In this document: one piece after another, positions 1 to 64,000 of the stretch
How positions within the stretch are numbered: position 1 is the first letter of the stretch
Layout of the letters: each line of letters starts with the position of its first letter
Assembly: GCF_900141815.1 (NCBI RefSeq)
Contig: NZ_FQYR01000003.1
Location: 868,001-932,000 of the forward strand
Length of the DNA stretch: 64,000 bases
Reading direction: 5' to 3'
From: Rubritalea squalenifaciens DSM 18772
Lineage (GTDB): Bacteria; Verrucomicrobiota; Verrucomicrobiia; Verrucomicrobiales; Akkermansiaceae
Position numbers and translations under genes: made by a program
The notes under the pieces: model-generated
What the model saw: only the letters and a program-made list of their open reading frames with translations
What the model was told of the DNA's origin: nothing
Databases searched by the model: none

Positions 1-1110
1 GTTCTAACAACCGACCTCTCCTATGAGTTAAACCATTCACTGTGGGATCGCTTCTTCCTTTCTGGACTCCCCTACTCTCAAGGTTCAGGAGGATGGAGTG
101 GGGACAAATGGCCGGAAGATAAGCCACTACCGAACCCACGCATGACCTTCAACCCAGATAACCCTGAGAGTGGGACGTTTGCTGAGACAGCTGACTTCAA
201 TAGGTCTGCATCAAGCTTACTGATTGATGGTGGATTCAACGTGAATTCCCTGAGTGTAAAAGCTTGGAAAGCACTTCTGATGTCCTTCCGAGACATTGAG
301 ATGCCTCAGCGTAATGGAGATAAATACGAAACAGATTACGTCTTCAGCCGTTTGTATGTGCCAGCTGATGGAGGCCCAAGTAATAGTGTCAGATTATTCA
401 ACAATGCCTACCAAAAGAGTGAACTTTGGAACGGCTATCGTGCATTGACCGACGACCAGATCACTAAATTAGCTGAGAACATTGTGCGCGAAAACAAACG
501 TCGCGGTCCATATCTTTCTCTCGCAGATTTCGTAAACCGTCGACTTAGTTCACAAAGTAACGATATGAAAATCGCACGTTCTGGTGCAATTCAAACTGCC
601 ATCGATCACTCACCAATCAACGTACGTCTCGATAACAAGTTTAACCAGGAATACAACTTACCATCTGATGACACCGCAGCCAATGATTACGAGTATGGTG
701 CTGAGTATTGGGGCGGCCCTACGAGGACTCCAAAGCCACAGTCCTACACCGCTTTTGTAACCAATAGACAAGGTCCACAAGAAAGCTCAGCAGTGACAGC
801 CACCAGATCTGAGGCTACAGGTGCTCCAGGGTATCTCATGGCATCTGATGTACTTCAACAAATAGGATCCGTCATACGAGCACGCTCTGACACCTTCGTC
901 ATTCGCGCATATGGCGATGCCCGCGACTCCTCAGGACGGATCCTCAGCAAGGCCTATTGCGAAGCTGTGGTCCAGAGAACGACCATTCCCGTTAACCCTG
1001 ATGAAGCTACTGATGGTCTAGATCCATTACCGCCTCAAAGTGGTAGAAAAGATTTTGGAAGGAAGTTTAAAATCGTATCCTTCCGCTGGCTACCCAATGA
1101 AGAGATTTAA
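1..1110 (+). CDS. Verru_Chthon cassette protein A, C-terminal part (5' truncated by window edge)
   Basis: The frame is open from base 1, so an internal ATG at 142 is not the start; about 369 residues of a larger protein are visible. The text resembles the C-terminal part of the Verru_Chthon cassette protein A family, large proteins of unknown function that travel with pseudopilin-like partners in Verrucomicrobia. Visible hallmarks are a SLWDRFFLSGLP segment near the left edge, a segment on processing of a free N-terminus-less region ending LADFVNRRL, and a C-terminal stretch IRAYGDARDSSGRI that looks like a pilin-assembly-type domain. Two secreted proteins follow on the same strand 33 and 15 bases apart, suggesting one operon. 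Family assignment is by recollection of the pattern; the function is unknown. Confidence 0.72.
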   Translation, partial: VLTTDLSYELNHSLWDRFFLSGLPYSQGSGGWSGDKWPEDKPLPNPRMTFNPDNPESGTFAETADFNRSASSLLIDGGFNVNSLSVKAWKALLMSFRDIEMPQRNGDKYETDYVFSRLYVPADGGPSNSVRLFNNAYQKSELWNGYRALTDDQITKLAENIVRENKRRGPYLSLADFVNRRLSSQSNDMKIARSGAIQTAIDHSPINVRLDNKFNQEYNLPSDDTAANDYEYGAEYWGGPTRTPKPQSYTAFVTNRQGPQESSAVTATRSEATGAPGYLMASDVLQQIGSVIRARSDTFVIRAYGDARDSSGRILSKAYCEAVVQRTTIPVNPDEATDGLDPLPPQSGRKDFGRKFKIVSFRWLPNEEI

Positions 1111-1143
1111 GCTCACACGGTTAAAGCATTCAATTTCAAGACC

Positions 1144-2064
1144 ATGAATATTATTTTAAAGCTCATTGCGTTAGGCTGCTTCACTTCTAGTGTGTTAGCT
1201 GCCCCCACTTCTGCAGACAGTGTTCAGCCGGAGGAGAAACCCAGGACTCTAAAACTGCAGATAGCAACGGTAGGCCCTGTCAAACTAGCCAGATTCGGCA
1301 ATGTCAGGAAAAAGCCTGAAAGACCAGAGGCTAAAGCCCCTGTCGCAGCAGGTGAAGGTACGACTCAAGCCAATGCTCAGACCAAAGAAGGCCAAGAGAT
1401 TAATAACGCAAAAGCGGCCGGAGGAAAAACTGAGTTTCAGGTGCTCACAGATCCATCGGATGAAATCCCGCCGAACAGAGTTTTTGTCAAAACTATGGAA
1501 GGTAAGTATGAGCAGATTGTATGTGCATACAATTCGGTGTCTCCACCTATCGAGGTTCCCTATACCAGTGATATGCTCAACCTCTATACGATGCTTCCTC
1601 CTGCTCCAGGTGACAGTGAACCAAAATACAAGCGCATGACCAGCATCCCACTACCCGAGGGAGACCGTCATCTTCTACTCACGATCACTAAGCCTCTCAA
1701 GATCAAGAAATGGATTGATCCAATAGTCTCTGCTCATGATCTCACCAACACGAAGAATGGCAGTTTGATTGTGATTAACACGAGCGACGACCAAATCATC
1801 GGCTGCAAGATCGACGACACAAAGAAGGCTTTAGCTAAAGTAAGGGGACGTATCACCCACGAACCAAACGGGAAGAAAGTAGCTCATGTTATGATGGTAA
1901 GTCAGCGTTCATTAAGAGACGAGGACACCAAAGAACTACTACCATTTATAGACGGATATTTCCGTATCAAACCTGATAGCAAGGTACTCTTTTTGGTCTA
2001 CTCTGTGACTCCGAAGGAATCCAGAAAGGGAGCTAAGTACATCCGCACTACCATCGACTCTTAA
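1144..2064 (+). CDS. Secreted hypothetical protein of the Verru_Chthon locus
   Basis: A 306-residue protein with a clear N-terminal signal peptide (hydrophobic core about residues 4-18, probable cleavage after VLAA). A low-complexity Lys/Ala/Gln/Glu-rich linker spans about residues 55-95, followed by a compact region rich in beta-prone segments up to the C-terminus. I do not recognise a catalytic motif. It starts 33 bases after the Verru_Chthon protein A gene and ends 15 bases before the next secreted gene, so it is likely co-transcribed and may act with the cassette at the cell surface. No function is assigned. Confidence 0.7.
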   Translation: MNIILKLIALGCFTSSVLAAPTSADSVQPEEKPRTLKLQIATVGPVKLARFGNVRKKPERPEAKAPVAAGEGTTQANAQTKEGQEINNAKAAGGKTEFQVLTDPSDEIPPNRVFVKTMEGKYEQIVCAYNSVSPPIEVPYTSDMLNLYTMLPPAPGDSEPKYKRMTSIPLPEGDRHLLLTITKPLKIKKWIDPIVSAHDLTNTKNGSLIVINTSDDQIIGCKIDDTKKALAKVRGRITHEPNGKKVAHVMMVSQRSLRDEDTKELLPFIDGYFRIKPDSKVLFLVYSVTPKESRKGAKYIRTTIDS

Positions 2065-2079
2065 TACCCAGCACGACTC

Positions 2080-2709
2080 ATGAAGCTAAATACAATCAAA
2101 CAATCCCTATTGTGCGTTGCTATCAGTTCAATTTCTATGACTGTCCTGAATGGCAAAGAAATTGTTCAGAACGGTGATTTCAAGAGCAAGAGACTCGAGC
2201 ACTGGCAAGTTGGTGTTACCAAGAAATATGGGCAAGAACTGGAGAGTAAAGTGAAAGGCAATGCCATTCACTTTGAGAACATAAAGGAGACATCCCCCAA
2301 GTATGTCACCCTCTCCCAGTACATCGATCTGGAGGAAAACACAGAATACACCGTCAGCTTTGATGCAAAAGTTGGCGACAAAATGACGGGCAAAGTCACC
2401 ATGGCTGTCGGGCGTCCTGGCTTTGCATGCCCTCTCCAAGACAAGTCAAATTACAACCACCTCAAGCCACGCATGCTCAAGGAACTCGGCCCTGAATGGA
2501 AGCATTTCGAATTCACCTTTAAAACCATCTACAAGACGGATAACAGTGAGGTATTCGAGAAAGGTTTCAAGATGAGCAAAGCGAAGGAAAAATGGAGAAC
2601 CTACGAGAAGGATCCAGGCATTGCCCCAACACAGATCATCTTCAACCTCGGTGGCATGGGTGGCAACTTCAGTCTTAAATCTGTGAAGATAGAGAAGGTC
2701 AGCAAATAA
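2080..2709 (+). CDS. Secreted protein with carbohydrate-binding-module-like fold
   Basis: A 209-residue protein with a signal peptide ending near VLNGKE. Directly after it comes the pattern VQNGDF...LEHWQV, then LSQYIDLEENTEYTVSFDAK, which is the typical opening of CBM4/9/22-like jelly-roll modules (N-G-D-F, W, then a Y-x-V-S-F-D-A-K strand). No catalytic domain accompanies it, so it would be a stand-alone binding or structural module outside the cytoplasm. It is the last gene of the short plus-strand operon and converges with the minus-strand permease operon, 6 bases apart. CBM-like identity is fairly sure; the ligand is unknown. Confidence 0.68.
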   Translation: MKLNTIKQSLLCVAISSISMTVLNGKEIVQNGDFKSKRLEHWQVGVTKKYGQELESKVKGNAIHFENIKETSPKYVTLSQYIDLEENTEYTVSFDAKVGDKMTGKVTMAVGRPGFACPLQDKSNYNHLKPRMLKELGPEWKHFEFTFKTIYKTDNSEVFEKGFKMSKAKEKWRTYEKDPGIAPTQIIFNLGGMGGNFSLKSVKIEKVSK

Positions 2710-2715
2710 ACTCGT

Positions 2716-3519
2716 TTACTTGTACATTTGCTCCTCAAAGGGCGGTTCGATTTCCTCGATCCGCCTTACTTTTAGGACTGGATAGACGACGCCATCCAAG
2801 CGTTCATAGTACATCTCTCCCCCTACTTTGACCCAACTATTTTTTTCAATCTGAGGAAGCTCTCCATCAAATTCGATAGAGATTGGGATCGCTTTCATGT
2901 CTGCTGCACAGCAAGTCATAAACATCCGATATAGGCGCATACGCTTGCCACTCTCGTTGCGATTAGGTTCGTCTCTGAGAATCGCCTCAGTTTCAAAGTT
3001 TAGCCCTGTGAACACGCGCTCCAGGTCCGGATCGCCTGCTGAGTAGAATAACTCCAGCAAGTTCATCTGGTAGAAGCCATCGGCTGACTTGTCCCGAGTA
3101 TCATCCAGAGTCTCTCTAGTGAACGGAGGAAGATCAGCAAGATAGCGCATGGATGCAGGATCTACATCCATTGCAGACTTCTTGTCAGTGATACGTTCAT
3201 CGATCTTGTGCTCAGTCCAGTTAAGGGACGCCAAAATGGGCACCAAGAGAATCAACAAGGCCACGATCGGGTTGAGATCCGTTTCCTCATGATCATGACC
3301 GCAGTCACCACCATGGCCGCAGGATGTTTCCTTGCGGCACATCAGCAAATTGAATGCCCCTAGTACACAACAGGCCAAGCCCCCAACCAAAACGGTGAAA
3401 TGAAACTTGGGATCCAGATACTTCCCTAGATTGGGTCCCACATAGAAATAAAGCATCACTGCCCCCCAGAGAATCACACAGAGGGAGAAGAATATCCGCT
3501 GTAAAACCTTCCAACTCAT
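2716..3519 (-). CDS. TIGR03943-family putative permease subunit
   Basis: A 267-residue membrane protein with helices at about residues 7-27, 38-60 and 83-98, and a C-terminal soluble domain. Between helices 2 and 3 lies a Cys/His cluster at residues 67-77 (CGHGGDCGHDH), a plausible transition-metal site. The soluble part contains MFMTCCAADMKAI and WVKVGG motifs characteristic of the TIGR03943/DUF1980 family, which is nearly always encoded next to a DUF318-type permease. Here its start codon overlaps the stop of that permease gene by 4 bases, so the pair is translationally coupled and probably forms one complex for metal-ion export. The substrate is not known from sequence. Confidence 0.82.
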   Translation of the reverse strand: MSWKVLQRIFFSLCVILWGAVMLYFYVGPNLGKYLDPKFHFTVLVGGLACCVLGAFNLLMCRKETSCGHGGDCGHDHEETDLNPIVALLILLVPILASLNWTEHKIDERITDKKSAMDVDPASMRYLADLPPFTRETLDDTRDKSADGFYQMNLLELFYSAGDPDLERVFTGLNFETEAILRDEPNRNESGKRMRLYRMFMTCCAADMKAIPISIEFDGELPQIEKNSWVKVGGEMYYERLDGVVYPVLKVRRIEEIEPPFEEQMYK

Positions 3520-4622
3520 CGGCTACCTCCTTCACTCAAGATAGATGCTTCCAGGCTACGACACCACTCAAATAGGCCATCCCATTGTGCCCAAAGCAGA
3601 CATATCGCTCCGACTATGATAAACAAGGAGATTGCAAACACCGCCAAGAACTTCTTCCTCATCACGGTCTGGTAAAGGAAGAGCAGTTTTACATCCAGCA
3701 TGGGGCCAAAGACCATGAAAGCCATTTTTGAGGCATAACTGAATTTACCCAGAGAAGCTGCCAAAAACGCATCAGATGTACTGCACACGCTGAGTACGAA
3801 TGCTAGCACCATGAGTAGTCCCGTGCCTTTGACTGGATCTCCGGCAAAGCTATCAATCTGCTTACTGTAGTCTACCTGCATGATGTTAAACATCGAGGTA
3901 AGACAGACACCAATGGTGAAATAGACAGCCACGTCTACGAAGTCCTTCATACCACTTCGCATGGCTGCAACTATGCGGTGCTTATCAGCATGATCGTGGT
4001 GGTCGTGGCCACAGTTTTCATGATGGTCGTGACTACATTTGTCATGGGCATGATCAGAACCACAGCATGCATGCTCAGAGTGGTCGTGATGATGGTGGTT
4101 ATGCCCGCCACAACACTCAGAAGATTCACCATGAGAATCTTCCTTGGAAGCTTTGGAGACCGTCTTGAGTAATGATTTTTTGAGGATCTTCTCAATCGGC
4201 ACGAACATCACGATCACGCCCACCAAGACAGCAATCAGGTAACCCATGCCAATACGAGAGAGCGTCATGTAGAGAGCCTGCTGATCACTGAATGCACTCC
4301 AGGTACTCAGAATAGTCACAGGATTTACAATGGGAGCTGCAAGCATATAGGTAAACGCACAGGACACGGGAAGTCCCTTGGCGACCAAGCGGCGAATCAC
4401 CGGCACCACGGCACACTCACAAACCGGTAATATTACCCCCAAGAGTCCACATACCAAAACCGCAGGAAGTCTTTTCTTCGGCAGTAATTTCTCAAGCATT
4501 CCTGATGGCATATAGACATCAATGAAGCCACTGATGAGTGTCCCTAAGAGAATGAAGGGAGCTCCCTCCATCAAGAGACTGAGGAAATAATAAGCGAAAG
4601 TACTATGTGAAAAGCTCTCCAT
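3516..4622 (-). CDS. Permease of the DUF318 / SO_0444 metal efflux family with His-rich loop
   Basis: A 368-residue polytopic membrane protein. The N-terminal half has four hydrophobic segments including LPVCECAVVPVIRRL (about residues 65-79) and AAPIVNPVTI (95-104), signatures of the DUF318 permease family. A cytosolic or periplasmic loop at residues 164-215 carries 18 His and 6 Cys, strongly suggesting a metal-binding sensor or delivery loop. The second half has another set of helices with a CSTSDAFLAASL segment. Known relatives are implicated in Cu/Zn/As-type efflux. Together with the overlapping TIGR03943 gene it makes a two-component exporter; ApbE lies 56 bases upstream in the same direction. 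Family is confident, the metal is inferred. Confidence 0.85.
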   Translation of the reverse strand: MESFSHSTFAYYFLSLLMEGAPFILLGTLISGFIDVYMPSGMLEKLLPKKRLPAVLVCGLLGVILPVCECAVVPVIRRLVAKGLPVSCAFTYMLAAPIVNPVTILSTWSAFSDQQALYMTLSRIGMGYLIAVLVGVIVMFVPIEKILKKSLLKTVSKASKEDSHGESSECCGGHNHHHHDHSEHACCGSDHAHDKCSHDHHENCGHDHHDHADKHRIVAAMRSGMKDFVDVAVYFTIGVCLTSMFNIMQVDYSKQIDSFAGDPVKGTGLLMVLAFVLSVCSTSDAFLAASLGKFSYASKMAFMVFGPMLDVKLLFLYQTVMRKKFLAVFAISLFIIVGAICLLWAQWDGLFEWCRSLEASILSEGGSR

Positions 4623-4678
4623 TATAATCGGATCCTTAGTTTTCTAGACTCAATAGTCTGAAGCGTCAATCCAACCCA

Positions 4679-5674
4679 TCAATTATCGGCATTGGATGAT
4701 TTTATAAGTTGGTTTTGCCCATTTTCATCTTCAAGGACAATCCAAGCCTTGATTCCAGCCTCTTTGACCAGCTTCTCCATGATATCCGGCCGAACACACA
4801 GAGCTGTGGCCAATGCATCACTCCAGGTCGTCTTGTCTGCGATCACCGTCGCAGAGATTCGTCTCTCAAGCCCCAGACCTGTAGCAGCATCCACGATGTG
4901 TGAGTAGCGCTTCCCCTCAATCTCGATCCATTGATGAATATCCCCTGAGGTCGAAATCCCTTTATCAACGAGTAACAACTGCTGAGGCACGAGCTTGTTT
5001 TCAGCATCCAGAGTTTTCAGGCTTACCGCCCAGCCCTCTTTACCACTTGGAGCCTTGCCCAGGCAGAGATCACCGCCTGCGGCCACACTAGCCTTCTTAA
5101 TGCCGCGCTGCTGAAGCAGAGATAGGATGCTGTCCGCCGTATACCCCTTGGCAATTCCTCCAAGATCAATCCTCATGTTGGGTAGGAGTTTTGTGATGGT
5201 GGACTCTTCAGAGTTCAGGACTAGTTGATTCCAGCCAGTAGCCGCCTTGGCTTTGGCTATAGCTTCAAGCTTTGGCAAGGTATGATCTCTACGTGATTTT
5301 CTCCAGTTCCATGTGTGCCAGCCTACGGTAGGGTCATAAGCCCCCTCGGTAAGCTTTGAAATGGTCAATGCTTCCGCCAAAACATCCTTCAGAATCGGGC
5401 TCAAAATGAACGGTTGATTCTCCGGCCAGTGATTCAGCTTCATCAACTCACTGGTGGCATCATAGTCGGAACAAGCAGAGTTAATCTTCTTACCTAGCTC
5501 CACAGCAGCCCGGACATCCTCCTCGTCCAAGCCTTCACCACGCACTAAAAAACGCGTCCCCATCAGAGGGAACGCGTATTCTTTGATAGACTCATCCTCA
5601 CTCGCTGAGGAGGACGTCATGGAAGACAGAAACGTAATGACTAAGAAACCAAGATACGGTAGCAGACGATACAT
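4679..5674 (-). CDS. apbE: FAD:protein FMN transferase (ApbE)
   Basis: A 331-residue exported ApbE protein. ApbE attaches FMN from FAD to Ser/Thr of target proteins outside the cytoplasm. Visible family motifs are the PLMGTRF segment near residue 37, RIDLGGIAKGY around 170 (Mg/FAD region), VAAGGDL near 200, and YSHIVDAATG near 260. The N-terminus is hydrophobic (about residues 5-22), fitting a signal peptide or membrane anchor. It lies between FGE-like lipoproteins (20 bases upstream) and the metal permease pair, all on the minus strand. I did not find a recognisable [ST]GA[ST] flavinylation site in the neighbours, so its target is probably encoded elsewhere. Confidence 0.93.
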   Translation of the reverse strand: MYRLLPYLGFLVITFLSSMTSSSASEDESIKEYAFPLMGTRFLVRGEGLDEEDVRAAVELGKKINSACSDYDATSELMKLNHWPENQPFILSPILKDVLAEALTISKLTEGAYDPTVGWHTWNWRKSRRDHTLPKLEAIAKAKAATGWNQLVLNSEESTITKLLPNMRIDLGGIAKGYTADSILSLLQQRGIKKASVAAGGDLCLGKAPSGKEGWAVSLKTLDAENKLVPQQLLLVDKGISTSGDIHQWIEIEGKRYSHIVDAATGLGLERRISATVIADKTTWSDALATALCVRPDIMEKLVKEAGIKAWIVLEDENGQNQLIKSSNADN

Positions 5675-5694
5675 CCTGAGCTTCCAGTTCTTGA

Positions 5695-6981
5695 TTATTG
5701 ACCCAGGTCTTCCTGGTTGAACTTCTGGATGCCTGCATCCGTATTCCAGTAACGGTGCATCATTTCAGCACTCGGAGTCTTCATCGGACGGATGATACGG
5801 AAACCAACGTGCTGGGCATCGGTGTGATACCAGATACTCTTGGGAACCTGTGGGTCTTGGTACTTGAGCTCCTTATCGGATTGCTCACGTGAAGCTGAGC
5901 GAAGCTTGTCCACAGCTGTATTCCAGTTACCACCACGGAATACACGTGGATAACGTGTGGTCGGAACTACCCATGGTTCTACCGCTCCGTCTTCTATCTG
6001 CTTGTAGGCATCAGCAGTGTACTGATCGAGAGTCCACTCAGAGACGTTACCAACCATATCGTAGAGACCAAAGGCATTCGGCCTCTTGAGTTTGACTTTT
6101 TGGTAAGTAAAATCGCTGTTATCTTCAAACCAGGCATACTCGTCGGCCTTAGAGGCATCGTCACCCCAGAAGTACTTGGTAGTGCTGCCCGCCCTGCACG
6201 CATACTCCCACTCGGCTTCTGTAGGGAGGCGGTAGAAATGACCTGTCTGGGCACTCAGCCATTGGCAGAATTTATTAGCAGCATGGTTTGTCATCTCCAT
6301 GGCTGGATACTCATCATCAGGAGAGAATGTGCCATTAACAAACATGTCCATGTACTGAGGTGTAGGCTGGGCCACGAGGTCAGCCAATTCGGTATCTGGC
6401 TCTACCTCCTTAAGGGTACCATCCTTCTTACGAGCATCTCCATTCTCATAGTAGGCACGATAAACAGCCCATGGAATTTCAATCTCACAAACCCACATAG
6501 GCTCGACTTGAATCTTACGCTGAGGGCCCTCATCGGGATCCCTACCTTCTTCACCTTCTGGTGAACCAATGGTGAACTCACCACCCGGGACGGCAACCAT
6601 GGTGATTTTTGCATCGCCAGCTTTAGGTACGGAGAGTTCGTAGGTCTTCATCTCAGCCTCGCTGGCAGGATCCGCAGTTTTTGCGATCAGAGCGTGGATT
6701 TTCTTGGTGAGGTCCAGTCTGTCTTCATTCAGCATTTCACCAGTCAATTCAGGAGCTTTAGCACTAGCCCCCCCCACCTCAGCTGAAACCTTGTCCGTAG
6801 CGTCCTCACCATTGCCTTGTGGAGCTTCAGTTTTTTTATCCTTTGCTTGCTCGTTGGCTGTGACTCCACCGAAGAGTTCCTTTCCTTGCTCAGTAAGCTT
6901 ATATTGGGAATGTTCCTCACCGCAGCCTGTAAGAAGGACTGCAAGCGCTGTTCCACTAGCTAGTTTACTCGTAAATTTCAT
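5695..6981 (-). CDS. FGE-like (SUMF1-fold) lipoprotein lacking catalytic cysteines
   Basis: A 428-residue lipoprotein: lipobox LTGC with Cys20. After an acidic, Ala/Lys-rich linker (about 35-85) comes the formylglycine-generating-enzyme sulfatase domain (about 125-410): GGEFTIGSPEGEEGRDPDE, ANKFCQWLSAQTG, YRLPTEAEWEYACRAG, NAFGLYDMVGNVSEW and RVFRGGNW. In true FGE the segment after RGGSW carries the catalytic Cys pair; here no Cys follows YACRAG, so the protein is not expected to make formylglycine. It is likely a structural or ligand-binding member of the fold. A close paralogue lies 88 bases upstream on the same strand, pointing to tandem duplication. Confidence 0.88.
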   Translation of the reverse strand: MKFTSKLASGTALAVLLTGCGEEHSQYKLTEQGKELFGGVTANEQAKDKKTEAPQGNGEDATDKVSAEVGGASAKAPELTGEMLNEDRLDLTKKIHALIAKTADPASEAEMKTYELSVPKAGDAKITMVAVPGGEFTIGSPEGEEGRDPDEGPQRKIQVEPMWVCEIEIPWAVYRAYYENGDARKKDGTLKEVEPDTELADLVAQPTPQYMDMFVNGTFSPDDEYPAMEMTNHAANKFCQWLSAQTGHFYRLPTEAEWEYACRAGSTTKYFWGDDASKADEYAWFEDNSDFTYQKVKLKRPNAFGLYDMVGNVSEWTLDQYTADAYKQIEDGAVEPWVVPTTRYPRVFRGGNWNTAVDKLRSASREQSDKELKYQDPQVPKSIWYHTDAQHVGFRIIRPMKTPSAEMMHRYWNTDAGIQKFNQEDLGQ

Positions 6982-7069
6982 GTGTAATTAATATATGCGG
7001 AATGTGTGAATGGTCAATTTAGCTGTCAGTACTGCTCCTGCAACAGCAATCTGTCATCACTTTTCCTCA

Positions 7070-8335
7070 TTACTGTGTAGGCCAATCCTCATTATTCATC
7101 TTATCCGTCCATTCGTCAGTATTCCAAAGTTTGTGCATCGTATTCAGATCCGGCGTTTTCATTGGCCTGACAACTCTAAAGCCAACATGCTGACCATGAG
7201 TAAAATACCAGACACTTTTGGGATTTTGAGGATCCAGCCATTTGAGCTCCTCGGTACTGGAGAATTGTCTCGAAGATGAACGTATTTCAGAGAGTTTACT
7301 TTTCCAGCTGCCACCACGGAAGACCCTAGGATATCTGGTTTCTGGCTCTACCCAGTTGAATCCTGTCGTAACCGGCGTCCTGTAAGCATCAGGCTTGTAT
7401 TGATCGAGAGTCCATTCGGCAACATTTCCCAGCATGTCATAAAGACCAAAGGCATTCGGCTTCTTCAGCTTCACTTTTTGATATGTGAAATCTGCATTAT
7501 CCTCATACCACGCATACTCTGCTACTTGTGCGGGGTCATCGCCCCATGGATAAGCAGTCGTACTGCCAGCTCGGCAGGCATACTCCCATTCGGCCTCTGT
7601 GGGTAAACGATAGTAATGCCCCGTCTGAGCACTCAGCCATTGGCAGAATTTATTGGCAGCATGATTAGTCATGTTCATGGCCGGATATTCATCCTCGCTC
7701 GAAAAGCTTCCGCTGACGAACATATCTTTTACTTGAGGAGTGGGTTGACTGATCAGTGAGGTCAATGGTGTATCAGGCTCAATCTCTTTGAGAGTGCCAT
7801 CGTCCTTACGGGCTTCACCATTCGTGTAATACGAGCGATAGACAGCCCAAGGGATTTCAATTTCGCAAACCCACATCGGCTCAATGGACAAGTTTCTTTG
7901 TGGCCCCTCATCCTCTTTTCTACCTTTTTCCCCCTCAGGTGAGCCCATGGTAAACTCGCCACCAGGTATGGCGACCATTTTCAAAGTATAGCCATTCGCG
8001 AGAGGCACAGCCTCTTCATAGGTCTTCATCTCAGATTCCGACTTGGGATCAGGATTCCTGATGATGAGATCATAAACCTGCTTAGTAATATCCAAGCGAT
8101 GTTTAGCTCGTAGGTTCGCAGGCATATTCTCTTGCGGAGGTACAGCTTCACCATCGACATTAGTGACCTGATATTTCTCTAAACCAAAAAGAAGTCTCCC
8201 CTCTTTGTTAAGCGTGTAACTATCCAGAGAATCATTACATGCCACGTCAAGAATTGGAAACAACAGTAAGCTAAAAAATTTGAAGGCAATGCGCATATTT
8301 CCCACAATACCTTCCATCATTCGTATTCTTTTCAT
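7070..8335 (-). CDS. FGE-like (SUMF1-fold) exported protein, paralogue of the downstream gene
   Basis: 421 residues, closely similar to the neighbouring 428-residue protein through the entire FGE-like domain (GGEFTMGSPEGEKGRKEDE, YRLPTEAEWEYACRAG, NAFGLYDMLGNVAEW, RVFRGGSW). As in the neighbour, no cysteine follows RGGSW, so FGE catalysis is unlikely. The N-terminus is uncertain: the hydrophobic export segment FFSLLLFPILDVAC begins only at about residue 19, so an internal ATG at 8296 could be the true start; the DVAC sequence is a poor but possible lipobox. First gene of the minus-strand series leading to ApbE and the permease. Confidence 0.85.
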   Translation of the reverse strand: MKRIRMMEGIVGNMRIAFKFFSLLLFPILDVACNDSLDSYTLNKEGRLLFGLEKYQVTNVDGEAVPPQENMPANLRAKHRLDITKQVYDLIIRNPDPKSESEMKTYEEAVPLANGYTLKMVAIPGGEFTMGSPEGEKGRKEDEGPQRNLSIEPMWVCEIEIPWAVYRSYYTNGEARKDDGTLKEIEPDTPLTSLISQPTPQVKDMFVSGSFSSEDEYPAMNMTNHAANKFCQWLSAQTGHYYRLPTEAEWEYACRAGSTTAYPWGDDPAQVAEYAWYEDNADFTYQKVKLKKPNAFGLYDMLGNVAEWTLDQYKPDAYRTPVTTGFNWVEPETRYPRVFRGGSWKSKLSEIRSSSRQFSSTEELKWLDPQNPKSVWYFTHGQHVGFRVVRPMKTPDLNTMHKLWNTDEWTDKMNNEDWPTQ

Positions 8336-8474
8336 TACCTTCGAATACCTACAGAAGAAGAAAGCTGACCACTAGATTCTGACAAAAGCTGACACACAGC
8401 ACGTATGTATACTTGTCCAAAGCGAGTCTTCGCTGATATTCAGACTTAACCGAGTCTTCCTCTGAATCAGAATA

Positions 8475-9749
8475 ATGCACCTCTATCTCCAAAGATTATT
8501 TTTACTCATAGCTGTCTCCCATAGTGCTTTATATGGTCAGCCCAATTATGAGCTACAACCGAGCAACTATAGCAAGGCCCAAGAATCCAATACCATCAGC
8601 CGGCTGCAAGCTGCAATGGATGAGCAACGAAGAACCTTGCCAGGTAGTAGCCCAAAAGAGCTTCTCAAGTCTCTTCTGGATGAATTGGGCATTCCCACCT
8701 CATCACAGACGCTGGTATTTTCCAAAACAAGTTTGCAGCGTGACCTGATTACCCCAAAGAACCCTCGGGCTATCTACTTTAACAGGGATTTTTATGTAGG
8801 TTATGTACCTGGTGGTCTGATTGAAGTAGTCGCCTGTGATGATCCCACGGGGATGATGTTTTACAGTCTCAACCCGAACGAAGCGCCCGAACAAAGAAAA
8901 TTCGTACGCTCCAGCGAATGTCTGCTGTGTCACGCAAACTCCAGAACCAAGGAGATCCCTGGTCTACTGGTGCGTTCCGTCTACCCCGATAAAGAAGGCC
9001 AGCCCATTCTCTCTTGGGGAGACCATCTCACTACACCATCGAGCCCGGTCTCCGAGCGCTGGGGTGGATGGTATGTCACTGGGAAACACGGCTCAGCCAA
9101 GCACCTCGGCAACAAATGGGTCAAAGAAGGAAACCGATTTAACAACTCTCATGGAAGCAATCTAGAAGACCTAACAGAATACATCAAAACAGACAACTAT
9201 TTGGCACCTGGAAGTGACATCACTGCGCTGATGGTCATGGAGCATCAAATCGAATTTCACAATACATGCTACGCTGCAAAGACAAATTTCGAGCGACAAG
9301 TGTATCTGCACAAGGCTCTGTACGATGGTAAGGTTGACTACACTAGTGAAGCCCTCTCCAAAGCGATTCACTCCTACGCAGAGGGTATACTCAAGGTTAT
9401 GTTATTCGCAGATGAGGCTCTAGTTCCTGTCGATGGAATCCAAGGCTCAAAAGAGTTCGAGAGAGATTTCATCGCAGCTGGTATGGAGTATGATGGTCAC
9501 AGCTTACGCGAACTCAGAATGCAACGGCGCATGTTCAAGTACCGTTGCAGCTATATGATTTTTAGTAAAAGTTTCGAGTATCTCCCCACACCAATCAAAC
9601 AAAAGGTGCTTGAGGATCTACATACGATTCTCACTTCTGATAATAATCGCCCAAGCTTACCCGAACTCAGCTCACGAGAAAAGCAACGTGCCCATGCCAT
9701 TCTGCTGAACCACCATGAAGCATATAAAAAAGTCGCTACGTCCAGGTAA
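8475..9749 (+). CDS. Exported CxxCH (possible c-type heme) protein of unknown function
   Basis: 424 residues with a signal peptide (hydrophobic residues about 6-20, YGQ cleavage region). One heme-attachment-type motif, CLLCH, sits at residues 149-153 within RSSECLLCHANSRT. Downstream are conserved-looking blocks such as WGGWYVTGKHG and ALMVMEHQIEFHN, the latter with a His pair that could supply a distal heme or metal ligand. I recognise the general type from Planctomycetes/Verrucomicrobia genomes as an uncharacterised periplasmic heme protein but cannot name a reaction. It is transcribed divergently from the FGE-like gene and converges with the PEP hydrolase-family gene 7 bases away. Confidence 0.7.
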   Translation: MHLYLQRLFLLIAVSHSALYGQPNYELQPSNYSKAQESNTISRLQAAMDEQRRTLPGSSPKELLKSLLDELGIPTSSQTLVFSKTSLQRDLITPKNPRAIYFNRDFYVGYVPGGLIEVVACDDPTGMMFYSLNPNEAPEQRKFVRSSECLLCHANSRTKEIPGLLVRSVYPDKEGQPILSWGDHLTTPSSPVSERWGGWYVTGKHGSAKHLGNKWVKEGNRFNNSHGSNLEDLTEYIKTDNYLAPGSDITALMVMEHQIEFHNTCYAAKTNFERQVYLHKALYDGKVDYTSEALSKAIHSYAEGILKVMLFADEALVPVDGIQGSKEFERDFIAAGMEYDGHSLRELRMQRRMFKYRCSYMIFSKSFEYLPTPIKQKVLEDLHTILTSDNNRPSLPELSSREKQRAHAILLNHHEAYKKVATSR

Positions 9750-9756
9750 TGACCTG

Positions 9757-10617
9757 CTACTCAATTGGGATAGACTTAAAATCTTTGGTTAGATTCATGA
9801 TCGATTCCTCTACCCCGAGTCTCTCGATGCTCGATGCCCCTACGAATCCCACAGTATCTGTGTGCTGATTGATATAGGCTGCATCCTCAGGAGTACAAAT
9901 AGGGCCGCCATGTGATAAAAAGATGATGTCTTCCCGGACGTTCTTTGCGGCATCAATAATATCCTGAGTCCTCTTCGCGGCATCTTCCATCGAGCATACG
10001 GCATTGGTCACTCCGATTGACCCGCCAACGGTGGTGCCTACGTGAGCAATGATGGAATCTGCACCAGCTTTCGCCATCGCGGAAGCCTGTTCAGGGGTCG
10101 TCACGTAAACCGAAGTAAACAAATCCATCTTGCGAGCCAAGGCCACCATCTCGACTTCTTTTTCCACACCCATTCCCGTTTCTTCCAAAACTCGACCGAA
10201 ATGACCGTCCACTAGAGTATGCGTAGGAAAATTGTTCACTCCCGAAAAGCCCATTTCCTTCACCTTGAGAAGCCAATGCCACATTCTACGCCTAGGGTCC
10301 GTGGCGTTAACCCCACAAAGAACCGGGATTTCTTCCACGACTGGAAGCACTTCATATTCGCCAATCTCCATGGCTATCGCATTCGCATCTCCATAGGACA
10401 TCATGCCAGCTGTGGAACCGTGCCCAGCCATACGAAAACGACCCGAGTTATAAATAATCAGAAAGTCCGCTCCACCTTTTTCGATAAACTTGGCACTGAT
10501 CCCCGTACCAGCACCCGCGGCAATGATCGATTGGCCTGATGTTAAAGTAGCTTGAAGTCGCTCGATGACTTCCTCTCTCGTGTAGGGGTTCCCCTTTCCT
10601 GTCCATGGATTCGGCAT
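9757..10617 (-). CDS. Phosphoenolpyruvate hydrolase family protein (TIM-barrel)
   Basis: 286 residues, soluble, full-length for the PF09370-type TIM-barrel family. Diagnostic segments are SIIAAGAGTGISAKF near the N-terminus, ADFLIIYNSGRFRMAG about residues 50-66, VLCGVNATDP near 100, GFSGVNNFPT near 123 and IIAHVGTT near 190, ending with IIFLSHGGPI. The family name derives from sequence similarity to phosphoenolpyruvate hydrolases and to the barrel half of Tm-1-type proteins; the true substrate is not established. The gene is divergent from an AraC-type regulator (136 bases apart), which is the likely controller. Confidence 0.85.
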   Translation of the reverse strand: MPNPWTGKGNPYTREEVIERLQATLTSGQSIIAAGAGTGISAKFIEKGGADFLIIYNSGRFRMAGHGSTAGMMSYGDANAIAMEIGEYEVLPVVEEIPVLCGVNATDPRRRMWHWLLKVKEMGFSGVNNFPTHTLVDGHFGRVLEETGMGVEKEVEMVALARKMDLFTSVYVTTPEQASAMAKAGADSIIAHVGTTVGGSIGVTNAVCSMEDAAKRTQDIIDAAKNVREDIIFLSHGGPICTPEDAAYINQHTDTVGFVGASSIERLGVEESIMNLTKDFKSIPIE

Positions 10618-10753
10618 AGTGACTTGTAATTGGTATCTTAAGTAACGATCTACAGCTGGATTTCACGTATCTCCAGAGAAATGCCCTCATTTGTGCCCAC
10701 CTCTACCATTTAAAGATCCACATTGGCTCAACTCCTGTGCTAGAGTTTTAATA

Positions 10754-11662
10754 ATGAATCCCTCTAATCAAAAGGAATGCAGCCTCTCGGAAACACACAT
10801 TTTCGGCCAAGATACCACCCTTCAGTGCGTTCGTGCACATGACCATGACTCCAGAGACTGGATCATCCAACAACCTGTGTGCAATGCTCTGCAGCAGTTC
10901 CAAATGGAGCATGCCGGTATTATGCATGCCAGATCTCCATACGAGGTTGTTAGAATGCGACAAAAGGGAGCTTTCTTTATGGTTACTACGCAAGGCCGTG
11001 GCCGTATTCTAACCGATAAAGGGTGGCACCTTACTTCGCCCGGTGAAGCGTGCCTGCTGCCAGCCTACACCACAAATGCCTTTCACTGTATCGAGGGAAT
11101 ACCATGGGACTTTTGCTGGGTACGCTATGAACATCCGGAGGGCCAAATCCCACTGATTAATTCTACCCAGCCAGTTGTAGCCCCTTTTGAAAGCGATCAA
11201 TTCTTTTCGGCCATGCAGGGTATGCTGACTGAGGCCACCACCCGCAATCGTTTCGCGATTACCCAACAATGGGTTCGCTTGATTCATATCTATGTCAGCG
11301 AGTTCATTGCTCCCTACCGTAGTGATGACCGTCTATGGAGGCTATGGAGCGCAGTTGAAGATCGCTTGGACAAAGATTGGGACTTACCACTGATGGCGAA
11401 AGAAGCCTGCATGAGTGGCGAGCACTTGAGACGCTTGTGCCACTCCCAACATGGGCGTAGCCCTATACAGCAATTACGCTGGTTACGCATGCAGAGAGCA
11501 GCAGCCTTGTTAGTAACATCAGATCATAAAATCGAATCAATCGCTTACGATGTAGGCTACAAAAACCCGATCGTCTTCAGCACGGCTTTTAAGAGAGAAT
11601 TCGGTGTCCAGCCCTCTACATTCAGGGCGGATCAGGCAGGGATCAGACGCACACTCGGCTAG
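10754..11662 (+). CDS. AraC-family transcriptional regulator
   Basis: I chose the ATG at 10754 over an upstream TTG at 10691 because the TTG-encoded extension has no family character; this gives 302 residues. The N-terminal half looks like a cupin/AraC ligand-binding domain (FFMVTTQGRGRI, SPGEACLLPAYTTNAF). The C-terminal 100 residues form the paired helix-turn-helix of AraC: MAKEACMSGEHLRRLCHSQ, then IESIAYDVGYKNPIVFSTAF and a final FGVQPSTFR. It is divergent from the PEP hydrolase-family gene and 102 bases upstream of the giant PVC cytochrome gene, so either may be a target; signals of sugar or sugar-derived metabolites are typical for this type. Confidence 0.88.
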   Translation: MNPSNQKECSLSETHIFGQDTTLQCVRAHDHDSRDWIIQQPVCNALQQFQMEHAGIMHARSPYEVVRMRQKGAFFMVTTQGRGRILTDKGWHLTSPGEACLLPAYTTNAFHCIEGIPWDFCWVRYEHPEGQIPLINSTQPVVAPFESDQFFSAMQGMLTEATTRNRFAITQQWVRLIHIYVSEFIAPYRSDDRLWRLWSAVEDRLDKDWDLPLMAKEACMSGEHLRRLCHSQHGRSPIQQLRWLRMQRAAALLVTSDHKIESIAYDVGYKNPIVFSTAFKREFGVQPSTFRADQAGIRRTLG

Positions 11663-11764
11663 AACCCATATTCCATCAGAAAGATCCCCAACTAACTCAC
11701 ACCAATCCACATCTGCTTGCAGCTGAGAAAGAATGAGAGAGTTTGAGTCTGTATTCAGCAACAC

Positions 11765-14700
11765 ATGAACTTCACTACTCCATCACTCCATAAATTGATA
11801 CGCATTGGCTTTTACAGTTTCTGCACTCTGCTCTTCTCGGTTCTCTTTACGCTATCCGTACACAGTCAATCAGCAGGCAAAGATCTTGAAGCCAATGAGG
11901 GTGGTAAGAGGGCCACCAAAAGACTGGAGGTTCTCTTCTTAGGACCAGTCCCAAGTGGACACCATCCAGTTACACGCTTTCAAATTATTCGCAAAGCACT
12001 TGGCCCCAAAGGCATCAACTTCACCTATACGGAAGATCTCAATGCACTTAACCAAAAGAACCTAGCCCTTTATGATGCTCTTCTCATTTACGGGAACAAC
12101 GACTTTCTCGCCAAGGAACAAGAGTTAGCCCTATTAGATTATTCTAAAAATGGTGGTGGCTGTGTCTTCCTTCACTCAGCATGCGGCTGTTTTCCAAACT
12201 CTGACGCCTACATCAAACTACTTGGAGCCCAGTTTAAATCCCATGGAAGAGGCGTCTTCGAACCCAGGATCGTCGATCATGATCATGAGGTCATGAAGGG
12301 CTTCGAGAGTTACAAGGTATGGGACGAAAGCTATGTTCATCAGAAGATCAATCCGGACAAGCATGTCTTGATGAAGCGCGAGGACGAACCGTGGACCTGG
12401 GTCAGAACCAATGGCAAAGGTCGGATATTTTACACGGCAAGCGGTCATGACGAACGCTGCTGGAATCACGAAGGTTACCAGGACTTAGTCTATCGCGGTA
12501 TTGTATGGGCTGTAGGCGAAGAAAAAAGCAAAGCTTTCAAAGCTGTCAGTCTGCCAAAGCTAGAATACCAAAAGACTGAAGTCAGCATCATCCATGCGAA
12601 GAGCTGGGGCGAACCACTTGACCGTAAAGTCCCCCACACTCATCTTCAAAAAGCACTCAGTGTCACTGAATCCATGCAGTTAACCCAGGTTCCCGCAGAC
12701 ATGGATCTCCAACTATTTGCCAGCGAGCCAGACATCATCAACCCGATTGCTATCAATTGGGATGAAAAAGGACGGATGTGGGTTGTTGAAGCCTATGATT
12801 ACCCGAATAGCTTTATCTCTAACAAACCTGGAAAGGACCGTATTCGTATCGCCGAGGATACAGACGGAGACGGACAAGCCGACAAGTTCTCTACCTTTGC
12901 AGAAGGTTTGTCCATCGCCACTTCAGTACTGCCCATCAAAGGTGGATGCATTACAACGGATCTCGACGAAATGGTCGCATTGACCGATACCAATGGAGAC
13001 GGCAAAGCAGACAAACGCAGAGTCATCTTCAAAGGCATCCAGCTCTGGGACACGCACGCCTGTGTATCCAACTTGCGCTACGGCCTCAATGGCTGGATCT
13101 ATGCCACCTGCGGTTATTCCGGCATGAAAACAAAGGTCGGAGGCAAAGACATCCATTTCAGACAAGGAGTCTTCCGCTTCAAGGAGGACGGCTCAGATTT
13201 CGAGTTCCTGCAGGGAACGACAAACAATACTTGGGGGCTTTCTATGACTGCAGAAGGTGAGCTTGTGGGTTCTACCGCCAACAACAACCCATCCTTCTAT
13301 GTCGATGTCCCGAATCGATTTTACAATAATCTAAAGCAGCCCAGAACACCGCGTGCTGACAGTCAAAACAGAATCTACCCTATCACCTTCGATTTCCTCC
13401 AAGTTGACGTCAAAAACGGCTTCACAGCCGCAGCTGGTCACACCATTTACAATGGGAGCCTGTTCCCAGAGAGTTGGAAAAACAAACGCGCACTCATTTG
13501 TGAACCGACTGGTAAACTCGTGTCATCCCCTCAATTTGAGCGCCACGGCGCGGGATTTAAGATTTCAAACACCTACCAGAATATTTACGCATCCGCTGAT
13601 TCTTGGTCAGCACCAGTAGCGGCAGAAGTAGGCCCAGACGGCGCCGTGTATATCGCGGACTGGTACAATGCCATCGTGCAGCACAACGTCTATGGAGATG
13701 AACAAACGAAAGGTAAAGGCAACGCCTATCTCACTCCAGAAAGAGACCGTAGTCATGGCCGCATCTACCGAATCTCTCCAATAAGCTCAAAGCCTATCGC
13801 CACTCCCTCACTTCAGACAAAGAAGCAATGTGTCGAAGCTTTGAATCACCCAGACTTCTTCTGGAGAGTAACAGCTCAACGACTTCTGTTAGGCGGAGAT
13901 TTCAGCGAGGTAAAGAATCTGCTCATTGCGAAGCTCCGCAATGATGACCAAGCCTGCTTACACAGCATCCACATTTTAGGGCAACGACTATCTGAAAATG
14001 AAATCGAACAAATTCTCTCGCCTTGTCTTCGTTATGAAACACCAGGAATCAAGTCCGCGGTGCTCACCTATTTACCGAAAACCCTCGCTACCTCACTAAA
14101 GCTGATCCAAGATCTGTCTGAGTATACAGCGCCAGAAAAGAAAGCCGCACTTCTCTACCTCGCCAGCGTTCCAAAATCAGATGACATCCTCAAGCAACTG
14201 AAGCCTTTGAAATCGGAACTATTATCTGACCCCACACTCAAGCAGGCCGTACTCGTCACCTTCGTGGCCCATGGGGAATCCGCTCATAAAGCAACCGTAG
14301 TTAAGAAAAAACTCCCCCCGTCTGCCAGCGCCATGCGTGGAGCCAAAGTCTATGAGAAAGCTACCTGTATCGCTTGCCATCAACCCAATGGTGATGGCGT
14401 GCCGGGTGCCTTTCCTCCGCTCAACGGCTCCGAATGGCTCTCCAGAAATCACGAGGACAGTATCAAGGTCGTACTCAAAGGTCTCAATGGTCCAATCAAA
14501 GTAAAAGGCAAGGAGTTCAATGGTGGAATGCCAGCTCAAGAATCCCTGAGCGATCAAGAAATCGCCGATGTTCTCAGCTATGTGCGCAATAGCTGGGACA
14601 ACCAGCTCGGAGATATTGCGGTCAGTGAAGTCACCCGCATTCGCAAGGAGCTGGCAGGACGTAAAGATCCATTCACCGCTAAAGACTTCTCGGGTAGTGC

Positions 14701-15367
14701 GCAAAAAGCGAAGCACTCCTATGAGTTGGACCAAAGTCTCCAAGACCAAATCGGCAAGAAAGACGCCAAGCGTATTGGTTCAGCAGCAGGCCAAGCCGAC
14801 AACCTTTCGACCAACAAGGGAGAGAAGACGACAGAGATCAAACATGATTCCTATCTTGATCTTCCTAACAATCTAATCAGCGACTTGGCCAAGTCAGCTG
14901 TACTAGGCTCTCTATCCGTAGAAATAGAACTCACTGTCAAAGAGAATAAACCTTGGGCCGAGGCATGGAGCTTCGGAACAAGTGATCATGGTGAGGATAA
15001 ATCCAATGGAGCCTCCAAGTCGGATTACATCACTCTGATCCCGATGAATGCACAGAACAAACGAGTTCGACTCGCTGCCCGTGGTAAAGGTAAAGAGCTC
15101 TTTATCGATGGTAAGTCGCCACTGACTCCAGGAAAAAAACACCGAGTGATTGCCACCTTTACCGCAAGTGAAATGAGCCTGTACGTTGATCAAGCACTCG
15201 TAGGTACAAGCCCATTACCGGATGGGCTCGACCTCACAAAATTCACAAACAACAACAACTGGATTGGCAGATCACAGTTCAATGACCCGATGTTCTCGGG
15301 CGCTATCCATTCCCTGAAGCTCTATGATACTTGCCTGAGCCCCCAACAGATTGAGAGTAGAAAGTAG
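11765..15367 (+). CDS. ThuA / PVC-type propeller / cytochrome c / LamG multidomain exported protein
   Basis: A 1200-residue exported protein (signal segment about residues 12-35). Order of domains: ThuA-like glutamine-amidotransferase fold (about 50-240, LEVLFLGPVPSGHHP, VFLHSACGCF, GRIFYTASGHD); a PVC-type beta-propeller dehydrogenase-like region (about 310-670) with DTDGDGQADKF and DTNGDGKADK Ca-binding-like repeats; a helical HEAT-like region (about 680-840); a cytochrome c domain with CIACH at 868-872; and a C-terminal LamG/concanavalin-like domain (about 1010-1195, IHSLKLYDTCLSPQQI). Such proteins are typical of Planctomycetes and Verrucomicrobia and are thought to oxidise sugars or glycan-derived compounds in the periplasm. 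Substrate unknown; function inferred. Confidence 0.9.
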   Translation: MNFTTPSLHKLIRIGFYSFCTLLFSVLFTLSVHSQSAGKDLEANEGGKRATKRLEVLFLGPVPSGHHPVTRFQIIRKALGPKGINFTYTEDLNALNQKNLALYDALLIYGNNDFLAKEQELALLDYSKNGGGCVFLHSACGCFPNSDAYIKLLGAQFKSHGRGVFEPRIVDHDHEVMKGFESYKVWDESYVHQKINPDKHVLMKREDEPWTWVRTNGKGRIFYTASGHDERCWNHEGYQDLVYRGIVWAVGEEKSKAFKAVSLPKLEYQKTEVSIIHAKSWGEPLDRKVPHTHLQKALSVTESMQLTQVPADMDLQLFASEPDIINPIAINWDEKGRMWVVEAYDYPNSFISNKPGKDRIRIAEDTDGDGQADKFSTFAEGLSIATSVLPIKGGCITTDLDEMVALTDTNGDGKADKRRVIFKGIQLWDTHACVSNLRYGLNGWIYATCGYSGMKTKVGGKDIHFRQGVFRFKEDGSDFEFLQGTTNNTWGLSMTAEGELVGSTANNNPSFYVDVPNRFYNNLKQPRTPRADSQNRIYPITFDFLQVDVKNGFTAAAGHTIYNGSLFPESWKNKRALICEPTGKLVSSPQFERHGAGFKISNTYQNIYASADSWSAPVAAEVGPDGAVYIADWYNAIVQHNVYGDEQTKGKGNAYLTPERDRSHGRIYRISPISSKPIATPSLQTKKQCVEALNHPDFFWRVTAQRLLLGGDFSEVKNLLIAKLRNDDQACLHSIHILGQRLSENEIEQILSPCLRYETPGIKSAVLTYLPKTLATSLKLIQDLSEYTAPEKKAALLYLASVPKSDDILKQLKPLKSELLSDPTLKQAVLVTFVAHGESAHKATVVKKKLPPSASAMRGAKVYEKATCIACHQPNGDGVPGAFPPLNGSEWLSRNHEDSIKVVLKGLNGPIKVKGKEFNGGMPAQESLSDQEIADVLSYVRNSWDNQLGDIAVSEVTRIRKELAGRKDPFTAKDFSGSAQKAKHSYELDQSLQDQIGKKDAKRIGSAAGQADNLSTNKGEKTTEIKHDSYLDLPNNLISDLAKSAVLGSLSVEIELTVKENKPWAEAWSFGTSDHGEDKSNGASKSDYITLIPMNAQNKRVRLAARGKGKELFIDGKSPLTPGKKHRVIATFTASEMSLYVDQALVGTSPLPDGLDLTKFTNNNNWIGRSQFNDPMFSGAIHSLKLYDTCLSPQQIESRK

Positions 15368-16708
15368 TTACTCTTTTATAACTGACTCCTTGGTGCCATC
15401 CCCAAGTCGGGTCACGATGACATCCCCCTCTTTCATCTTGGAAATACTTTTGATGATCTTACCGTCTTTGTCCGTGGTTACAGAAAACCCGCGGGCAAAG
15501 GCACTCTCTGGCCCAAGTGTCCTGAGGAGGTCCGCCTTTCTTTGCAGCTTATCAGACATGCGCTGTAGGGTAGATTGCAGTACATTCTCCAGAGCTGACT
15601 TTTTGCTCTGTAGATATTCCTCACGGCGTTCGATTACTCTCTCGGGATGCACATTGGCATGCCTGAGCCTCACCTCGCGGACACGTAATTCCTGCTCACT
15701 CACTTGATCCTCCACGGCGAGTTCCAAATCTCTGCCCAGCTGAGCCACACGCTGCATGGGCTCCAGTAAGAGTCTATCTACTGAACGAGACAAGGCCCCG
15801 CGACGCATAGAAGCGATGGTCGTATCAAAATGTCTGATCTCACTTTCAACCCTACGGTTCATCAGCGTAGATAAGTTACTCAGTCTATCCCTGAGTTCGT
15901 CACCATCGGGAACCACAATTTCTGCAGCAGCACTTGGTGTTGGCGCGCGCATATCCGCTAAAAAATCAGCAATCGTAAAATCAATCTCATGTCCCACCGC
16001 GCTGACAATCGGCAAACTACAAGCAGCAATGGCACGAGCTACGACCTCTTCATTGAAATTCCACAGGTCCTCAAGCGATCCGCCACCACGCCCCACAATG
16101 AGCACATCCACCTGAGGCAAACCGTTTTCCTCCCATTCGCTCCATTCATCAATCGCCTTGGCAATCCCCATCTCGGCCCCTTTACCCTGCACCTGGACTG
16201 GATAAAGGACAGGTTGAACCCACGGCGCTCTACGCTCTAACACATGCAGCATATCCTGCAGTGCTGCTCCTGTACCAGAAGTAATGAGCCCTACTCTCAT
16301 GGGGAAAGGTGGCAGAGACTTCTTCTTATCCTGATCAAACAGTCCCTCGGCATCAAGCTTGCGCTTCAAGGCTTCGAACTTTGCCTGCAGTTCCCCCTCG
16401 CCTGCATTTTCCACAGAGCGCACAATCAACTGTACGCTGCCCCTGGCTTCGTAGACCGACACCTCACCAAACAACTTCACCTGCATGCCGTTTTCTGGCT
16501 GAACTTTGGACTTCACGGCATTGCCTCGGAACATCACACAGCTCATCTGGGCATTTTCATCCTTCAGAGTGAAGTAGATGTGGCCGCTCGCCTGTCTGCG
16601 TAAGTTTGAGACTTCACCTTCCACCCATACCTCACCAAGCTCGATCTCCAGAAGATTACGCATCTTCCGAACGAGCCTGGTCACTGTCAAAGTCTTCTCA
16701 TCAGCCAT
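15368..16708 (-). CDS. xseA: Exodeoxyribonuclease VII large subunit
   Basis: 446 residues, the usual length. ExoVII degrades single-stranded DNA into oligonucleotides in both directions. The N-terminal OB-fold is clear (LTVTRLVRKMRNLLE, VWVEGEVSNLRRQASGHIYFTLKDE split here as two motifs), followed by the catalytic core with RVGLITSGTGAA, DVLIVGRGGGSLEDLW and PIVSAVGHEIDFTIADF, then a long coiled-coil region (about 290-390) and the C-terminal GFSVTTDKDGKII strand. The small subunit gene xseB is not adjacent. The gene converges with the PVC cytochrome gene with no gap, and lies 37 bases downstream of metR in the same direction. Confidence 0.97.
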   Translation of the reverse strand: MADEKTLTVTRLVRKMRNLLEIELGEVWVEGEVSNLRRQASGHIYFTLKDENAQMSCVMFRGNAVKSKVQPENGMQVKLFGEVSVYEARGSVQLIVRSVENAGEGELQAKFEALKRKLDAEGLFDQDKKKSLPPFPMRVGLITSGTGAALQDMLHVLERRAPWVQPVLYPVQVQGKGAEMGIAKAIDEWSEWEENGLPQVDVLIVGRGGGSLEDLWNFNEEVVARAIAACSLPIVSAVGHEIDFTIADFLADMRAPTPSAAAEIVVPDGDELRDRLSNLSTLMNRRVESEIRHFDTTIASMRRGALSRSVDRLLLEPMQRVAQLGRDLELAVEDQVSEQELRVREVRLRHANVHPERVIERREEYLQSKKSALENVLQSTLQRMSDKLQRKADLLRTLGPESAFARGFSVTTDKDGKIIKSISKMKEGDVIVTRLGDGTKESVIKE

Positions 16709-16745
16709 TGACTGAGTCTGTAGCCACCTCGTCAGAAGCTCAATT

Positions 16746-17672
16746 TCAATTATCCAGAATCTTTACGTCGGAGAACATGCCTCCCATAGTCACCTTCATC
16801 ATGCGCATGAAATCCTGCATATAGGCCTGATGAGAGCTCTCACGGCGAATTGCCGCGTAGAGTTCACTTAGTAATCCGTTCTTGGTGATCTTGCGTTCAC
16901 AGATATAACCCTCGTCCAGATACTTGGCCACTGCCCAGCGTGGTAGGACAGATACCCCTCGTTTGCTGGCCACTAACTGCAGAATTGCGACGGTCAGTTC
17001 AGTACGTCTGGTGTCTCTTGGCTGTACACCTCCTGGGCGCAGTACCTTACGGTAAACATCCATACGTTCCTCCGGAATAGGATAGGTTATCAAGGTCTCC
17101 ATCTCAAAATCACGCGCCGTCAGATACTCCTTTTTCGCCAAGGGATGATCGTTAGCCAGCAAGCAAGGCATTTCAAACTGGAACAAGGGATAAAAGTCGG
17201 TCTCCTTGCGGCGGGACTTCTGTGAAATGATTACCAAATCCGCCCTCCCCTCATCGAGCAGACCGCCCGGATCAGCATGGAATCCTGAGATCAGATCCAT
17301 CTCCACCTCGGGCCACGCCCTGCGAAACATATCCATGGCCGGCATAAGCCAGTCGAAACATGAATGACATTCCACCGCGATGCGTAATTGTCCGGCCACA
17401 CCTTGCTGAATCTTGCTCAAGTCCCGTTCGGCATCTGTCACGAGTCTTCTGACGTCGTAAGACAGTCCTAACAAGCGCTCTCCTAATCGCGTCCATTGGA
17501 TCGGTGAGGTTTTACGGATGAATAGTTCTCCCCCATACTCCTCTTCCAGAGCTTTTACCTGATGCGACAAAGCACTCTGGCTGAGACACAAGCGCTCTGA
17601 CGCCCGAGTCACACTTCCCGTTTCCGCAATAGCCATGAGGGTATCAAAATGACGAATCTCCAAGATGCTCAT
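16746..17672 (-). CDS. metR: LysR-type regulator, MetR-like
   Basis: 308 residues. N-terminal winged helix-turn-helix (about 1-60: FDTLMAIAETGSVTRASERL, LSQSALSHQVKALEEEYG), linker helix and a periplasmic-binding-protein-like effector domain. The segment AVECHSCFDWLMPAM near residue 95 matches the MetR subfamily, whose co-inducer is homocysteine. Divergent orientation to metE, sharing a 91-base intergenic region that contains a perfect inverted repeat, supports the MetR assignment. Expected role: activation of metE and autoregulation. Confidence 0.88.
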   Translation of the reverse strand: MSILEIRHFDTLMAIAETGSVTRASERLCLSQSALSHQVKALEEEYGGELFIRKTSPIQWTRLGERLLGLSYDVRRLVTDAERDLSKIQQGVAGQLRIAVECHSCFDWLMPAMDMFRRAWPEVEMDLISGFHADPGGLLDEGRADLVIISQKSRRKETDFYPLFQFEMPCLLANDHPLAKKEYLTARDFEMETLITYPIPEERMDVYRKVLRPGGVQPRDTRRTELTVAILQLVASKRGVSVLPRWAVAKYLDEGYICERKITKNGLLSELYAAIRRESSHQAYMQDFMRMMKVTMGGMFSDVKILDN

Positions 17673-17695
17673 GAATGCAAGCTATCCAGCCCCAT

Positions 17696-17715
17696 CATTA
17701 TTTCAACTAATAATG
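17696..17715. promoter_or_regulatory. Inverted repeat in metR-metE intergenic region, candidate MetR operator
   Basis: Perfect 7-base arms CATTATT and AATAATG separated by 6 bases, 24 bases upstream of the metR start and 49 bases upstream of the metE start at 17764. The location between divergent regulator and target fits a LysR-type recognition site. The enterobacterial MetR consensus TGAA-N5-TTCA is not present, so this is inferred from symmetry and position only. Confidence 0.4.
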
Positions 17716-17763
17716 TCACCGCATAACTTTCATTATACTCATGTTGATCCATCCCCCATCATC

Positions 17764-20073
17764 ATGGCCGTTATGAAATCACTCACCACACATATCGGCG
17801 GTTACCCAAGGATCGGTGCCCAGCGAGAACTCAAATGGGCATTGGAGAAATACTGGTCCTCCAAGATTACCCGCGATGAACTTGAGCAAACAGCTTCCGA
17901 GCTACGTCAACGTCACTGGCAGGAGCAGCAAGGTGCCGGACTAAGCTTCGTCACCACCAATGACTTTTCCTTCTATGACCAGGTGCTAGATACAGCTTGC
18001 GTCTTTGGAATCGTGCCTGAAAGATTCGGCCTCTCAAATACCGCGGTCTCACTAGACGACTACTTCAGTTTAGCTAGAGGCAACAAAGACCATGCCGCAC
18101 TTGCTCTCACAAAATGGTTCAATACCAATTACCACTACCTGGTACCAGAGATCTCTGAAAAAATAGACTTCACGCTCAATCCGGATCACATCCTGATTCC
18201 AATAAGAGAGGCGATCGAACTAGGCCACAATCCCAAGCCAGTTCTCATTGGACCAGTCACACTACTGAGCCTATCCAGACCAGCCCGTGGAAGCCAGATC
18301 AACCCGTTGAGCCGACTACCGGAGCTGTTGCCTCACTATGCAAAATTGCTCCAAGAGATCAAAGCTGAGGGTGTGGAATGGATTCAAATCGATGAACCAA
18401 TTCTCAGCTGTGACCTCTCACCAGAGCAACACAAGGCTCTAGCTTCTGCTTACGACTATCTGAGCAACACGGGGACACGTCCAAACATTCTCCTCGCTAG
18501 CTATTACGGCAAAATCGCGAACAACCTGAACCGCACTCTCACTTTACCAGTGGAGGGATTCCACATTGATGCGGTATCAGCCCCAGAGGATATTTGCACT
18601 GCTGCCCGCTATCTGCCTGAAGGCAAGGTTCTCTCTATCGGAATCGTGGATGCACAGAACATCTGGATCAATGATCTCAATCAGAGCCGAGCTACGATAG
18701 AACAAGTAGCCTCACGCGTGCCCAAAGAACTAATCTGGATTGGAACCTCATGCTCGCTACAGCATGTTCCCCATCAGCTTGATTCTGAGAACCATCTTGA
18801 TGCTAACATCCTCAATTGGCTGGCCTTCGCAAAAGAGAAACTCAATGAAGTATCCCTACTTTCACGGCTTTTCAATGATGATCATGAGGAATCAAGGTTT
18901 GCTCACAATGCAACGCTCATCGAGAGCAGAAAGACAGCGGCCGGCTCCTATGTAGATTCAGTCCGTCAGCGAGTGTCCACAGAACTGCCAAAAATCACTC
19001 TAAAGCGTACTGCCTTCGAGACACGTCAGAAGTCACAGCGCGAACAGCTTAAGCTCCCCTTACTCCCCACCACCACGATTGGCTCCTTCCCGCAGACTTC
19101 TGAAATCCGCCAAGCGCGAGCTAAGTTCCGAAAAGGTGGATTATCACACGCTCAGTATCAAAGCTTCCTCCAACAAAAGACCAAGGAATGTATCGAACAT
19201 CAAGAAAAGCTCGGGCTGGATGTCCTCGTCCATGGCGAATTTGAGCGTAATGATATGGTCGAGTACTTTGCGGAAGGTTTGGAGGGCTTTGCGGTCACTG
19301 AGTTTGGCTGGGTACAATCCTATGGATCACGCTGCACCAAGCCACCTATTATCTGGGGTGATGTTCATCGCCCCAAAGCAATTACCTTGGATTGGATCAG
19401 ATATGCGCAATCCCTGACCAACAAGCCAGTCAAAGGCATGTTGACGGGCACCACAACGATCCTGCAATGGTCTTTCATCCGCACGGATATACCTCGCATT
19501 GAAGTGTCTCAGCAGATTGCACTCGCACTCAGGGATGAAGTTCTTGATCTGGAAGCCTCTGGTACTAAGATCATCCAACTTGATGAAGCCGCCCTCCGTG
19601 AAGGACTTCCGCTCAGGAAAGACGAACAAGCAGCCTACTTGGAGGAATCATGCCATTCATTCCTGATTTCAACATCGGGAGTGGAAGACTCGACACAGAT
19701 CCACACGCATATGTGTTACTCGCAGTTTGATGCGATTTTTGACACCATCATCGATCTTGATGCGGATGTCATCTCCATCGAAACGACGAGGAACCGCATG
19801 GCTCTACTCGACGTCTTCCAACAGAAAAACTATCCGAACGAGATTGGTCCAGGAGTCTGGGACATCCACTCACCTCGTGTGCCTTCTGTAGAAGAAATCT
19901 CCGACCTCATTCAGAGAGCCCTCCAGCATATCCCGGCGGAGCGTTTGTGGATCAATCCGGACTGCGGACTGAAAACAAGAGCCTGGCCTGAGACGATAGC
20001 CTCTTTGAAACATCTCGTTCAAGCCACCCTCTCCGCACGAGCTAACTTAAGCGAAAAATTTGTGTCTCACTAG
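17764..20073 (+). CDS. metE: Cobalamin-independent methionine synthase
   Basis: 769 residues from ATG 17764 (or 766 from ATG 17773). An upstream in-frame ATG at 17665 would overlap metR and add a non-conserved tail, so I rejected it. MetE transfers the methyl group of 5-methyltetrahydropteroyl-triglutamate to homocysteine. The start of the N-terminal barrel shows THIGGYPRIGAQRELKWALE; the C-terminal catalytic barrel shows TTTIGSFPQTSEIRQAR, VHGEFERNDMVEYF and the zinc ligands in THMCY (His, Cys), SIETTRN (Glu) and NPDCGLKTR (Cys). Divergent from metR, its probable homocysteine-responsive activator. No SAM or cobalamin riboswitch was recognised upstream. Confidence 0.97.
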   Translation: MAVMKSLTTHIGGYPRIGAQRELKWALEKYWSSKITRDELEQTASELRQRHWQEQQGAGLSFVTTNDFSFYDQVLDTACVFGIVPERFGLSNTAVSLDDYFSLARGNKDHAALALTKWFNTNYHYLVPEISEKIDFTLNPDHILIPIREAIELGHNPKPVLIGPVTLLSLSRPARGSQINPLSRLPELLPHYAKLLQEIKAEGVEWIQIDEPILSCDLSPEQHKALASAYDYLSNTGTRPNILLASYYGKIANNLNRTLTLPVEGFHIDAVSAPEDICTAARYLPEGKVLSIGIVDAQNIWINDLNQSRATIEQVASRVPKELIWIGTSCSLQHVPHQLDSENHLDANILNWLAFAKEKLNEVSLLSRLFNDDHEESRFAHNATLIESRKTAAGSYVDSVRQRVSTELPKITLKRTAFETRQKSQREQLKLPLLPTTTIGSFPQTSEIRQARAKFRKGGLSHAQYQSFLQQKTKECIEHQEKLGLDVLVHGEFERNDMVEYFAEGLEGFAVTEFGWVQSYGSRCTKPPIIWGDVHRPKAITLDWIRYAQSLTNKPVKGMLTGTTTILQWSFIRTDIPRIEVSQQIALALRDEVLDLEASGTKIIQLDEAALREGLPLRKDEQAAYLEESCHSFLISTSGVEDSTQIHTHMCYSQFDAIFDTIIDLDADVISIETTRNRMALLDVFQQKNYPNEIGPGVWDIHSPRVPSVEEISDLIQRALQHIPAERLWINPDCGLKTRAWPETIASLKHLVQATLSARANLSEKFVSH

Positions 20074-20128
20074 AGACACATCAAAGCTGGCACGTCTTTT
20101 CGGGGGGAGAGGCGTGCCAGTCATTTTG
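20061..20128 (+). terminator. Tandem hairpins at the 3' end of metE, probable terminator
   Basis: First hairpin: TGTGTCTC (20061-20068) and GAGACACA (20073-20080), a perfect 8-bp stem whose 4-base loop runs into the TAG stop codon. Second hairpin: CTGGCACG (20087-20094) and CGTGCCAG (20113-20120), again 8 bp, followed by TCATTTTG. The U-run is weak, so intrinsic termination is likely but not certain. Confidence 0.55.
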
Positions 20129-20180
20129 TGCTGCACAGAGTATTTGCAATCATGAGGCAATGCGCCGACTATGCAGCATG

Positions 20181-21191
20181 ATGAGAGCCATCCAATTTTC
20201 ACCGTCTCCTAACACAGAGCTCCCCTATTGCGCAGATTTCATTGAGCTCCCCAGACCTCAAGCATCTGGTTATGACATTCTCGTCTCTATCGAGGCGGTG
20301 GCTATGAATCCGGTAGATACCAAAGTGAGGCCTAGCGGAACCGATGAGGCAAAGACCCTCGGTTACGATGCGGCTGGGGCCGTCATAGAAACCGGAGAAT
20401 TAGTAGACTCTCTATCAGTCGGCGACAAAGTCTACTATGCAGGCGACGTTACCCGCCCAGGTTCAAATGCGGAACTTCAGCTCATCGATTCCCGGATCGT
20501 GGCCAAACGACCTGAATCACTAAGTGCAGCAGAGGCTGCTGCACTTCCTTTGACTGCCTTGACGGCCTGGGAGTCTCTATACGAGCGGATGGGAATCGAT
20601 CCCGATGGCAATCAAGCCGGCAAGAGCATATTCATTATCGGAGGTGCTGGCGGAGTCGGCTCCATCGCTATCCAGCTAGCCAAACTAGCAGGGCTAACGG
20701 TCATAACTACGTCATCTAGACAAGAGTCATCCGATTGGTGCCAAGAAATGGGGGCCGATCACATCATCAATCACCGCGAAGACATCCAGTCACAACTCAG
20801 CGAATTGGGCTTCCCTGCCGTCAACTACGTAGCCAATTACTTCGATACTGACGCTTACTGGGAACTCACTGGGGAAATTATCGCCCCGCAGGGACATATT
20901 GCGCTTATCGTGGAGCCATCAGGGCCGCTCTACATAGGAGACCCCCTGAAAAGGAAATCTGCCAGCATTCACTGGGAATTCATGTTCACCCGTTCCATGT
21001 TCACGACTGAGGACATCCAAAAGCAGCAGCAAATTCTTAGTAAAGTAGCGAAACTGGTCGATACGGGAAAAATCCGCACCACCCTGAATCAAGTACTCTC
21101 CCCGATTTCACCAGAAAACCTGATGAAGGCGCATCAGTTGCAGGAGTCCTCATCCAGCATCGGAAAAACAGCCCTTCAGGACTGGCAATGA
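20181..21191 (+). CDS. Zinc-binding alcohol dehydrogenase (MDR) family oxidoreductase
   Basis: 336 residues from ATG 20181 (MRAIQF, the usual family opening); ATGs at 20160 and 20178 are alternatives. It is a medium-chain dehydrogenase/reductase of the quinone-oxidoreductase-like subgroup: GroES-like N-terminal domain with VAMNPVDTKVRPSG, GYDAAGAVIETG and a Rossmann domain with IIGGAGGVGSIAIQLAKLAG (about 154-173). The catalytic zinc cysteine/His set of classical ADH is not seen, so a zinc-free NADPH-dependent reductase of quinones or enones is more likely despite the family name. Flanked by the metE hairpins and glyS; no operon partner. Confidence 0.85.
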   Translation: MRAIQFSPSPNTELPYCADFIELPRPQASGYDILVSIEAVAMNPVDTKVRPSGTDEAKTLGYDAAGAVIETGELVDSLSVGDKVYYAGDVTRPGSNAELQLIDSRIVAKRPESLSAAEAAALPLTALTAWESLYERMGIDPDGNQAGKSIFIIGGAGGVGSIAIQLAKLAGLTVITTSSRQESSDWCQEMGADHIINHREDIQSQLSELGFPAVNYVANYFDTDAYWELTGEIIAPQGHIALIVEPSGPLYIGDPLKRKSASIHWEFMFTRSMFTTEDIQKQQQILSKVAKLVDTGKIRTTLNQVLSPISPENLMKAHQLQESSSSIGKTALQDWQ

Positions 21192-21357
21192 AAGACATCT
21201 GACAGGATAGCGTCAGTTTCGGAAAAACTAGCTCTGTCAACATAGGGACATTACTCAACATACACTTGCCCAAGCCCAACAGCACTGCTTACATCCCCTC
21301 GTCCATTTGAGGCAGGAGCCTCGATCTATATTTATCCACCTAAAACAGAAAATCGTC

Positions 21358-22950
21358 ATGGCCGACAAAGAAAACACCGACCCGCAAAAGATGGAGAAAA
21401 TCGTCTCTCTCTGTAAGAGCAAAGGCTTTATTTACCAATCAGGTGAACTCTATGGCGGTTTGAACGGTTGCTGGGATTACGGTCCGCTTGGTACCGAACT
21501 CAAGCGAAACCTCAAAGAATACTGGTGGCGCAAGAACGTGCAAGAGCGCGACGACATTTTGGGCATGGATGGATCCATTCTCACTCACCAGGCTGTCCTT
21601 ACAGCTTCAGGTCACGTCGGTGGCTTCTCCGATCCTATGTGCGATTGCTTGCTCTCCAAAGCTCGCCTCCGTGCCGACCAGATCGATCCTCAGTCTGGTA
21701 CAGCCTATCATTACACAGGTGCCAGCCACGAGGAATCCGGCTGGTCTGTCGAGCGCCCCTTCTCTGTACTCCTTACGGATCCAAACCAGGATGAGAACAA
21801 GGCCCGCAAGACAGCCAAGGAATATTATTCCCAGTTCCTTTCCGACAAACAGATTTCACCAAAAAAATTGAGCCTGCAGGGCGAAACTTCTTCAGAGGAA
21901 AAAGACACTACCCGCTACAATCCGGCAAACGGCTCTCTCTTGACCGAGCCACGTGAATTCAACCTCATGTTCCAGACCAAGATGGGTGCCTCTTCCGATG
22001 ACAGCGATCCGAATGCCGTTGCCTACCTTCGTCCGGAAACAGCACAAACCATTTTCGTGCAGTACAAGAACGTGCTCGATTCATCACGAGTCAAGCTGCC
22101 GTTCGGTATCGCCCAGATCGGTAAAGCTTTCCGTAACGAGATCAACCCTCGTAACTTTACTTTCCGTTCCCGTGAGTTCGAGCAAATGGAGATCGAGTAC
22201 TTTTGTCATCCAGACGACGGTCTTCGCCTCACTGACGAATGGCTGGAGAAGCGCCTCTGCTTCTACGAGGAAATCGGTATTCCACGCGAGAAACTTCACA
22301 TTCTCGATGTTCCAGACGGTGAGCGTGCGTTCTACTCAGAGAAGACTTACGACATCGAGTACGAATTCCCATTCGGCATTCAAGAATTAGAAGGTGTCGC
22401 CTACCGTACCAACTACGACCTCGGTGTTCATCAGGAGCATTCCAAGAAAACTCTCGAGTACTTCGACGAGGAAACCAAGGAACGTTTCGTACCTCACGTC
22501 GTCGAACCATCCGCAGGCTGCGACCGTACAGCCCTCGCTCTCATCTGCGAGGCCTACGATGTAGAAGACCTCACCAAGGATGGCGGCAAGAAGGACGAGC
22601 GTACTGTCATGCGCTTCAAGCCATGCATCGCTCCAATCAAGGCAGCCATTCTTCCTCTGCTGAAGAACAAGCCGGAACTTGTAGAAAAGGCCAAGGAAGT
22701 GAAAAACCTTCTTCAGCCTTTCATGAATGTATTCTACGACGAAGCTGCAGCTATCGGGCGCCGCTACCGCCGTCAGGATGAGATCGGTACTCCATTCTGT
22801 ATAGCCATCGACTTCCAGACCCTCGGTGAAGCAGATGAAGACGGCAACGACCTGACTGACACCGTAACGATTCGTCACCGTGATTCCATGGAGCAAGAGC
22901 GCATCGCCATCAAGGACCTCCTCCCATGGCTACTTGAGCGCATTCGCTAA
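21358..22950 (+). CDS. glyS: Glycyl-tRNA synthetase, single-chain dimeric type
   Basis: 530 residues from ATG 21358; an upstream TTG frame to 21307 was not used because MADKEN is the natural N-terminus. Class II synthetase of the alpha2 type (not the alpha2beta2 GlyQ/GlyS type). Motifs: GFIYQSGELYGGLNGCWDYG near residue 20, LRPETAQTIFVQYKN near 220, GIAQIGKAFRNEINPRNFTF (motif 2), and the C-terminal motif 3 VVEPSAGCDRTALALI. The anticodon-binding domain follows (FYDEAAAIGRRYRRQDEIGT). A strong terminator lies 31 bases after the stop. Confidence 0.97.
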   Translation: MADKENTDPQKMEKIVSLCKSKGFIYQSGELYGGLNGCWDYGPLGTELKRNLKEYWWRKNVQERDDILGMDGSILTHQAVLTASGHVGGFSDPMCDCLLSKARLRADQIDPQSGTAYHYTGASHEESGWSVERPFSVLLTDPNQDENKARKTAKEYYSQFLSDKQISPKKLSLQGETSSEEKDTTRYNPANGSLLTEPREFNLMFQTKMGASSDDSDPNAVAYLRPETAQTIFVQYKNVLDSSRVKLPFGIAQIGKAFRNEINPRNFTFRSREFEQMEIEYFCHPDDGLRLTDEWLEKRLCFYEEIGIPREKLHILDVPDGERAFYSEKTYDIEYEFPFGIQELEGVAYRTNYDLGVHQEHSKKTLEYFDEETKERFVPHVVEPSAGCDRTALALICEAYDVEDLTKDGGKKDERTVMRFKPCIAPIKAAILPLLKNKPELVEKAKEVKNLLQPFMNVFYDEAAAIGRRYRRQDEIGTPFCIAIDFQTLGEADEDGNDLTDTVTIRHRDSMEQERIAIKDLLPWLLERIR

Positions 22951-22980
22951 TTCGCCATCATACATTGAAAGCTAATTCCA

Positions 22981-23010
22981 GGCTCCTCAGACACTGAGGA
23001 GCCTTTTTTT
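22981..23010 (+). terminator. Rho-independent terminator after glyS
   Basis: Perfect 9-bp stem GGCTCCTCA / TGAGGAGCC with a 5-base loop, followed by seven T residues. Confidence 0.93.
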
Positions 23011-23098
23011 ATGAGAATCTCTGACAAGATCTGTTAATGCGGCCCGTTTTTTGATCATATATGGAGTAAGATTACCCCATTTACATCGCGCATTTACC

Positions 23099-24931
23099 AT
23101 GAAGCTCACTACTCAAATCTTAGCAGCACTGGCTCTCACCAGTTTGTTTTCACTGGCTGCCGACAGACCCAACTTCCTCTGGATTGTTTCTGAAGACAAT
23201 TCCAAGCACCACACCAAGCACTTCGATCCGACAGGAGTCGCCATGCCCAACCTGGAGCAACTCGCCAAGGAAGGAGTCACCTTTGATAACGCGTGCTCCA
23301 ATGGAGCAGTCTGCTCAGTAGCCCGTTCCACCCTAGTGACCGGCTGTTACGCTCCCAAACTGGGTGCTCAATTCCACCGCAGGCAGAAGCTCGTCCCGAT
23401 GCCAGATGGGCTCAAGGCATTCCCGGCCTATCTCAATGAAGCAGGCTACTACACAGCAAACAAAACCAAGACCGACTACAACCTCCAGGTAGATATGAAG
23501 GAAACTTGGAACGGCAAGGACGGATGGAAAGGCAGAGCCGAAGGCCAGCCGTTTTTCCTTCAGCAGAACTTCGCTGGTACACACGAAGGTAGCAGCCACT
23601 TCCCGCTGAATGCGATGAAGAAAAAGCCTCTCCAGGACCTCATCTCAAACATCACCCTACCCCCACATCACCCTGACACCACACTATTCCGTTACAGCTA
23701 TGCTTCGTATCAAGATAGATTACGTAAGTTTGACGAGCAACTTGGCAATCTGATCAACAAGCTCAAGAAAGATGGACTCTATGAAGACACGATCATCTTT
23801 TATTTCGGCGACCACGGAGGTGTCCTTCCACGAAGCAAGGGCTATGCATACGAGACTGGTCTTGCAGCACCACTGGTTGTTAGAGTCCCTGAAAAATGGC
23901 AACATCTGATCCCCTTTAAACCAGGAACCCGTACAGATGCCATTGTTAATTTTTACGACTTTGGTCCATCAATCATTCATGCCGCAGGCATCCCGCTCAG
24001 CGATCAATTCGATGGCAAGCCCTTCCTAGGTAAAGACATCAGCGCCGAAGAACTGAGTAAACGTGTAGCCTACGGTTATGCGGACCGTTTCGATGAAAAG
24101 TACGATCTCGTCCGCACTTACCGCAAAGGTGACCTGAAATACATGCGCAATTTCCAACCATTCAATCCAGATGCGCTCCACAATTTCTACCGTTACAAGC
24201 AGCTCGCTTATCTAGAACTTAGAGAGCTTCACAAAGCAGGTAAGCTGAATGCCCAGCAGGAGTTATTCTTCTCTAGAAAGCCAGCCGAAGCTCTGTACGA
24301 CCTGAAGAATGACCCTTACGAACTCAACAACCTTGCAGGTGATCCCAAATACCAGGAGACGCTGAAAGAAATGAGATCCACCCTAACAGAGCACCTCAAG
24401 GAGATGAACGATCTGAGTTTCTACCCAGAAAGCGAACTCATCAATAAGGCCTTTGGTAACCCTACCGCTTTTGGTAAAAAACACAGCAAAGAGATCGCCG
24501 CTCTGATCGACTTAGCCAATCTGGAAGTTGTCAATTTCGATGAAGCAAAGTCAAAGATTGAGTCAGCACTGATCTCAGAAGATGTTTGGACACGCTACTG
24601 GGCTTGCATCGTTGCTACGAGTTTCTACGAGAAATCCAAACCGCTGGAAGTAACGCTTAGCACGATTGCTGATTCAGACGCAAACATCTTGGTTCGAGTC
24701 AGAGCAGCTGAAGCACTAGCCCACCTCGGCAACTCAAAAGCCAAAGATGTCATGGAAAAAGCGATTTATGCCAGCACTGACCCTGTAGAGCTCAACCTCA
24801 TTCTGAACTCAGCCGCCATGCTCTATGAGCTTGATCCAACGACCTACACCTTTGACATCGATAAGAGCAAGTTGAAGACCAACTCAAGTCTGGTGAAGGA
24901 ACGCATCATCTATCTCAACAAGCGCGACTAA
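23099..24931 (+). CDS. Secreted sulfatase with C-terminal HEAT-like region
   Basis: 610 residues from ATG 23099, chosen because the signal peptide (MKLTTQ..., cleavage near LAAD) starts there rather than at 23051. Type I sulfatase fold: RPNFLWIVSEDNS gives the metal-binding Asp, then the nucleophile motif CSVARSTLVTG with Cys72, IIFYFGDHGGVLPRSKGYAYE for the second metal site. The canonical CxPxR has Val instead of Pro, a variant found in other PVC sulfatases. Residues about 490-610 are helical repeats (HEAT-like), unusual for plain sulfatases. Maturation needs an FGE or anaerobic maturase that is not in this window. Probable target: sulfated polysaccharides. Terminators flank it on both sides. 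Confidence 0.9.
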   Translation: MKLTTQILAALALTSLFSLAADRPNFLWIVSEDNSKHHTKHFDPTGVAMPNLEQLAKEGVTFDNACSNGAVCSVARSTLVTGCYAPKLGAQFHRRQKLVPMPDGLKAFPAYLNEAGYYTANKTKTDYNLQVDMKETWNGKDGWKGRAEGQPFFLQQNFAGTHEGSSHFPLNAMKKKPLQDLISNITLPPHHPDTTLFRYSYASYQDRLRKFDEQLGNLINKLKKDGLYEDTIIFYFGDHGGVLPRSKGYAYETGLAAPLVVRVPEKWQHLIPFKPGTRTDAIVNFYDFGPSIIHAAGIPLSDQFDGKPFLGKDISAEELSKRVAYGYADRFDEKYDLVRTYRKGDLKYMRNFQPFNPDALHNFYRYKQLAYLELRELHKAGKLNAQQELFFSRKPAEALYDLKNDPYELNNLAGDPKYQETLKEMRSTLTEHLKEMNDLSFYPESELINKAFGNPTAFGKKHSKEIAALIDLANLEVVNFDEAKSKIESALISEDVWTRYWACIVATSFYEKSKPLEVTLSTIADSDANILVRVRAAEALAHLGNSKAKDVMEKAIYASTDPVELNLILNSAAMLYELDPTTYTFDIDKSKLKTNSSLVKERIIYLNKRD

Positions 24932-24954
24932 GACTTTATAGACATCACTAATGT

Positions 24955-24990
24955 AAAACGCCCCAGTCATTGACCGGGGCGTTTTTGTTT
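24955..24990. terminator. Bidirectional terminator between sulfatase and M24 peptidase genes
   Basis: AAAACGCCCC and GGGGCGTTTTT flank a central part that pairs GTC/GAC around ATT, with one A-C mismatch. A-run on the left and T-run on the right allow termination of both convergent genes. Confidence 0.85.
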
Positions 24991-25014
24991 TATCCTAGAA
25001 AAGTTTGCTCCCTG

Positions 25015-26796
25015 TTATTTACCCACAGGTCTGCACTCATGCTTAAGCCAGCTCACCTCGTCCTCATTGAGGAGCGGTGATAGCTTCTCGACCACTTGGG
25101 CATTGTAGTCATTCAGCCATTCAATATGGCAGTCATCCATATAAGCGGTATCTACGAGATCCACATTGATCGGGCAGAAGGTAAGGTTCTCGAATTTGAA
25201 GAACTTGCCGAATGGAGTATCCGCACTCTTTACCGTGTGCACCATGTTCTCGATACGGATGCCATACTCGCCTGAGCGGTAGATGCCAGGCTCAATGGTA
25301 GAGAGCATGCCTTCATACATGCGCTCGGTAGTGAGACCTGAGAAATTCTGGGGGCCTTCGTGCACTTCCAGACCATAGCCTACGCCGTGTCCAGTACCAT
25401 GTCTGTAGAGACGGTGGTGCTGCCACATCGGGCGGCGACAGATGCCATCAAGTTGAGCACAAGTTGCATCCTCTGGGAATTCAGCAGTGATCAGTTCGAT
25501 CAAGCACTTCAGGACGAGAGTGTAGTCTATCTTCTGTTCCTGAGTGGGCGTACCCATTGGAATCACACGAGTGGTATCACTGGTGCCATTTTCAAAGTTA
25601 CCACCACTATCGATGAGGAAAATACCATCCAGGGTCACCTCTACGTCTGAATTTTCGTCTACGCTGTAGTGATTGAGAGCCCCATGAGCTTTATAGCCCA
25701 TGATGCTGTCAAAGCTCACATGACGGAATCCAGAGATCGCTTGGCGACATTCCAGCAATTTCTTGCTGGCGGATAGTTCAGTCACCTTACGGCCTGCTTG
25801 CAACTCGCTATACATCCAGAAGTAGAAGCGCACCATGGCAGCTCCATCCTCGATCATGACCTTGCGGGTATTCTCCATCTCCACCTCGTTCTTGACCCCT
25901 TTCAGATCGGTAGCGAGAGCGCGTTCCTTAATAAGGAAACAATGAGAACCAGCCTTATAGAGATTGTGGTTGGTATAGCGTGGCACCATTAGCAGACGAG
26001 TGTCTTTATCCAGCTCTTCCAAGACTGAAGCAACCTCCCCATAGCCCCGTATAGTGAAGCCTGCCGCAGTAAATTTTCTCTTAGCCTCATCACTGAGCTT
26101 TCCTTCATCTATAAAGAAAATCGCCTCGTCAGCAGAGACCAACGTATAGCAATACGGAGTCGGGTGGTTCTCCATATCTGTGCCACGGAAGTTCAGAAGC
26201 CAGTTGGACTCATCCGTTCTACCAAGGAGATAAACCTGAACGCCTTTTTTCTGCATGAGCGCACGAAGATCTTTGAGTTTCTCTTCGGTGCTCTGGCCAG
26301 TGAGTTCTTCTGCGACCAAATCCAATTTTCCACATGGCTCAGCAGGACGATCTGTCCAAATCTCGTCAACAGGATCTAGCTCTGTATTGGCCGAAATATC
26401 AGCTACTTTCAGAGAGCTAACCCAGCTTGAAGCATCCGCTTCGGAAATATCATTTCCAGAGAAGCTCACGACATCTCCAGCCTTCAGCTCAGACTTCAAC
26501 CAATCAATGATACTGTCCACCCCTGGATCACTAGCTCTAAACAATTTAATTTCAGAACCAGCTAAAGCCTCTTCCGCAGCCTCGTAGTAACGGCTATCAG
26601 TCCACAAGCCGGCCTTCTCTGCAGTAACGACTACCGTTCCATTTGAGCCTTTGAGTCCACTCAACCACTGCCTGCTGAGCCAGCGCGGAGCCTGATACTC
26701 GTTATTGTGCGGATCAGCATTCGGTATGATTGCCGCATTCACACTGTTTTTTTCCATCCATGCCCTGAGGGACGCAAGCTTCTCTGCTGTAGTCAT
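25015..26796 (-). CDS. Aminopeptidase P family protein (Xaa-Pro aminopeptidase, M24B)
   Basis: 593 residues, typical of the long, three-domain cytosolic aminopeptidase P seen also in eukaryotes. Two creatinase-like N-terminal domains (about 1-300) precede the pita-bread catalytic domain. Metal ligands can be picked out: Asp in IFLIDSGGNFENG, Asp in TSDTTRV, His in HGTGHGVGYGLEVHEGP, Glu in LSTIEPGIY and Glu in GIRIENMV. It removes N-terminal residues before proline. Conserved C-terminal FENLTFCPINVDLVD block is present. Monocistronic, with an opposing sulfatase gene and shared terminator downstream. Confidence 0.95.
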   Translation of the reverse strand: MTTAEKLASLRAWMEKNSVNAAIIPNADPHNNEYQAPRWLSRQWLSGLKGSNGTVVVTAEKAGLWTDSRYYEAAEEALAGSEIKLFRASDPGVDSIIDWLKSELKAGDVVSFSGNDISEADASSWVSSLKVADISANTELDPVDEIWTDRPAEPCGKLDLVAEELTGQSTEEKLKDLRALMQKKGVQVYLLGRTDESNWLLNFRGTDMENHPTPYCYTLVSADEAIFFIDEGKLSDEAKRKFTAAGFTIRGYGEVASVLEELDKDTRLLMVPRYTNHNLYKAGSHCFLIKERALATDLKGVKNEVEMENTRKVMIEDGAAMVRFYFWMYSELQAGRKVTELSASKKLLECRQAISGFRHVSFDSIMGYKAHGALNHYSVDENSDVEVTLDGIFLIDSGGNFENGTSDTTRVIPMGTPTQEQKIDYTLVLKCLIELITAEFPEDATCAQLDGICRRPMWQHHRLYRHGTGHGVGYGLEVHEGPQNFSGLTTERMYEGMLSTIEPGIYRSGEYGIRIENMVHTVKSADTPFGKFFKFENLTFCPINVDLVDTAYMDDCHIEWLNDYNAQVVEKLSPLLNEDEVSWLKHECRPVGK

Positions 26797-26883
26797 ACCC
26801 TCAGCCTGTAAAGCATTGCTAGTTATGACGCCATCGCAAATTCATTTTGTGCTCGTTCTAGAGCCATTATCACAAATTCAGCA

Positions 26884-28182
26884 TCATTCTGAGGCTTGTT
26901 CGAATACCGAATAGCGTTCCATGAAATCCTGCAGGTCTTTCTCATTGGTGTAAGACTTCTGGACGTCCTCTCTGAGAAGTTCAGCATGGCGCCTCAATTC
27001 AGCTTGATACGCTGCCATTGTATCTACCTCTTTGAGACGAGCCAAGATATCGATCAGGCTCAAACTGACCGACTCCACTCCCCTAGCATTCTGCCTAATC
27101 TGGTGAAATGCAGCATCAAGTAATCCTGCATAGGTATAAGTCTTGGTCGCGACCCTCAGCACCCCGTTCTTGTCGTGCAACAATCCACCTGGTAACCCAC
27201 GCTCCACAATCTTCGTGATCACACCGCCCAGTTTATTGATACAGTTGATCGCCGTAAATGGATCATTCACTCCCGGTGACAAGGCTCTTACGGCTATCTC
27301 AACCAATTGATCGATCACAAACTCTACATCTTGGTCATCCGTCCTTTCCGGACCTTGCATAATTTCACGTCGAACGAGATCTCTACCAGCATCGAACTGA
27401 CTAGATTCACACCAAATCACGCCGAGCTTTTCACCCGGCAGCAAGTAATCACCAGGTTTGAAATCGATTTTCACCATAGCCTCATTTTCAGAGGCCCAAT
27501 CCAAAATATCCTCTAGTCCAATGGCCTGAATGTAGCCACCATCCTCACTCCTCACCTCTCTGAATTCGCCTGGCACCTCGCCCATCACCCCTGCGGACAA
27601 AGCATCCCTACGACTCTCTGGCAGTGCGCTCAGAGGGAAGAGTATATTGATCGTCTCATTCAATCTATCCGTAACATCCTGAATGATTCTAGGAGCTTGG
27701 ATAAAGGTGAACACATGATGAACGAAGGCTATCAAGAGCCCAAAACTCAACACCCCAAAAACTCCACCTGTGGTTACTGACAGTTGAGGGGTCCACCCCG
27801 AGTCTCCTCCCCTAACAGTAGCTGCAACCATCAAGCAGTAGATAAAGGTGCCTATGTAGCCACCCAAAACCCACTTTGTCTGAGGGTGACGCATGAAATT
27901 CCTTATCAAGCGAGGTCCGAACTGGCTGGAGGCTGAAGACAAAACAACCATGGTGATCGAAAATACAACACCTGCTACCGTAATAGCAGACGCGGCTACC
28001 GTCGTTAATATAGCTCTCGCACCAGCAGGATCAGTCAGCTCCCACCCCAGCTCATGGTAGTAGTAAACATCCACTCGCTGCATCACATAGCCCAGTAGCA
28101 GTGCAACAAGAACCATCAGTGAAGGCACAAACCAAAAGCTATGCCTCAGCTGATTGATGAAGTGGGCAATCTTTACGTACAT
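26884..28182 (-). CDS. DUF2254 family membrane protein
   Basis: 432 residues. Four hydrophobic segments in the first 165 residues (about 18-35, 60-85, 106-125, 140-160), then a long cytosolic domain with DVTDRLNETINILF, EFVIDQLVEIAVRALSPGVNDPFTAINCI, and YTYAGLLDAAFHQIRQNARG, all typical of DUF2254 predicted membrane proteins. The ALSPGVNDPFTA block is the strongest family mark. No function is established. It is 87 bases upstream of the aminopeptidase gene in the same direction and divergent from the trehalose module. Confidence 0.88.
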   Translation of the reverse strand: MYVKIAHFINQLRHSFWFVPSLMVLVALLLGYVMQRVDVYYYHELGWELTDPAGARAILTTVAASAITVAGVVFSITMVVLSSASSQFGPRLIRNFMRHPQTKWVLGGYIGTFIYCLMVAATVRGGDSGWTPQLSVTTGGVFGVLSFGLLIAFVHHVFTFIQAPRIIQDVTDRLNETINILFPLSALPESRRDALSAGVMGEVPGEFREVRSEDGGYIQAIGLEDILDWASENEAMVKIDFKPGDYLLPGEKLGVIWCESSQFDAGRDLVRREIMQGPERTDDQDVEFVIDQLVEIAVRALSPGVNDPFTAINCINKLGGVITKIVERGLPGGLLHDKNGVLRVATKTYTYAGLLDAAFHQIRQNARGVESVSLSLIDILARLKEVDTMAAYQAELRRHAELLREDVQKSYTNEKDLQDFMERYSVFEQASE

Positions 28183-28305
28183 AGTGGCAGGCTAACACAC
28201 TTTATTATCAGATTCAGCCCCCAACTAATTGATTTTTACTTAGAAACATTTGCTCTCTCAAAAAGATTTCTTTGAAAAATCTCAAAAAGTACTCATGCTA
28301 AGATC

Positions 28306-30501
28306 ATGTGTATGCTTACGCTCGTCTCTAACAGACTACCAGTCCGTATCAAAGAAAATGGAGAAGCTGAACGTACCACCGGAGGGCTAGCCTCAGCCTT
28401 GGCTGGTGCCGACTTGGACGGCGACTATACCTGGATAGGCTGGAGTGGCGGCAGCAAGGAGGACATTTCCGACCTCAAGAATTACGAAAGCACCTTACAA
28501 AAAGTTGGAGTAAGTCCGGTTTTACTCAGTCAGGAAGATATCGATGGCTATTATGAAGGCTATGCCAATTCCACCCTCTGGCCTCTCCTGCACTACATGA
28601 CTGGTAGAGCCCGGTTCAACACAGACTGGATGCCTGTCTACCGCAGAGTCAACCAGACGTTTGCCGAAACCATTGCCAAACACAGCTCCAAGAACGGTCA
28701 GGTCTGGATTCATGACTACCACCTCTTCTTACTCCCCAAAATGCTCCGTAAGCTCAGGCCAGATCTCAAGATCGGTTTCTTTTTGCATACCCCCTTCCCT
28801 TCCAGCGAAATTTTCAGAGCCCTGCCAGAACGTGATGAAATTCTCTCAGGTCTCTTGGGCTGTGATTTGATAGGCTTTCACACTTTTGGCTACCTGCGCC
28901 ACTTTCGTTCCTCCCTGCTGAGAATCCTGGGACTTGAGGGAGACGCCGAGAGTTTATGGCAGGGAAACCGCGAGGTCCGTTTTGGCGTGTACCCGATTGG
29001 CCACAACCGTGCTGGCTTTCACACGGCCATGAAGAGCAAACAGTACGAGGAGGCTCTCGACTTGCACAACCAACACCTCAATGGCGGCAAACTCATCCTC
29101 AGTGTCGAACGCCTGGACTACACCAAAGGTGTTCCCCAAAAACTAGCAGCGATCAGGCACTACCTGAAGAACAACCCCGAGATGCGCTCCAAGGTGAATT
29201 TCGTGATCATAGCCGTACCCTCACGCAAAGGTGTCCATGAATACGATGTTCTGACTGAAAAGGTTCAGCGTGAAGTCGGAGCAATCAACGGCGAGTTCGG
29301 CGAGGTCGGTCATTCACCGATTCAATTCCTGCATCGGGGATTTCCCATGGAGGAACTTGCCGCACTCTATGCCCTGGCTGACGTCTGCCTTGTGACCCCA
29401 ATCGTCGACGGGATGAATCTCGTAGCCAAGGAATACATCGACTGTAAGCGAGCCAAGTATGGAGCACGCCCGGGGGCGCTTATATTAAGCGAATTTGCCG
29501 GTGCAGCCCAAGAGATGTCTCATGCTGTCTTGGTCAATCCACACAACACGGTGGGTGTCGCCGAAGCGATGGAGCATGCTCTCGCCATGTCTGATGATGA
29601 GATGTGCTCCCGTGTACGAGCCATGCAGGACCGCCTGGAGCGTAACGACGCAGGAGCTTGGGCTAAACGTTTTCTGGGAGACCTAGCCACTGATCCCAGA
29701 GAGGAGACAAACGGAATCGCTGCGGCCAACCTCAAGGGTGTAAGAATGGATATTCTTGAACACATCAATGCTGGCAAGAAAGCCGCCATATTCATGGACT
29801 ATGATGGCACTCTGAGAGAATTCACCGATCGACCTCAAGATGCTATTCCTGACGAGGCGCTATGTTCCTTACTCGATCAGTTGGGCAATCATCCAAACTT
29901 GGAAATAGCCATTATCAGTGGACGCCCGTTGGAGTTCCTCGAACAACATCTAGGACACCTGAATGTCAGTCTAGTCGCTGAGCACGGCTATCGATGGAAG
30001 CTCGTTGACCAGGGGGAATGGCAAATGGTCGACTCCCGGGTCGACACTTCCTGGAAAGAAGTTGTACTACCCCATCTGGAAGCTGCAGTAACCTTGACCC
30101 CGGGTTCCGAAATCGAAAACAAAAAGTCATCAATCGTGTGGCACTACCGGCAAGCCGATCCAGAATTTGGCTTATGGAGAGCCAAGGGACTCCTCTCAGA
30201 GCTCACCTCGATCACCGCCAGCCTTCCGGTCAGTGTGCATCACGGTCAAAAGATCGTAGAAATTGCCAGCCAGTTCGTCAATAAAGGCGCTGCAGTGGAT
30301 CACCTATTAGAACATTGGAAACCTGAAGTCGCGCTCGCTTGTGGAGACGACCAGACTGATGAAACTATGTTTTCCCTCCATCCGAAGGAGATTGATCACT
30401 TCCACACGATCAAAGTGGGTACTGGGGCTACACGGGCAGAGCACCGCACCGACATCAAAGGCCTGAGAAAATTGCTAGAAAATTTATCCAAAAGCCTCTA
30501 A
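28306..30501 (+). CDS. otsA/otsB: Bifunctional trehalose-6-phosphate synthase / trehalose-phosphatase
   Basis: 731 residues (or 729 from ATG 28312, which begins [11 protein letters not shown]). The N-terminal GT20 domain (about 1-460) shows [47 protein letters not shown] and [14 protein letters not shown]; it joins UDP- or GDP-glucose with glucose-6-phosphate. The C-terminal HAD phosphatase (about 485-731) has DYDGTL (Asp nucleophile near 496), ISGRP, AEHGYRW and [11 protein letters not shown]; it dephosphorylates trehalose-6-phosphate. The fused architecture is the yeast/plant-like type. The GH15 gene follows by 27 bases. Role: compatible solute production. Confidence 0.95.
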
Positions 30502-30528
30502 CATAGATAATCCCACCTCTTTTTTACT

Positions 30529-32373
30529 ATGGATCTATCCTCTGACTACCACCATGGCATCATCGGCAATGGGCGCACATGTGCCATTATTGATGCCGAC
30601 TCATCAATCGTCTTTTCCTGCATGCCTGATTTCGACTCAGGCACCATCTTTGCCAAGATGCTGGATGAGAAAAAAGGCGGTCACTTCACCATTCGTATGC
30701 AGTCAGGCAAAATAGTCTCTCAAGAATATGAGAAAAACACGGGGATTCTTAAGACTGTTTTCAAAGGAAAATCTGGATCGTTCGAACTGATTGATTTCAT
30801 GCCTCGCTATTCCTGGGACGGCCGTTCCGGGACCAAGAAAGAAGTATCGGCAGATATCGTGCGTGTGCTCAAGCCGTTGAGCGGAAATCCCGAAATCATC
30901 GTCGACTATAATCCACAACTTGAATATGCCCGCTTCAACACGAAATCCTTCAAGTTCGGGCGTAATCGAATCAAAACTACTACCGGAGGCACCTGTCCCA
31001 GTGGCAAAACCATTTATGAGTCTTGTTACCTCTATTCCAGCATTGCCTCTGACAAGATCCTCAAGAAAGAGGCTTTTAAGCTAACAGAGCAGAAATTCCT
31101 ACTTCTCAGTTATCATGACAAAGTCATCTCTCCTGATGAAGAACGCGTGGAACTCATGCTACAGCGAACCCGCTCCTACTGGTTACTTTGGTCTGCACGA
31201 ACTCACCGCTGCGATCAATATAGTGAGGAAATCCTTCGCAGTGCCATTACCCTGAAAATGCTTCAATTCTCCCCAACGGGAGCCGTGGTAGCCGCGGCCA
31301 CCACCTCGCTACCTGAAACCATCGGGGAAGAGAGAAATTGGGATTACCGTTTCTGCTGGATTCGAGACGGTTCCATGACCGTCGACGTACTCAATCGCAT
31401 CGGGCATCCGTCCATGGCCGGAAGCTTCATCCACTGGGTCATGGAGACCGTTCCCACGAAAGACGATGCACTGCAGATTATGTATGGTATCCGAGGTGAG
31501 AAAACCCTGACGGAGGAAGCACTCGGCCACCTCGAAGGCTATCAAGGCTCGTCCCCCGTAAGAATAGGTAATGCTGCTTATCACCAACAACAGCATGATA
31601 TCTACGGCATTCTCATGGATCTCATCTACAAGGAGCTCATTCAACATGACTTGGGAGATAGGCATCCGGCCCCCGAAACTTTGGATCAGCTGTGGACCCG
31701 GGTACGCTCTATCGTCAAAACAGTTGGTGAGTTCTGGAAAGATCCGGATCGTGGCATATGGGAAATTCGAGGAGAGGCTAAACACTTCGTCTTCTCCAAA
31801 GTGCTCTGTTGGGTTGCTGTCGACCGTGCGATCAAGATTGGCAACATGCTCAAGAAGTATGACTGGGCGAAGCAACATGAGGCGCTGCGTGATGAAATCC
31901 ATAACGATATCTGCACCAAGGGCTGGAGTAAGAAAAAGAAAGCCTTTACCCAGGTATACGGCAGTGACGACCTGGACTCAGCAAACCTCCTGATGGCGGA
32001 CTACGGCTTCATTGATCCAATGGACAAGCGCTTTATATCCACGGTGGAGCAGAGTGAAAAAGAACTTTGCCGCGGCGGCCTGATGTATCGCTACAAGAAC
32101 CAGGATGACTTCGGCGAACCCTCCAGCGCCTTTACCGTCTGCTCATTCTGGATGGTCAAGGCACTCGCCCGCACAGGAAAACGCGCCCAGGCCCAGCGAA
32201 GATTCCGCCAGTTGCTGAAATTTGCCAACCCGAAAGGACTCTACGGTGAGGATCTGGATTTTAAAACCAAACGGCATCTGGGCAACTTCCCTCAAGCTTA
32301 CTCTCACCTGGCTCTGATTGATTGCGCCCTCGAGCTCTCCGAAGACTGCCACGACTACTTAATTGAAGAATAA
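30529..32373 (+). CDS. Glycoside hydrolase family 15 protein (glucoamylase/trehalase type)
   Basis: 614 residues, cytoplasmic (no signal peptide). GH15 layout: N-terminal beta-sandwich (about 1-240) with YHHGIIGNGRTCAIID and the (alpha/alpha)6 barrel. Visible family blocks are RNWDYRFCWIRDGSMTVDVL, SPVRIGNAAYHQQQHDIYG, WEIRGEAKHFVFSKVLCWVA and DDFGEPSSAFTVCSFWMV; the catalytic acids are expected in the GEA and GEP regions. Located 27 bases after the trehalose synthase fusion, it more likely acts on trehalose than on starch, as in mycobacterial GH15 trehalases; this is inference from context. Confidence 0.9.
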   Translation: MDLSSDYHHGIIGNGRTCAIIDADSSIVFSCMPDFDSGTIFAKMLDEKKGGHFTIRMQSGKIVSQEYEKNTGILKTVFKGKSGSFELIDFMPRYSWDGRSGTKKEVSADIVRVLKPLSGNPEIIVDYNPQLEYARFNTKSFKFGRNRIKTTTGGTCPSGKTIYESCYLYSSIASDKILKKEAFKLTEQKFLLLSYHDKVISPDEERVELMLQRTRSYWLLWSARTHRCDQYSEEILRSAITLKMLQFSPTGAVVAAATTSLPETIGEERNWDYRFCWIRDGSMTVDVLNRIGHPSMAGSFIHWVMETVPTKDDALQIMYGIRGEKTLTEEALGHLEGYQGSSPVRIGNAAYHQQQHDIYGILMDLIYKELIQHDLGDRHPAPETLDQLWTRVRSIVKTVGEFWKDPDRGIWEIRGEAKHFVFSKVLCWVAVDRAIKIGNMLKKYDWAKQHEALRDEIHNDICTKGWSKKKKAFTQVYGSDDLDSANLLMADYGFIDPMDKRFISTVEQSEKELCRGGLMYRYKNQDDFGEPSSAFTVCSFWMVKALARTGKRAQAQRRFRQLLKFANPKGLYGEDLDFKTKRHLGNFPQAYSHLALIDCALELSEDCHDYLIEE

Positions 32374-32403
32374 AAACGGGGTGAAGCTTAACGCTCCACC
32401 CCG
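32372..32403 (-). terminator. Terminator for gnd (minus strand)
   Basis: CGGGGTG (32377-32383) pairs with CACCCCG (32397-32403), extended by AGC/GCT around a short loop; on the minus strand it is followed by five T residues. It lies 28 bases beyond the gnd stop codon and abuts the GH15 stop. Confidence 0.82.
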
Positions 32404-32431
32404 CTGTAAACGTTCGTCAGATTAACCTCAA

Positions 32432-33865
32432 TTACTTGATGAGATCTGGCCAGTCTTCTGTGTGGAAGAACTCGCCTTCTGGCTTATCGATACGCTCGTA
32501 AGTGTGTGCACCGAAGAAGTCACGTTGCGCCTGAAGAAGGTTCGCAGGAAGACGCTCTGCACGATAAGCATCATAGTAGCTCAGGGAACCACCGAAAGAT
32601 GGTACTGGGATACCGTTGAGTGCAGCGATGGAGACCACTTCACGCCAGTCTTGCTGACCCTTGTTCAGGATTTCAGTGAAGAATGGAGCAAGCATGAGGT
32701 TCACGAGGTTTGGATTCTCTTCGTATGCCTCGGTGATGCGGTTGAGGAAGCGAGCACGGATAATGCAGCCACCACGCCAGATACGAGCGATCGCACCAAG
32801 GTCGAGGCTCCAGCCCTTGTCCTTGCCAACCTTGGCAATGAGGTCAAGACCCTGAGCGTAGGAAACGATCTTAGAAGCGTAGAGCGCGTTGCGCACCTTC
32901 TTCACGAGATCTTCCTTGCTGAGACCCTTGAGCTCGAAGCTCCAGTTGTTTGGACCTTCGAAGATCTGGGAAGCAGCCTTACGCTGGTCGCGCATGGAGG
33001 AGATGATACGTGCCTCTACAGAACCTGCAATGGTGGAGAATGGAACAGCCTGCTCAACGGAGCCCATCACGGTCCAGCGGCCTGTACCCTTCTGGCCAGC
33101 CTTGTCGACGATGAGGTCTACAATGTCTTTGCCTGTCTCAGGATCCTTCTGCTTGAAGATGTTTGCTGTGATCTCGATGAGGAAGGACTCAAGGTCACCC
33201 TCATTCCACTCAGCAAAGATGTCTGCGAGTTCCTCGTTGGAGAAGCCAGCAGCTTTGAAAATGTTGTAGGCTTCGCAGATAAGCTGCATGTCACCGTACT
33301 CGATACCATTGTGAACCATCTTTACGAAGTGACCTGCGCCACCTTCTCCGATGTGAGTCACACAAGGAACACCGTCTACCTTGGCAGAGATGCTCTCAAA
33401 AATAGGCTTCATCACTTCCCAAGTGGAAGTTGGGCCGCCTGGCATGATGGATGGGCCCTTAAGGGCGCCTTCTTCACCACCGGATACACCAGCACCGATG
33501 AAGCGAAGCCCCTTCTCGGAGAGCCACGCGTCACGACGCTCTGTGTCGGTCCAAAGGCTGTTACCACCGTCGATCACGATGTCACCTTCTTCGAGGTATG
33601 GAAGGAGTGATTCGATCACCTTGTCCACTGGACCACCAGCTTGCACCATGATCATCACCTTACGTGGGCGCTCAAGGCTTTGTACAAATTCTTCCAGTGT
33701 CTCACAACCTACGAGCTTCTTGCCTGGATTGTCGGCAATGAACTTCTCCATGGTGGAGGTGGTACGGTTGTAGACAGATACTGTGAATCCTCTGCTCTCA
33801 ACGTTGAGAACGAGGTTTTGTCCCATGACTGCAAGGCCGATCAGGCCGAAATCGCTTTTACTCAT
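32432..33865 (-). CDS. gnd: 6-phosphogluconate dehydrogenase, decarboxylating
   Basis: 477 residues, full-length long-type enzyme of the oxidative pentose-phosphate pathway: 6-phosphogluconate + NADP to ribulose-5-phosphate + CO2 + NADPH. The Rossmann start reads DFGLIGLAVMGQNLVLN, the conserved DIVIDGGNS follows near residue 98, the substrate loop GVSGGEEGAL near 128, and the catalytic Lys region GAGHFVKMVHNGIEYGDMQ near 180. The C-terminal GGSLSYYDAYRAERLPANL is typical. Monocistronic, divergent from pgsA with a 132-base spacer, terminated by a clear hairpin. Confidence 0.97.
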   Translation of the reverse strand: MSKSDFGLIGLAVMGQNLVLNVESRGFTVSVYNRTTSTMEKFIADNPGKKLVGCETLEEFVQSLERPRKVMIMVQAGGPVDKVIESLLPYLEEGDIVIDGGNSLWTDTERRDAWLSEKGLRFIGAGVSGGEEGALKGPSIMPGGPTSTWEVMKPIFESISAKVDGVPCVTHIGEGGAGHFVKMVHNGIEYGDMQLICEAYNIFKAAGFSNEELADIFAEWNEGDLESFLIEITANIFKQKDPETGKDIVDLIVDKAGQKGTGRWTVMGSVEQAVPFSTIAGSVEARIISSMRDQRKAASQIFEGPNNWSFELKGLSKEDLVKKVRNALYASKIVSYAQGLDLIAKVGKDKGWSLDLGAIARIWRGGCIIRARFLNRITEAYEENPNLVNLMLAPFFTEILNKGQQDWREVVSIAALNGIPVPSFGGSLSYYDAYRAERLPANLLQAQRDFFGAHTYERIDKPEGEFFHTEDWPDLIK

Positions 33866-33997
33866 AATTTTTTACCTTTTGGTCGGTGAAAATTGCCGCG
33901 GCATTATTCTCACATCGGCATGTTAAGCAACCCGAACCTGAAATTATGCCATGATTTGCGTCAAAAAACTTATTTTTAAAACATACTTCCACGCCGC

Positions 33998-34609
33998 ATG
34001 CCAATATGCAAAGTATCTCCAAGCGTGAATTTACCGAACTCCATCACCCTATTCCGACTCATCCTGACAGCCATTTTCATTGCCGTGGCCTCCTTTGATG
34101 CGCCTTGGGCATACACCGTTGCCCTCGTGAGTTTCATTATCGCCGCCATCTCCGATTGGCTCGACGGCTATTTGGCACGAAAGATGAACTTGGTCACAGC
34201 CCTTGGCAAGCTTCTCGACCCACTGGCCGACAAGGTCTTGGTAGCGGCTGGTTTCGTTTACCTTTCCAAAATGAATTTCTGCCCGGTCTGGGTGACCTGC
34301 CTCATTATTGCCCGTGAGTTCATGGTGACAGGCCTACGCCAGATTGCGGTGGAGAAAGGCGTGGTCATTGCGGCGGACCGTCTCGGCAAATGGAAGACCA
34401 CCTTCCAACTGGTTTTCATTATAGGCACCCTGACCCATCTTGCCTTTAAGACACTGAATCCTGAAAATCCGCTTGTCTATTTCTTCCAGTTCCTTTCCAG
34501 TCCCGCCACTTATGTGATCCCTGCTACCCTCTGGATAGCTGTGGCTCTGACACTCATTTCCGGCTATAATTACATCTACAAGAATCGTAGCCTTCTGAAA
34601 AACAACTAA
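33998..34609 (+). CDS. pgsA: CDP-diacylglycerol-glycerol-3-phosphate 3-phosphatidyltransferase
   Basis: 203 residues with four to six hydrophobic segments. The CDP-alcohol phosphotransferase signature D-G-x2-A-R-x8-G-x3-D-x3-D is visible as WLDGYLARKMNL then ALGKLLDPLADK. N-terminal NLPNSITLFRLIL and the later ARE-FMVTGLRQIA block are specific to PgsA. It makes phosphatidylglycerophosphate in the inner membrane. The next gene, nagA, begins 16 bases after the stop, implying co-transcription although the pathways are unrelated. Confidence 0.94.
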   Translation: MPICKVSPSVNLPNSITLFRLILTAIFIAVASFDAPWAYTVALVSFIIAAISDWLDGYLARKMNLVTALGKLLDPLADKVLVAAGFVYLSKMNFCPVWVTCLIIAREFMVTGLRQIAVEKGVVIAADRLGKWKTTFQLVFIIGTLTHLAFKTLNPENPLVYFFQFLSSPATYVIPATLWIAVALTLISGYNYIYKNRSLLKNN

Positions 34610-34625
34610 ATCAACTCTGCCACGT

Positions 34626-35768
34626 ATGAGCACTCTCATCAAAAATACACACATCATCTCCCCGGAGGTCGAAATCGAGAACGGCGCCATTCTTATCGAG
34701 AACGGAGTCATCAAGGCTGTATTCAAAGCAGGCGATTCACTGCCTGACGCCGATACCGTTTATGATGCTGAAGGTAATTATTCCTTCCCAGGCTTCATCG
34801 ATATCCACGCTCACGGTGCAGATACCAAAGACGTGTGTGATAACGACGTAGAGAGCATCCGCCACATCGCCAAGAAGAAGCTTGAGGAAGGTGTCACTAC
34901 CTGGCTCCCAACTACCCTCACCCAGCCACAGGCCAAGCTCCTTGAGATCGCTGGCAAGTGCGCTGAGTACATGGCTAAGCAAGAGTTCGCCAAGACTCCA
35001 GGTCTTCACGTTGAGGGTCCATTCATCAATGTTTCCAAGGCAGGAGCTCAGAACCCTGAGTTCGTCCGCAAGCCCAACCTCGACGAGCTACTCGAAATCC
35101 ATGAGATCGCCCCGGCTCGCCTCTTCTCCATCGCACCTTGCGTAGAGAACGCCTGTGAAGTGATCGCTGGCGCCAAGGCCAAAGGCATCCATTCTTCTGC
35201 AGCCCACACGGAAGCCACCTACGCTCAGGTCATGGACGCTAAGGACGCTGGTCTAACCCACCTCACCCACTACGGCAATGCTATGACTGGCCTTCACCAC
35301 CGTGAAATCGGCATGGTCGGCGCCGGACTGATCGATGATGATCTGAAGATCGAACTCATCTGTGACGGCATCCACCTTGCCCCGGACTTCCTCAAGACAA
35401 TCTTCAAGCTCAAGCCAATCGAGCAGCTCATCATGATCACCGACTCCATGGCTGGTTCCTGGATCGAAAACGGCGAGTGCCAGCTCGGCGGTCTCGACGT
35501 GATCGTAGAGAACAACGTGGCACGCCTCAAGGAAGGTGGTGCTCTAGCAGGCTCCGCTCTTCGCTACGATCAAGGTGTAGGCCTCGTCGCTGACCTCATC
35601 GATCTCCCACTGACAGAGATCGTCAAGGCCACTTCTTGGAACCAGGCTCAGTCTCTCGGACTTGAGAACCACGGCAAGATCGAGCCAGGCTTCACTGGTG
35701 ACATCGCCATCCTCGACAAGAGCTTCCACTCCGTCGCCACCTTCGTCGACGGTGAGCAGCGTTTCTAA
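34626..35768 (+). CDS. nagA: N-acetylglucosamine-6-phosphate deacetylase
   Basis: 380 residues, amidohydrolase superfamily. It deacetylates GlcNAc-6-phosphate in amino-sugar recycling. Metal and substrate motifs: FIDIHAHGADTKDV near residue 58, LHVEGPFIN near 125 with the metal Glu, SAAHTEATYAQ near 190, LTHYGNAMTGLHHREIG near 212, and the catalytic Asp in MITDSMAG near 272. The N- and C-terminal beta-sandwich strands end with GDIAILDKSF. nagB is not adjacent. A strong terminator follows 32 bases after the stop. Confidence 0.95.
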   Translation: MSTLIKNTHIISPEVEIENGAILIENGVIKAVFKAGDSLPDADTVYDAEGNYSFPGFIDIHAHGADTKDVCDNDVESIRHIAKKKLEEGVTTWLPTTLTQPQAKLLEIAGKCAEYMAKQEFAKTPGLHVEGPFINVSKAGAQNPEFVRKPNLDELLEIHEIAPARLFSIAPCVENACEVIAGAKAKGIHSSAAHTEATYAQVMDAKDAGLTHLTHYGNAMTGLHHREIGMVGAGLIDDDLKIELICDGIHLAPDFLKTIFKLKPIEQLIMITDSMAGSWIENGECQLGGLDVIVENNVARLKEGGALAGSALRYDQGVGLVADLIDLPLTEIVKATSWNQAQSLGLENHGKIEPGFTGDIAILDKSFHSVATFVDGEQRF

Positions 35769-35800
35769 GAGCCTATTAGGCCATAGACAAATTTACACAA

Positions 35801-35833
35801 AAACCTCAGGGCGACCGTCCTGAGGTTTTTTTA
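35801..35833 (+). terminator. Rho-independent terminator after nagA
   Basis: AAACCTCAGG / CCTGAGGTTT stem (10 bp) with an 8-base loop followed by a T-run. Confidence 0.93.
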
Positions 35834-35916
35834 TTTTAATTATGCACCAACAATGCCCTCACAGAAGTTTCGCCAATTCACCCAGAGCTACTAATTCATA
35901 CTAACAGTAGCTATAA

Positions 35917-35951
35917 ACAAAGAACCGCCTTCTATTAATAAAGAAGACGGT
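35917..35951 (-). terminator. Possible terminator of the sigma/FecR/PEP-CTERM operon
   Basis: ACCGCCTTCT (35924-35933) and AGAAGACGGT (35942-35951) form a 9-of-10 bp stem with an 8-base loop. On the minus strand it is followed by TTCTTTGTTT, a broken T-run, 75 bases past the PEP-CTERM stop codon. Confidence 0.45.
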
Positions 35952-36025
35952 CCTGAAAACATACCGATACTATGTATATAGATAAATGAATACCGCAGTA
36001 GTATCCCTTAAAACTCGGGGTTTAT

Positions 36026-36886
36026 TTAAGCCCTACGTCTTCTCAAGAGCAGACCTAGAGCACAAATAGAGACCAAAGCGCTTGTGCTTGGCTCAGGAAT
36101 TGCAGAAGTAACAATGACAGTTCCTCCATTGTTGATGAAATTGAGTCCGAGCGCATCCAGATCAGTTCCTGTGTAGGTTCCGACAGCGATACTATTACCA
36201 TCAGCAACAAGTGAACCCGATCCGAAAGTCAGCACCTGGTCGACAATCAGTTCTGAGGTCCCGTTGATGTTCAGAGTTCCGCCGAATATCACGTCCGAAT
36301 CAAAGTCTAACACCATACTATCATTCACATTCATGATACCAGTGTATCCAGCTGTTTGAGTGAATGCCACGGCACGGCTAGCGCCGTCACTACCAGTCTC
36401 GTAGTGGATGTCCAGACCACCACTACCACTCAATACCGAGTCGATAGTGAGTCGAACACCTGAGTTCGCCATGTCTATCACTGAACTAGAGTTCACTATG
36501 AATCTTGTCGCCTCTAGGGTAGCAGAACTGGAACTGTTCGCTCCTAATGAAAGACGGCCGCCATTAAGAATGAAATCACCATTAACAGTCGCAGTGGTAT
36601 TATTGCTGTTCTTCATCAATGCTCGTGTCCCTGTGACTACCTCAAGACTATCGCCACCGAATGTGGAAGATGCACCGCTTGCTGAAATTCGGAATCTGTC
36701 AGTTCCACCCAAAGCACTAACATAATGATTGCCGGAACTTGGAGCACCTTCTGGGCTTCCCCACATAGCTGCATTCCAGTCGATATTATCTACCGTTTGT
36801 GTGATGACTGCGCCATTCACCTGGCTTACACCTACCATCACGATGAGACTAGCTAGTGTCAGAGGGTTGTATTTTATGTTTTTCAT
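36026..36886 (-). CDS. PEP-CTERM sorting domain protein with beta-solenoid-like repeats
   Basis: 286 residues. Signal peptide (about 1-25), then a Ser/Thr/Gly/Asn-rich beta-strand region resembling autotransporter-associated strand repeats (TVNGDFILNGGRLSLG, FGGTLNINGTSELIVDQVLTF in pieces). The C-terminus is a PEP-CTERM tail: IPEPSTSALVSIC, a hydrophobic helix and terminal RRRR. Such tails are processed by exosortase and serve extracellular-matrix proteins in bacteria making exopolysaccharide. No exosortase gene is in the window. It is last in a three-gene run with ECF sigma and FecR-LamG, 20 bases after the latter, so it is the likely regulated output. Confidence 0.88.
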   Translation of the reverse strand: MKNIKYNPLTLASLIVMVGVSQVNGAVITQTVDNIDWNAAMWGSPEGAPSSGNHYVSALGGTDRFRISASGASSTFGGDSLEVVTGTRALMKNSNNTTATVNGDFILNGGRLSLGANSSSSATLEATRFIVNSSSVIDMANSGVRLTIDSVLSGSGGLDIHYETGSDGASRAVAFTQTAGYTGIMNVNDSMVLDFDSDVIFGGTLNINGTSELIVDQVLTFGSGSLVADGNSIAVGTYTGTDLDALGLNFINNGGTVIVTSAIPEPSTSALVSICALGLLLRRRRA

Positions 36887-36906
36887 TTTGTGTGTTTTTT
36901 TCAGAT

Positions 36907-38466
36907 TTATTTATAAATCATCGCATTTTTGTTCATCAATGAGCGCACATCTCCTTCTGATATCGCCCCTTGAAATATGTATAATTCATCGATCGAAAAC
37001 ATCGTGTCACTGACATCACCGATACCGGACTCTGTAGCGTGAGAAAGCCCTGCACCGATAACCAAGGGCGCAATTGGGTAAGTATCTATTGGAGCGAGCC
37101 CATTATCGGCTAGTTTCGATGTGTTCTGCATCTTGACCCTGACCCGCTCGCCATCGACATACATTCTAACATTCGGGTTCTTTGTATCTATATCGCCGCC
37201 CTCATAGACAGCGGCTATATGATGCCATTTGCCATCATTTACCTTTGACTCCTTAGCATAGTACCTAAGCCCGCCGAAACTGAATGCAGGACATATGCCA
37301 TATCTACCTGTAGCGCTTAATGCTAAGGTACATTTTAGATTCGCTTTTTCGTTAAATTTAAGCTGCGTCCCCCACCCACAAATGCTGATCTTCTTTTGAT
37401 GATTTTCAAGGACCTTGACCCAACACACAATGCTGCGAGGCTCCGATCCCCGGATACCTTTCCAGTTAGTTTCTAGAAAGCCGGCATCACGTCCTACCTC
37501 GAGGCTGGAACCATAAACACCAGTTCTGAATTCCCCATCTGCATCACCTCCCGAAGTCACTCTAGCTTCTATATCCTGTGCATTGGGGATGTTACCAGCT
37601 ACGCCCAGGTTCTTATCAAATGACCATTTGTAATGCGGTAGTGACTGAGGCATTTCATCAGGGTATTCCCCCTCAGAAAGCGGCCTCGAATCAAGTTTAC
37701 CAACACTGGTGATCACTAAAGCTTCACCTGCGTGGATCTGCTTTACCTCTCTGGACCCCCTCTTGCTAGTAACCTGGACCTCACCAGTAAAGACATGTAC
37801 CTCATCAAAATCATCAGGGTCGGAATACACACCAAACCCAGTACCTAGATCCAAGGCGGTAACCTCCTCCGTATCGACAGAGAACCCTTTGACGCCTGCT
37901 GGTACAGTAAATCGAGCCCGGCCACGATTCAGATAGACGATATTATCATCGCGCAATGTAAGATCAATCGGCGCATAGGCTATCGATTTTACACCTGAAG
38001 CAAACTGCATCTCCACCACCCCCTGCTTGAGGACGAGTCTTGACCCCTTTTTCAGAACCGCACTGCCACTGTCAGCTTCATCTCCATCATGGCTCACCTC
38101 ATATACCGCTCCAGGGGAGACATTAAAATTCGCTACCAGCCCACGGTCATCATTCACTCTGTCGATAAACCACAGGATTCCGGAGCCTAGGATAGCAAAC
38201 AAAACAGCGATGCTCGCAGCAACGGATAAGGCTTTGAATCTTTGCCTCTTCACCAGTCGGTCTATTGGTATCACACGACTACCTACGGATGTCTCTACCA
38301 TATCATAATGCAACTCCAGTACATTATGAAGACGCACATGTTGAAGATAAGAGTCTCTCACAGCCTGATCGCTCGCCAACACACCTTCCAGTGCCGCTAG
38401 CTCATCGGCCCTCAAGTCACTATCAAACATACGCTGCACCAATACCTCAATTTCCCGCTCAGTCAT
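36907..38466 (-). CDS. FecR-domain membrane protein fused to a LamG-like domain
   Basis: 519 residues. N-terminal cytosolic helical part (about 1-75) followed by one transmembrane helix (about 78-101: ALSVAASIAVLFAILGSGIL), then a FecR domain (about 130-245; RFTVPAGVKGFSVDTEEVTALDLGTGFGVY and VHVFTGEVQV) and a C-terminal LamG/concanavalin-like jelly roll (about 280-515; RSIVCWVKVLENHQ, WHHIAAVYEGGDI, IDELYIFQGAIS). FecR proteins are transmembrane anti-sigma regulators. The gene overlaps the ECF sigma gene by 4 bases (ATGA-type coupling), so it is very probably its partner; the LamG part could sense a glycan outside the membrane. Confidence 0.9.
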   Translation of the reverse strand: MTEREIEVLVQRMFDSDLRADELAALEGVLASDQAVRDSYLQHVRLHNVLELHYDMVETSVGSRVIPIDRLVKRQRFKALSVAASIAVLFAILGSGILWFIDRVNDDRGLVANFNVSPGAVYEVSHDGDEADSGSAVLKKGSRLVLKQGVVEMQFASGVKSIAYAPIDLTLRDDNIVYLNRGRARFTVPAGVKGFSVDTEEVTALDLGTGFGVYSDPDDFDEVHVFTGEVQVTSKRGSREVKQIHAGEALVITSVGKLDSRPLSEGEYPDEMPQSLPHYKWSFDKNLGVAGNIPNAQDIEARVTSGGDADGEFRTGVYGSSLEVGRDAGFLETNWKGIRGSEPRSIVCWVKVLENHQKKISICGWGTQLKFNEKANLKCTLALSATGRYGICPAFSFGGLRYYAKESKVNDGKWHHIAAVYEGGDIDTKNPNVRMYVDGERVRVKMQNTSKLADNGLAPIDTYPIAPLVIGAGLSHATESGIGDVSDTMFSIDELYIFQGAISEGDVRSLMNKNAMIYK

Positions 38467-38999
38467 TGTGCACCTCCGTTCACCATTTTTGACTCAATGC
38501 ATTGTCTGAGAACATTGCGTATTCTGTACAGAGAAACGCGAACAGAAGCTGCAGTCCTACCGACACTATCCGCATAACTTTCCAAGCCCTGATGGGAATC
38601 ATACCTGTGCTTCACCAAATCTTTATCGCTATCAGTCAGGCGACCCAAGCAATCCTTCAGAGCATCAAGCCTGTGATCCTCCGATTCCCCCGAACCTGCC
38701 AACTCTTCAGAAAAGGAATCTAACAACTCTAGACTCAGGAACTTTTTTCCCTCCTTTTCGAGCCTTCTACGCCAGTTAAAAACCTCATACCTGGCAACAG
38801 AGAATGCCCAAGCTTTAAAATTGGTACCTGACTTATAAGATCCTCGCTTCTCCCACAGGACCAGGTTCACATCCTGAAGCACATCCGAAACATTCGATGA
38901 ACCAGGCATCAACGAGACAATATAAGCCCTAATCAAGACTTGGTATCTCGTAAGCAGAGAAATGAATTCTCCAGTATTATCTGTTGAAGATGACCTCAT
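38463..38999 (-). CDS. ECF-type RNA polymerase sigma factor
   Basis: 178 residues with sigma-70 region 2 (about 15-85; VSDVLQDVNLVLWEKRGSY, FKAWAFSVARYEVFNWRRR) and region 4 (about 115-170; LTDSDKDLVKHRYD, VGRTAASVRVSLYRIRNVLRQCI). It matches the Rhodopirellula/Verrucomicrobium family of ECF sigma factors that precede FecR/LamG genes. Translationally coupled to the FecR-LamG gene, which likely holds it inactive until an external signal arrives. Its own promoter region of 178 bases up to tRNA-Asn shows no clear hexamers. Confidence 0.92.
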   Translation of the reverse strand: MRSSSTDNTGEFISLLTRYQVLIRAYIVSLMPGSSNVSDVLQDVNLVLWEKRGSYKSGTNFKAWAFSVARYEVFNWRRRLEKEGKKFLSLELLDSFSEELAGSGESEDHRLDALKDCLGRLTDSDKDLVKHRYDSHQGLESYADSVGRTAASVRVSLYRIRNVLRQCIESKMVNGGAQ

Positions 39000-39136
39000 T
39001 ATTTTACTTCTACTTCTTATACGTTGAGCACTCCCGGAACGTTATTTTGAAAATTAAGAAATAAATGGGACGCCACATATTGCCCTGAGACATCAAGCAT
39101 CATCCAAGGAGGTCTTGAACGTTCAGTCGACACAAC

Positions 39137-39174
39137 AAAGGAAAGGCCTCAACCCTGGATTGGATTGAGGCCTT
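39137..39174 (-). terminator. Hairpin downstream of tRNA-Asn
   Basis: AAGGCCTCAA (39143-39152) and TTGAGGCCTT (39165-39174) form a perfect 10-bp stem with a 12-base loop; on the minus strand it is followed by TCCTTTG, so the T-run is weak. Confidence 0.55.
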
Positions 39175-39176
39175 AT

Positions 39177-39251
39177 TGGCTCCGGCACTTGGATTCGAAC
39201 CAAGGACCTAGTGATTAACAGTCACCCGCTCTACCGCTGAGCTATGCCGGA
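39177..39251 (-). tRNA. tRNA-Asn (GTT)
   Basis: Cloverleaf reads 5' TCCGGCA acceptor, GCTC D-stem, anticodon loop CTGTTAA with GTT, T-loop TTCGAAT, and TGCCGGA 3' acceptor, then G and an encoded CCA at 39177-39179. Seventy-five bases including CCA. Confidence 0.97.
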
Positions 39252-39353
39252 TTTTCTTGTTGTCTCTGAGTGGCTAACCCCTCGCGACGGGCGGGAACAT
39301 GCTCAGATTTCCGGATAATGGCAAGGAAAAAAGGGTATAAAAATGCATCTTTT

Positions 39354-39740
39354 TTACGGCGCCGTCATCACCACAGCATTCGCCGCTGCGTAATGCTTTG
39401 CATGCGTGAGACTTATTTTAATAACAGTGATATTATGCTTTTCCGAAAAAGTTTTGCCGGCACCGCTCAAAACGATGCCAGGCTCACCACTAGCGGCACG
39501 AATAATTTCCATATCGAGCCAACTTAGCTCTTTTCCGATGCCTGTACCGAATGCTTTTGCCACGGCTTCCTTCACTGCGAAGCGTGCCGCGTAGTGCAAA
39601 TACGGTCTTTTTTGGGATTCGCAGTAGGCCCGCTCCCCCTCCGTGAAGATACGATGGGTGAACTTGTCTCCGAATTCATCGATCGAGGAGGCAATTCTCT
39701 CCACCTCCACGACATCGATACCAATTCCAAAAAGGTGCAT
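39354..39740 (-). CDS. acpS: Holo-[acyl-carrier-protein] synthase
   Basis: 128 residues, normal for AcpS, which transfers 4'-phosphopantetheine from CoA to apo-ACP. The Mg-binding Asp is in GIGIDVVEVERI near residue 8; the second signature RFAVKEAVAKAFGTGIG near 54 holds the metal Glu. The C-terminal SLTHAKHYAAANAVV block is typical. It follows pdxJ by 5 bases, the common pdxJ-acpS order, and is the last gene of the minus-strand series. Confidence 0.96.
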   Translation of the reverse strand: MHLFGIGIDVVEVERIASSIDEFGDKFTHRIFTEGERAYCESQKRPYLHYAARFAVKEAVAKAFGTGIGKELSWLDMEIIRAASGEPGIVLSGAGKTFSEKHNITVIKISLTHAKHYAAANAVVMTAP

Positions 39741-39745
39741 ATGGA

Positions 39746-40492
39746 TTAGCCGCGGTATTGGTTCATCAGTTCACGCATTTCCGCCACAGCCTGCTTAAGA
39801 CCTACGCGCACTGAACGAGCAATGATGGAGTGTCCGATATTGAATTCCACAAGGTGCGGAACATCGTAGAGATCCTTGATATTGTCGTAGTTGATCCCGT
39901 GACCAGCATTCACCTGAAGGCCCAATTCATGGCCTTTGATGGAGGCTAGTTTGAGGCGCTCGATCTCAGGCAGTCTATCCTCACCAAATGCATTGGCAAA
40001 GCAACCTGTGTGAAGCTCGATCATTTCCGCACCGATTTTAGCGGAAGCCTCAACTTGATCCACCTCGGGATCGATGAACATGCTGATTTTAATGCCAGCA
40101 GCCTGAAGCTCCTGAACGGTGAGTTTGAGTTCATCGAATAGGCCGGCGACATCAAGCCCCCCCTCCGTGGTTACTTCTTCCCTAGTCTCAGGAACGAGAC
40201 AGACATACTCAGGCTTAAGCTTGAGAGCGATGTCGATCATCTCACGGGTATTTCCCATTTCAAAATTGAGTGGCAGGTCACAGACGTCACGTACCGCATA
40301 GGCATCGGCCTCCTGCATGTGTCTACGGTCTCCCCTTACGTGAATAGTAATCGAGTCCGCACCGCCAGCTTTGGCATCCTCAGCAGCATCTACTGGGCTA
40401 GGTTCAGCGTTCGGGGAATCTGGCAACAAGGCGTAACGCGCCTGACGAAGTGTCGCCACGTGGTCAATATTAACTCCAAGAAGTAAGCTCAT
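39746..40492 (-). CDS. pdxJ: Pyridoxine 5'-phosphate synthase
   Basis: 248 residues, standard length. PdxJ condenses 1-deoxy-D-xylulose-5-phosphate with 3-amino-2-oxopropyl phosphate to pyridoxine-5-phosphate. Motifs: LLGVNIDHVATLRQAR at the N-terminus, SITIHVRGDRRHMQ near residue 47, NFEMGNTREMIDIAL near 75, FIDPEVDQVEASAK near 140, ELHTGCFANAF near 160 and VNAGHGINYDNI near 195. Its presence implies the DXP-dependent vitamin B6 route. Directly followed by acpS. Confidence 0.97.
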   Translation of the reverse strand: MSLLLGVNIDHVATLRQARYALLPDSPNAEPSPVDAAEDAKAGGADSITIHVRGDRRHMQEADAYAVRDVCDLPLNFEMGNTREMIDIALKLKPEYVCLVPETREEVTTEGGLDVAGLFDELKLTVQELQAAGIKISMFIDPEVDQVEASAKIGAEMIELHTGCFANAFGEDRLPEIERLKLASIKGHELGLQVNAGHGINYDNIKDLYDVPHLVEFNIGHSIIARSVRVGLKQAVAEMRELMNQYRG

Positions 40493-40525
40493 TTCCAGAA
40501 CTTATGCCCTAGCACTTGCTGAGTG

Positions 40526-41149
40526 TCAAAACCCACCACAGAAATTCTGCCTGCCTTTCCAACACCCAACAATACCCCAGACCACGACAGCCAGTATTGT
40601 TCCACTGATCAGATCCCAAGCGTAGTGCTGGCGAAGTGCGATGGTGGACCAGAATATGGCCAACACCCAGAGCCATGTCAGCACTTTCACCACTACCGGA
40701 TAACGTTTCGAAGCACTGATCGCGATGCCCGCAATGATGGATAAAGAGGCGTGTAATGAAGGGAATGCATTCCTGGGACGATCCAGAAATGCCAGCCACT
40801 CATAGACTACGGGCGTATCCATACCCTCTAAAACATCTCTGGATACACCGCTTGGGAAGAACAAGAAAACCATGTGGGAAACCAAGGTTACCCAACCAAT
40901 GGTCAGCAGATAGCGCAGATAGACTGGCCTTTCTACACCGAGACCCGTCCAGCCCAGCAAGGGATACAAAGAGAGATAAACCCAGACTGAGTAAAAATTG
41001 ACTGCAATGGCTTGATCAAAAGCCGTCGGCTGGACCCAGATGACCTCACGAATCGTGACCTGCTGGAGTAAGGCATATGGGGCAATGATCCAAATGACCA
41101 ACAAAGCTCCCGAATACACTCTTCGTAATATGGTGTACCGAGTCTCCAT
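40526..41149 (-). CDS. PAP2-family membrane phosphatase (AUR1-like subgroup)
   Basis: 207 residues from ATG 41149 (a GTG directly before it is the alternative). Six hydrophobic segments. The PAP2 phosphatase signature is visible as RPRNAFPSLHAS near residue 125 and LRQHYAWDLISG near 175, supplying the catalytic His pair; the first KxxxxxxRP motif is reduced to FLDRPRN. The pattern resembles the inositol-phosphorylceramide-synthase-like (AUR1) branch. Likely hydrolyses or transfers lipid phosphates (undecaprenyl or phosphatidate type) in the membrane. It is 11 bases after a DUF3592 gene and 33 bases before pdxJ. Confidence 0.82.
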   Translation of the reverse strand: METRYTILRRVYSGALLVIWIIAPYALLQQVTIREVIWVQPTAFDQAIAVNFYSVWVYLSLYPLLGWTGLGVERPVYLRYLLTIGWVTLVSHMVFLFFPSGVSRDVLEGMDTPVVYEWLAFLDRPRNAFPSLHASLSIIAGIAISASKRYPVVVKVLTWLWVLAIFWSTIALRQHYAWDLISGTILAVVVWGIVGCWKGRQNFCGGF

Positions 41150-41163
41150 CACTAGTCTTTCTA

Positions 41164-41685
41164 TCAGGATTTTGGTGAGAGCTTAAGTAAATTTTTCAAA
41201 GCACCAAAGATCATGCCCAGTCCCCCTACGACAAAGAGCATCGGGAACCACGCGCTATAGCCCGCTGCTTTACTATCGTGATCCAAGATAGCTTCATCAG
41301 GCTTCTGTGGATTCACGTAACACTCTTGTTTGGTATCAAGGGGATATTCATCGATAAGCGCCTGCACGTTTTCCTTGTCCCCTGTCCACTTCTGGCCCCG
41401 AGGCTTGTACTTTTCCCCGATGTAATCCTTACCCTCAAACTCATAGGTATAGGCAACTGCCCACTGAAACTCGATGCCTAGACTGTCCACAGACCTCTCC
41501 ACGGCCTCTGAACGGATCACATAACAAGGTGCTTTACTCCAATGTCTGGTGTCACTGGCATGCTGGAAACTACGTACCATCAGCCAGGTGAACAAGCCTC
41601 CGATCAGAACCAAAAAAAGACCAATGCACATCAAATAGATAGCACCAGCCTTGTTTTTACCTTTCGCTTTTTGAGTTGCGGCCAT
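41164..41685 (-). CDS. DUF3592 domain membrane protein
   Basis: 173 residues with one hydrophobic helix near the N-terminus (about 15-37) and one near the C-terminus (about 143-163); the region between shows the DUF3592 pattern: HWSKAPCYVIRSEAVERS, YTYEFEGKDYIGEKY, YPLDTKQECYVNPQKPDEAIL. The family consists of small two-helix membrane proteins of unknown role. It sits between rbfA and the PAP2 gene in the same direction. Confidence 0.82.
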   Translation of the reverse strand: MAATQKAKGKNKAGAIYLMCIGLFLVLIGGLFTWLMVRSFQHASDTRHWSKAPCYVIRSEAVERSVDSLGIEFQWAVAYTYEFEGKDYIGEKYKPRGQKWTGDKENVQALIDEYPLDTKQECYVNPQKPDEAILDHDSKAAGYSAWFPMLFVVGGLGMIFGALKNLLKLSPKS

Positions 41686-41735
41686 CCCGTGAGCTCCGTG
41701 GTCGTAACTTGCTAGAAAGAAAAGCCTAAGAGGAG

Positions 41736-42098
41736 TTAATCCTCTTCGTCCACCTCAGGTGCCGTAGGAAGCTTATCCACCTCCTCAAGGAGATTGATAA
41801 CATCCACACCTCTCTGGGCAGAGCTGTCTTCACGGAATGTGAGTACTGGCGTGCAGCGCAGAGTGACCCGCTTCGCTACACGAGACTGAATGGGGCCCTT
41901 GCTGGCATTCAATTTATCAAGAACCGGCTGAGCTGATCCGCCCAACACACTCACGAAGACTTTCCCCTCTCTCAGGTCATCAGTGATCTCAACATCACTA
42001 ATGGTAACTAACACATTTTTAAATTCGAAATCACGCTGCACCACGGTGCTGATTTCTCGTTTCATCAATTCGTTGATTCGATCTAGACGCTGAGACAT
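41736..42098 (-). CDS. rbfA: Ribosome-binding factor A
   Basis: 120 residues. RbfA helps mature the 5' end of 16S rRNA in the 30S subunit. Typical marks are SQRLDRINELMKREIS at the N-terminus, VTISDVEITDDLREGKVFVSVLGG near residue 30-55 (here broken into blocks), and CTPVLTFREDSSAQRGVDVINLLE near the end. Separated from infB by 86 bases containing a strong terminator-like hairpin, so it may be expressed partly on its own. Confidence 0.95.
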   Translation of the reverse strand: MSQRLDRINELMKREISTVVQRDFEFKNVLVTISDVEITDDLREGKVFVSVLGGSAQPVLDKLNASKGPIQSRVAKRVTLRCTPVLTFREDSSAQRGVDVINLLEEVDKLPTAPEVDEED

Positions 42099-42117
42099 AA
42101 TGTTCGTTCAGTTTAAG

Positions 42118-42163
42118 ACTAAAAATGCTGTGACGGCAGATGATACTACCAGTCACAGCATTT
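42118..42163 (-). terminator. Terminator or attenuator between infB and rbfA
   Basis: Perfect 12-bp inverted repeat AAATGCTGTGAC (42123-42134) / GTCACAGCATTT (42152-42163) with a 17-base loop; on the minus strand the stem ends in a TTTTT run. It begins 22 bases after the infB stop and ends 20 bases before rbfA. Confidence 0.8.
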
Positions 42164-42184
42164 GCAAAATGGTTGTGACTACAA

Positions 42185-44308
42185 TTAGAGAGTCTGTTCG
42201 ATTTTCTCGAGGTTGTAGCACTCGATGATGTCGCCTTCTTCGTAATCGTTGAAGTCGCCGAGACGGATACCACACTCGATACCTGTCTTGACCTCCTGCA
42301 CTTCATCCTGGAAGCGGCGGAGAGTAGACATCTTGCCATCGAATACTGGTGTACCATCGCGAAGTACGCGGGCGTGCGCCTTGCGGGTAACCTTACCGTC
42401 TTTGATAAGACAGCCGGCAGCCTTGCCTTTGTTCACCTTGAAGACCTGCTTCACTTCAGCGTGACCAATGATGGTCTCACGAAGTTCTGGTTCAAGGAGA
42501 CCAAGCATTGCATCCTTAACGGTATCAATCAGTTCATAGACGATGGAGTAGAGCTTAATCTCTACACCTTCACGCTTGGCAGCCTGAACCGCCTTACCTT
42601 CTACCTTGGTATTGAAGCCGATTACGGTGGCATCAGCAGAGCTGGCAAGAAGGATGTCTGATTCTGTAATAGCCCCTGCAGCTGCGTGGATGAACTTCGC
42701 CTCGACCTTGTCGGACTCGATTTCATCAATCGCGCCTGTGATGGCGCCAACAGAGCCCTGAACATCAGTCTTAAGAATCAACTGTAGCTTAGCCTTCTGC
42801 TCACCACCTTTAGCGAGAGCCAGGATATCCTCCATACGGCTCTTTGCTGGAGTAGCAAGACGTTGCTGGCGACGCTCAGATTGACGCTCATCAGAGAGCT
42901 TTTTAGCTGCGCGCTCGTTCTCCATTTCAACGAGTTCATCACCAACGTTTGGCAATTCACTGAAGCCTAGAATTTCAACTGGCATACCAGGGCCCGCCTC
43001 TTTAATGCGCTTACCCTTGTCATCCAGCATGGATTTGATCTTGCCTGAGAATGGTCCGCAAATGAATGCCGTTCCATTCTTCAGTGTGCCTGTCTGTACA
43101 ATCACAGACGCAGTAGGACCTTTGCCTGCTTGGATGCTGGCCTCGATGATGGACGCACGTGCGTTCGCTTTCGGGTTAGCACGAAGCTCAAGAACTTCAG
43201 CCTGAAGACCCATCAATTCGATAAGCTCATCCATACCTTGACCTGTATGCGCGGAAACCTCCACACATTCAGTGTCGCCACCAAACTCAGTTGGTGTCAG
43301 GTCGTGCTCCATGAGCTGGGTCTTAGCCCTCATCGGATCAGCCCCTTCACGGTCACACTTGTTGATTGCTACGATAATGGTCTTACCTGCAGCCTTGGCG
43401 TGATTGATAGCCTCCACTGTCTGCGGCATGATGCCATCATCAGCAGCAACTACCAGAACGACGATGTCGGTAATATCCGCACCACGCGCACGCATCTGTG
43501 AGAAGATGGCGTGGCCTGGAGTATCCAGGAAAGTAATAGGACGGCCTTCATTGTCAGTCACACTGTAGGCGCCGATGTGCTGGGTAATCCCCCCAGCCTC
43601 ACCTTTGGCTACGCGAGCCTCACGGATGTAGTCCAGTAGAGAGGTCTTACCATGGTCAACGTGACCCATGAAAGTGATAATCGGAGCACGAAGCTCGAGC
43701 TTATCCTCCGGAGTATCTTCCTCAGGCTCTGGCTCTTCGAATACTTCTTCCACCTTGTGAACACCAGCACCCTTCTCACGCTTTTCACGCTCAAAGGAGA
43801 ATCCGTGGGTTTCACAAAGTTTCTCGGCCACTTCAGGCTCGATGGCCTGATGTGGAGCCACGAAAACTTCGAGTTTGATGAGGTCTGCCATCAATTGGAA
43901 GGCCTTGAGTCCCATCAGTTCGGCCAGTTCACTGACGACGATTGGCGGTTTGAGGAAGATAACCTTGTCACTGCTGGGTTCAGCCTTTTGCTCTGCAGCT
44001 TTGGTTGGCTTCTTCTCTGCACTTGGCTTCGGCGTAGCAAATTCAGGATCGTCCTTGGATTCGCTCAGCTTGGAAATACTTGGCAACAGCTCTTTGGCAG
44101 AAGCTTTTCCCTTTTTAATTTGGGAAGTCTTCTTCTTTCCGTCTTCTTGGAAAATATCTAACGCCTCAGCCTTCTTATCGCTGAGCGTTTTATTTTTAGC
44201 CGCTTCATCGCGCTGCCTTTCGCGACGGGATTTCTTCTTGGAAGAACCGTCGTCGAGCAGGTCGAGAACCTCTTTTTTCTTTTTATTGCTGTCTTTCTGA
44301 TCAGCCAT
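42185..44308 (-). CDS. infB: Translation initiation factor IF-2
   Basis: 707 residues. The GTPase places initiator tRNA on the 30S subunit. A charged, Lys/Ser/Glu-rich N-terminal part (about 1-110) is short relative to E. coli IF2; the IF2-N subdomain ([18 protein letters not shown]) follows at about 120. The G domain has GHVDHGKT at 215-222, DTPGH and NKCD, and domains II-IV follow to the end, with [13 protein letters not shown] and [14 protein letters not shown] visible. Lies 73 bases after nusA. Confidence 0.97.
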
Positions 44309-44338
44309 TGAGCTGTATAGTCTTATGTTTATTTTACC

Positions 44339-44373
44339 GAAAACGATGTGTGTTATTTAGGCAAATCGTTTTC
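44339..44373 (-). promoter_or_regulatory. Inverted repeat between nusA and infB
   Basis: GAAAACGAT (44339-44347) and ATCGTTTTC (44365-44373) form a perfect 9-bp stem with a 17-base loop in the 73-base nusA-infB spacer. No T-run follows on the minus strand, so an RNA-processing or stability hairpin is more likely than a terminator. Confidence 0.45.
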
Positions 44374-44381
44374 TCTTTGGT

Positions 44382-45650
44382 TTAGGCATTAGCGTCTTGC
44401 TTAGCCTGAACCTTGTTCAGAATATCTTGGGCTTCCTCATCAGATACGCCCACTGCCTGAGCAATGTATTCCGCTGGCATTTGAAGGATCATCTCGGCAT
44501 TGATACCGCCGGCACGGAAAAGCTTGTCGGCAGTTTCTTCGTCGAGGCCGACTTCATCAGCCAATGAGTGAGAAGCATCGGAAATCTTGGCTTCAAACTG
44601 CTCGTGCTTGCTCTCATCCTTGCGGACCTGGACATCCCAACCGAGGAGACGTGAGGTAAGACGGGCATTCTGACCTCGGCGACCAATGGCCTTGCTCAGT
44701 TCTTCTTCATCCACAGTGACGTGGACCACCTTGTTCTCTTCGTCAAGAGTGACGGAACGAAGGTTTGCTGGCTTGAGGGCATCATGCACAAACTTGGACG
44801 GATCATCGCTCCAGCGGATAATATCCACCTTCTCATTATTAAGTTCACGTACAATGTTCTTCACTCGTGCTCCACGGAGACCTACACAGGCACCGACAGG
44901 ATCCACGTTTTCATCAGCACTCCAGACAGCGACCTTGGTACGGTACCCGGCTTCACGTGCAATACCGCGGATTTCCACAGTACGGTCGGAGATTTCACTG
45001 ACTTCAGCCTCGAAGAGACGGCGAACGAAGTTTGGATGGCTACGGGAGAGAATGATCTCAGGTCCGCGCTGGTCGTTTTCCACAGCTACTACGTAGGCGC
45101 GGATACGATCACCGATATTGTATTCCTCGGTCACTACACGCTCACGAGAAGACATCTTGCCCTCGAACTTACCAAGATCGATCCAGACATCGCTCTTTTC
45201 GAAGCGACGTACGGTACCACTGACGATATCGCCAGCACGATCCTTGAATTCCTCGTAAATCATTTCCTTCTCAGCCTGACGCAAACGCTGCATCATTGTC
45301 TGCTTGGCTGTCTGCACGGCGATACGTCCGAAGTTTTTCGGAGTCACGTTGAACTCGATGGTTTCACCTGGCTCGATCTCTGCCTTGCTCTTTCTGGCTA
45401 GAGAAAGTGGAACTTCGTTCCATTTATCCCTGTACTCTTCGTCTTCCACTACAGTGAGAGTAGCGTAGATTGTCGTATCAGCCTTCTTAGTGTCCACAGA
45501 CGCACGAAGCACCTCGATCTTATCAGCACCAGCTACCATCTTTCGGTAGGCGGAGAGAAAGGCATACTGGAGCGCGGCAACCACCTTGTCTCGGTCGATG
45601 CCCTTTTCTTTCTCGTAATAGTCAATGAGTGCGACGATGTCGTTTGTCAT
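44382..45650 (-). CDS. nusA: Transcription termination/antitermination factor NusA
   Basis: 422 residues. N-terminal RNAP-binding domain (about 1-130: ALIDYYEKEKGIDRDKVVAAL), S1 domain (about 135-200: GDIVSGTVRRFEKSDVWIDLG), KH1 and KH2 (about 230-345: DPVGACVGLRGARVKNIVREL and LSKAIGRRGQNARLTSRLLG), and a single C-terminal helix-hairpin-helix (about 365-418). The second acidic repeat of E. coli NusA is absent. The gene heads the infB-rbfA series; rimP, usually directly upstream, is not here. Confidence 0.97.
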   Translation of the reverse strand: MTNDIVALIDYYEKEKGIDRDKVVAALQYAFLSAYRKMVAGADKIEVLRASVDTKKADTTIYATLTVVEDEEYRDKWNEVPLSLARKSKAEIEPGETIEFNVTPKNFGRIAVQTAKQTMMQRLRQAEKEMIYEEFKDRAGDIVSGTVRRFEKSDVWIDLGKFEGKMSSRERVVTEEYNIGDRIRAYVVAVENDQRGPEIILSRSHPNFVRRLFEAEVSEISDRTVEIRGIAREAGYRTKVAVWSADENVDPVGACVGLRGARVKNIVRELNNEKVDIIRWSDDPSKFVHDALKPANLRSVTLDEENKVVHVTVDEEELSKAIGRRGQNARLTSRLLGWDVQVRKDESKHEQFEAKISDASHSLADEVGLDEETADKLFRAGGINAEMILQMPAEYIAQAVGVSDEEAQDILNKVQAKQDANA

Positions 45651-46030
45651 AGGTCTGAAAATCTCTGAAAATGTTACTATGTAATCGACTCATCCAGATA
45701 CACAAAAGAGTGGGTCAAAAAACCCACCCCTTCCTTGCGGCCAGAGTTGTCTTGCGGACTCATTAACACAATCCAGCAGCTATGCAAGTACAATCTCCCC
45801 TTGCTCAGCCACTTCTAGACCCGTTTCGTCGTCGCTTCATAGTAACCAAAACAAATAAACCCCTCCTGAAAATTAAGACTTATTTACAAAGAATTGGATT
45901 TCAGTCGACTAGACAACTCACAAGATTACACCCGGAGAAAAAGATGAAAAAATCTCAAAAAGTTTCTTGCGTTCACCCCAAATTCGACCTACCTCTCTGC
46001 CCGCCGCGAGGCACCTAATCACCAACGAAT
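45651..46030. other. Intergenic region between nusA and tRNA-Lys
   Basis: 380 bases without a convincing gene. It contains a small hairpin GTGGGT (45710-45715) / ACCCAC (45722-45727) with an A-rich loop, about 60 bases upstream of nusA, which could sit in the nusA leader. A 78-codon plus-strand frame (45782-46018) has no family character and runs almost into tRNA-Lys, so I do not call it. A TTGCGT/TACCTC hexamer pair spaced 17 bases near 45967-45995 could be the tRNA promoter, but it is weak. Confidence 0.5.
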
Positions 46031-46103
46031 GCGCAGATAGCTCAGTTGGTAGAGCAGTTGGCTTTTAACCAATTGGTCCTGGGTTCGAGTCCCAGTCTGC
46101 GTA
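46031..46103 (+). tRNA. tRNA-Lys (TTT)
   Basis: Cloverleaf: GCGCAGA acceptor, GCTC/GAGC D-stem, GTTGG anticodon stem with loop CTTTTAA (anticodon TTT), TTCGAGT T-loop and TCTGCGT acceptor, discriminator A at 46103. CCA is not encoded (CTT follows). Confidence 0.97.
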
Positions 46104-46119
46104 CTTCCCCTAATCAAAG

Positions 46120-46152
46120 AAACCTGCAAGACTTCAGTCATGCAGGTTTTTT
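46120..46152 (+). terminator. Rho-independent terminator after tRNA-Lys
   Basis: AAACCTGCA / TGCAGGTTT stem (9 bp) with a 12-base loop and following T-run. Confidence 0.88.
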
Positions 46153-46209
46153 GTTTCCTCCCACCAAAAACTTGATGGGACATCAAGCCACCGTCCGCCA
46201 GCGACCATT

Positions 46210-47070
46210 CTATACCGAAGCTTCAGCTTCCTCACTTACCGGGTCGTCAGACTCATACTCAACAACCTCACCTTTAAAGTTCTCAAGGATCTTACTGAAA
46301 AGCTTCTCCGCTGGTTCACCATCCTCTTTTTTGAACTGACCATAGATCATGCCATCCACCTTGGTCTTTTTAGATCCACCAGCATCGTCATAATAGATAA
46401 CAGCGACCCCCTTGGTATCCCACTTGCGCTTATCAATACGCTTCATGGCTGTGAATGGAATCTCCTTACCACCCGGAGCGAAATACGCCTCATCAGTCAC
46501 ACGCATTGTACGCGAAAGCGTCCTGAGGAAGAAAAAGAGGACCACAACAAAGAGAGCAACACTTCCATAGGAGAAATAGAACTGCTCATTGACCGTATCC
46601 AAATCATAAGGCTCCTCCTTAGGCTCAGCATCCCACTCCATACGCTTGGTATAATCACGCCACAATTCCTTTGGACCAGAACTGGCGCCACCATCTTTCA
46701 ACTTCTCGTAGCCCTGGATCAACTCCTCCGGCCACTCCATACCCAATGCCGTATCTGGCACAGGACATAGCTCACCTTTAGCTGATTTGGCAACAACCCC
46801 GCTCTCACCCTGCTCGAAAGGAACTTCTTCACCCTTGGCAAATTCTGCCCAGGATTCAGCGGTATACTCCCCTTCAGAAGCCATTTGAGGAGCCTGCTCC
46901 GTGAACAGCCTGTTCATGAAAAAATGCAGATTCTTCTCTTTATAACCTGTCGTTCCATCTTGATAGAACAAGACAGCGAAAACAGCCAACATGGCTAGTA
47001 TGAGAATCGCTCGAATTTTAATCCAGCTGGAGGCCTTACACACTATCTCTTTCGTCTCAATTTCCGACAT
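46210..47070 (-). CDS. Two-helix membrane protein of unknown function
   Basis: 286 residues with hydrophobic segments at about 19-36 and 166-184, an acidic extracytoplasmic domain between them (rich in Glu, with a lone Cys), and a C-terminal cytosolic part that reads like a PH-type domain (EIPFTAMKRIDKRKWDTKG, VIYYDDAGGSKK). I do not recognise the family. It is monocistronic and divergent from selD with a 113-base spacer. Confidence 0.65.
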   Translation of the reverse strand: MSEIETKEIVCKASSWIKIRAILILAMLAVFAVLFYQDGTTGYKEKNLHFFMNRLFTEQAPQMASEGEYTAESWAEFAKGEEVPFEQGESGVVAKSAKGELCPVPDTALGMEWPEELIQGYEKLKDGGASSGPKELWRDYTKRMEWDAEPKEEPYDLDTVNEQFYFSYGSVALFVVVLFFFLRTLSRTMRVTDEAYFAPGGKEIPFTAMKRIDKRKWDTKGVAVIYYDDAGGSKKTKVDGMIYGQFKKEDGEPAEKLFSKILENFKGEVVEYESDDPVSEEAEASV

Positions 47071-47183
47071 CTTACCAATTTGGGTTTACTAGTAGCTGCT
47101 TAAAACTACTCAAACCAGCCACACAGAAAAAAAGCAATCAATATCGCTCGCAACTTTTAACTATCATAATAAACTAAGCTCTG

Positions 47184-48236
47184 ATGAGCCGCGAAGACAT
47201 TAAAAGACTCACCACCATGGCATCCTGCGGTGGATGAGCCTCCAAACTAGATCCAGCGTCACTCTCGCAGGTTCTGCGTGGATTGCCGCAATATCCAGAC
47301 CCGAACTTACTCGTAGGCTCATCTACAGCCGACGATGCAGGCGTCTATCGCCTGAATGACGAAACCTCTCTAGTTCAGACCCTAGATTTCTTCACCCCCA
47401 TCGTGGACGACCCCTACCTGTTCGGCCGAATCGCAGCCACCAACTCCCTATCAGACGTATACGCCATGGGTGGACGCCCCATCACCGCCATGGCCATCGC
47501 CGGCATGCCGGATGATCTACTCAGCAATGAAGACATTGCAGAGGTCTTTCGCGGAGGAGCTGACATGGTGGCAGAAGCACAGTGCTCACTGGTAGGCGGC
47601 CACACCATCAAAAATCCGCAACCCATCTACGGACTCTCGGTGACAGGCCTCGTACACACGGAGAACTTCCTAGCCAATGCCCACTGCAAACCTGGTGATA
47701 CCCTCATACTCACCAAGCCACTCGGCACAGGAATCATCAGCACAGCCGTCAAGAGAGGCATCTGCCCAGACGAACTACAGGAACTCGCCATTCAGGCCAT
47801 GACAACACTTAACCGATCGGGAGCCACCCTTGCCGACAAGAAGCTGGTCAACGGCTGCACTGACATCACCGGTTTCGGCTTCCTGGGCCACCTGGCAGAA
47901 ATGATGAAGGGCTCCAATACCAGCGCTGAAATCGACACCAACTCAGTCCCAGCCCTATCCCCACTGGTCATGAAGTTCATCGAAGAGGATTGCGTGCCGG
48001 GTGGCAGCAAGAAAAACCTCCTCAATATTGCTCCCTCGGTAAACTTCGGGGACAACATCTCAGAAGCCGTCAAACTCCTCATGGCTGACGCCCAGACATC
48101 TGGCGGCCTACTGCTCTCCGTCCCTCCTGAAAATGAGGCCGAGACTCTAGATATTTTGGCTAATTCTGAGGCTCTCTGCGTCAGTATCGTAGGCCAAGTC
48201 ACCAATAAACAAGCGCATGATATCTTCTGCAGCTAG
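47184..48236 (+). CDS. selD: Selenide, water dikinase, selenocysteine-containing (in-frame UGA)
   Basis: SelD makes selenophosphate from selenide and ATP, the selenium donor for selenocysteine. The frame usually visible begins at TTG 47283 and lacks the active site. Reading upstream in the same frame gives ATG 47184, then LTTMASCGG, a TGA at 47235-47237 (residue 18), ASKLDPASLSQVLRGLP and the rest, for 350 residues. The TGA falls exactly where family members have the catalytic Cys or Sec (CGGC/CGGU-A-x-K). A hairpin with GCAGGTTCTGC lies 28-41 bases after it. Later motifs: DFFTPIVDDPYLFGRIAA, NSLSDVYAMGG, LVGGHTIKNPQPIYGLSVTG, GTGIISTAVKRG, TDITGFGFLGHLAEM. ATG 47217 is an alternative start. 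Confidence 0.93.
47238..47284 (+). promoter_or_regulatory. Bacterial SECIS-like element in selD
   Basis: Directly after the UGA: outer stem GATCCA (47250-47255) / TGGATT (47279-47284, one G-U) and apical hairpin CGCAG-GTT-CTGCG (47266-47278). The apical part resembles the E. coli fdhF SECIS tip, where SelB binds a GCAGGUCUGC hairpin. The loop is 33 bases past the UGA, within the usual bacterial range. Structure drawn by hand. Confidence 0.65.
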
Positions 48237-48267
48237 CGGATGTCACCGATTTTGCTGGAATTTACTG

Positions 48268-48296
48268 TTGCAATCTGCCTTTCTTTCCCCTTAATT
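48268..48296 (+). promoter_or_regulatory. Candidate sigma-70 promoter of rpoA-rplQ
   Basis: TTGCAA (48268-48273), 17-base spacer, TTAATT (48291-48296). The expected transcript start near 48303 gives a leader of about 100 bases that holds the structured element at 48306-48376. Confidence 0.5.
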
Positions 48297-48305
48297 CCCC
48301 GCCCC

Positions 48306-48376
48306 GCGAGTCCGTCAATCGGTCGTAGGTCCTCTATGCCTTGTATTTTCAATGCAAGGCAGTCACTCGCTAGAGG
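48306..48376 (+). ncRNA. Structured 5' leader of rpoA-rplQ, potential pseudoknot
   Basis: Three exact helices: P1 GCGAGT (48306-48311) with ACTCGC (48365-48370); P2 CCTCTA (48331-48336) with TAGAGG (48371-48376); P3 TGCCTTG (48337-48343) with CAAGGCA (48355-48361). P3 nests in both; P1 and P2 interleave, so they form a pseudoknot or exclude each other. Ribosomal-protein operons often carry such leaders for autoregulation (E. coli alpha operon, S4). Which ligand would bind here is unknown. Confidence 0.5.
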
Positions 48377-48401
48377 GAAACCCGACTAATTCTAAGACAC
48401 C

Positions 48402-49529
48402 ATGTCAGAAGAAACGACAAATACAGAAGAAACAGTAGAAGATAAGAAGGCTGTGATGCTCGATCGCTTTGAGCTCCCAAACCGCCTTGTTAAGAACGAA
48501 GATACGGAAACAGATACCTTTGCCCAGTTCGTCGCCGAGCCATTCGAGCGTGGATTTGGTCACACCATTGGTAACTCACTCCGCCGCGTTCTCCTTTCCT
48601 CACTTGAAGGCGCAGCTATCACATCCGTGCGTATCGCCGGTTGTCAGCACGAATTCTCCAGCCTTCCAGGCGTAGTTGAGGACGTTACAGACATCATCCT
48701 CAACCTCAAGAAGGTTAAGTTCAAGCACTACGACAAAGAGCCACGTGTTCTCACTCTCAAAGTTGAGAAGGAAGGCGTTGTTACCGCTGGTGACATCCAG
48801 GACGACAACATCTACGAAGTAGTCAACAAGGATCAGGTAATCTGTACTCTCGACCGCAAGACCAAGTTTGATTGCGAATTCGAAGTTAAGGTAGGCCGTG
48901 GATTCAACACTGGTGACGAGAACAAGCGCCCAGACATGCCGATCGGCGTGATCGCGATTGACTCCATCTTCTCACCTGTAACTCGCGTCAAGTACGCTGT
49001 TGGTCAGACTCGTGTGGGTCAGATGACTGACTTCGACAAGCTCGAGCTCGACATCTGGACAGACGGACGCACCTCCCCAGCAGACGCACTTCTTCAGGCT
49101 TCCGCAATCCTTCGCCACCACCTCGACGTATTCGTCAACTACGACGACGATGCCGTTGAATTCGAGTCTGCACCTGCAGAACAGAGCGAAGAGAACGCAG
49201 CACTTAAGAAGCTTCTCAACATGAGCGTGAACGAGATCGAACTCTCAGTTCGTGCCGCTAACTGCCTCAACAACGCGAACATCACCACCGTTGGTCAGCT
49301 CGCGATGAAGACAGAAGCAGAGATGCTTAAGTACCGTAACTTCGGTAAGAAATCTCTTAACGAGATCAAAGACAAGCTCACTGAGCTCGGCCTCAGCCTC
49401 GGCATGTCTCTTGATCCATCCCTCCTCACCGGACCAGTGCCTACCGTTAAGGCTCCACGTCTCGGTATCGAGGAAGAAGCACCGGTGGGTCTTGCTGACC
49501 TTATCGCGCAAAACCTCAACGACGAATAA
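48402..49529 (+). CDS. rpoA: DNA-directed RNA polymerase subunit alpha
   Basis: 375 residues. The N-terminal assembly domain shows FVAEPFERGFGHTIGNSLRR and LLSSLEGAAITSVRI, followed by FSSLPGVVEDVTDIILNLK; the C-terminal domain begins near residue 275 with NEIELSVRAANCLNNANI, then YRNFGKKSLNEIKDKL. An acidic N-terminal extension of about 25 residues precedes the conserved core. rplQ follows 20 bases downstream, the classic order; rpsD, rpsK and rpsM are not upstream, so this pair is detached from the larger ribosomal cluster. The leader contains a candidate regulatory RNA. Confidence 0.98.
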   Translation: MSEETTNTEETVEDKKAVMLDRFELPNRLVKNEDTETDTFAQFVAEPFERGFGHTIGNSLRRVLLSSLEGAAITSVRIAGCQHEFSSLPGVVEDVTDIILNLKKVKFKHYDKEPRVLTLKVEKEGVVTAGDIQDDNIYEVVNKDQVICTLDRKTKFDCEFEVKVGRGFNTGDENKRPDMPIGVIAIDSIFSPVTRVKYAVGQTRVGQMTDFDKLELDIWTDGRTSPADALLQASAILRHHLDVFVNYDDDAVEFESAPAEQSEENAALKKLLNMSVNEIELSVRAANCLNNANITTVGQLAMKTEAEMLKYRNFGKKSLNEIKDKLTELGLSLGMSLDPSLLTGPVPTVKAPRLGIEEEAPVGLADLIAQNLNDE

Positions 49530-49549
49530 TCTAGAAAGGATACATTACG

Positions 49550-49948
49550 ATGAGACATCGAAACAAGACCGTAAAATTGCAGCGTGACGCAGCACACCGC
49601 CGTTCACTCCTTGCCAACCTTACTTGCAGCCTTATCGAGCACGGTAAGATCCGCACAACACTTGCCAAAGCCAAAGCTCTCCGCCCTGTTGCTGAGAAAA
49701 TGGTAACACTTGGTAAGCGCGGTGACCTCCACGCTCGCCGTCAGGCAGTTGCATTCCTTCGTCAGAAAGACGTTGTGAAGACTCTCTTTGAAGAGATCGC
49801 TCCAGCTGCTGCTGACCGCCAGGGTGGTTACTGCCGTATCACCAAGCTTGGTGCTCGCCAGTCCGACTCTGCTCCTATGGCAATCATCGAGTGGGTTGAC
49901 ACTCCAGCTGCTGCCGCTGTTTCCAGCGAAGAAGCTGCTGATGCATAA
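49550..49948 (+). CDS. rplQ: 50S ribosomal protein L17
   Basis: 132 residues, complete. Typical start MRHRNKTVKLQRDAAHRRSL and LANLTCSLIEHGKIRTTLAKAK near residue 22, then VAEKMVTLGKRGDLHARRQA; the C-terminal part has GGYCRITKLGARQSDSAPMA before an Ala/Glu tail. Co-transcribed with rpoA (20-base gap, GAAAGGA-type Shine-Dalgarno before the start) and ended by a strong terminator. Confidence 0.98.
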   Translation: MRHRNKTVKLQRDAAHRRSLLANLTCSLIEHGKIRTTLAKAKALRPVAEKMVTLGKRGDLHARRQAVAFLRQKDVVKTLFEEIAPAAADRQGGYCRITKLGARQSDSAPMAIIEWVDTPAAAAVSSEEAADA

Positions 49949-49978
49949 TTAACCACTGGTTAACTTTAAATTCTCTCA

Positions 49979-50008
49979 AGCGCGTCCTTTTCAGGGCGCG
50001 CTTTTTTG
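49979..50008 (+). terminator. Rho-independent terminator after rplQ
   Basis: AGCGCGTCC / GGGCGCGCT stem (one T-G pair) with a TTTTCA loop and six T residues. Confidence 0.88.
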
Positions 50009-50025
50009 TGTCTCTTACACGTCGG

Positions 50026-50517
50026 ATGAACACTCTCACTCACGCCCTACTCCCAGCCATCGTTGCAGGTTTATGCAATAAAAGCTATGCGGCTCCAGTG
50101 AAGAGAAAGAAGCTATTCACCGGTAGAGAAATCCTTTTAATCGCTTTATTGGGTGCTGCCCCAGACATCCTCAACCCGCACATCACGCTCGCGGCACGCT
50201 ACACGAGTTGGTCTCACAGCATCGCAGTACTCCTCCCACTTTCTATGCTATTGGTCCTATGCTCAGGCTTGTTTAGAAAGCTACGCCCCAGACTGATCCC
50301 GTGGCTACTAGGAGCCTATGCACTACACCTTGCCTGCGACGCTATCACCGGGGGCATCGCATGGGCTTACCCATTCAGCAGCCACATCATCGGGAAAACT
50401 TACATCAGCTTTATCTACTGGATCCCTATCGACTTAACCCTCAGTATCGTAGCTTACTTTCTATTCCGAGCACTCCCTAACTATATGGAAAGTAGAGAGC
50501 GCCATGTAAAACACTAG
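50026..50517 (+). CDS. YdjM/DUF457-type membrane-bound metal-dependent hydrolase family protein
   Basis: 163 residues from ATG 50026 (an in-frame GTG at 50008 overlaps the terminator). Start MNTLTHALLPAIVAGL, then LLGAAPDILNPHITLA and YTSWSHSIAVLLPLS, and LGAYALHLACDAITGGIAW: these His/Asp motifs (TH, PD, HS, HLxxD) in a helical membrane protein define the YdjM (DUF457) family. Reaction unknown. Its 3' end overlaps the convergent ubiE gene by 4 bases. Confidence 0.85.
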   Translation: MNTLTHALLPAIVAGLCNKSYAAPVKRKKLFTGREILLIALLGAAPDILNPHITLAARYTSWSHSIAVLLPLSMLLVLCSGLFRKLRPRLIPWLLGAYALHLACDAITGGIAWAYPFSSHIIGKTYISFIYWIPIDLTLSIVAYFLFRALPNYMESRERHVKH

Positions 50518-51188
50518 GCTTTCGTAGCCGTATAGATGGAGGCAATACCTCCACTGAGTGGCTCACAGTGCGCTTCTAGAAAACCCTGACCCTCTATCAG
50601 CTTGCACATCTCATCTCCACTTGGAAATGAGCCAATCGAACCTGCCAAATAACTGTAAGCCCCTTCTTCACTAGTCAGCAACCCTGCAATCTTTGGCAAA
50701 ACATTGTTCAAGTAGAACTCATAGGGCTTGCGCAGCAGGCCGCCTGGAAGAGAAAAATCAAGCACCAGCAGATGACCACCAGGCTTGATAACGCGGCACA
50801 TTTCCTGCAGTGCACCCGGATAACTGGACATGTTTCGCAATCCAAAGGCAACTGTTAACACATCACACTCATTGCCCCCGAATGGCATATTCATGGCATC
50901 CACGACCATCGTCTGAGCCACTCCACGCTTGGCTGCATGAGCCAGCATCTCAGGACAGAAATCAGAGCCTACCACTTCCGCATCAGGACACACACGCTGC
51001 AGCTCAAGAGCCAGATCACCTGTACCTGTAGCTACATCAAGAATTTTCTCCGGTGCCCATTCGATCACAATCTGCCCCACTCTCTTTCTCCAGAGAATGT
51101 CTGTGCCCATACTAAGCACGTGATTCGTCACTACGTAGCGATCAGCGATCTTGCTGAAAGCGTTTTTTACAAAATCAGGATCCTGCAT
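50514..51188 (-). CDS. ubiE: Demethylmenaquinone methyltransferase
   Basis: 224 residues. SAM-dependent class I methyltransferase that performs the last step of menaquinone (and C-methylation in ubiquinone) synthesis. Motifs: FSKIADRYVVTNHVLSMGTDILWR at the N-terminus (in pieces), SAM site ILDVATGTGDLALEL near residue 48, VVGSDFCPEMLAHA near 73, DVLTVAFGLRNM near 110 and EMCRVIKPGGHLLVLDFSLP near 125. In this lineage menaquinone is the likely product. Six bases separate it from the GNAT gene upstream. Confidence 0.94.
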   Translation of the reverse strand: MQDPDFVKNAFSKIADRYVVTNHVLSMGTDILWRKRVGQIVIEWAPEKILDVATGTGDLALELQRVCPDAEVVGSDFCPEMLAHAAKRGVAQTMVVDAMNMPFGGNECDVLTVAFGLRNMSSYPGALQEMCRVIKPGGHLLVLDFSLPGGLLRKPYEFYLNNVLPKIAGLLTSEEGAYSYLAGSIGSFPSGDEMCKLIEGQGFLEAHCEPLSGGIASIYTATKA

Positions 51189-51194
51189 CTATTT

Positions 51195-51668
51195 TTATCC
51201 AGGTAAAATGTCTCTGTAGATTCCCGGGTCACTGTTAGGTATTTCAGTAGCCCCACAAACTTTTTCATAGAACTCACGCGGCCCCACACCACCGATGACG
51301 CCATAGACATAACCACTTTCACGCAGGGCCTCCATGCACATAAACAACAAGGCCTTGCCAATCCCTGTCCCTCTGGCCGCTTCACCAACTCCTGTTGGAC
51401 CATAGAAGCCTTTTGCTGTCGTCTCTATGCAGGCAAACCCCAGAATCTCCTTATCCTTGGTGGCGATAAAACAAGCCACAGGCTGACGTGAGAACGCAAT
51501 TTTCACCTCACTCACCCATTTAGGCGAGAAATGCCGGCCAACCCATTCGGCTACAATGTGCCTCTCATAAGCACGAGCTCTGCGGAGAGTAATCCCCTGT
51601 TGCTCGACTTTCTCGTATATCTCACGAGAATCAGGCAACTCGTATAGGTTCACCAACATGTCTATCAT
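51195..51668 (-). CDS. GNAT family N-acetyltransferase
   Basis: 157 residues with the GNAT fold: N-terminal strand ITLRRARAYERHIV, central IATKDKEILGFACIE, and acetyl-CoA loop GVGEAARGTGIGKALLFMC near residue 105, ending with FYEKVCGATEI. The acceptor is not identifiable. It lies just before ubiE, so may be co-transcribed; bioD is 37 bases upstream in the same direction. Confidence 0.86.
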   Translation of the reverse strand: MIDMLVNLYELPDSREIYEKVEQQGITLRRARAYERHIVAEWVGRHFSPKWVSEVKIAFSRQPVACFIATKDKEILGFACIETTAKGFYGPTGVGEAARGTGIGKALLFMCMEALRESGYVYGVIGGVGPREFYEKVCGATEIPNSDPGIYRDILPG

Positions 51669-51705
51669 GACCTCTTATGTAGAGAAGTTCAGCGGTATTG
51701 CCAAT

Positions 51706-52356
51706 TTATAAACCTAAAAGATCCATGAACGGCCAGCTCTCGATTTCAGTCTGACCTCGAATCACGTCTGTAATCACCTCAACGCCGCACATGTCTTCTA
51801 CAATACCTTTGTTCGTGATGGTCGCGGTATCCAGTTCATCAATAAGATTGTTAAACACCAAGCCCGCAGGCTCGATACCACGGGACCTCATCGCCTCAAC
51901 AGTGAGCAGAGTATGATTCAGCGCACCAAGTTTGTTTCCCACCACGATGATCACAGGATGGCCAATCTCCTTGGCCATCTCAGCCACGGAAAACTCCATA
52001 CCATGAATCGGAACCAGCCAACCCCCTACACCCTCGGTGATCACTACCTCGTGCTTGTCCGCAAGAGCCTTGTGGCCAGCTGAAATAACCTCTTTATCAA
52101 TCGGGCTGTTCTCAAACATGGCGGCCACATGCGGCGCAGCCGGCGTTTTTAACCAGATAGGGTTAGCCTGATCAGCTGTAAGCACCTCACCACTAGCGTC
52201 CACCATCTCCAGCGCATCATTGCGATCACCACAACAAATCGGCTTGTAGCCCACAGCATCAACACGCTCCTGTCTGAGAGCCCTGATAATCAGTGAGCTA
52301 ACGTAGGTTTTTCCTGCGTCCGTATCTGTCCCGGTGATAAATAGTCCCTTGCTCAT
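51706..52356 (-). CDS. bioD: Dethiobiotin synthase
   Basis: 216 residues, complete. BioD forms the ureido ring of dethiobiotin from 7,8-diaminopelargonate, CO2 and ATP. The P-loop GLFITGTDTDAGKTYVSSL is at residues 4-22, YKPICCGDRNDAL near 38, and VITEGVGGWLVPI near 105, with the nucleotide-base site VGNKLGALNHTLLT near 140. No other biotin gene is nearby, so the pathway is split over the genome. Upstream by 78 bases is the cdaR-like mini ORF. Confidence 0.95.
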   Translation of the reverse strand: MSKGLFITGTDTDAGKTYVSSLIIRALRQERVDAVGYKPICCGDRNDALEMVDASGEVLTADQANPIWLKTPAAPHVAAMFENSPIDKEVISAGHKALADKHEVVITEGVGGWLVPIHGMEFSVAEMAKEIGHPVIIVVGNKLGALNHTLLTVEAMRSRGIEPAGLVFNNLIDELDTATITNKGIVEDMCGVEVITDVIRGQTEIESWPFMDLLGL

Positions 52357-52434
52357 AGTGCAGCCCTGCCATGCCTCATCGTGGGCTTATTTGCAAGCCC
52401 AGTTGGCAAAGATACTCCCAAGCGGAGACACTCC

Positions 52435-52578
52435 CTACTTGTTCTTCTGCTCAATAGCAGAAGGACCACTGTTGAAATCAACATCGTTGAGCTCAACTTT
52501 TATCAGAAACCAGATCGCTATCGCTAGGATCAATGCTGTGATCTTCGCTATCCAGTGTTTCTTGAACATCTTCATCAT
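52435..52578 (-). CDS. Mini CdaR/YbbR-like membrane peptide overlapping cdaA
   Basis: A 47-residue frame starting at ATG 52578, 83 bases inside the cdaA coding region in another frame. A strong Shine-Dalgarno GGAGG (minus strand, 52588-52592) is placed 9 bases before the ATG. The peptide MMKMFKKHWIAKITALILAI and following hydrophobic stretch reads like the N-terminal membrane segment of CdaR/YbbR proteins, which regulate CdaA in Firmicutes, but the YbbR domains are missing. Probably co-expressed with cdaA. Very short genes are hard to prove; the SD and family-like N-terminus are the evidence. Confidence 0.6.
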   Translation of the reverse strand: MMKMFKKHWIAKITALILAIAIWFLIKVELNDVDFNSGPSAIEQKNK

Positions 52579-53335
52579 CTTGACTTTCCTCCGGTAAGAA
52601 TATCGCCTCAAGCATTTCACGGAACTCCTCTTCAGACAAATTCCTCTCGAGATCGCCATTAATGGCTACAGAAATCGCCCCAGTCTCCTCACTGACAACT
52701 ACGGCTACAGCATCAGTTTCTTCGGTCAGACCAACAGCCGCCCTGTGCCTCAACCCCAATGTGCGGTCATTCATCTCTTTTTGACTCACTGGGAATACAC
52801 AACCAGCCGCAGCCATACGCCCCTGGGACAAAATCATTCCGCCATCATGCAAGGCAGTTTTCGGGAAAAACACTGTCAGAGCAAGCTCTGGCGAAAACTC
52901 TGCATCTAGAATCACGCCGGTATCCTGGTGCTCTTTGAGACTAATCTCACGCTCCAAGGCGAAGAGCGCGCCGATCCTCTTCTTGGAAAGCTGAATGACG
53001 GCCGAAGCAAATACGCCGGTGAACTCCAGCCGCTGAGTTTTAGAGAATGAAAACAGACGGCTACTACCTAGCTTGGCCAATGCCGTCCTAAGCTCAGGCT
53101 GGAAGATAATCACCAAGGCAAAGGCAATCCAGAGTGTAGAGTGGATCAAAATCCAGCCGATCACTCTCAATTCCAGAATGAAAGCAAGCGAGGTAACAAC
53201 CGCGAGAATCATGATGATACCCACCAAAATGCGGGCTCCTCGCGTGGCCCGGAAAGCACGATAGATTTGGTAGATTCCCACCCAGAGAATGAGAATCTCT
53301 ATCCCGTCTTTCCAGTGATTGAGAATAAAGTCCAT
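52493..53335 (-). CDS. cdaA: Diadenylate cyclase, CdaA type
   Basis: 280 residues. Three transmembrane helices (about 12-28, 35-55, 58-78) precede the DAC domain that makes c-di-AMP from two ATP. Active-site motifs are FPKTALHDGGMI (164-166 DGG instead of the usual DGA) and LGLRHRAAVGLTEETDA (RHR 196-198). The protein ends in an acidic tail of about 30 residues (EESQDDEDVQETLDSED...), whose coding sequence also holds the start of the mini CdaR-like ORF. c-di-AMP usually controls potassium and cell-wall homeostasis. glmM is not adjacent. Confidence 0.95.
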   Translation of the reverse strand: MDFILNHWKDGIEILILWVGIYQIYRAFRATRGARILVGIIMILAVVTSLAFILELRVIGWILIHSTLWIAFALVIIFQPELRTALAKLGSSRLFSFSKTQRLEFTGVFASAVIQLSKKRIGALFALEREISLKEHQDTGVILDAEFSPELALTVFFPKTALHDGGMILSQGRMAAAGCVFPVSQKEMNDRTLGLRHRAAVGLTEETDAVAVVVSEETGAISVAINGDLERNLSEEEFREMLEAIFLPEESQDDEDVQETLDSEDHSIDPSDSDLVSDKS

Positions 53336-53442
53336 AATGGATTAATCCGGCTCCTCAGATGATTTAAAGGCATCTGACTCCCATTATCTAACGATAAGAT
53401 TACTGAATTGAAAAGACTTATCTCAAGCTTACCTGTAAGCAT

Positions 53443-53477
53443 AAAAAACGCCTTCTCCAGATTACAGGAGAAGGCGT
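53443..53477 (-). terminator. Rho-independent terminator after the OmpH gene
   Basis: ACGCCTTCTCC / GGAGAAGGCGT, a perfect 11-bp stem with an 8-base loop, followed on the minus strand by TTTTTT. Confidence 0.93.
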
Positions 53478-53501
53478 CATTAAATCTGGGAAAGAACTCA
53501 A

Positions 53502-54110
53502 TTATTCACCAGCCTTGTCACCTTCTGCAGGCTTAGCTGGAGCATTCTTGTTGAGTGTCTCAAGGAGCTGAGCAGTGATGTCGAACTTGTCTTTAACGAA
53601 GACGAAAGTTTCTACCTGGTTGGCACTGCGTGCAGACTTATCAAGAACGAGGTCGAAATCATTCTCACGGGCGTGAGCTTCTACTTTCTCTCTGATCTCA
53701 CCGAGAATGGAGCGCATTTCAGCAACAATGTTCTCATTGAGAGCCTTATTGCGTCGAGCAAGCCACTGGCGGCGCTCGTTGTCGGCAGCATTACCTTCGC
53801 TGACTCGCATCTGAATTTCACGCTCAAGCTCAACACGCTTCTTGTCGCTGACTGTAGGATCCTGCTTCTGCTTGCTGAGGTTCTCGATCTTGGCCTGAAG
53901 ATCTCTGATCTTCTTGAGACGCTCGCCGTTCTCTTGCTGAATGCGCGCTTGGTCCACCTTTACCTTTTCTTGAGTTGTTTGGGTTAAGTGGTACTCGTTG
54001 AAAAGCTTCTGCATGTCCACAGTTGCAATTTTAAGATTCTGAGCTGCCGCTGAACCGATGCTAATGGCGAAAGCCGCTACGATGCAGATGGATTTGAGGA
54101 TGTTTTTCAT
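53502..54110 (-). CDS. OmpH/Skp-family periplasmic chaperone
   Basis: 202 residues. Signal peptide (about 1-23, cleavage after SAAAQ-type site), then NLKIATVDMQKLFNEYHLTQ and a long Lys/Glu/Gln-rich coiled coil (about 45-130) that would form the tentacles of a Skp-like trimer, ending with NDFDLVLDKSARS and a hydrophobic strand. Skp binds unfolded outer-membrane proteins in the periplasm. Monocistronic, divergent from panC, with a strong terminator. bamA and lpxD, often next to skp, are not in the window. Confidence 0.9.
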   Translation of the reverse strand: MKNILKSICIVAAFAISIGSAAAQNLKIATVDMQKLFNEYHLTQTTQEKVKVDQARIQQENGERLKKIRDLQAKIENLSKQKQDPTVSDKKRVELEREIQMRVSEGNAADNERRQWLARRNKALNENIVAEMRSILGEIREKVEAHARENDFDLVLDKSARSANQVETFVFVKDKFDITAQLLETLNKNAPAKPAEGDKAGE

Positions 54111-54244
54111 AAGAATTTTCTCTGTCTATATTGAGATCAACGAATCCAAGTTGCATAGAATTCCCTAGCTCGTCAACGACCATCCCTTATCTTTTTTACT
54201 TTATAGTTTGGGCATTCGAGAGCATTCTCGCGGGACCATCTCTT

Positions 54245-55099
54245 ATGAAAAGAGCCTGCACCATTGAGGAACTCCACGATTCTCTGCCACTTACAGAGCA
54301 TAAAACCGTTCTCGTACCCACCATGGGAGCCCTGCATGAGGGCCATTTCAGCTTGATACGCAAAGCACGCGAGATCGCCGGCCCGCATGGCCGTGTTGCG
54401 GTATCCATCTTTGTGAACCCCATTCAGTTTGATCGTGAAAGCGACTTAGCATCCTACCCTTGTACCCTGGATAAAGACTTGGAAGCTTGTCAGAAACTCG
54501 GAGTCGATATTGTTTTCACACCAGAAGCCGAATCCGTCTATCACCCGGATAGATCTATCACCATCCATGAGACCTCTCTATCCAAACTCCTCTGTGGAGC
54601 TACCCGAGAAGGTCACTTCGATGGTGTCTGCACCGTCGTGGCCAAGCTTTTCAATCTCTTTCGCCCCACCGATGCGGTCTTTGGCAAGAAAGACTATCAA
54701 CAGCTAGCAATCATTCATCGATTGGTGCGCGATCTCAATATTCCCGTCACGATCCATGGAGCTGAGACAGTCAGAGAAGAAGATGGACTAGCACTCTCCT
54801 CTCGCAATGTACGCCTCACCCAGTTGAACCGAGAGCAGGCACCGATTATACGCGAAGCACTTGTTGCAGCGCGCAATGCGGTGGATGCCGGAGAGAAAAG
54901 TGCCGATGTCGTGAAGAGCATCGCACTCAATACGATAAACGCGGTGAGCACTATTCCACGCATTGACTATTTGGAATGTGTCGATGCCGAGACTTTGGAG
55001 GCAGTCGAGTCTATCGACAAACTCACCCTGCTAGCGACGGCTGTCTTCTTCGGCGATGTCAGACTTATCGACAATATCGAGCTTGAGCCTCAAGGCTAA
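54245..55099 (+). CDS. panC: Pantoate-beta-alanine ligase
   Basis: 284 residues from ATG 54245; an upstream in-frame ATG at 54131 adds a non-conserved stretch. PanC condenses pantoate and beta-alanine with ATP to pantothenate. Motifs: VLVPTMGALHEGHFSLIR near residue 22, VSIFVNPIQFDRESDL near 55, FDGVCTVVAKLFN near 127, FGKKDYQQLAIIHRLVRDLN near 150 and LALSSRNVRL near 185. panB and panD are not adjacent. nadB follows 18 bases downstream, so the two are likely co-transcribed. Confidence 0.96.
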   Translation: MKRACTIEELHDSLPLTEHKTVLVPTMGALHEGHFSLIRKAREIAGPHGRVAVSIFVNPIQFDRESDLASYPCTLDKDLEACQKLGVDIVFTPEAESVYHPDRSITIHETSLSKLLCGATREGHFDGVCTVVAKLFNLFRPTDAVFGKKDYQQLAIIHRLVRDLNIPVTIHGAETVREEDGLALSSRNVRLTQLNREQAPIIREALVAARNAVDAGEKSADVVKSIALNTINAVSTIPRIDYLECVDAETLEAVESIDKLTLLATAVFFGDVRLIDNIELEPQG

Positions 55100-55117
55100 C
55101 AATACCAGTATCCCTAC

Positions 55118-56740
55118 ATGACTTCAGACTTCCTCGTCATTGGTACAGGCATTGCCGGTCTCAGCTTTGCCCTGAAAGCGGCGAAACACGGCAGTGTCAC
55201 GGTCATTACCAAAGGCCAACTCATTGAATCCAACACGGCGTGGGCTCAGGGAGGAATCTCTGCCGTGCTAGAGCCTTCACTGCGGGAAGATGGAGACACC
55301 TTTGAAAAGCACATCGCTGACACCCTGGACGCCGGTGCCGGCCTTTGCAAAGAGGACGTGGTCAGAACCATAGTAGAAGAAGGAACTGAGACCATTCACG
55401 ACCTTGTGAACCACGGCGTTCACTTTGATCACGACGACCAAGAGCCGTCTCAGTTTGCTTTGGGCAAAGAAGGTGGACACACCAAGCGTCGAGTACTTCA
55501 CTCCAAAGACACTACTGGCTACGCGATTGTTTCCGCACTCATTGAGCAAGCCAAAGAGGATCCTAATATCACCCTTCTAGAGGAGCATTTTGCCATCGAC
55601 CTCATCACAACGGGCAAGCTTGGCGTGGTCACTGAAGACAGAGTGTTAGGAGCATACGTCTTGGATGAAGCATCAGGCGACGTTCACATTTTCCGCTCAG
55701 ACCGTATCGTGCTAGCCACTGGGGGCTGTGGTAAAGTTTACCTTTACACCACCAACCCAGACAGCGCCACAGGCGACGGTGTAGCCATGGCTTGGCGCGC
55801 TGGAGCGACCATCTCCAACATGGAGTTTGTACAGTTCCATCCAACTTGCTTTTACAACCCCGCCGCGACTGGAGCCAAAGCTCGCTCATTCCTAGTCTCA
55901 GAAGCGGTTCGTGGTGAAGGCGCAAAACTCATCAATGACAAGGGAGAAGATTTCACTTTGGAACATGACCCACGTGGCTCGCTCGCTCCACGTGATATTG
56001 TCGCCCGTGCCATCGACCATGAGATCAAGAAAACCGGTGCTAACTGCGTGTATCTAGATGTCACCCATAAGCCTAAGGGCTTCATGCAGGAGCGCTTTCC
56101 TCACATTTATAACACGCTCAAGGGATTTGGCCTCGATTGCGAGAAAGATCCCATCCCTGTTGTTCCTGCTGCCCACTATCAGTGCGGAGGCGTGGTAACC
56201 GATGTCAATGGCCGCACCACTATCCGCGGTTTGTACGCGATCGGCGAGGTGGCTTGTACAGGTCTTCACGGAGCCAACCGATTGGCCTCCAACTCACTTC
56301 TGGAAGGCAATGCGGTAGCACGCCGGGCCGTTGACGCCATGATCAAGAGCTATCCACTGGAAAAAGAAGCTCCACAACCTCCAAGCATCCCAAAATGGGA
56401 ACATGGAGACACCACTCCTCCTCACGAACAAGTTCTCATTTCTCACAACTGGGATGAGATCCGGCGTCTGATGTGGAACTACGTTTCCATCGTACGTACA
56501 GACAACCGTCTGCAGCGAGCCTCACGCCGCCTACGTAACCTGCGTAAGGAAGTCCGCGAGTTCTACTGGGGACACCGGGTCAACTCAGACATCCTCGAAT
56601 TGCGCAACCTGGTAACCGTGAGTGCGCTTGTTGTCGACTGTGCTATCAGACGCAAAGAATCCCGGGGCATCCACTACACTTTGGATTACCCCGAGAGAGA
56701 TGATCATTACCTCCACGACACGGAGCTCAGGAGGTTTTAA
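55118..56740 (+). CDS. nadB: L-aspartate oxidase
   Basis: 540 residues, complete. FAD-dependent oxidation of L-aspartate to iminoaspartate, first step of de novo NAD synthesis. FAD site LVIGTGIAGLSFALKAA at the start, SNTAWAQGGISAV near residue 40, GGHTKRRVLHSKDTTGY near 125, LATGGCGKVYLYTTNP near 200, QFHPTCFY near 240, and YAIGEVACTGLHGANRLASN near 375. The C-terminal helical domain contains REFYWGHR. nadA and nadC are not in the window. Confidence 0.96.
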   Translation: MTSDFLVIGTGIAGLSFALKAAKHGSVTVITKGQLIESNTAWAQGGISAVLEPSLREDGDTFEKHIADTLDAGAGLCKEDVVRTIVEEGTETIHDLVNHGVHFDHDDQEPSQFALGKEGGHTKRRVLHSKDTTGYAIVSALIEQAKEDPNITLLEEHFAIDLITTGKLGVVTEDRVLGAYVLDEASGDVHIFRSDRIVLATGGCGKVYLYTTNPDSATGDGVAMAWRAGATISNMEFVQFHPTCFYNPAATGAKARSFLVSEAVRGEGAKLINDKGEDFTLEHDPRGSLAPRDIVARAIDHEIKKTGANCVYLDVTHKPKGFMQERFPHIYNTLKGFGLDCEKDPIPVVPAAHYQCGGVVTDVNGRTTIRGLYAIGEVACTGLHGANRLASNSLLEGNAVARRAVDAMIKSYPLEKEAPQPPSIPKWEHGDTTPPHEQVLISHNWDEIRRLMWNYVSIVRTDNRLQRASRRLRNLRKEVREFYWGHRVNSDILELRNLVTVSALVVDCAIRRKESRGIHYTLDYPERDDHYLHDTELRRF

Positions 56741-56746
56741 TCTTCC

Positions 56747-57988
56747 TTACTTTTTAGTGACTTTCTTTAAAGCCTGCACCCTCTCGGTGTAGGCTTCGTA
56801 GTATCTGCCGGAATAATGTGGCAACTGCTTCTTCTCTTCCGCCGCGGCGTGCTGAGCCAGAAGTTGCTTCTCAAAGCTAGGCCTCAGTACTTCGCTGCGC
56901 CCCACGATCACCCTCACTTTCTTCTCCGGCTCAGGGCTCACCTTCATGGGAAGAATTCTTTCCACCTCGTTCTCCGGCAGCACCCAGAACACCCGTAGTC
57001 CATCATGGCCAAAATAGCTATTCCACCAGGTCTTCACCATGCCGTCCGCCTCATGTTGATTGAGCCCCTGAGCCATGAGACCATCTCTCATTTCCCGGTA
57101 GATAATCTGGTTAGACTCAGGTGAGAGGTCCATTTCAGTCCAGCCATTACTCTGGCTGATCTCTGTGTGGCTATTCATCTCAAGCCCCTCTGCGAAGACT
57201 TTGTAGCGTACTTTTCCAGCAACTCGTTCATACGCCAGTGCAAAGGGGATATTTTGACTCCCTTTGAAGTCCATAGACAAGGTCTCCGCCGAATCCACTG
57301 AGAGCGTCAAAGGCAGTGTGAAATTACCAAGCCCTCGATAAAACAGGTACTGCTCATAGACTTCGCCTACCTTGACGATATTCGAGTGAGGTACCTGAGG
57401 ATAGATCCAGTTCGGTGTCTCTCCCGTACGGAAATACTTGGAGCTGTCCACCTCATTACGCGGAATAATCTCAGTATCCCAATGAATGAAACCCTTGTAC
57501 TCCTCCTCAAAATCCCAAGCTTTGTATCCGCCCATAGGAAAAGCCATGGGAGCACTAGGATTGATTGCGGGAAACGCCACAGGAGCGACCTTGCCTCTTT
57601 CCTCTGGACGAAGTTTCACCATCTTAGGAGGCGTATCTCCTGATGTTCGTGGAGGAAACCATTGACTGACCGTCCCTCCATTGAAGCCAACGTGAACAGA
57701 GACCTTCTCACGTTTGTCCCCGTAAAAATAGATTACAGGAGTTTCCATTTTCACCCTGACATTCCTCACCGGCCTCATCAAGCCCTTGAAAGCGCGAGGA
57801 TTTAGATTCTGATGCCCTCCCACAAAATAGGGAAGGTATTCCTCCTCCACCTGGAGCCCTGCTAGCATGACCCCATCACTTCCACTGACTGTGGTGAAAG
57901 TCCCCCACTCATGTAGTTCATGTGCTTGTGACTGACCCGCGATGGCGGTGAAGCAAACCGACAACATACACTTCGATATCGTTTTCAT
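56747..57988 (-). CDS. Secreted protein of unknown function with HEWGTFT motif
   Basis: 413 residues with a signal peptide (about 1-22, QSQA cleavage region). The mature start HELHEWGTFTTVSGSDG is a pattern I recall from uncharacterised exported proteins of Planctomycetes, Verrucomicrobia and Acidobacteria. Further conserved-looking blocks are VKMETPVIYFYGDK, VGFNGGTVSQWFPP, YLFYRGLGNFTLPL and WVLPENEVERILPM. Predominantly beta-strand prediction by eye; no catalytic motif recognised. It converges with nadB, 6 bases apart, and is divergent from HMG-CoA reductase. Confidence 0.68.
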   Translation of the reverse strand: MKTISKCMLSVCFTAIAGQSQAHELHEWGTFTTVSGSDGVMLAGLQVEEEYLPYFVGGHQNLNPRAFKGLMRPVRNVRVKMETPVIYFYGDKREKVSVHVGFNGGTVSQWFPPRTSGDTPPKMVKLRPEERGKVAPVAFPAINPSAPMAFPMGGYKAWDFEEEYKGFIHWDTEIIPRNEVDSSKYFRTGETPNWIYPQVPHSNIVKVGEVYEQYLFYRGLGNFTLPLTLSVDSAETLSMDFKGSQNIPFALAYERVAGKVRYKVFAEGLEMNSHTEISQSNGWTEMDLSPESNQIIYREMRDGLMAQGLNQHEADGMVKTWWNSYFGHDGLRVFWVLPENEVERILPMKVSPEPEKKVRVIVGRSEVLRPSFEKQLLAQHAAAEEKKQLPHYSGRYYEAYTERVQALKKVTKK

Positions 57989-58121
57989 AACCCTGACATG
58001 ATGACATTAAACCCTGAATGCGTGCTAGTTCGATCTGCCCAGTTTACCGACTCTTTACATTTCAGTCGTGGCTAAATTACAGACTCGATCTCCACCGATT
58101 TACACTCTAACTTCATTCGGT

Positions 58122-59378
58122 ATGTCTGGAAAACGATCGCTCACGAATATCCACCTTGAAAAACTGTTTTCTAACAATTCCGTGGAGAGCTTGGACAAAC
58201 AGCTCGAACCCAAGTTTGAACCGAAGCCAATCCCATTTCTCCCTCTGGCCAAAGTAAACGCCCACAGAACCGAGAAGCTGTGGAAACAAATCGGTCAAGA
58301 AGCGAGCCCCGACCTATTGGACACCTGGACTGCCGAGAAGCTGGAAAGTTTTCAGGGCAACATTGAGAACTGTATTGGATCCACCAAAATCCCCTTGGGC
58401 ATCGCCGGGCCCTTGCGGGTAAACGGTCTGTTTGCCCAAGGCGACTACCCCATACCTCTGGCCACTTCAGAAGCCGCGCTCGTAGCGAGTTATCATCGCG
58501 GTTGCACCTTGCTTTCCTTATCCGGTGGAGCTACAGCCATGATGCTCTATCAGGCCGTCAACCGGGCTCCGGCCTATGCCTTTGAGTCCATGCGAGGCGC
58601 TGGACTCTTCGTCGCCTGGGCCATGGAGCACTTCGAAACTTTCCAGCAAATCGCCTCCACAACCACCAGTCACGGCAAACTCGTCGACGTGGGCACTACA
58701 CTGGAGGGTAACCATGTCTATCTGAACTTTGAGTTCACCACTGGTGATGCTTCCGGCCAGAACATGGTAACCATCGCCACCCAAGCCATTTGCGATTACA
58801 TTCAGGCACATTCCCCTGTAGCACCGCTTCAATGCTATGTAGAGGGCAATCTCTCCGGAGACAAGAAAGCCAGTGCCCAAGCCTACACTTCGGTTAGAGG
58901 ACGCAAAGTGACCGCGGAAGCCATCATTCCTGCGGAAATCCTCCAGAAAGTCGTCCATGCGACTCCGCGTCAAATGATTGATTACTGGCGCATGTCGGCG
59001 ATTGGCGGAGTGCTCAGCGGAACGATCGGTGTACAAGGCCACTTCGCCAACGGTCTCGCGGCTCTCTACATAGCCACCGGGCAAGACGCCGCCTGCGTGG
59101 CGGAATCCGCCACAGGGATCACACGCTTCGAGCAGGCGGATGATGGCGCCCTCTACGCCAGTGTTACCCTACCCAATATCATGCTCGGCACCGTCGGCGG
59201 AGGTACTGGCCTTCCCTCACAAAAGGCAGCTCTTGAGCTGATGGGCTTATATGGAACAGATAAAAGCAATGCCTTATCCGAAGTTACCGCTTCTCTCGTT
59301 CTGGCAGGTGAGCTTTCAATCATCGCAGCACTGGCCACCGGAGATTTCACCAGAGCCCACAACAAACTCGCCCGCTAA
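58122..59378 (+). CDS. Hydroxymethylglutaryl-CoA reductase
   Basis: 418 residues from ATG 58122 (a GTG at 58068 would add 18 residues). It reduces HMG-CoA to mevalonate. Class I-like features: ENCIGSTKIPLGIAGPL near residue 83, TTGDASGQNMVTIATQA near 208 (canonical DAMGMN is DASGQN here), GNLSGDKKASAQ with the catalytic Lys at 248 or 249, IGVQGHFANGLAALYIATGQD, GTVGGGTGLPSQ and the C-terminal His in RAHNKLAR. No membrane anchor, so cytosolic. No other mevalonate gene is in view. A UbiA-like and a PEP-dikinase-like gene follow on the same strand. Confidence 0.92.
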   Translation: MSGKRSLTNIHLEKLFSNNSVESLDKQLEPKFEPKPIPFLPLAKVNAHRTEKLWKQIGQEASPDLLDTWTAEKLESFQGNIENCIGSTKIPLGIAGPLRVNGLFAQGDYPIPLATSEAALVASYHRGCTLLSLSGGATAMMLYQAVNRAPAYAFESMRGAGLFVAWAMEHFETFQQIASTTTSHGKLVDVGTTLEGNHVYLNFEFTTGDASGQNMVTIATQAICDYIQAHSPVAPLQCYVEGNLSGDKKASAQAYTSVRGRKVTAEAIIPAEILQKVVHATPRQMIDYWRMSAIGGVLSGTIGVQGHFANGLAALYIATGQDAACVAESATGITRFEQADDGALYASVTLPNIMLGTVGGGTGLPSQKAALELMGLYGTDKSNALSEVTASLVLAGELSIIAALATGDFTRAHNKLAR

Positions 59379-59465
59379 ACATCGTTCAAATCGATACTCC
59401 ACAAAAACGAAGTGATTTCCCTGATGTTCATTCCTTAGTTAAGCTCCGGCAAAATCATCACCAAC

Positions 59466-60395
59466 GTGACAACAGTACCTCCAGAAAAACCTGGCTTCCT
59501 GAGGAAGTGGTCCATCTATCAAAAGGAACGTTTCCCGGTCCTGCAGCATGGGCTCCTTATAATCGCCTTCTCGTCCTCAGCGGTAGCCTACTCAGCTATG
59601 CTGTGCAAAGACCCCACTCCTGCTTGGCAGGCTTTTCTGGTAGCCTTCATCACCTGCTTCATCTTTTTCCTACAACTCAGGATTGCCGATGAATTCAAGG
59701 ATATCGAGGAAGATACTAGATACCGGCCATACCGCCCAGTGCCTCGAGGTTTAATCTCTCTGAGGGAGCTTGGCTGGCTGTTTGCCCTGGGAGCCAGCAT
59801 CCAGCTAGGCCTGGCCTTGCTCTACTTTCCGCCTCTCGTATTCGTACTTCTGATAGGCTGGGTTTACTTGTCATTGATGAGTGTCGAGTTCTTCGCACGC
59901 GACTGGTTGAAAGCCCGCCCTATCACCTACTTGTGGACTCACATGCTCATCATGCCCATTGTAGATTTCTATGCTACCGCCTGCCATTGGTATCCATCGG
60001 GCAACAAGCCTTACCTGGGCCTGGCCTTCTTTCTAGCGGCGAGTTTCTTCAACGGAATCGTCATCGAGATCGGGCGTAAACTCCGCCAGCCAATAGATGA
60101 GGAAGCTGGAGTCCCGACCTATTCCAAGCTTTGGGGCAAGAAAGCAGCCTGCCTTGTCTGGCTTGGCTCACTGACATGCACCTTGTTATTCGCGATACTG
60201 GCAGCAAATCTCATCAATTGGATTCTCCCGCTTGCCATCAGCCTAGGTATTCTGCTATTGGTGTCCTTGGTTGCCTCAGTGCGCTTCAACCGCTCAGACC
60301 GCAGCGGTAAAGTGTTCGAGACAATCTCAGGACTCTGGACCCTAGCCCTATACCTCAATTTAGGACTCCTCCCCTTTTGGTCATTACAACCATGA
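59466..60395 (+). CDS. UbiA-family prenyltransferase-like membrane protein
   Basis: 309 residues from a GTG start; no ATG is available nearby and the gene has only a weak Shine-Dalgarno. About eight hydrophobic helices. First Asp-rich motif RIADEFKDIEED has D75, D79 and D83 in the UbiA DxxxDxxxD spacing, followed by RYRPYRPVPRGLIS typical of UbiA. The second motif region reads EIGRKLRQPIDEEAGVPTY (residues 200-218), with DEE instead of the usual YxxKDxxxD. UbiA enzymes attach isoprenoid chains to aromatic or other acceptors in the membrane. Its stop overlaps the next gene by 4 bases (ATGA). Substrate unknown. Confidence 0.82.
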   Translation: MTTVPPEKPGFLRKWSIYQKERFPVLQHGLLIIAFSSSAVAYSAMLCKDPTPAWQAFLVAFITCFIFFLQLRIADEFKDIEEDTRYRPYRPVPRGLISLRELGWLFALGASIQLGLALLYFPPLVFVLLIGWVYLSLMSVEFFARDWLKARPITYLWTHMLIMPIVDFYATACHWYPSGNKPYLGLAFFLAASFFNGIVIEIGRKLRQPIDEEAGVPTYSKLWGKKAACLVWLGSLTCTLLFAILAANLINWILPLAISLGILLLVSLVASVRFNRSDRSGKVFETISGLWTLALYLNLGLLPFWSLQP

Positions 60396-62926
60396 TCATT
60401 ACACAACAAAACGCAAAGGCTCATCTTGGGCGCCTGGGAGGAAAAGCAGCTTCTCTCGCTGAACTGGCAGAGACAGACATTCTCATTCCGGACTGGTTCG
60501 CTGTCACCACTGACTATCAACCGGATTTCGATGCTGCCCTGCCTCAAGCCATCGGTGAACTGGATGCCGACTTCTTTGCGGTTAGATCCTCCGCCGCGTG
60601 CGAGGATGGCAAAGCTCACTCATTTGCCGGGCAGTTTGAATCCTATCTCTATGTCCCCATTGAGAAGGTGCCTCAGCGGATCAAAGATGTTCAAAGTTCC
60701 CACCAGTCTGAGCACCTTAAAAGCTATCAGGAGAACCAGAACAGCGAAAAAGCCACCGCCCCTACGGCTCTGGTGCAGATCATGCTGACACCTGATGTGA
60801 GTGGCGTTGCTTTCAGTGTGGATCCGGTTACTGGGAATAGACAAAGAGCAGTGGTGTCCGCCCTCTGGGGAACTGGCAGCGCTCTCGTCTCCGGTGACGC
60901 TGATGCTGACCAATGGAAGGTAGACCCTGATGATATCATCATCGAATCCAAGATTGCCCACAAAAGCATCCTCCACATTCCCTCCCCATCCTCTTCGACA
61001 GGATACACCACAATAGAGGTCCCCAGCGACCAACAGGACATCCCCTGCCTGAGCGAAGCGCAAATCAGAGATGTGGCTGAGCTGGCCCGTAAATGTGCTG
61101 CTCATTTCGGTTGCCCTCAGGACATCGAATGGGCGTACAGCAAAGGCAAACTCTACCTTCTTCAGAGCAGACCTATCACTACGCTTAATCTTCTCCCTGA
61201 CCCCACAGACCCTCTGACTATTTGGGATAACAGTAACATCGCAGAATCCTATTCAGGCATCACAAGCCCTCTCACTTTCAGCTTTGCCAAGCGCATCTAC
61301 GAACACGTTTACCGGGAGTTCTGTGGATTACTCAATGTACCCAAGCGTAAGATCAGAGACAATGACGACGTCTTTCCTCAGATGCTTGGACACATCAATG
61401 GAAGGGTCTATTACAACTTGATCAGCTGGTACCGTGTACTAGCCATGTTACCGGGCTTCAAAATCAACCGCTCATTCATGGAGCAGATGATGGGCGTGAA
61501 AGAGCCTATGCCCGAGGAAATCGTCGAGAGAATCGCCAGCGCTAACAAAACCAACCGCCTTCGAGACGGGGTCGATCTAGCTGGCACAATGATGGGGCTG
61601 GGCTTGAGACACTTCGGTCTCAAGAGGCAGATTAACAAATTCTACAAGCGCCTCAATTCAGCTCTCGACATTGACTCCAAGTCTCTCACAAGTATGAGCT
61701 TGAGCGAACTTAGTGAGCACTACCGCACCTTAGAGAACCAGCTGCTCAAGCATTGGGATGCCCCGCTCGTAAACGATTTCTTCGCTATGATCTACTATGG
61801 CGTCCTGCGCAAGAAATGCGAAAAGTGGCTCGATGATGCCTCTCTACAGAACGAACTCTTGCTAGATTCTGGGGATATTATCAGCGCAGAGCCACCACGA
61901 CGCATTACTGAGATGGCTCAGTTGGCTAAGAAAGACAAGGACGTCTGCCGACTCCTGGCAAACCCTGAGCACTCGGCCAGAGAGAAGCTCAAGGCCATGG
62001 AGAAGATGCCAGCTTTGCACGAAATGTACGAGCAGTACGTGAAAGATTTTGGAGACCGCTGCCTGGAAGAGCTCAAGCTCGAATCACCAACTGTCGAGGA
62101 CAGCCCCAACTCATTGCTCAACTCCATCGGCATGCTAGCCATGAATCCCTCTCGTCATACGCCACCGGTGACCAGAGGCCCGAGCAAGATTGAGCAACTC
62201 TCTTGGCTCAAGAAAGTCCGCTTCAACTGGATACTCAAGCAAACCCGTAACCGTGTACGCGACCGGGAAAACTTGCGCTTCGAGCGCACCCGCCTATTCG
62301 GCAGAGTGCGCAAGATCATGGTGGAAATCGGCAAGCGTCTCCACGCAGACTACCTCATCGATCAACCCGAGGATGTTTTCCTGCTCAAACTTGACGACAT
62401 CCTTGGTGTCACGGACGGCAGCACTGACGCCCATTCCCTGAGAGATATTGTCGAGGCCAGACGCTCCTCACTGGAGAAAGCCATCGCTGGCCCTGTTCCA
62501 CCGGATCGCTTTGAAACGCGCGGACCTGCTCATCGATACAGGGAATTCAAAACGACTCTCAAGGAACCCGATCTCAGCGCTACGGATCTGGAAGGCACCC
62601 CTGCCTGCCCAGGCAGCGTGAAAGGCAGGGTAAGAGTGGTTACCAATCCCCGGAATGCCACCTTGTTGCCCGGGGAGATTCTCGTCGCCCAACAGACGGA
62701 TCCAGGCTGGGTCGTCTTGTTCCCACCAGCGGCAGGTTTATTGGTAGAGAGAGGCAGTTTGCTCTCCCATTCAGCCATTGTTGCCAGAGAGCTCAATCTT
62801 CCCTGTATCGTCTCCATTCCCCATGTCACCAAAGTCCTGAAGACAGGAGACATGGTAGAAATGAACGGACGAACCGGAGCCATTCGCATCATCAAAATGG
62901 AGGAAACGCTCAAGAAAGAGGAATAA
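60392..62926 (+). CDS. PEP synthase / rifampicin-phosphotransferase-like ATP-grasp enzyme
   Basis: 844 residues from ATG 60392 (an in-frame TTG at 60377 lies inside the UbiA-like gene). N-terminal ATP-grasp (about 1-280): LGGKAASLAELAE, FFAVRSSAACEDGKAHSFAG, PDVSGVAFSVDPVTG, DIEWAYSKGKLYLLQSRPI. Central helical region (about 280-690) resembles the substrate domain of rifampicin phosphotransferase rather than the PEP-binding barrel of PpsA. C-terminal swivelling His domain: LPGEILVAQQTDPGWVVLFP and GSLLSHSAIVARELNLPCI, with catalytic His793. Likely a dikinase that phosphorylates a small hydrophobic molecule. Translationally coupled to the UbiA-like gene. Confidence 0.88.
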   Translation: MIITQQNAKAHLGRLGGKAASLAELAETDILIPDWFAVTTDYQPDFDAALPQAIGELDADFFAVRSSAACEDGKAHSFAGQFESYLYVPIEKVPQRIKDVQSSHQSEHLKSYQENQNSEKATAPTALVQIMLTPDVSGVAFSVDPVTGNRQRAVVSALWGTGSALVSGDADADQWKVDPDDIIIESKIAHKSILHIPSPSSSTGYTTIEVPSDQQDIPCLSEAQIRDVAELARKCAAHFGCPQDIEWAYSKGKLYLLQSRPITTLNLLPDPTDPLTIWDNSNIAESYSGITSPLTFSFAKRIYEHVYREFCGLLNVPKRKIRDNDDVFPQMLGHINGRVYYNLISWYRVLAMLPGFKINRSFMEQMMGVKEPMPEEIVERIASANKTNRLRDGVDLAGTMMGLGLRHFGLKRQINKFYKRLNSALDIDSKSLTSMSLSELSEHYRTLENQLLKHWDAPLVNDFFAMIYYGVLRKKCEKWLDDASLQNELLLDSGDIISAEPPRRITEMAQLAKKDKDVCRLLANPEHSAREKLKAMEKMPALHEMYEQYVKDFGDRCLEELKLESPTVEDSPNSLLNSIGMLAMNPSRHTPPVTRGPSKIEQLSWLKKVRFNWILKQTRNRVRDRENLRFERTRLFGRVRKIMVEIGKRLHADYLIDQPEDVFLLKLDDILGVTDGSTDAHSLRDIVEARRSSLEKAIAGPVPPDRFETRGPAHRYREFKTTLKEPDLSATDLEGTPACPGSVKGRVRVVTNPRNATLLPGEILVAQQTDPGWVVLFPPAAGLLVERGSLLSHSAIVARELNLPCIVSIPHVTKVLKTGDMVEMNGRTGAIRIIKMEETLKKEE

Positions 62927-62972
62927 TTCACTCTTTGACCTCCTCTTACTTTTTAGTTAACGTAACTCGCAG

Positions 62973-63395
62973 ATGACTCGCAAACTGGCATCACTAAGCT
63001 TCATTCTCGTCCTGATCTCCATCATGGCGCTGAAGCACCCTGCCTTTGCGTATTGCCTCTGCGAGCACAAGATTATCACGCTCCATGAGTGCAGCAATAT
63101 GGCGAAGGCCAGTTCGGAGGAGCCTCCAAGCTGCCCTCATTGCGCTGCGAAAGAGCGTCAGGAAAAAGCCAAGGAGAACTGCACACTGGAGATCTCCTTT
63201 GATGCTGGAGACTTCTTCTGGCAGGACGGTACAGATACCCCCCATCCACCAAGTGCAGCAGATGCCCCTCCATTGGTTTATATTGATCTGAAACTTCCTC
63301 GACCAAGCGGAAGTGATCACGGTGTCTTGGCGCGTCAGAACGCACCACCACCTCGCCCGCCATTGCGAGCTTATACCGGTATTTACCGGCTTTGA
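62973..63395 (+). CDS. Small exported Cys/His-containing protein upstream of an RND adaptor
   Basis: 140 residues. Signal peptide (about 1-26, cleavage after AFA). The mature part begins YCLCEHKIITLHECSN, then CPHC, and NCTLEISFDAG: six Cys and several His suggest metal binding or a disulfide knot. The C-terminal half is Pro-rich and low in structure. I do not recognise the family. It precedes an HlyD-type efflux adaptor gene by 128 bases on the same strand, so it may belong to a metal or drug efflux operon. Confidence 0.6.
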   Translation: MTRKLASLSFILVLISIMALKHPAFAYCLCEHKIITLHECSNMAKASSEEPPSCPHCAAKERQEKAKENCTLEISFDAGDFFWQDGTDTPHPPSAADAPPLVYIDLKLPRPSGSDHGVLARQNAPPPRPPLRAYTGIYRL

Positions 63396-63523
63396 TTTCT
63401 AGAAAGTAATTGTCCCGCAATTTGCTGCGGAACAGGCTCGCGCCTCATTTGGCACGGGCGTTCATGTTAACTTTAGTCTTCAGAACTAATGTTTTCTTCC
63501 ATTTTAAAGTTACTTTCACACTT

Positions 63524-64000
63524 ATGTCATTAGACACCTTAAAAAAGGACACCAGTCACCATAGTGATTCGCCCAAGCGTAGCTATGCCTGGATGCTCCC
63601 ACTATGCCTACTCATTGGCTTCCTACTCGTTATCCTGATACTCTTTGGTAAGACCTTCCTTCCAGCCACTGAGGTGCAAACAGCACCCGTGATCACACTG
63701 AGGCAGGCGCAAGATGCACAATCCTCCAACCAGCCTGTAACCACTGGATCCACCAAGGGTGAACTGCTCTTTCAAGCCACCGGCTGGATAGAGCCAGATC
63801 CCTACACTACCTATGTTCCTACCCTGACCAATGGTATCGTAGACAAAGTACTCGTGCTCGAGGGTGAGTCCGTCAAAAAGGGCCAGCTATTAGCTACTTT
63901 AATCCAAGAAGACGCCGAACTCGACCTCAAACAGGCTGAGAAGAAGGTAACAGCCATGCAGGCACGTATTCACGCTCACTGTGCCGCCAAAGACATCATC
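63524..64000 (+). CDS. HlyD/RND-type efflux periplasmic adaptor, N-terminal part (3' truncated by window edge)
   Basis: The frame from ATG 63524 is open to the last base, giving 159 residues of a larger protein. A single N-terminal membrane helix (about 25-44) is followed by a lipoyl-type half motif TNGIVDKVLVLEGESVKKGQLLATL (about 109-133, in pieces) and a coiled-coil start DLKQAEKKVTAMQARI. This is the membrane-fusion/adaptor protein of tripartite efflux pumps. The inner-membrane pump would lie beyond the window. Confidence 0.85.
   Translation, partial: MSLDTLKKDTSHHSDSPKRSYAWMLPLCLLIGFLLVILILFGKTFLPATEVQTAPVITLRQAQDAQSSNQPVTTGSTKGELLFQATGWIEPDPYTTYVPTLTNGIVDKVLVLEGESVKKGQLLATLIQEDAELDLKQAEKKVTAMQARIHAHCAAKDII

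Follow-up and report, generated by a model that had tools for sequence, protein, structure and literature searches.

A selenophosphate synthetase gene of Rubritalea squalenifaciens with a predicted selenocysteine codon and a covarying bacterial SECIS hairpin

The window analyzed here, 64,000 nucleotides of Rubritalea squalenifaciens DSM 18772 (NZ_FQYR01000003.1, positions 868,001 to 932,000), almost certainly carries a functional selD gene in which the UGA at codon 18 is predicted to be decoded as selenocysteine (Sec). This reading follows from the conservation of the UGA, from a covarying in-frame hairpin, and from the presence of selA, selB, and selC in the genome. The gene, which encodes selenophosphate synthetase (selenide, water dikinase), is complete at 47184–48236 of the forward strand; translated with the TGA as Sec it yields 350 amino acids, ends in a TAG stop, and contains a single in-frame TGA, that of codon 18 (47235–47237). 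The initial annotation had pointed to an ATG 99 nt (33 codons) before the first apparent start, the TTG at 47283–47285, and the list of open reading frames bears this out. The ATG (47184–47186) is preceded by an in-frame TAA three codons upstream, and methionine is found at this position in 37 of 45 distinct genes. The TTG, which lies downstream of the TGA, is a false start: the mechanically called frame that begins there is 317 aa long and loses the catalytic residue among its 33 missing codons.

The assignment to SelD rests on comparisons with profiles and with known SelD sequences. TIGR00476 covers residues 8–317 with 384.5 bits, well above the equivalog cut-off of 125, and the Pfam domains AIRS and AIRS_C are also matched. 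The protein is homologous over almost its whole length to the SelD proteins of Escherichia coli (3u0o; E=2.4e-81) and Aquifex aeolicus (2yye and 2zod; E=3.4e-61). Because the TIGR00476 alignment begins at profile position 1, the part N-terminal to the TGA is genuine SelD sequence, as the initial annotation had supposed when it judged the flanking text too SelD-like to be accidental. In the N-terminal alignment the TGA codon falls on Cys17 of E. coli SelD and Lys21 on Lys20, so that the catalytic Sec and the lysine that follows it both lie in the N-terminal loop. The TGA thus replaces the active-site cysteine codon within the exact motif SCGG-U-ASK; where E. coli has cysteine at the catalytic position in GCGCK, the R. 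squalenifaciens protein has GUASK. The claim that known Sec-containing SelD proteins carry the residue exactly here agrees with a 2015 reference set, in which Sec occurs in 19% of SelD proteins, always at the same position (PMC4561486).

The UGA is widely shared among relatives. The search for selD in the family was confined to a sample of 145 genomes, and a selD piece with TGA at the Sec18 site was found in 64 of them. Fifty-six loci were read in detail; some represent the same gene from two collections, and over a stretch of 63 nt they reduce to 42 different sequences. TGA stands at the position of codon 18 in each of the 56 loci. Named carriers of a TGA-bearing selD include an uncultured Rubritalea sp., Persicirhabdus sediminis, Roseibacillus persicicus, and other Verrucomicrobiales MAGs. 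The sole clear full-length homologue without TGA in the family sample, that of genome G101, encodes cysteine (TGC). Beyond the family, Sec-SelD was also present in 12 sampled genes from other families of the class. Eight more distant SelD relatives have TGC or TGT at the site. One genome, G185, was matched twice (G185:C176, G185:C88), by a Sec-SelD and by a second SelD homologue that lacks the TGA and lies in an open frame of 548 aa; the latter is possibly of the Ndh-SelD fusion type.

Directly downstream of the UGA, as in other bacterial Sec-SelD genes, lies a candidate bacterial SECIS hairpin, TCGCAG-GTT-CTGCGT (47265–47279, forward strand), marked by covariation, synonymous constraint, spacing, and absence from Cys-encoding homologues. 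It begins 28 nt after the UGA and presents its apical loop GUU (47271–47273) after a spacer of 33 nt. The bSECISearch model, as restated in PMC13188914, specifies a loop of 3–9 nt, a stem of 4–16 bp, a spacer of 16–37 nt, and a G within the first two loop positions. With its 3-nt loop in which G is followed by U, its stem of at least 5 bp, and its 33-nt spacer, the selD hairpin fits this consensus (PMC13188914), and none of its features falls outside the model. Folded alone, the hairpin of the window, which has a U-U mismatch as its sixth pair, is not unusually stable (z of −0.79, or −1.2 against synonymous-codon shuffles). For this reason, comparative evidence was used.

Across the 42 distinct sequences, pairing is maintained in 95.9% of cells, and in five of the seven stem pairs both partners have changed, for the most part through synonymous substitutions. 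None of 500 shuffles matches this comparative pairing, and structures slid along the alignment also remain far below it. The synonymous ratio, computed in 5-codon windows, drops to 0.09 at codon 28 against a median of 0.95. Moreover, the codons of Gln29 (CAA or CAG) and Leu31 (TTG or CTG) covary, occurring as CAG..CTG or as CAA..TTG; because both changes are synonymous, selection on the protein does not explain their joint occurrence. Eight or nine of nine pairs are formed in the 12 Sec-SelD genes of other families, whereas only three to six are formed in the eight Cys-SelD genes (p about 2e-7 for all Sec versus Cys SelDs, a value that ignores kinship). A Cys-SelD with a decayed hairpin is found in G152 (L129, G152:C13); since the other sampled members of its family, G330, G184, and G362, keep Sec, this gene probably represents a recent reversion from Sec to Cys.

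The initial annotation had reasoned that selA, selB, and tRNA-Sec should exist elsewhere in the genome, and a genome search located all three, each above its curated cut-off: selA at C3:89129-90478 (506.8 bits), selB, of 635 aa, at C8:69072-70961 (300.1 bits), and selC, the tRNA-Sec with anticodon TCA, at C4:705828-705918. The tRNA score of 50.8 bits exceeds the gathering score of 47 by a slight margin, and ARAGORN likewise reports a tRNA-SeC. The absence of selB and selC, which would have spoken against Sec, was thus not seen. A selenouridine synthase gene, mnmH/ybbB, is also present above its curated score (C3:506538-507449). These genes are scattered and form no operon with selD. Of the 145 family genomes, 59 have both Sec-SelD and selA, 5 have Sec-SelD only, 6 have selA only, and 75 have neither; the association is strong (Fisher p about 2e-27, kinship among genomes ignored), and several of the mismatched genomes are incomplete assemblies. 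The hairpin, mnmH/ybbB, and the CxxU motif described below are points that the initial annotation did not raise. The features expected of a bacterial selenoprotein gene are therefore found together, namely a UGA at the position of the homologues' cysteine, a hairpin of the bSECIS type, and selA, selB, and selC in the genome.

That the UGA might instead specify a residue other than Sec, Trp or Cys for example, through suppression or a changed code is formally possible, the inserted residue being predicted from sequence; this is nevertheless very improbable, given that dacA in the same window terminates with UGA, that selA, selB, and selC are present alongside a covarying SECIS-type hairpin, and that UGA alternates with TGC or TGT, the hairpin being missing where cysteine is encoded. 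An open frame of 317 aa starting at the TTG does exist, and the TGA could on that basis be a real stop with the upstream text a remnant. The product would, however, lack both the catalytic Cys/Sec and Lys21, and the catalytic Cys and the Lys of the N-terminal loop are required by E. coli SelD. The 17 upstream codons and the TGA are, moreover, kept in all 56 loci, and the hairpin covaries, which makes a remnant exceedingly unlikely. A sequencing or assembly error of TGT or TGC, for which nothing speaks except the single base of difference, is refuted by the relatives and has practically no probability left, because the same TGA recurs in dozens of independent assemblies from the family and from other families of the class, and its presence in 56 of 56 loci rules out chance as well.

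With selD thus read as a Sec-encoding gene, established pathways suggest how it would be expressed and used. SelB carrying Sec-tRNA-Sec would bind the hairpin at 47265–47279, and Sec would be inserted at the UGA. SelD would then convert selenide and ATP to selenophosphate, with Sec18 acting in a mobile N-terminal loop together with Lys21. Selenophosphate would pass through SelA to Sec-tRNA, and from there into SelD itself and other selenoproteins; it would also be used by MnmH/YbbB to form 2-selenouridine in tRNA. Since the selenophosphate made by SelD would be needed for SelD's own Sec, the enzyme would depend on its own product.

The Sec residue is part of a CxxU motif, Cys15-Gly-Gly-Sec18 (47226–47237, forward strand). 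Cys15 is present in 44 of 45 distinct genes, and the corresponding cysteine in 11 of the 12 Sec-SelDs from other families of the class; L041 (G052) and L126 (G184) lack it, having AAGU and SAGU, respectively. In the marine GOS data the motif was reported for only about 5.6% of the Sec-SelDs with a single domain (PMC2398784), whereas nearly all members of the present lineage sample have it. CxxU is therefore a mildly unusual trait that is nearly universal among the Sec-SelDs sampled in this lineage. The Cys15/Sec18 pair could conceivably make SelD redox-switchable, oxidation producing a selenenylsulfide and pausing selenophosphate synthesis until reduction, although we regard this as rather unlikely. 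L041 and L126 offer natural tests of whether the CxxU cysteine matters.

The expectation that more selenoproteins are hidden in this genome was also upheld, as at least two further candidate genes with TGA and a hairpin were found. One, L103 (minus strand of G000:C2:31500-35500, gene at about 33.3–33.7 kb), is TlpA/AhpC-TSA-like and reads FWGYWUGPC; the loop of its hairpin, GAGC-GGUC-GCUC, lies 31 nt after the UGA, and these 12 nt are identical in four related genes (L105–L108). The other, L104 (plus strand of G000:C5:225000-229000, gene at about 226.7 kb), is peroxiredoxin-like and reads GHWUPFC; its hairpin loop follows the UGA by 20 nt, and a compensatory change from C-G to U-A is seen in L115. 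Both families resemble the UxxC thioredoxin-like and peroxiredoxin-like selenoproteins of marine metagenomes (PMC2398784). SelD has been proposed as the lone selenoprotein of some mnmH-bearing species (PMC1794560); for the present genome, these two candidates led us to reject that possibility. The FdhA-like proteins of the genome have no TGA, and a search of the same genome for SelW-like and AhpD-like (PF02627) selenoproteins found none. A search for GrdB/PrdB gave no match anywhere, control genomes included, and is for this reason uninformative. When the window was scanned for frames in which an in-frame TGA stands next to C, S, or T, 60 frames resulted, and inspection by eye of the 25 longest revealed no redox or SelD text other than that of selD. 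Genus relatives have Rdx/SelW-like genes (L087–L092) that contain a single in-frame TGA or two, and such genes are absent from the genome of the window; those with two TGAs perhaps carry two Sec residues.

Selenocysteine-containing SelD proteins have long been known, from Haemophilus influenzae and Clostridia to the eukaryotic SPS2/SEPHS2. The bacterial proteins and SPS2/SEPHS2 share with the present SelD the UGA at the same active-site position and the same fold family. Among prokaryotic selenoproteins, only one is more widespread than Sec-SelD (PMC13188914). The Sec-SelD of the window is accordingly an ordinary one and changes no general picture; no description of Sec-SelD in Rubritalea was found in a partial literature search. 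For the organism, the result means that the Sec trait and the selenouridine trait are used side by side in the Rubritalea genome. Gene finding with the standard code would shorten selD (by at least 50 codons where only standard stops are allowed) and at least two redox genes. For the family, the data constitute a clean comparative set, with Sec genes that have the hairpin and Cys genes that do not, for the study of Sec/Cys exchange.
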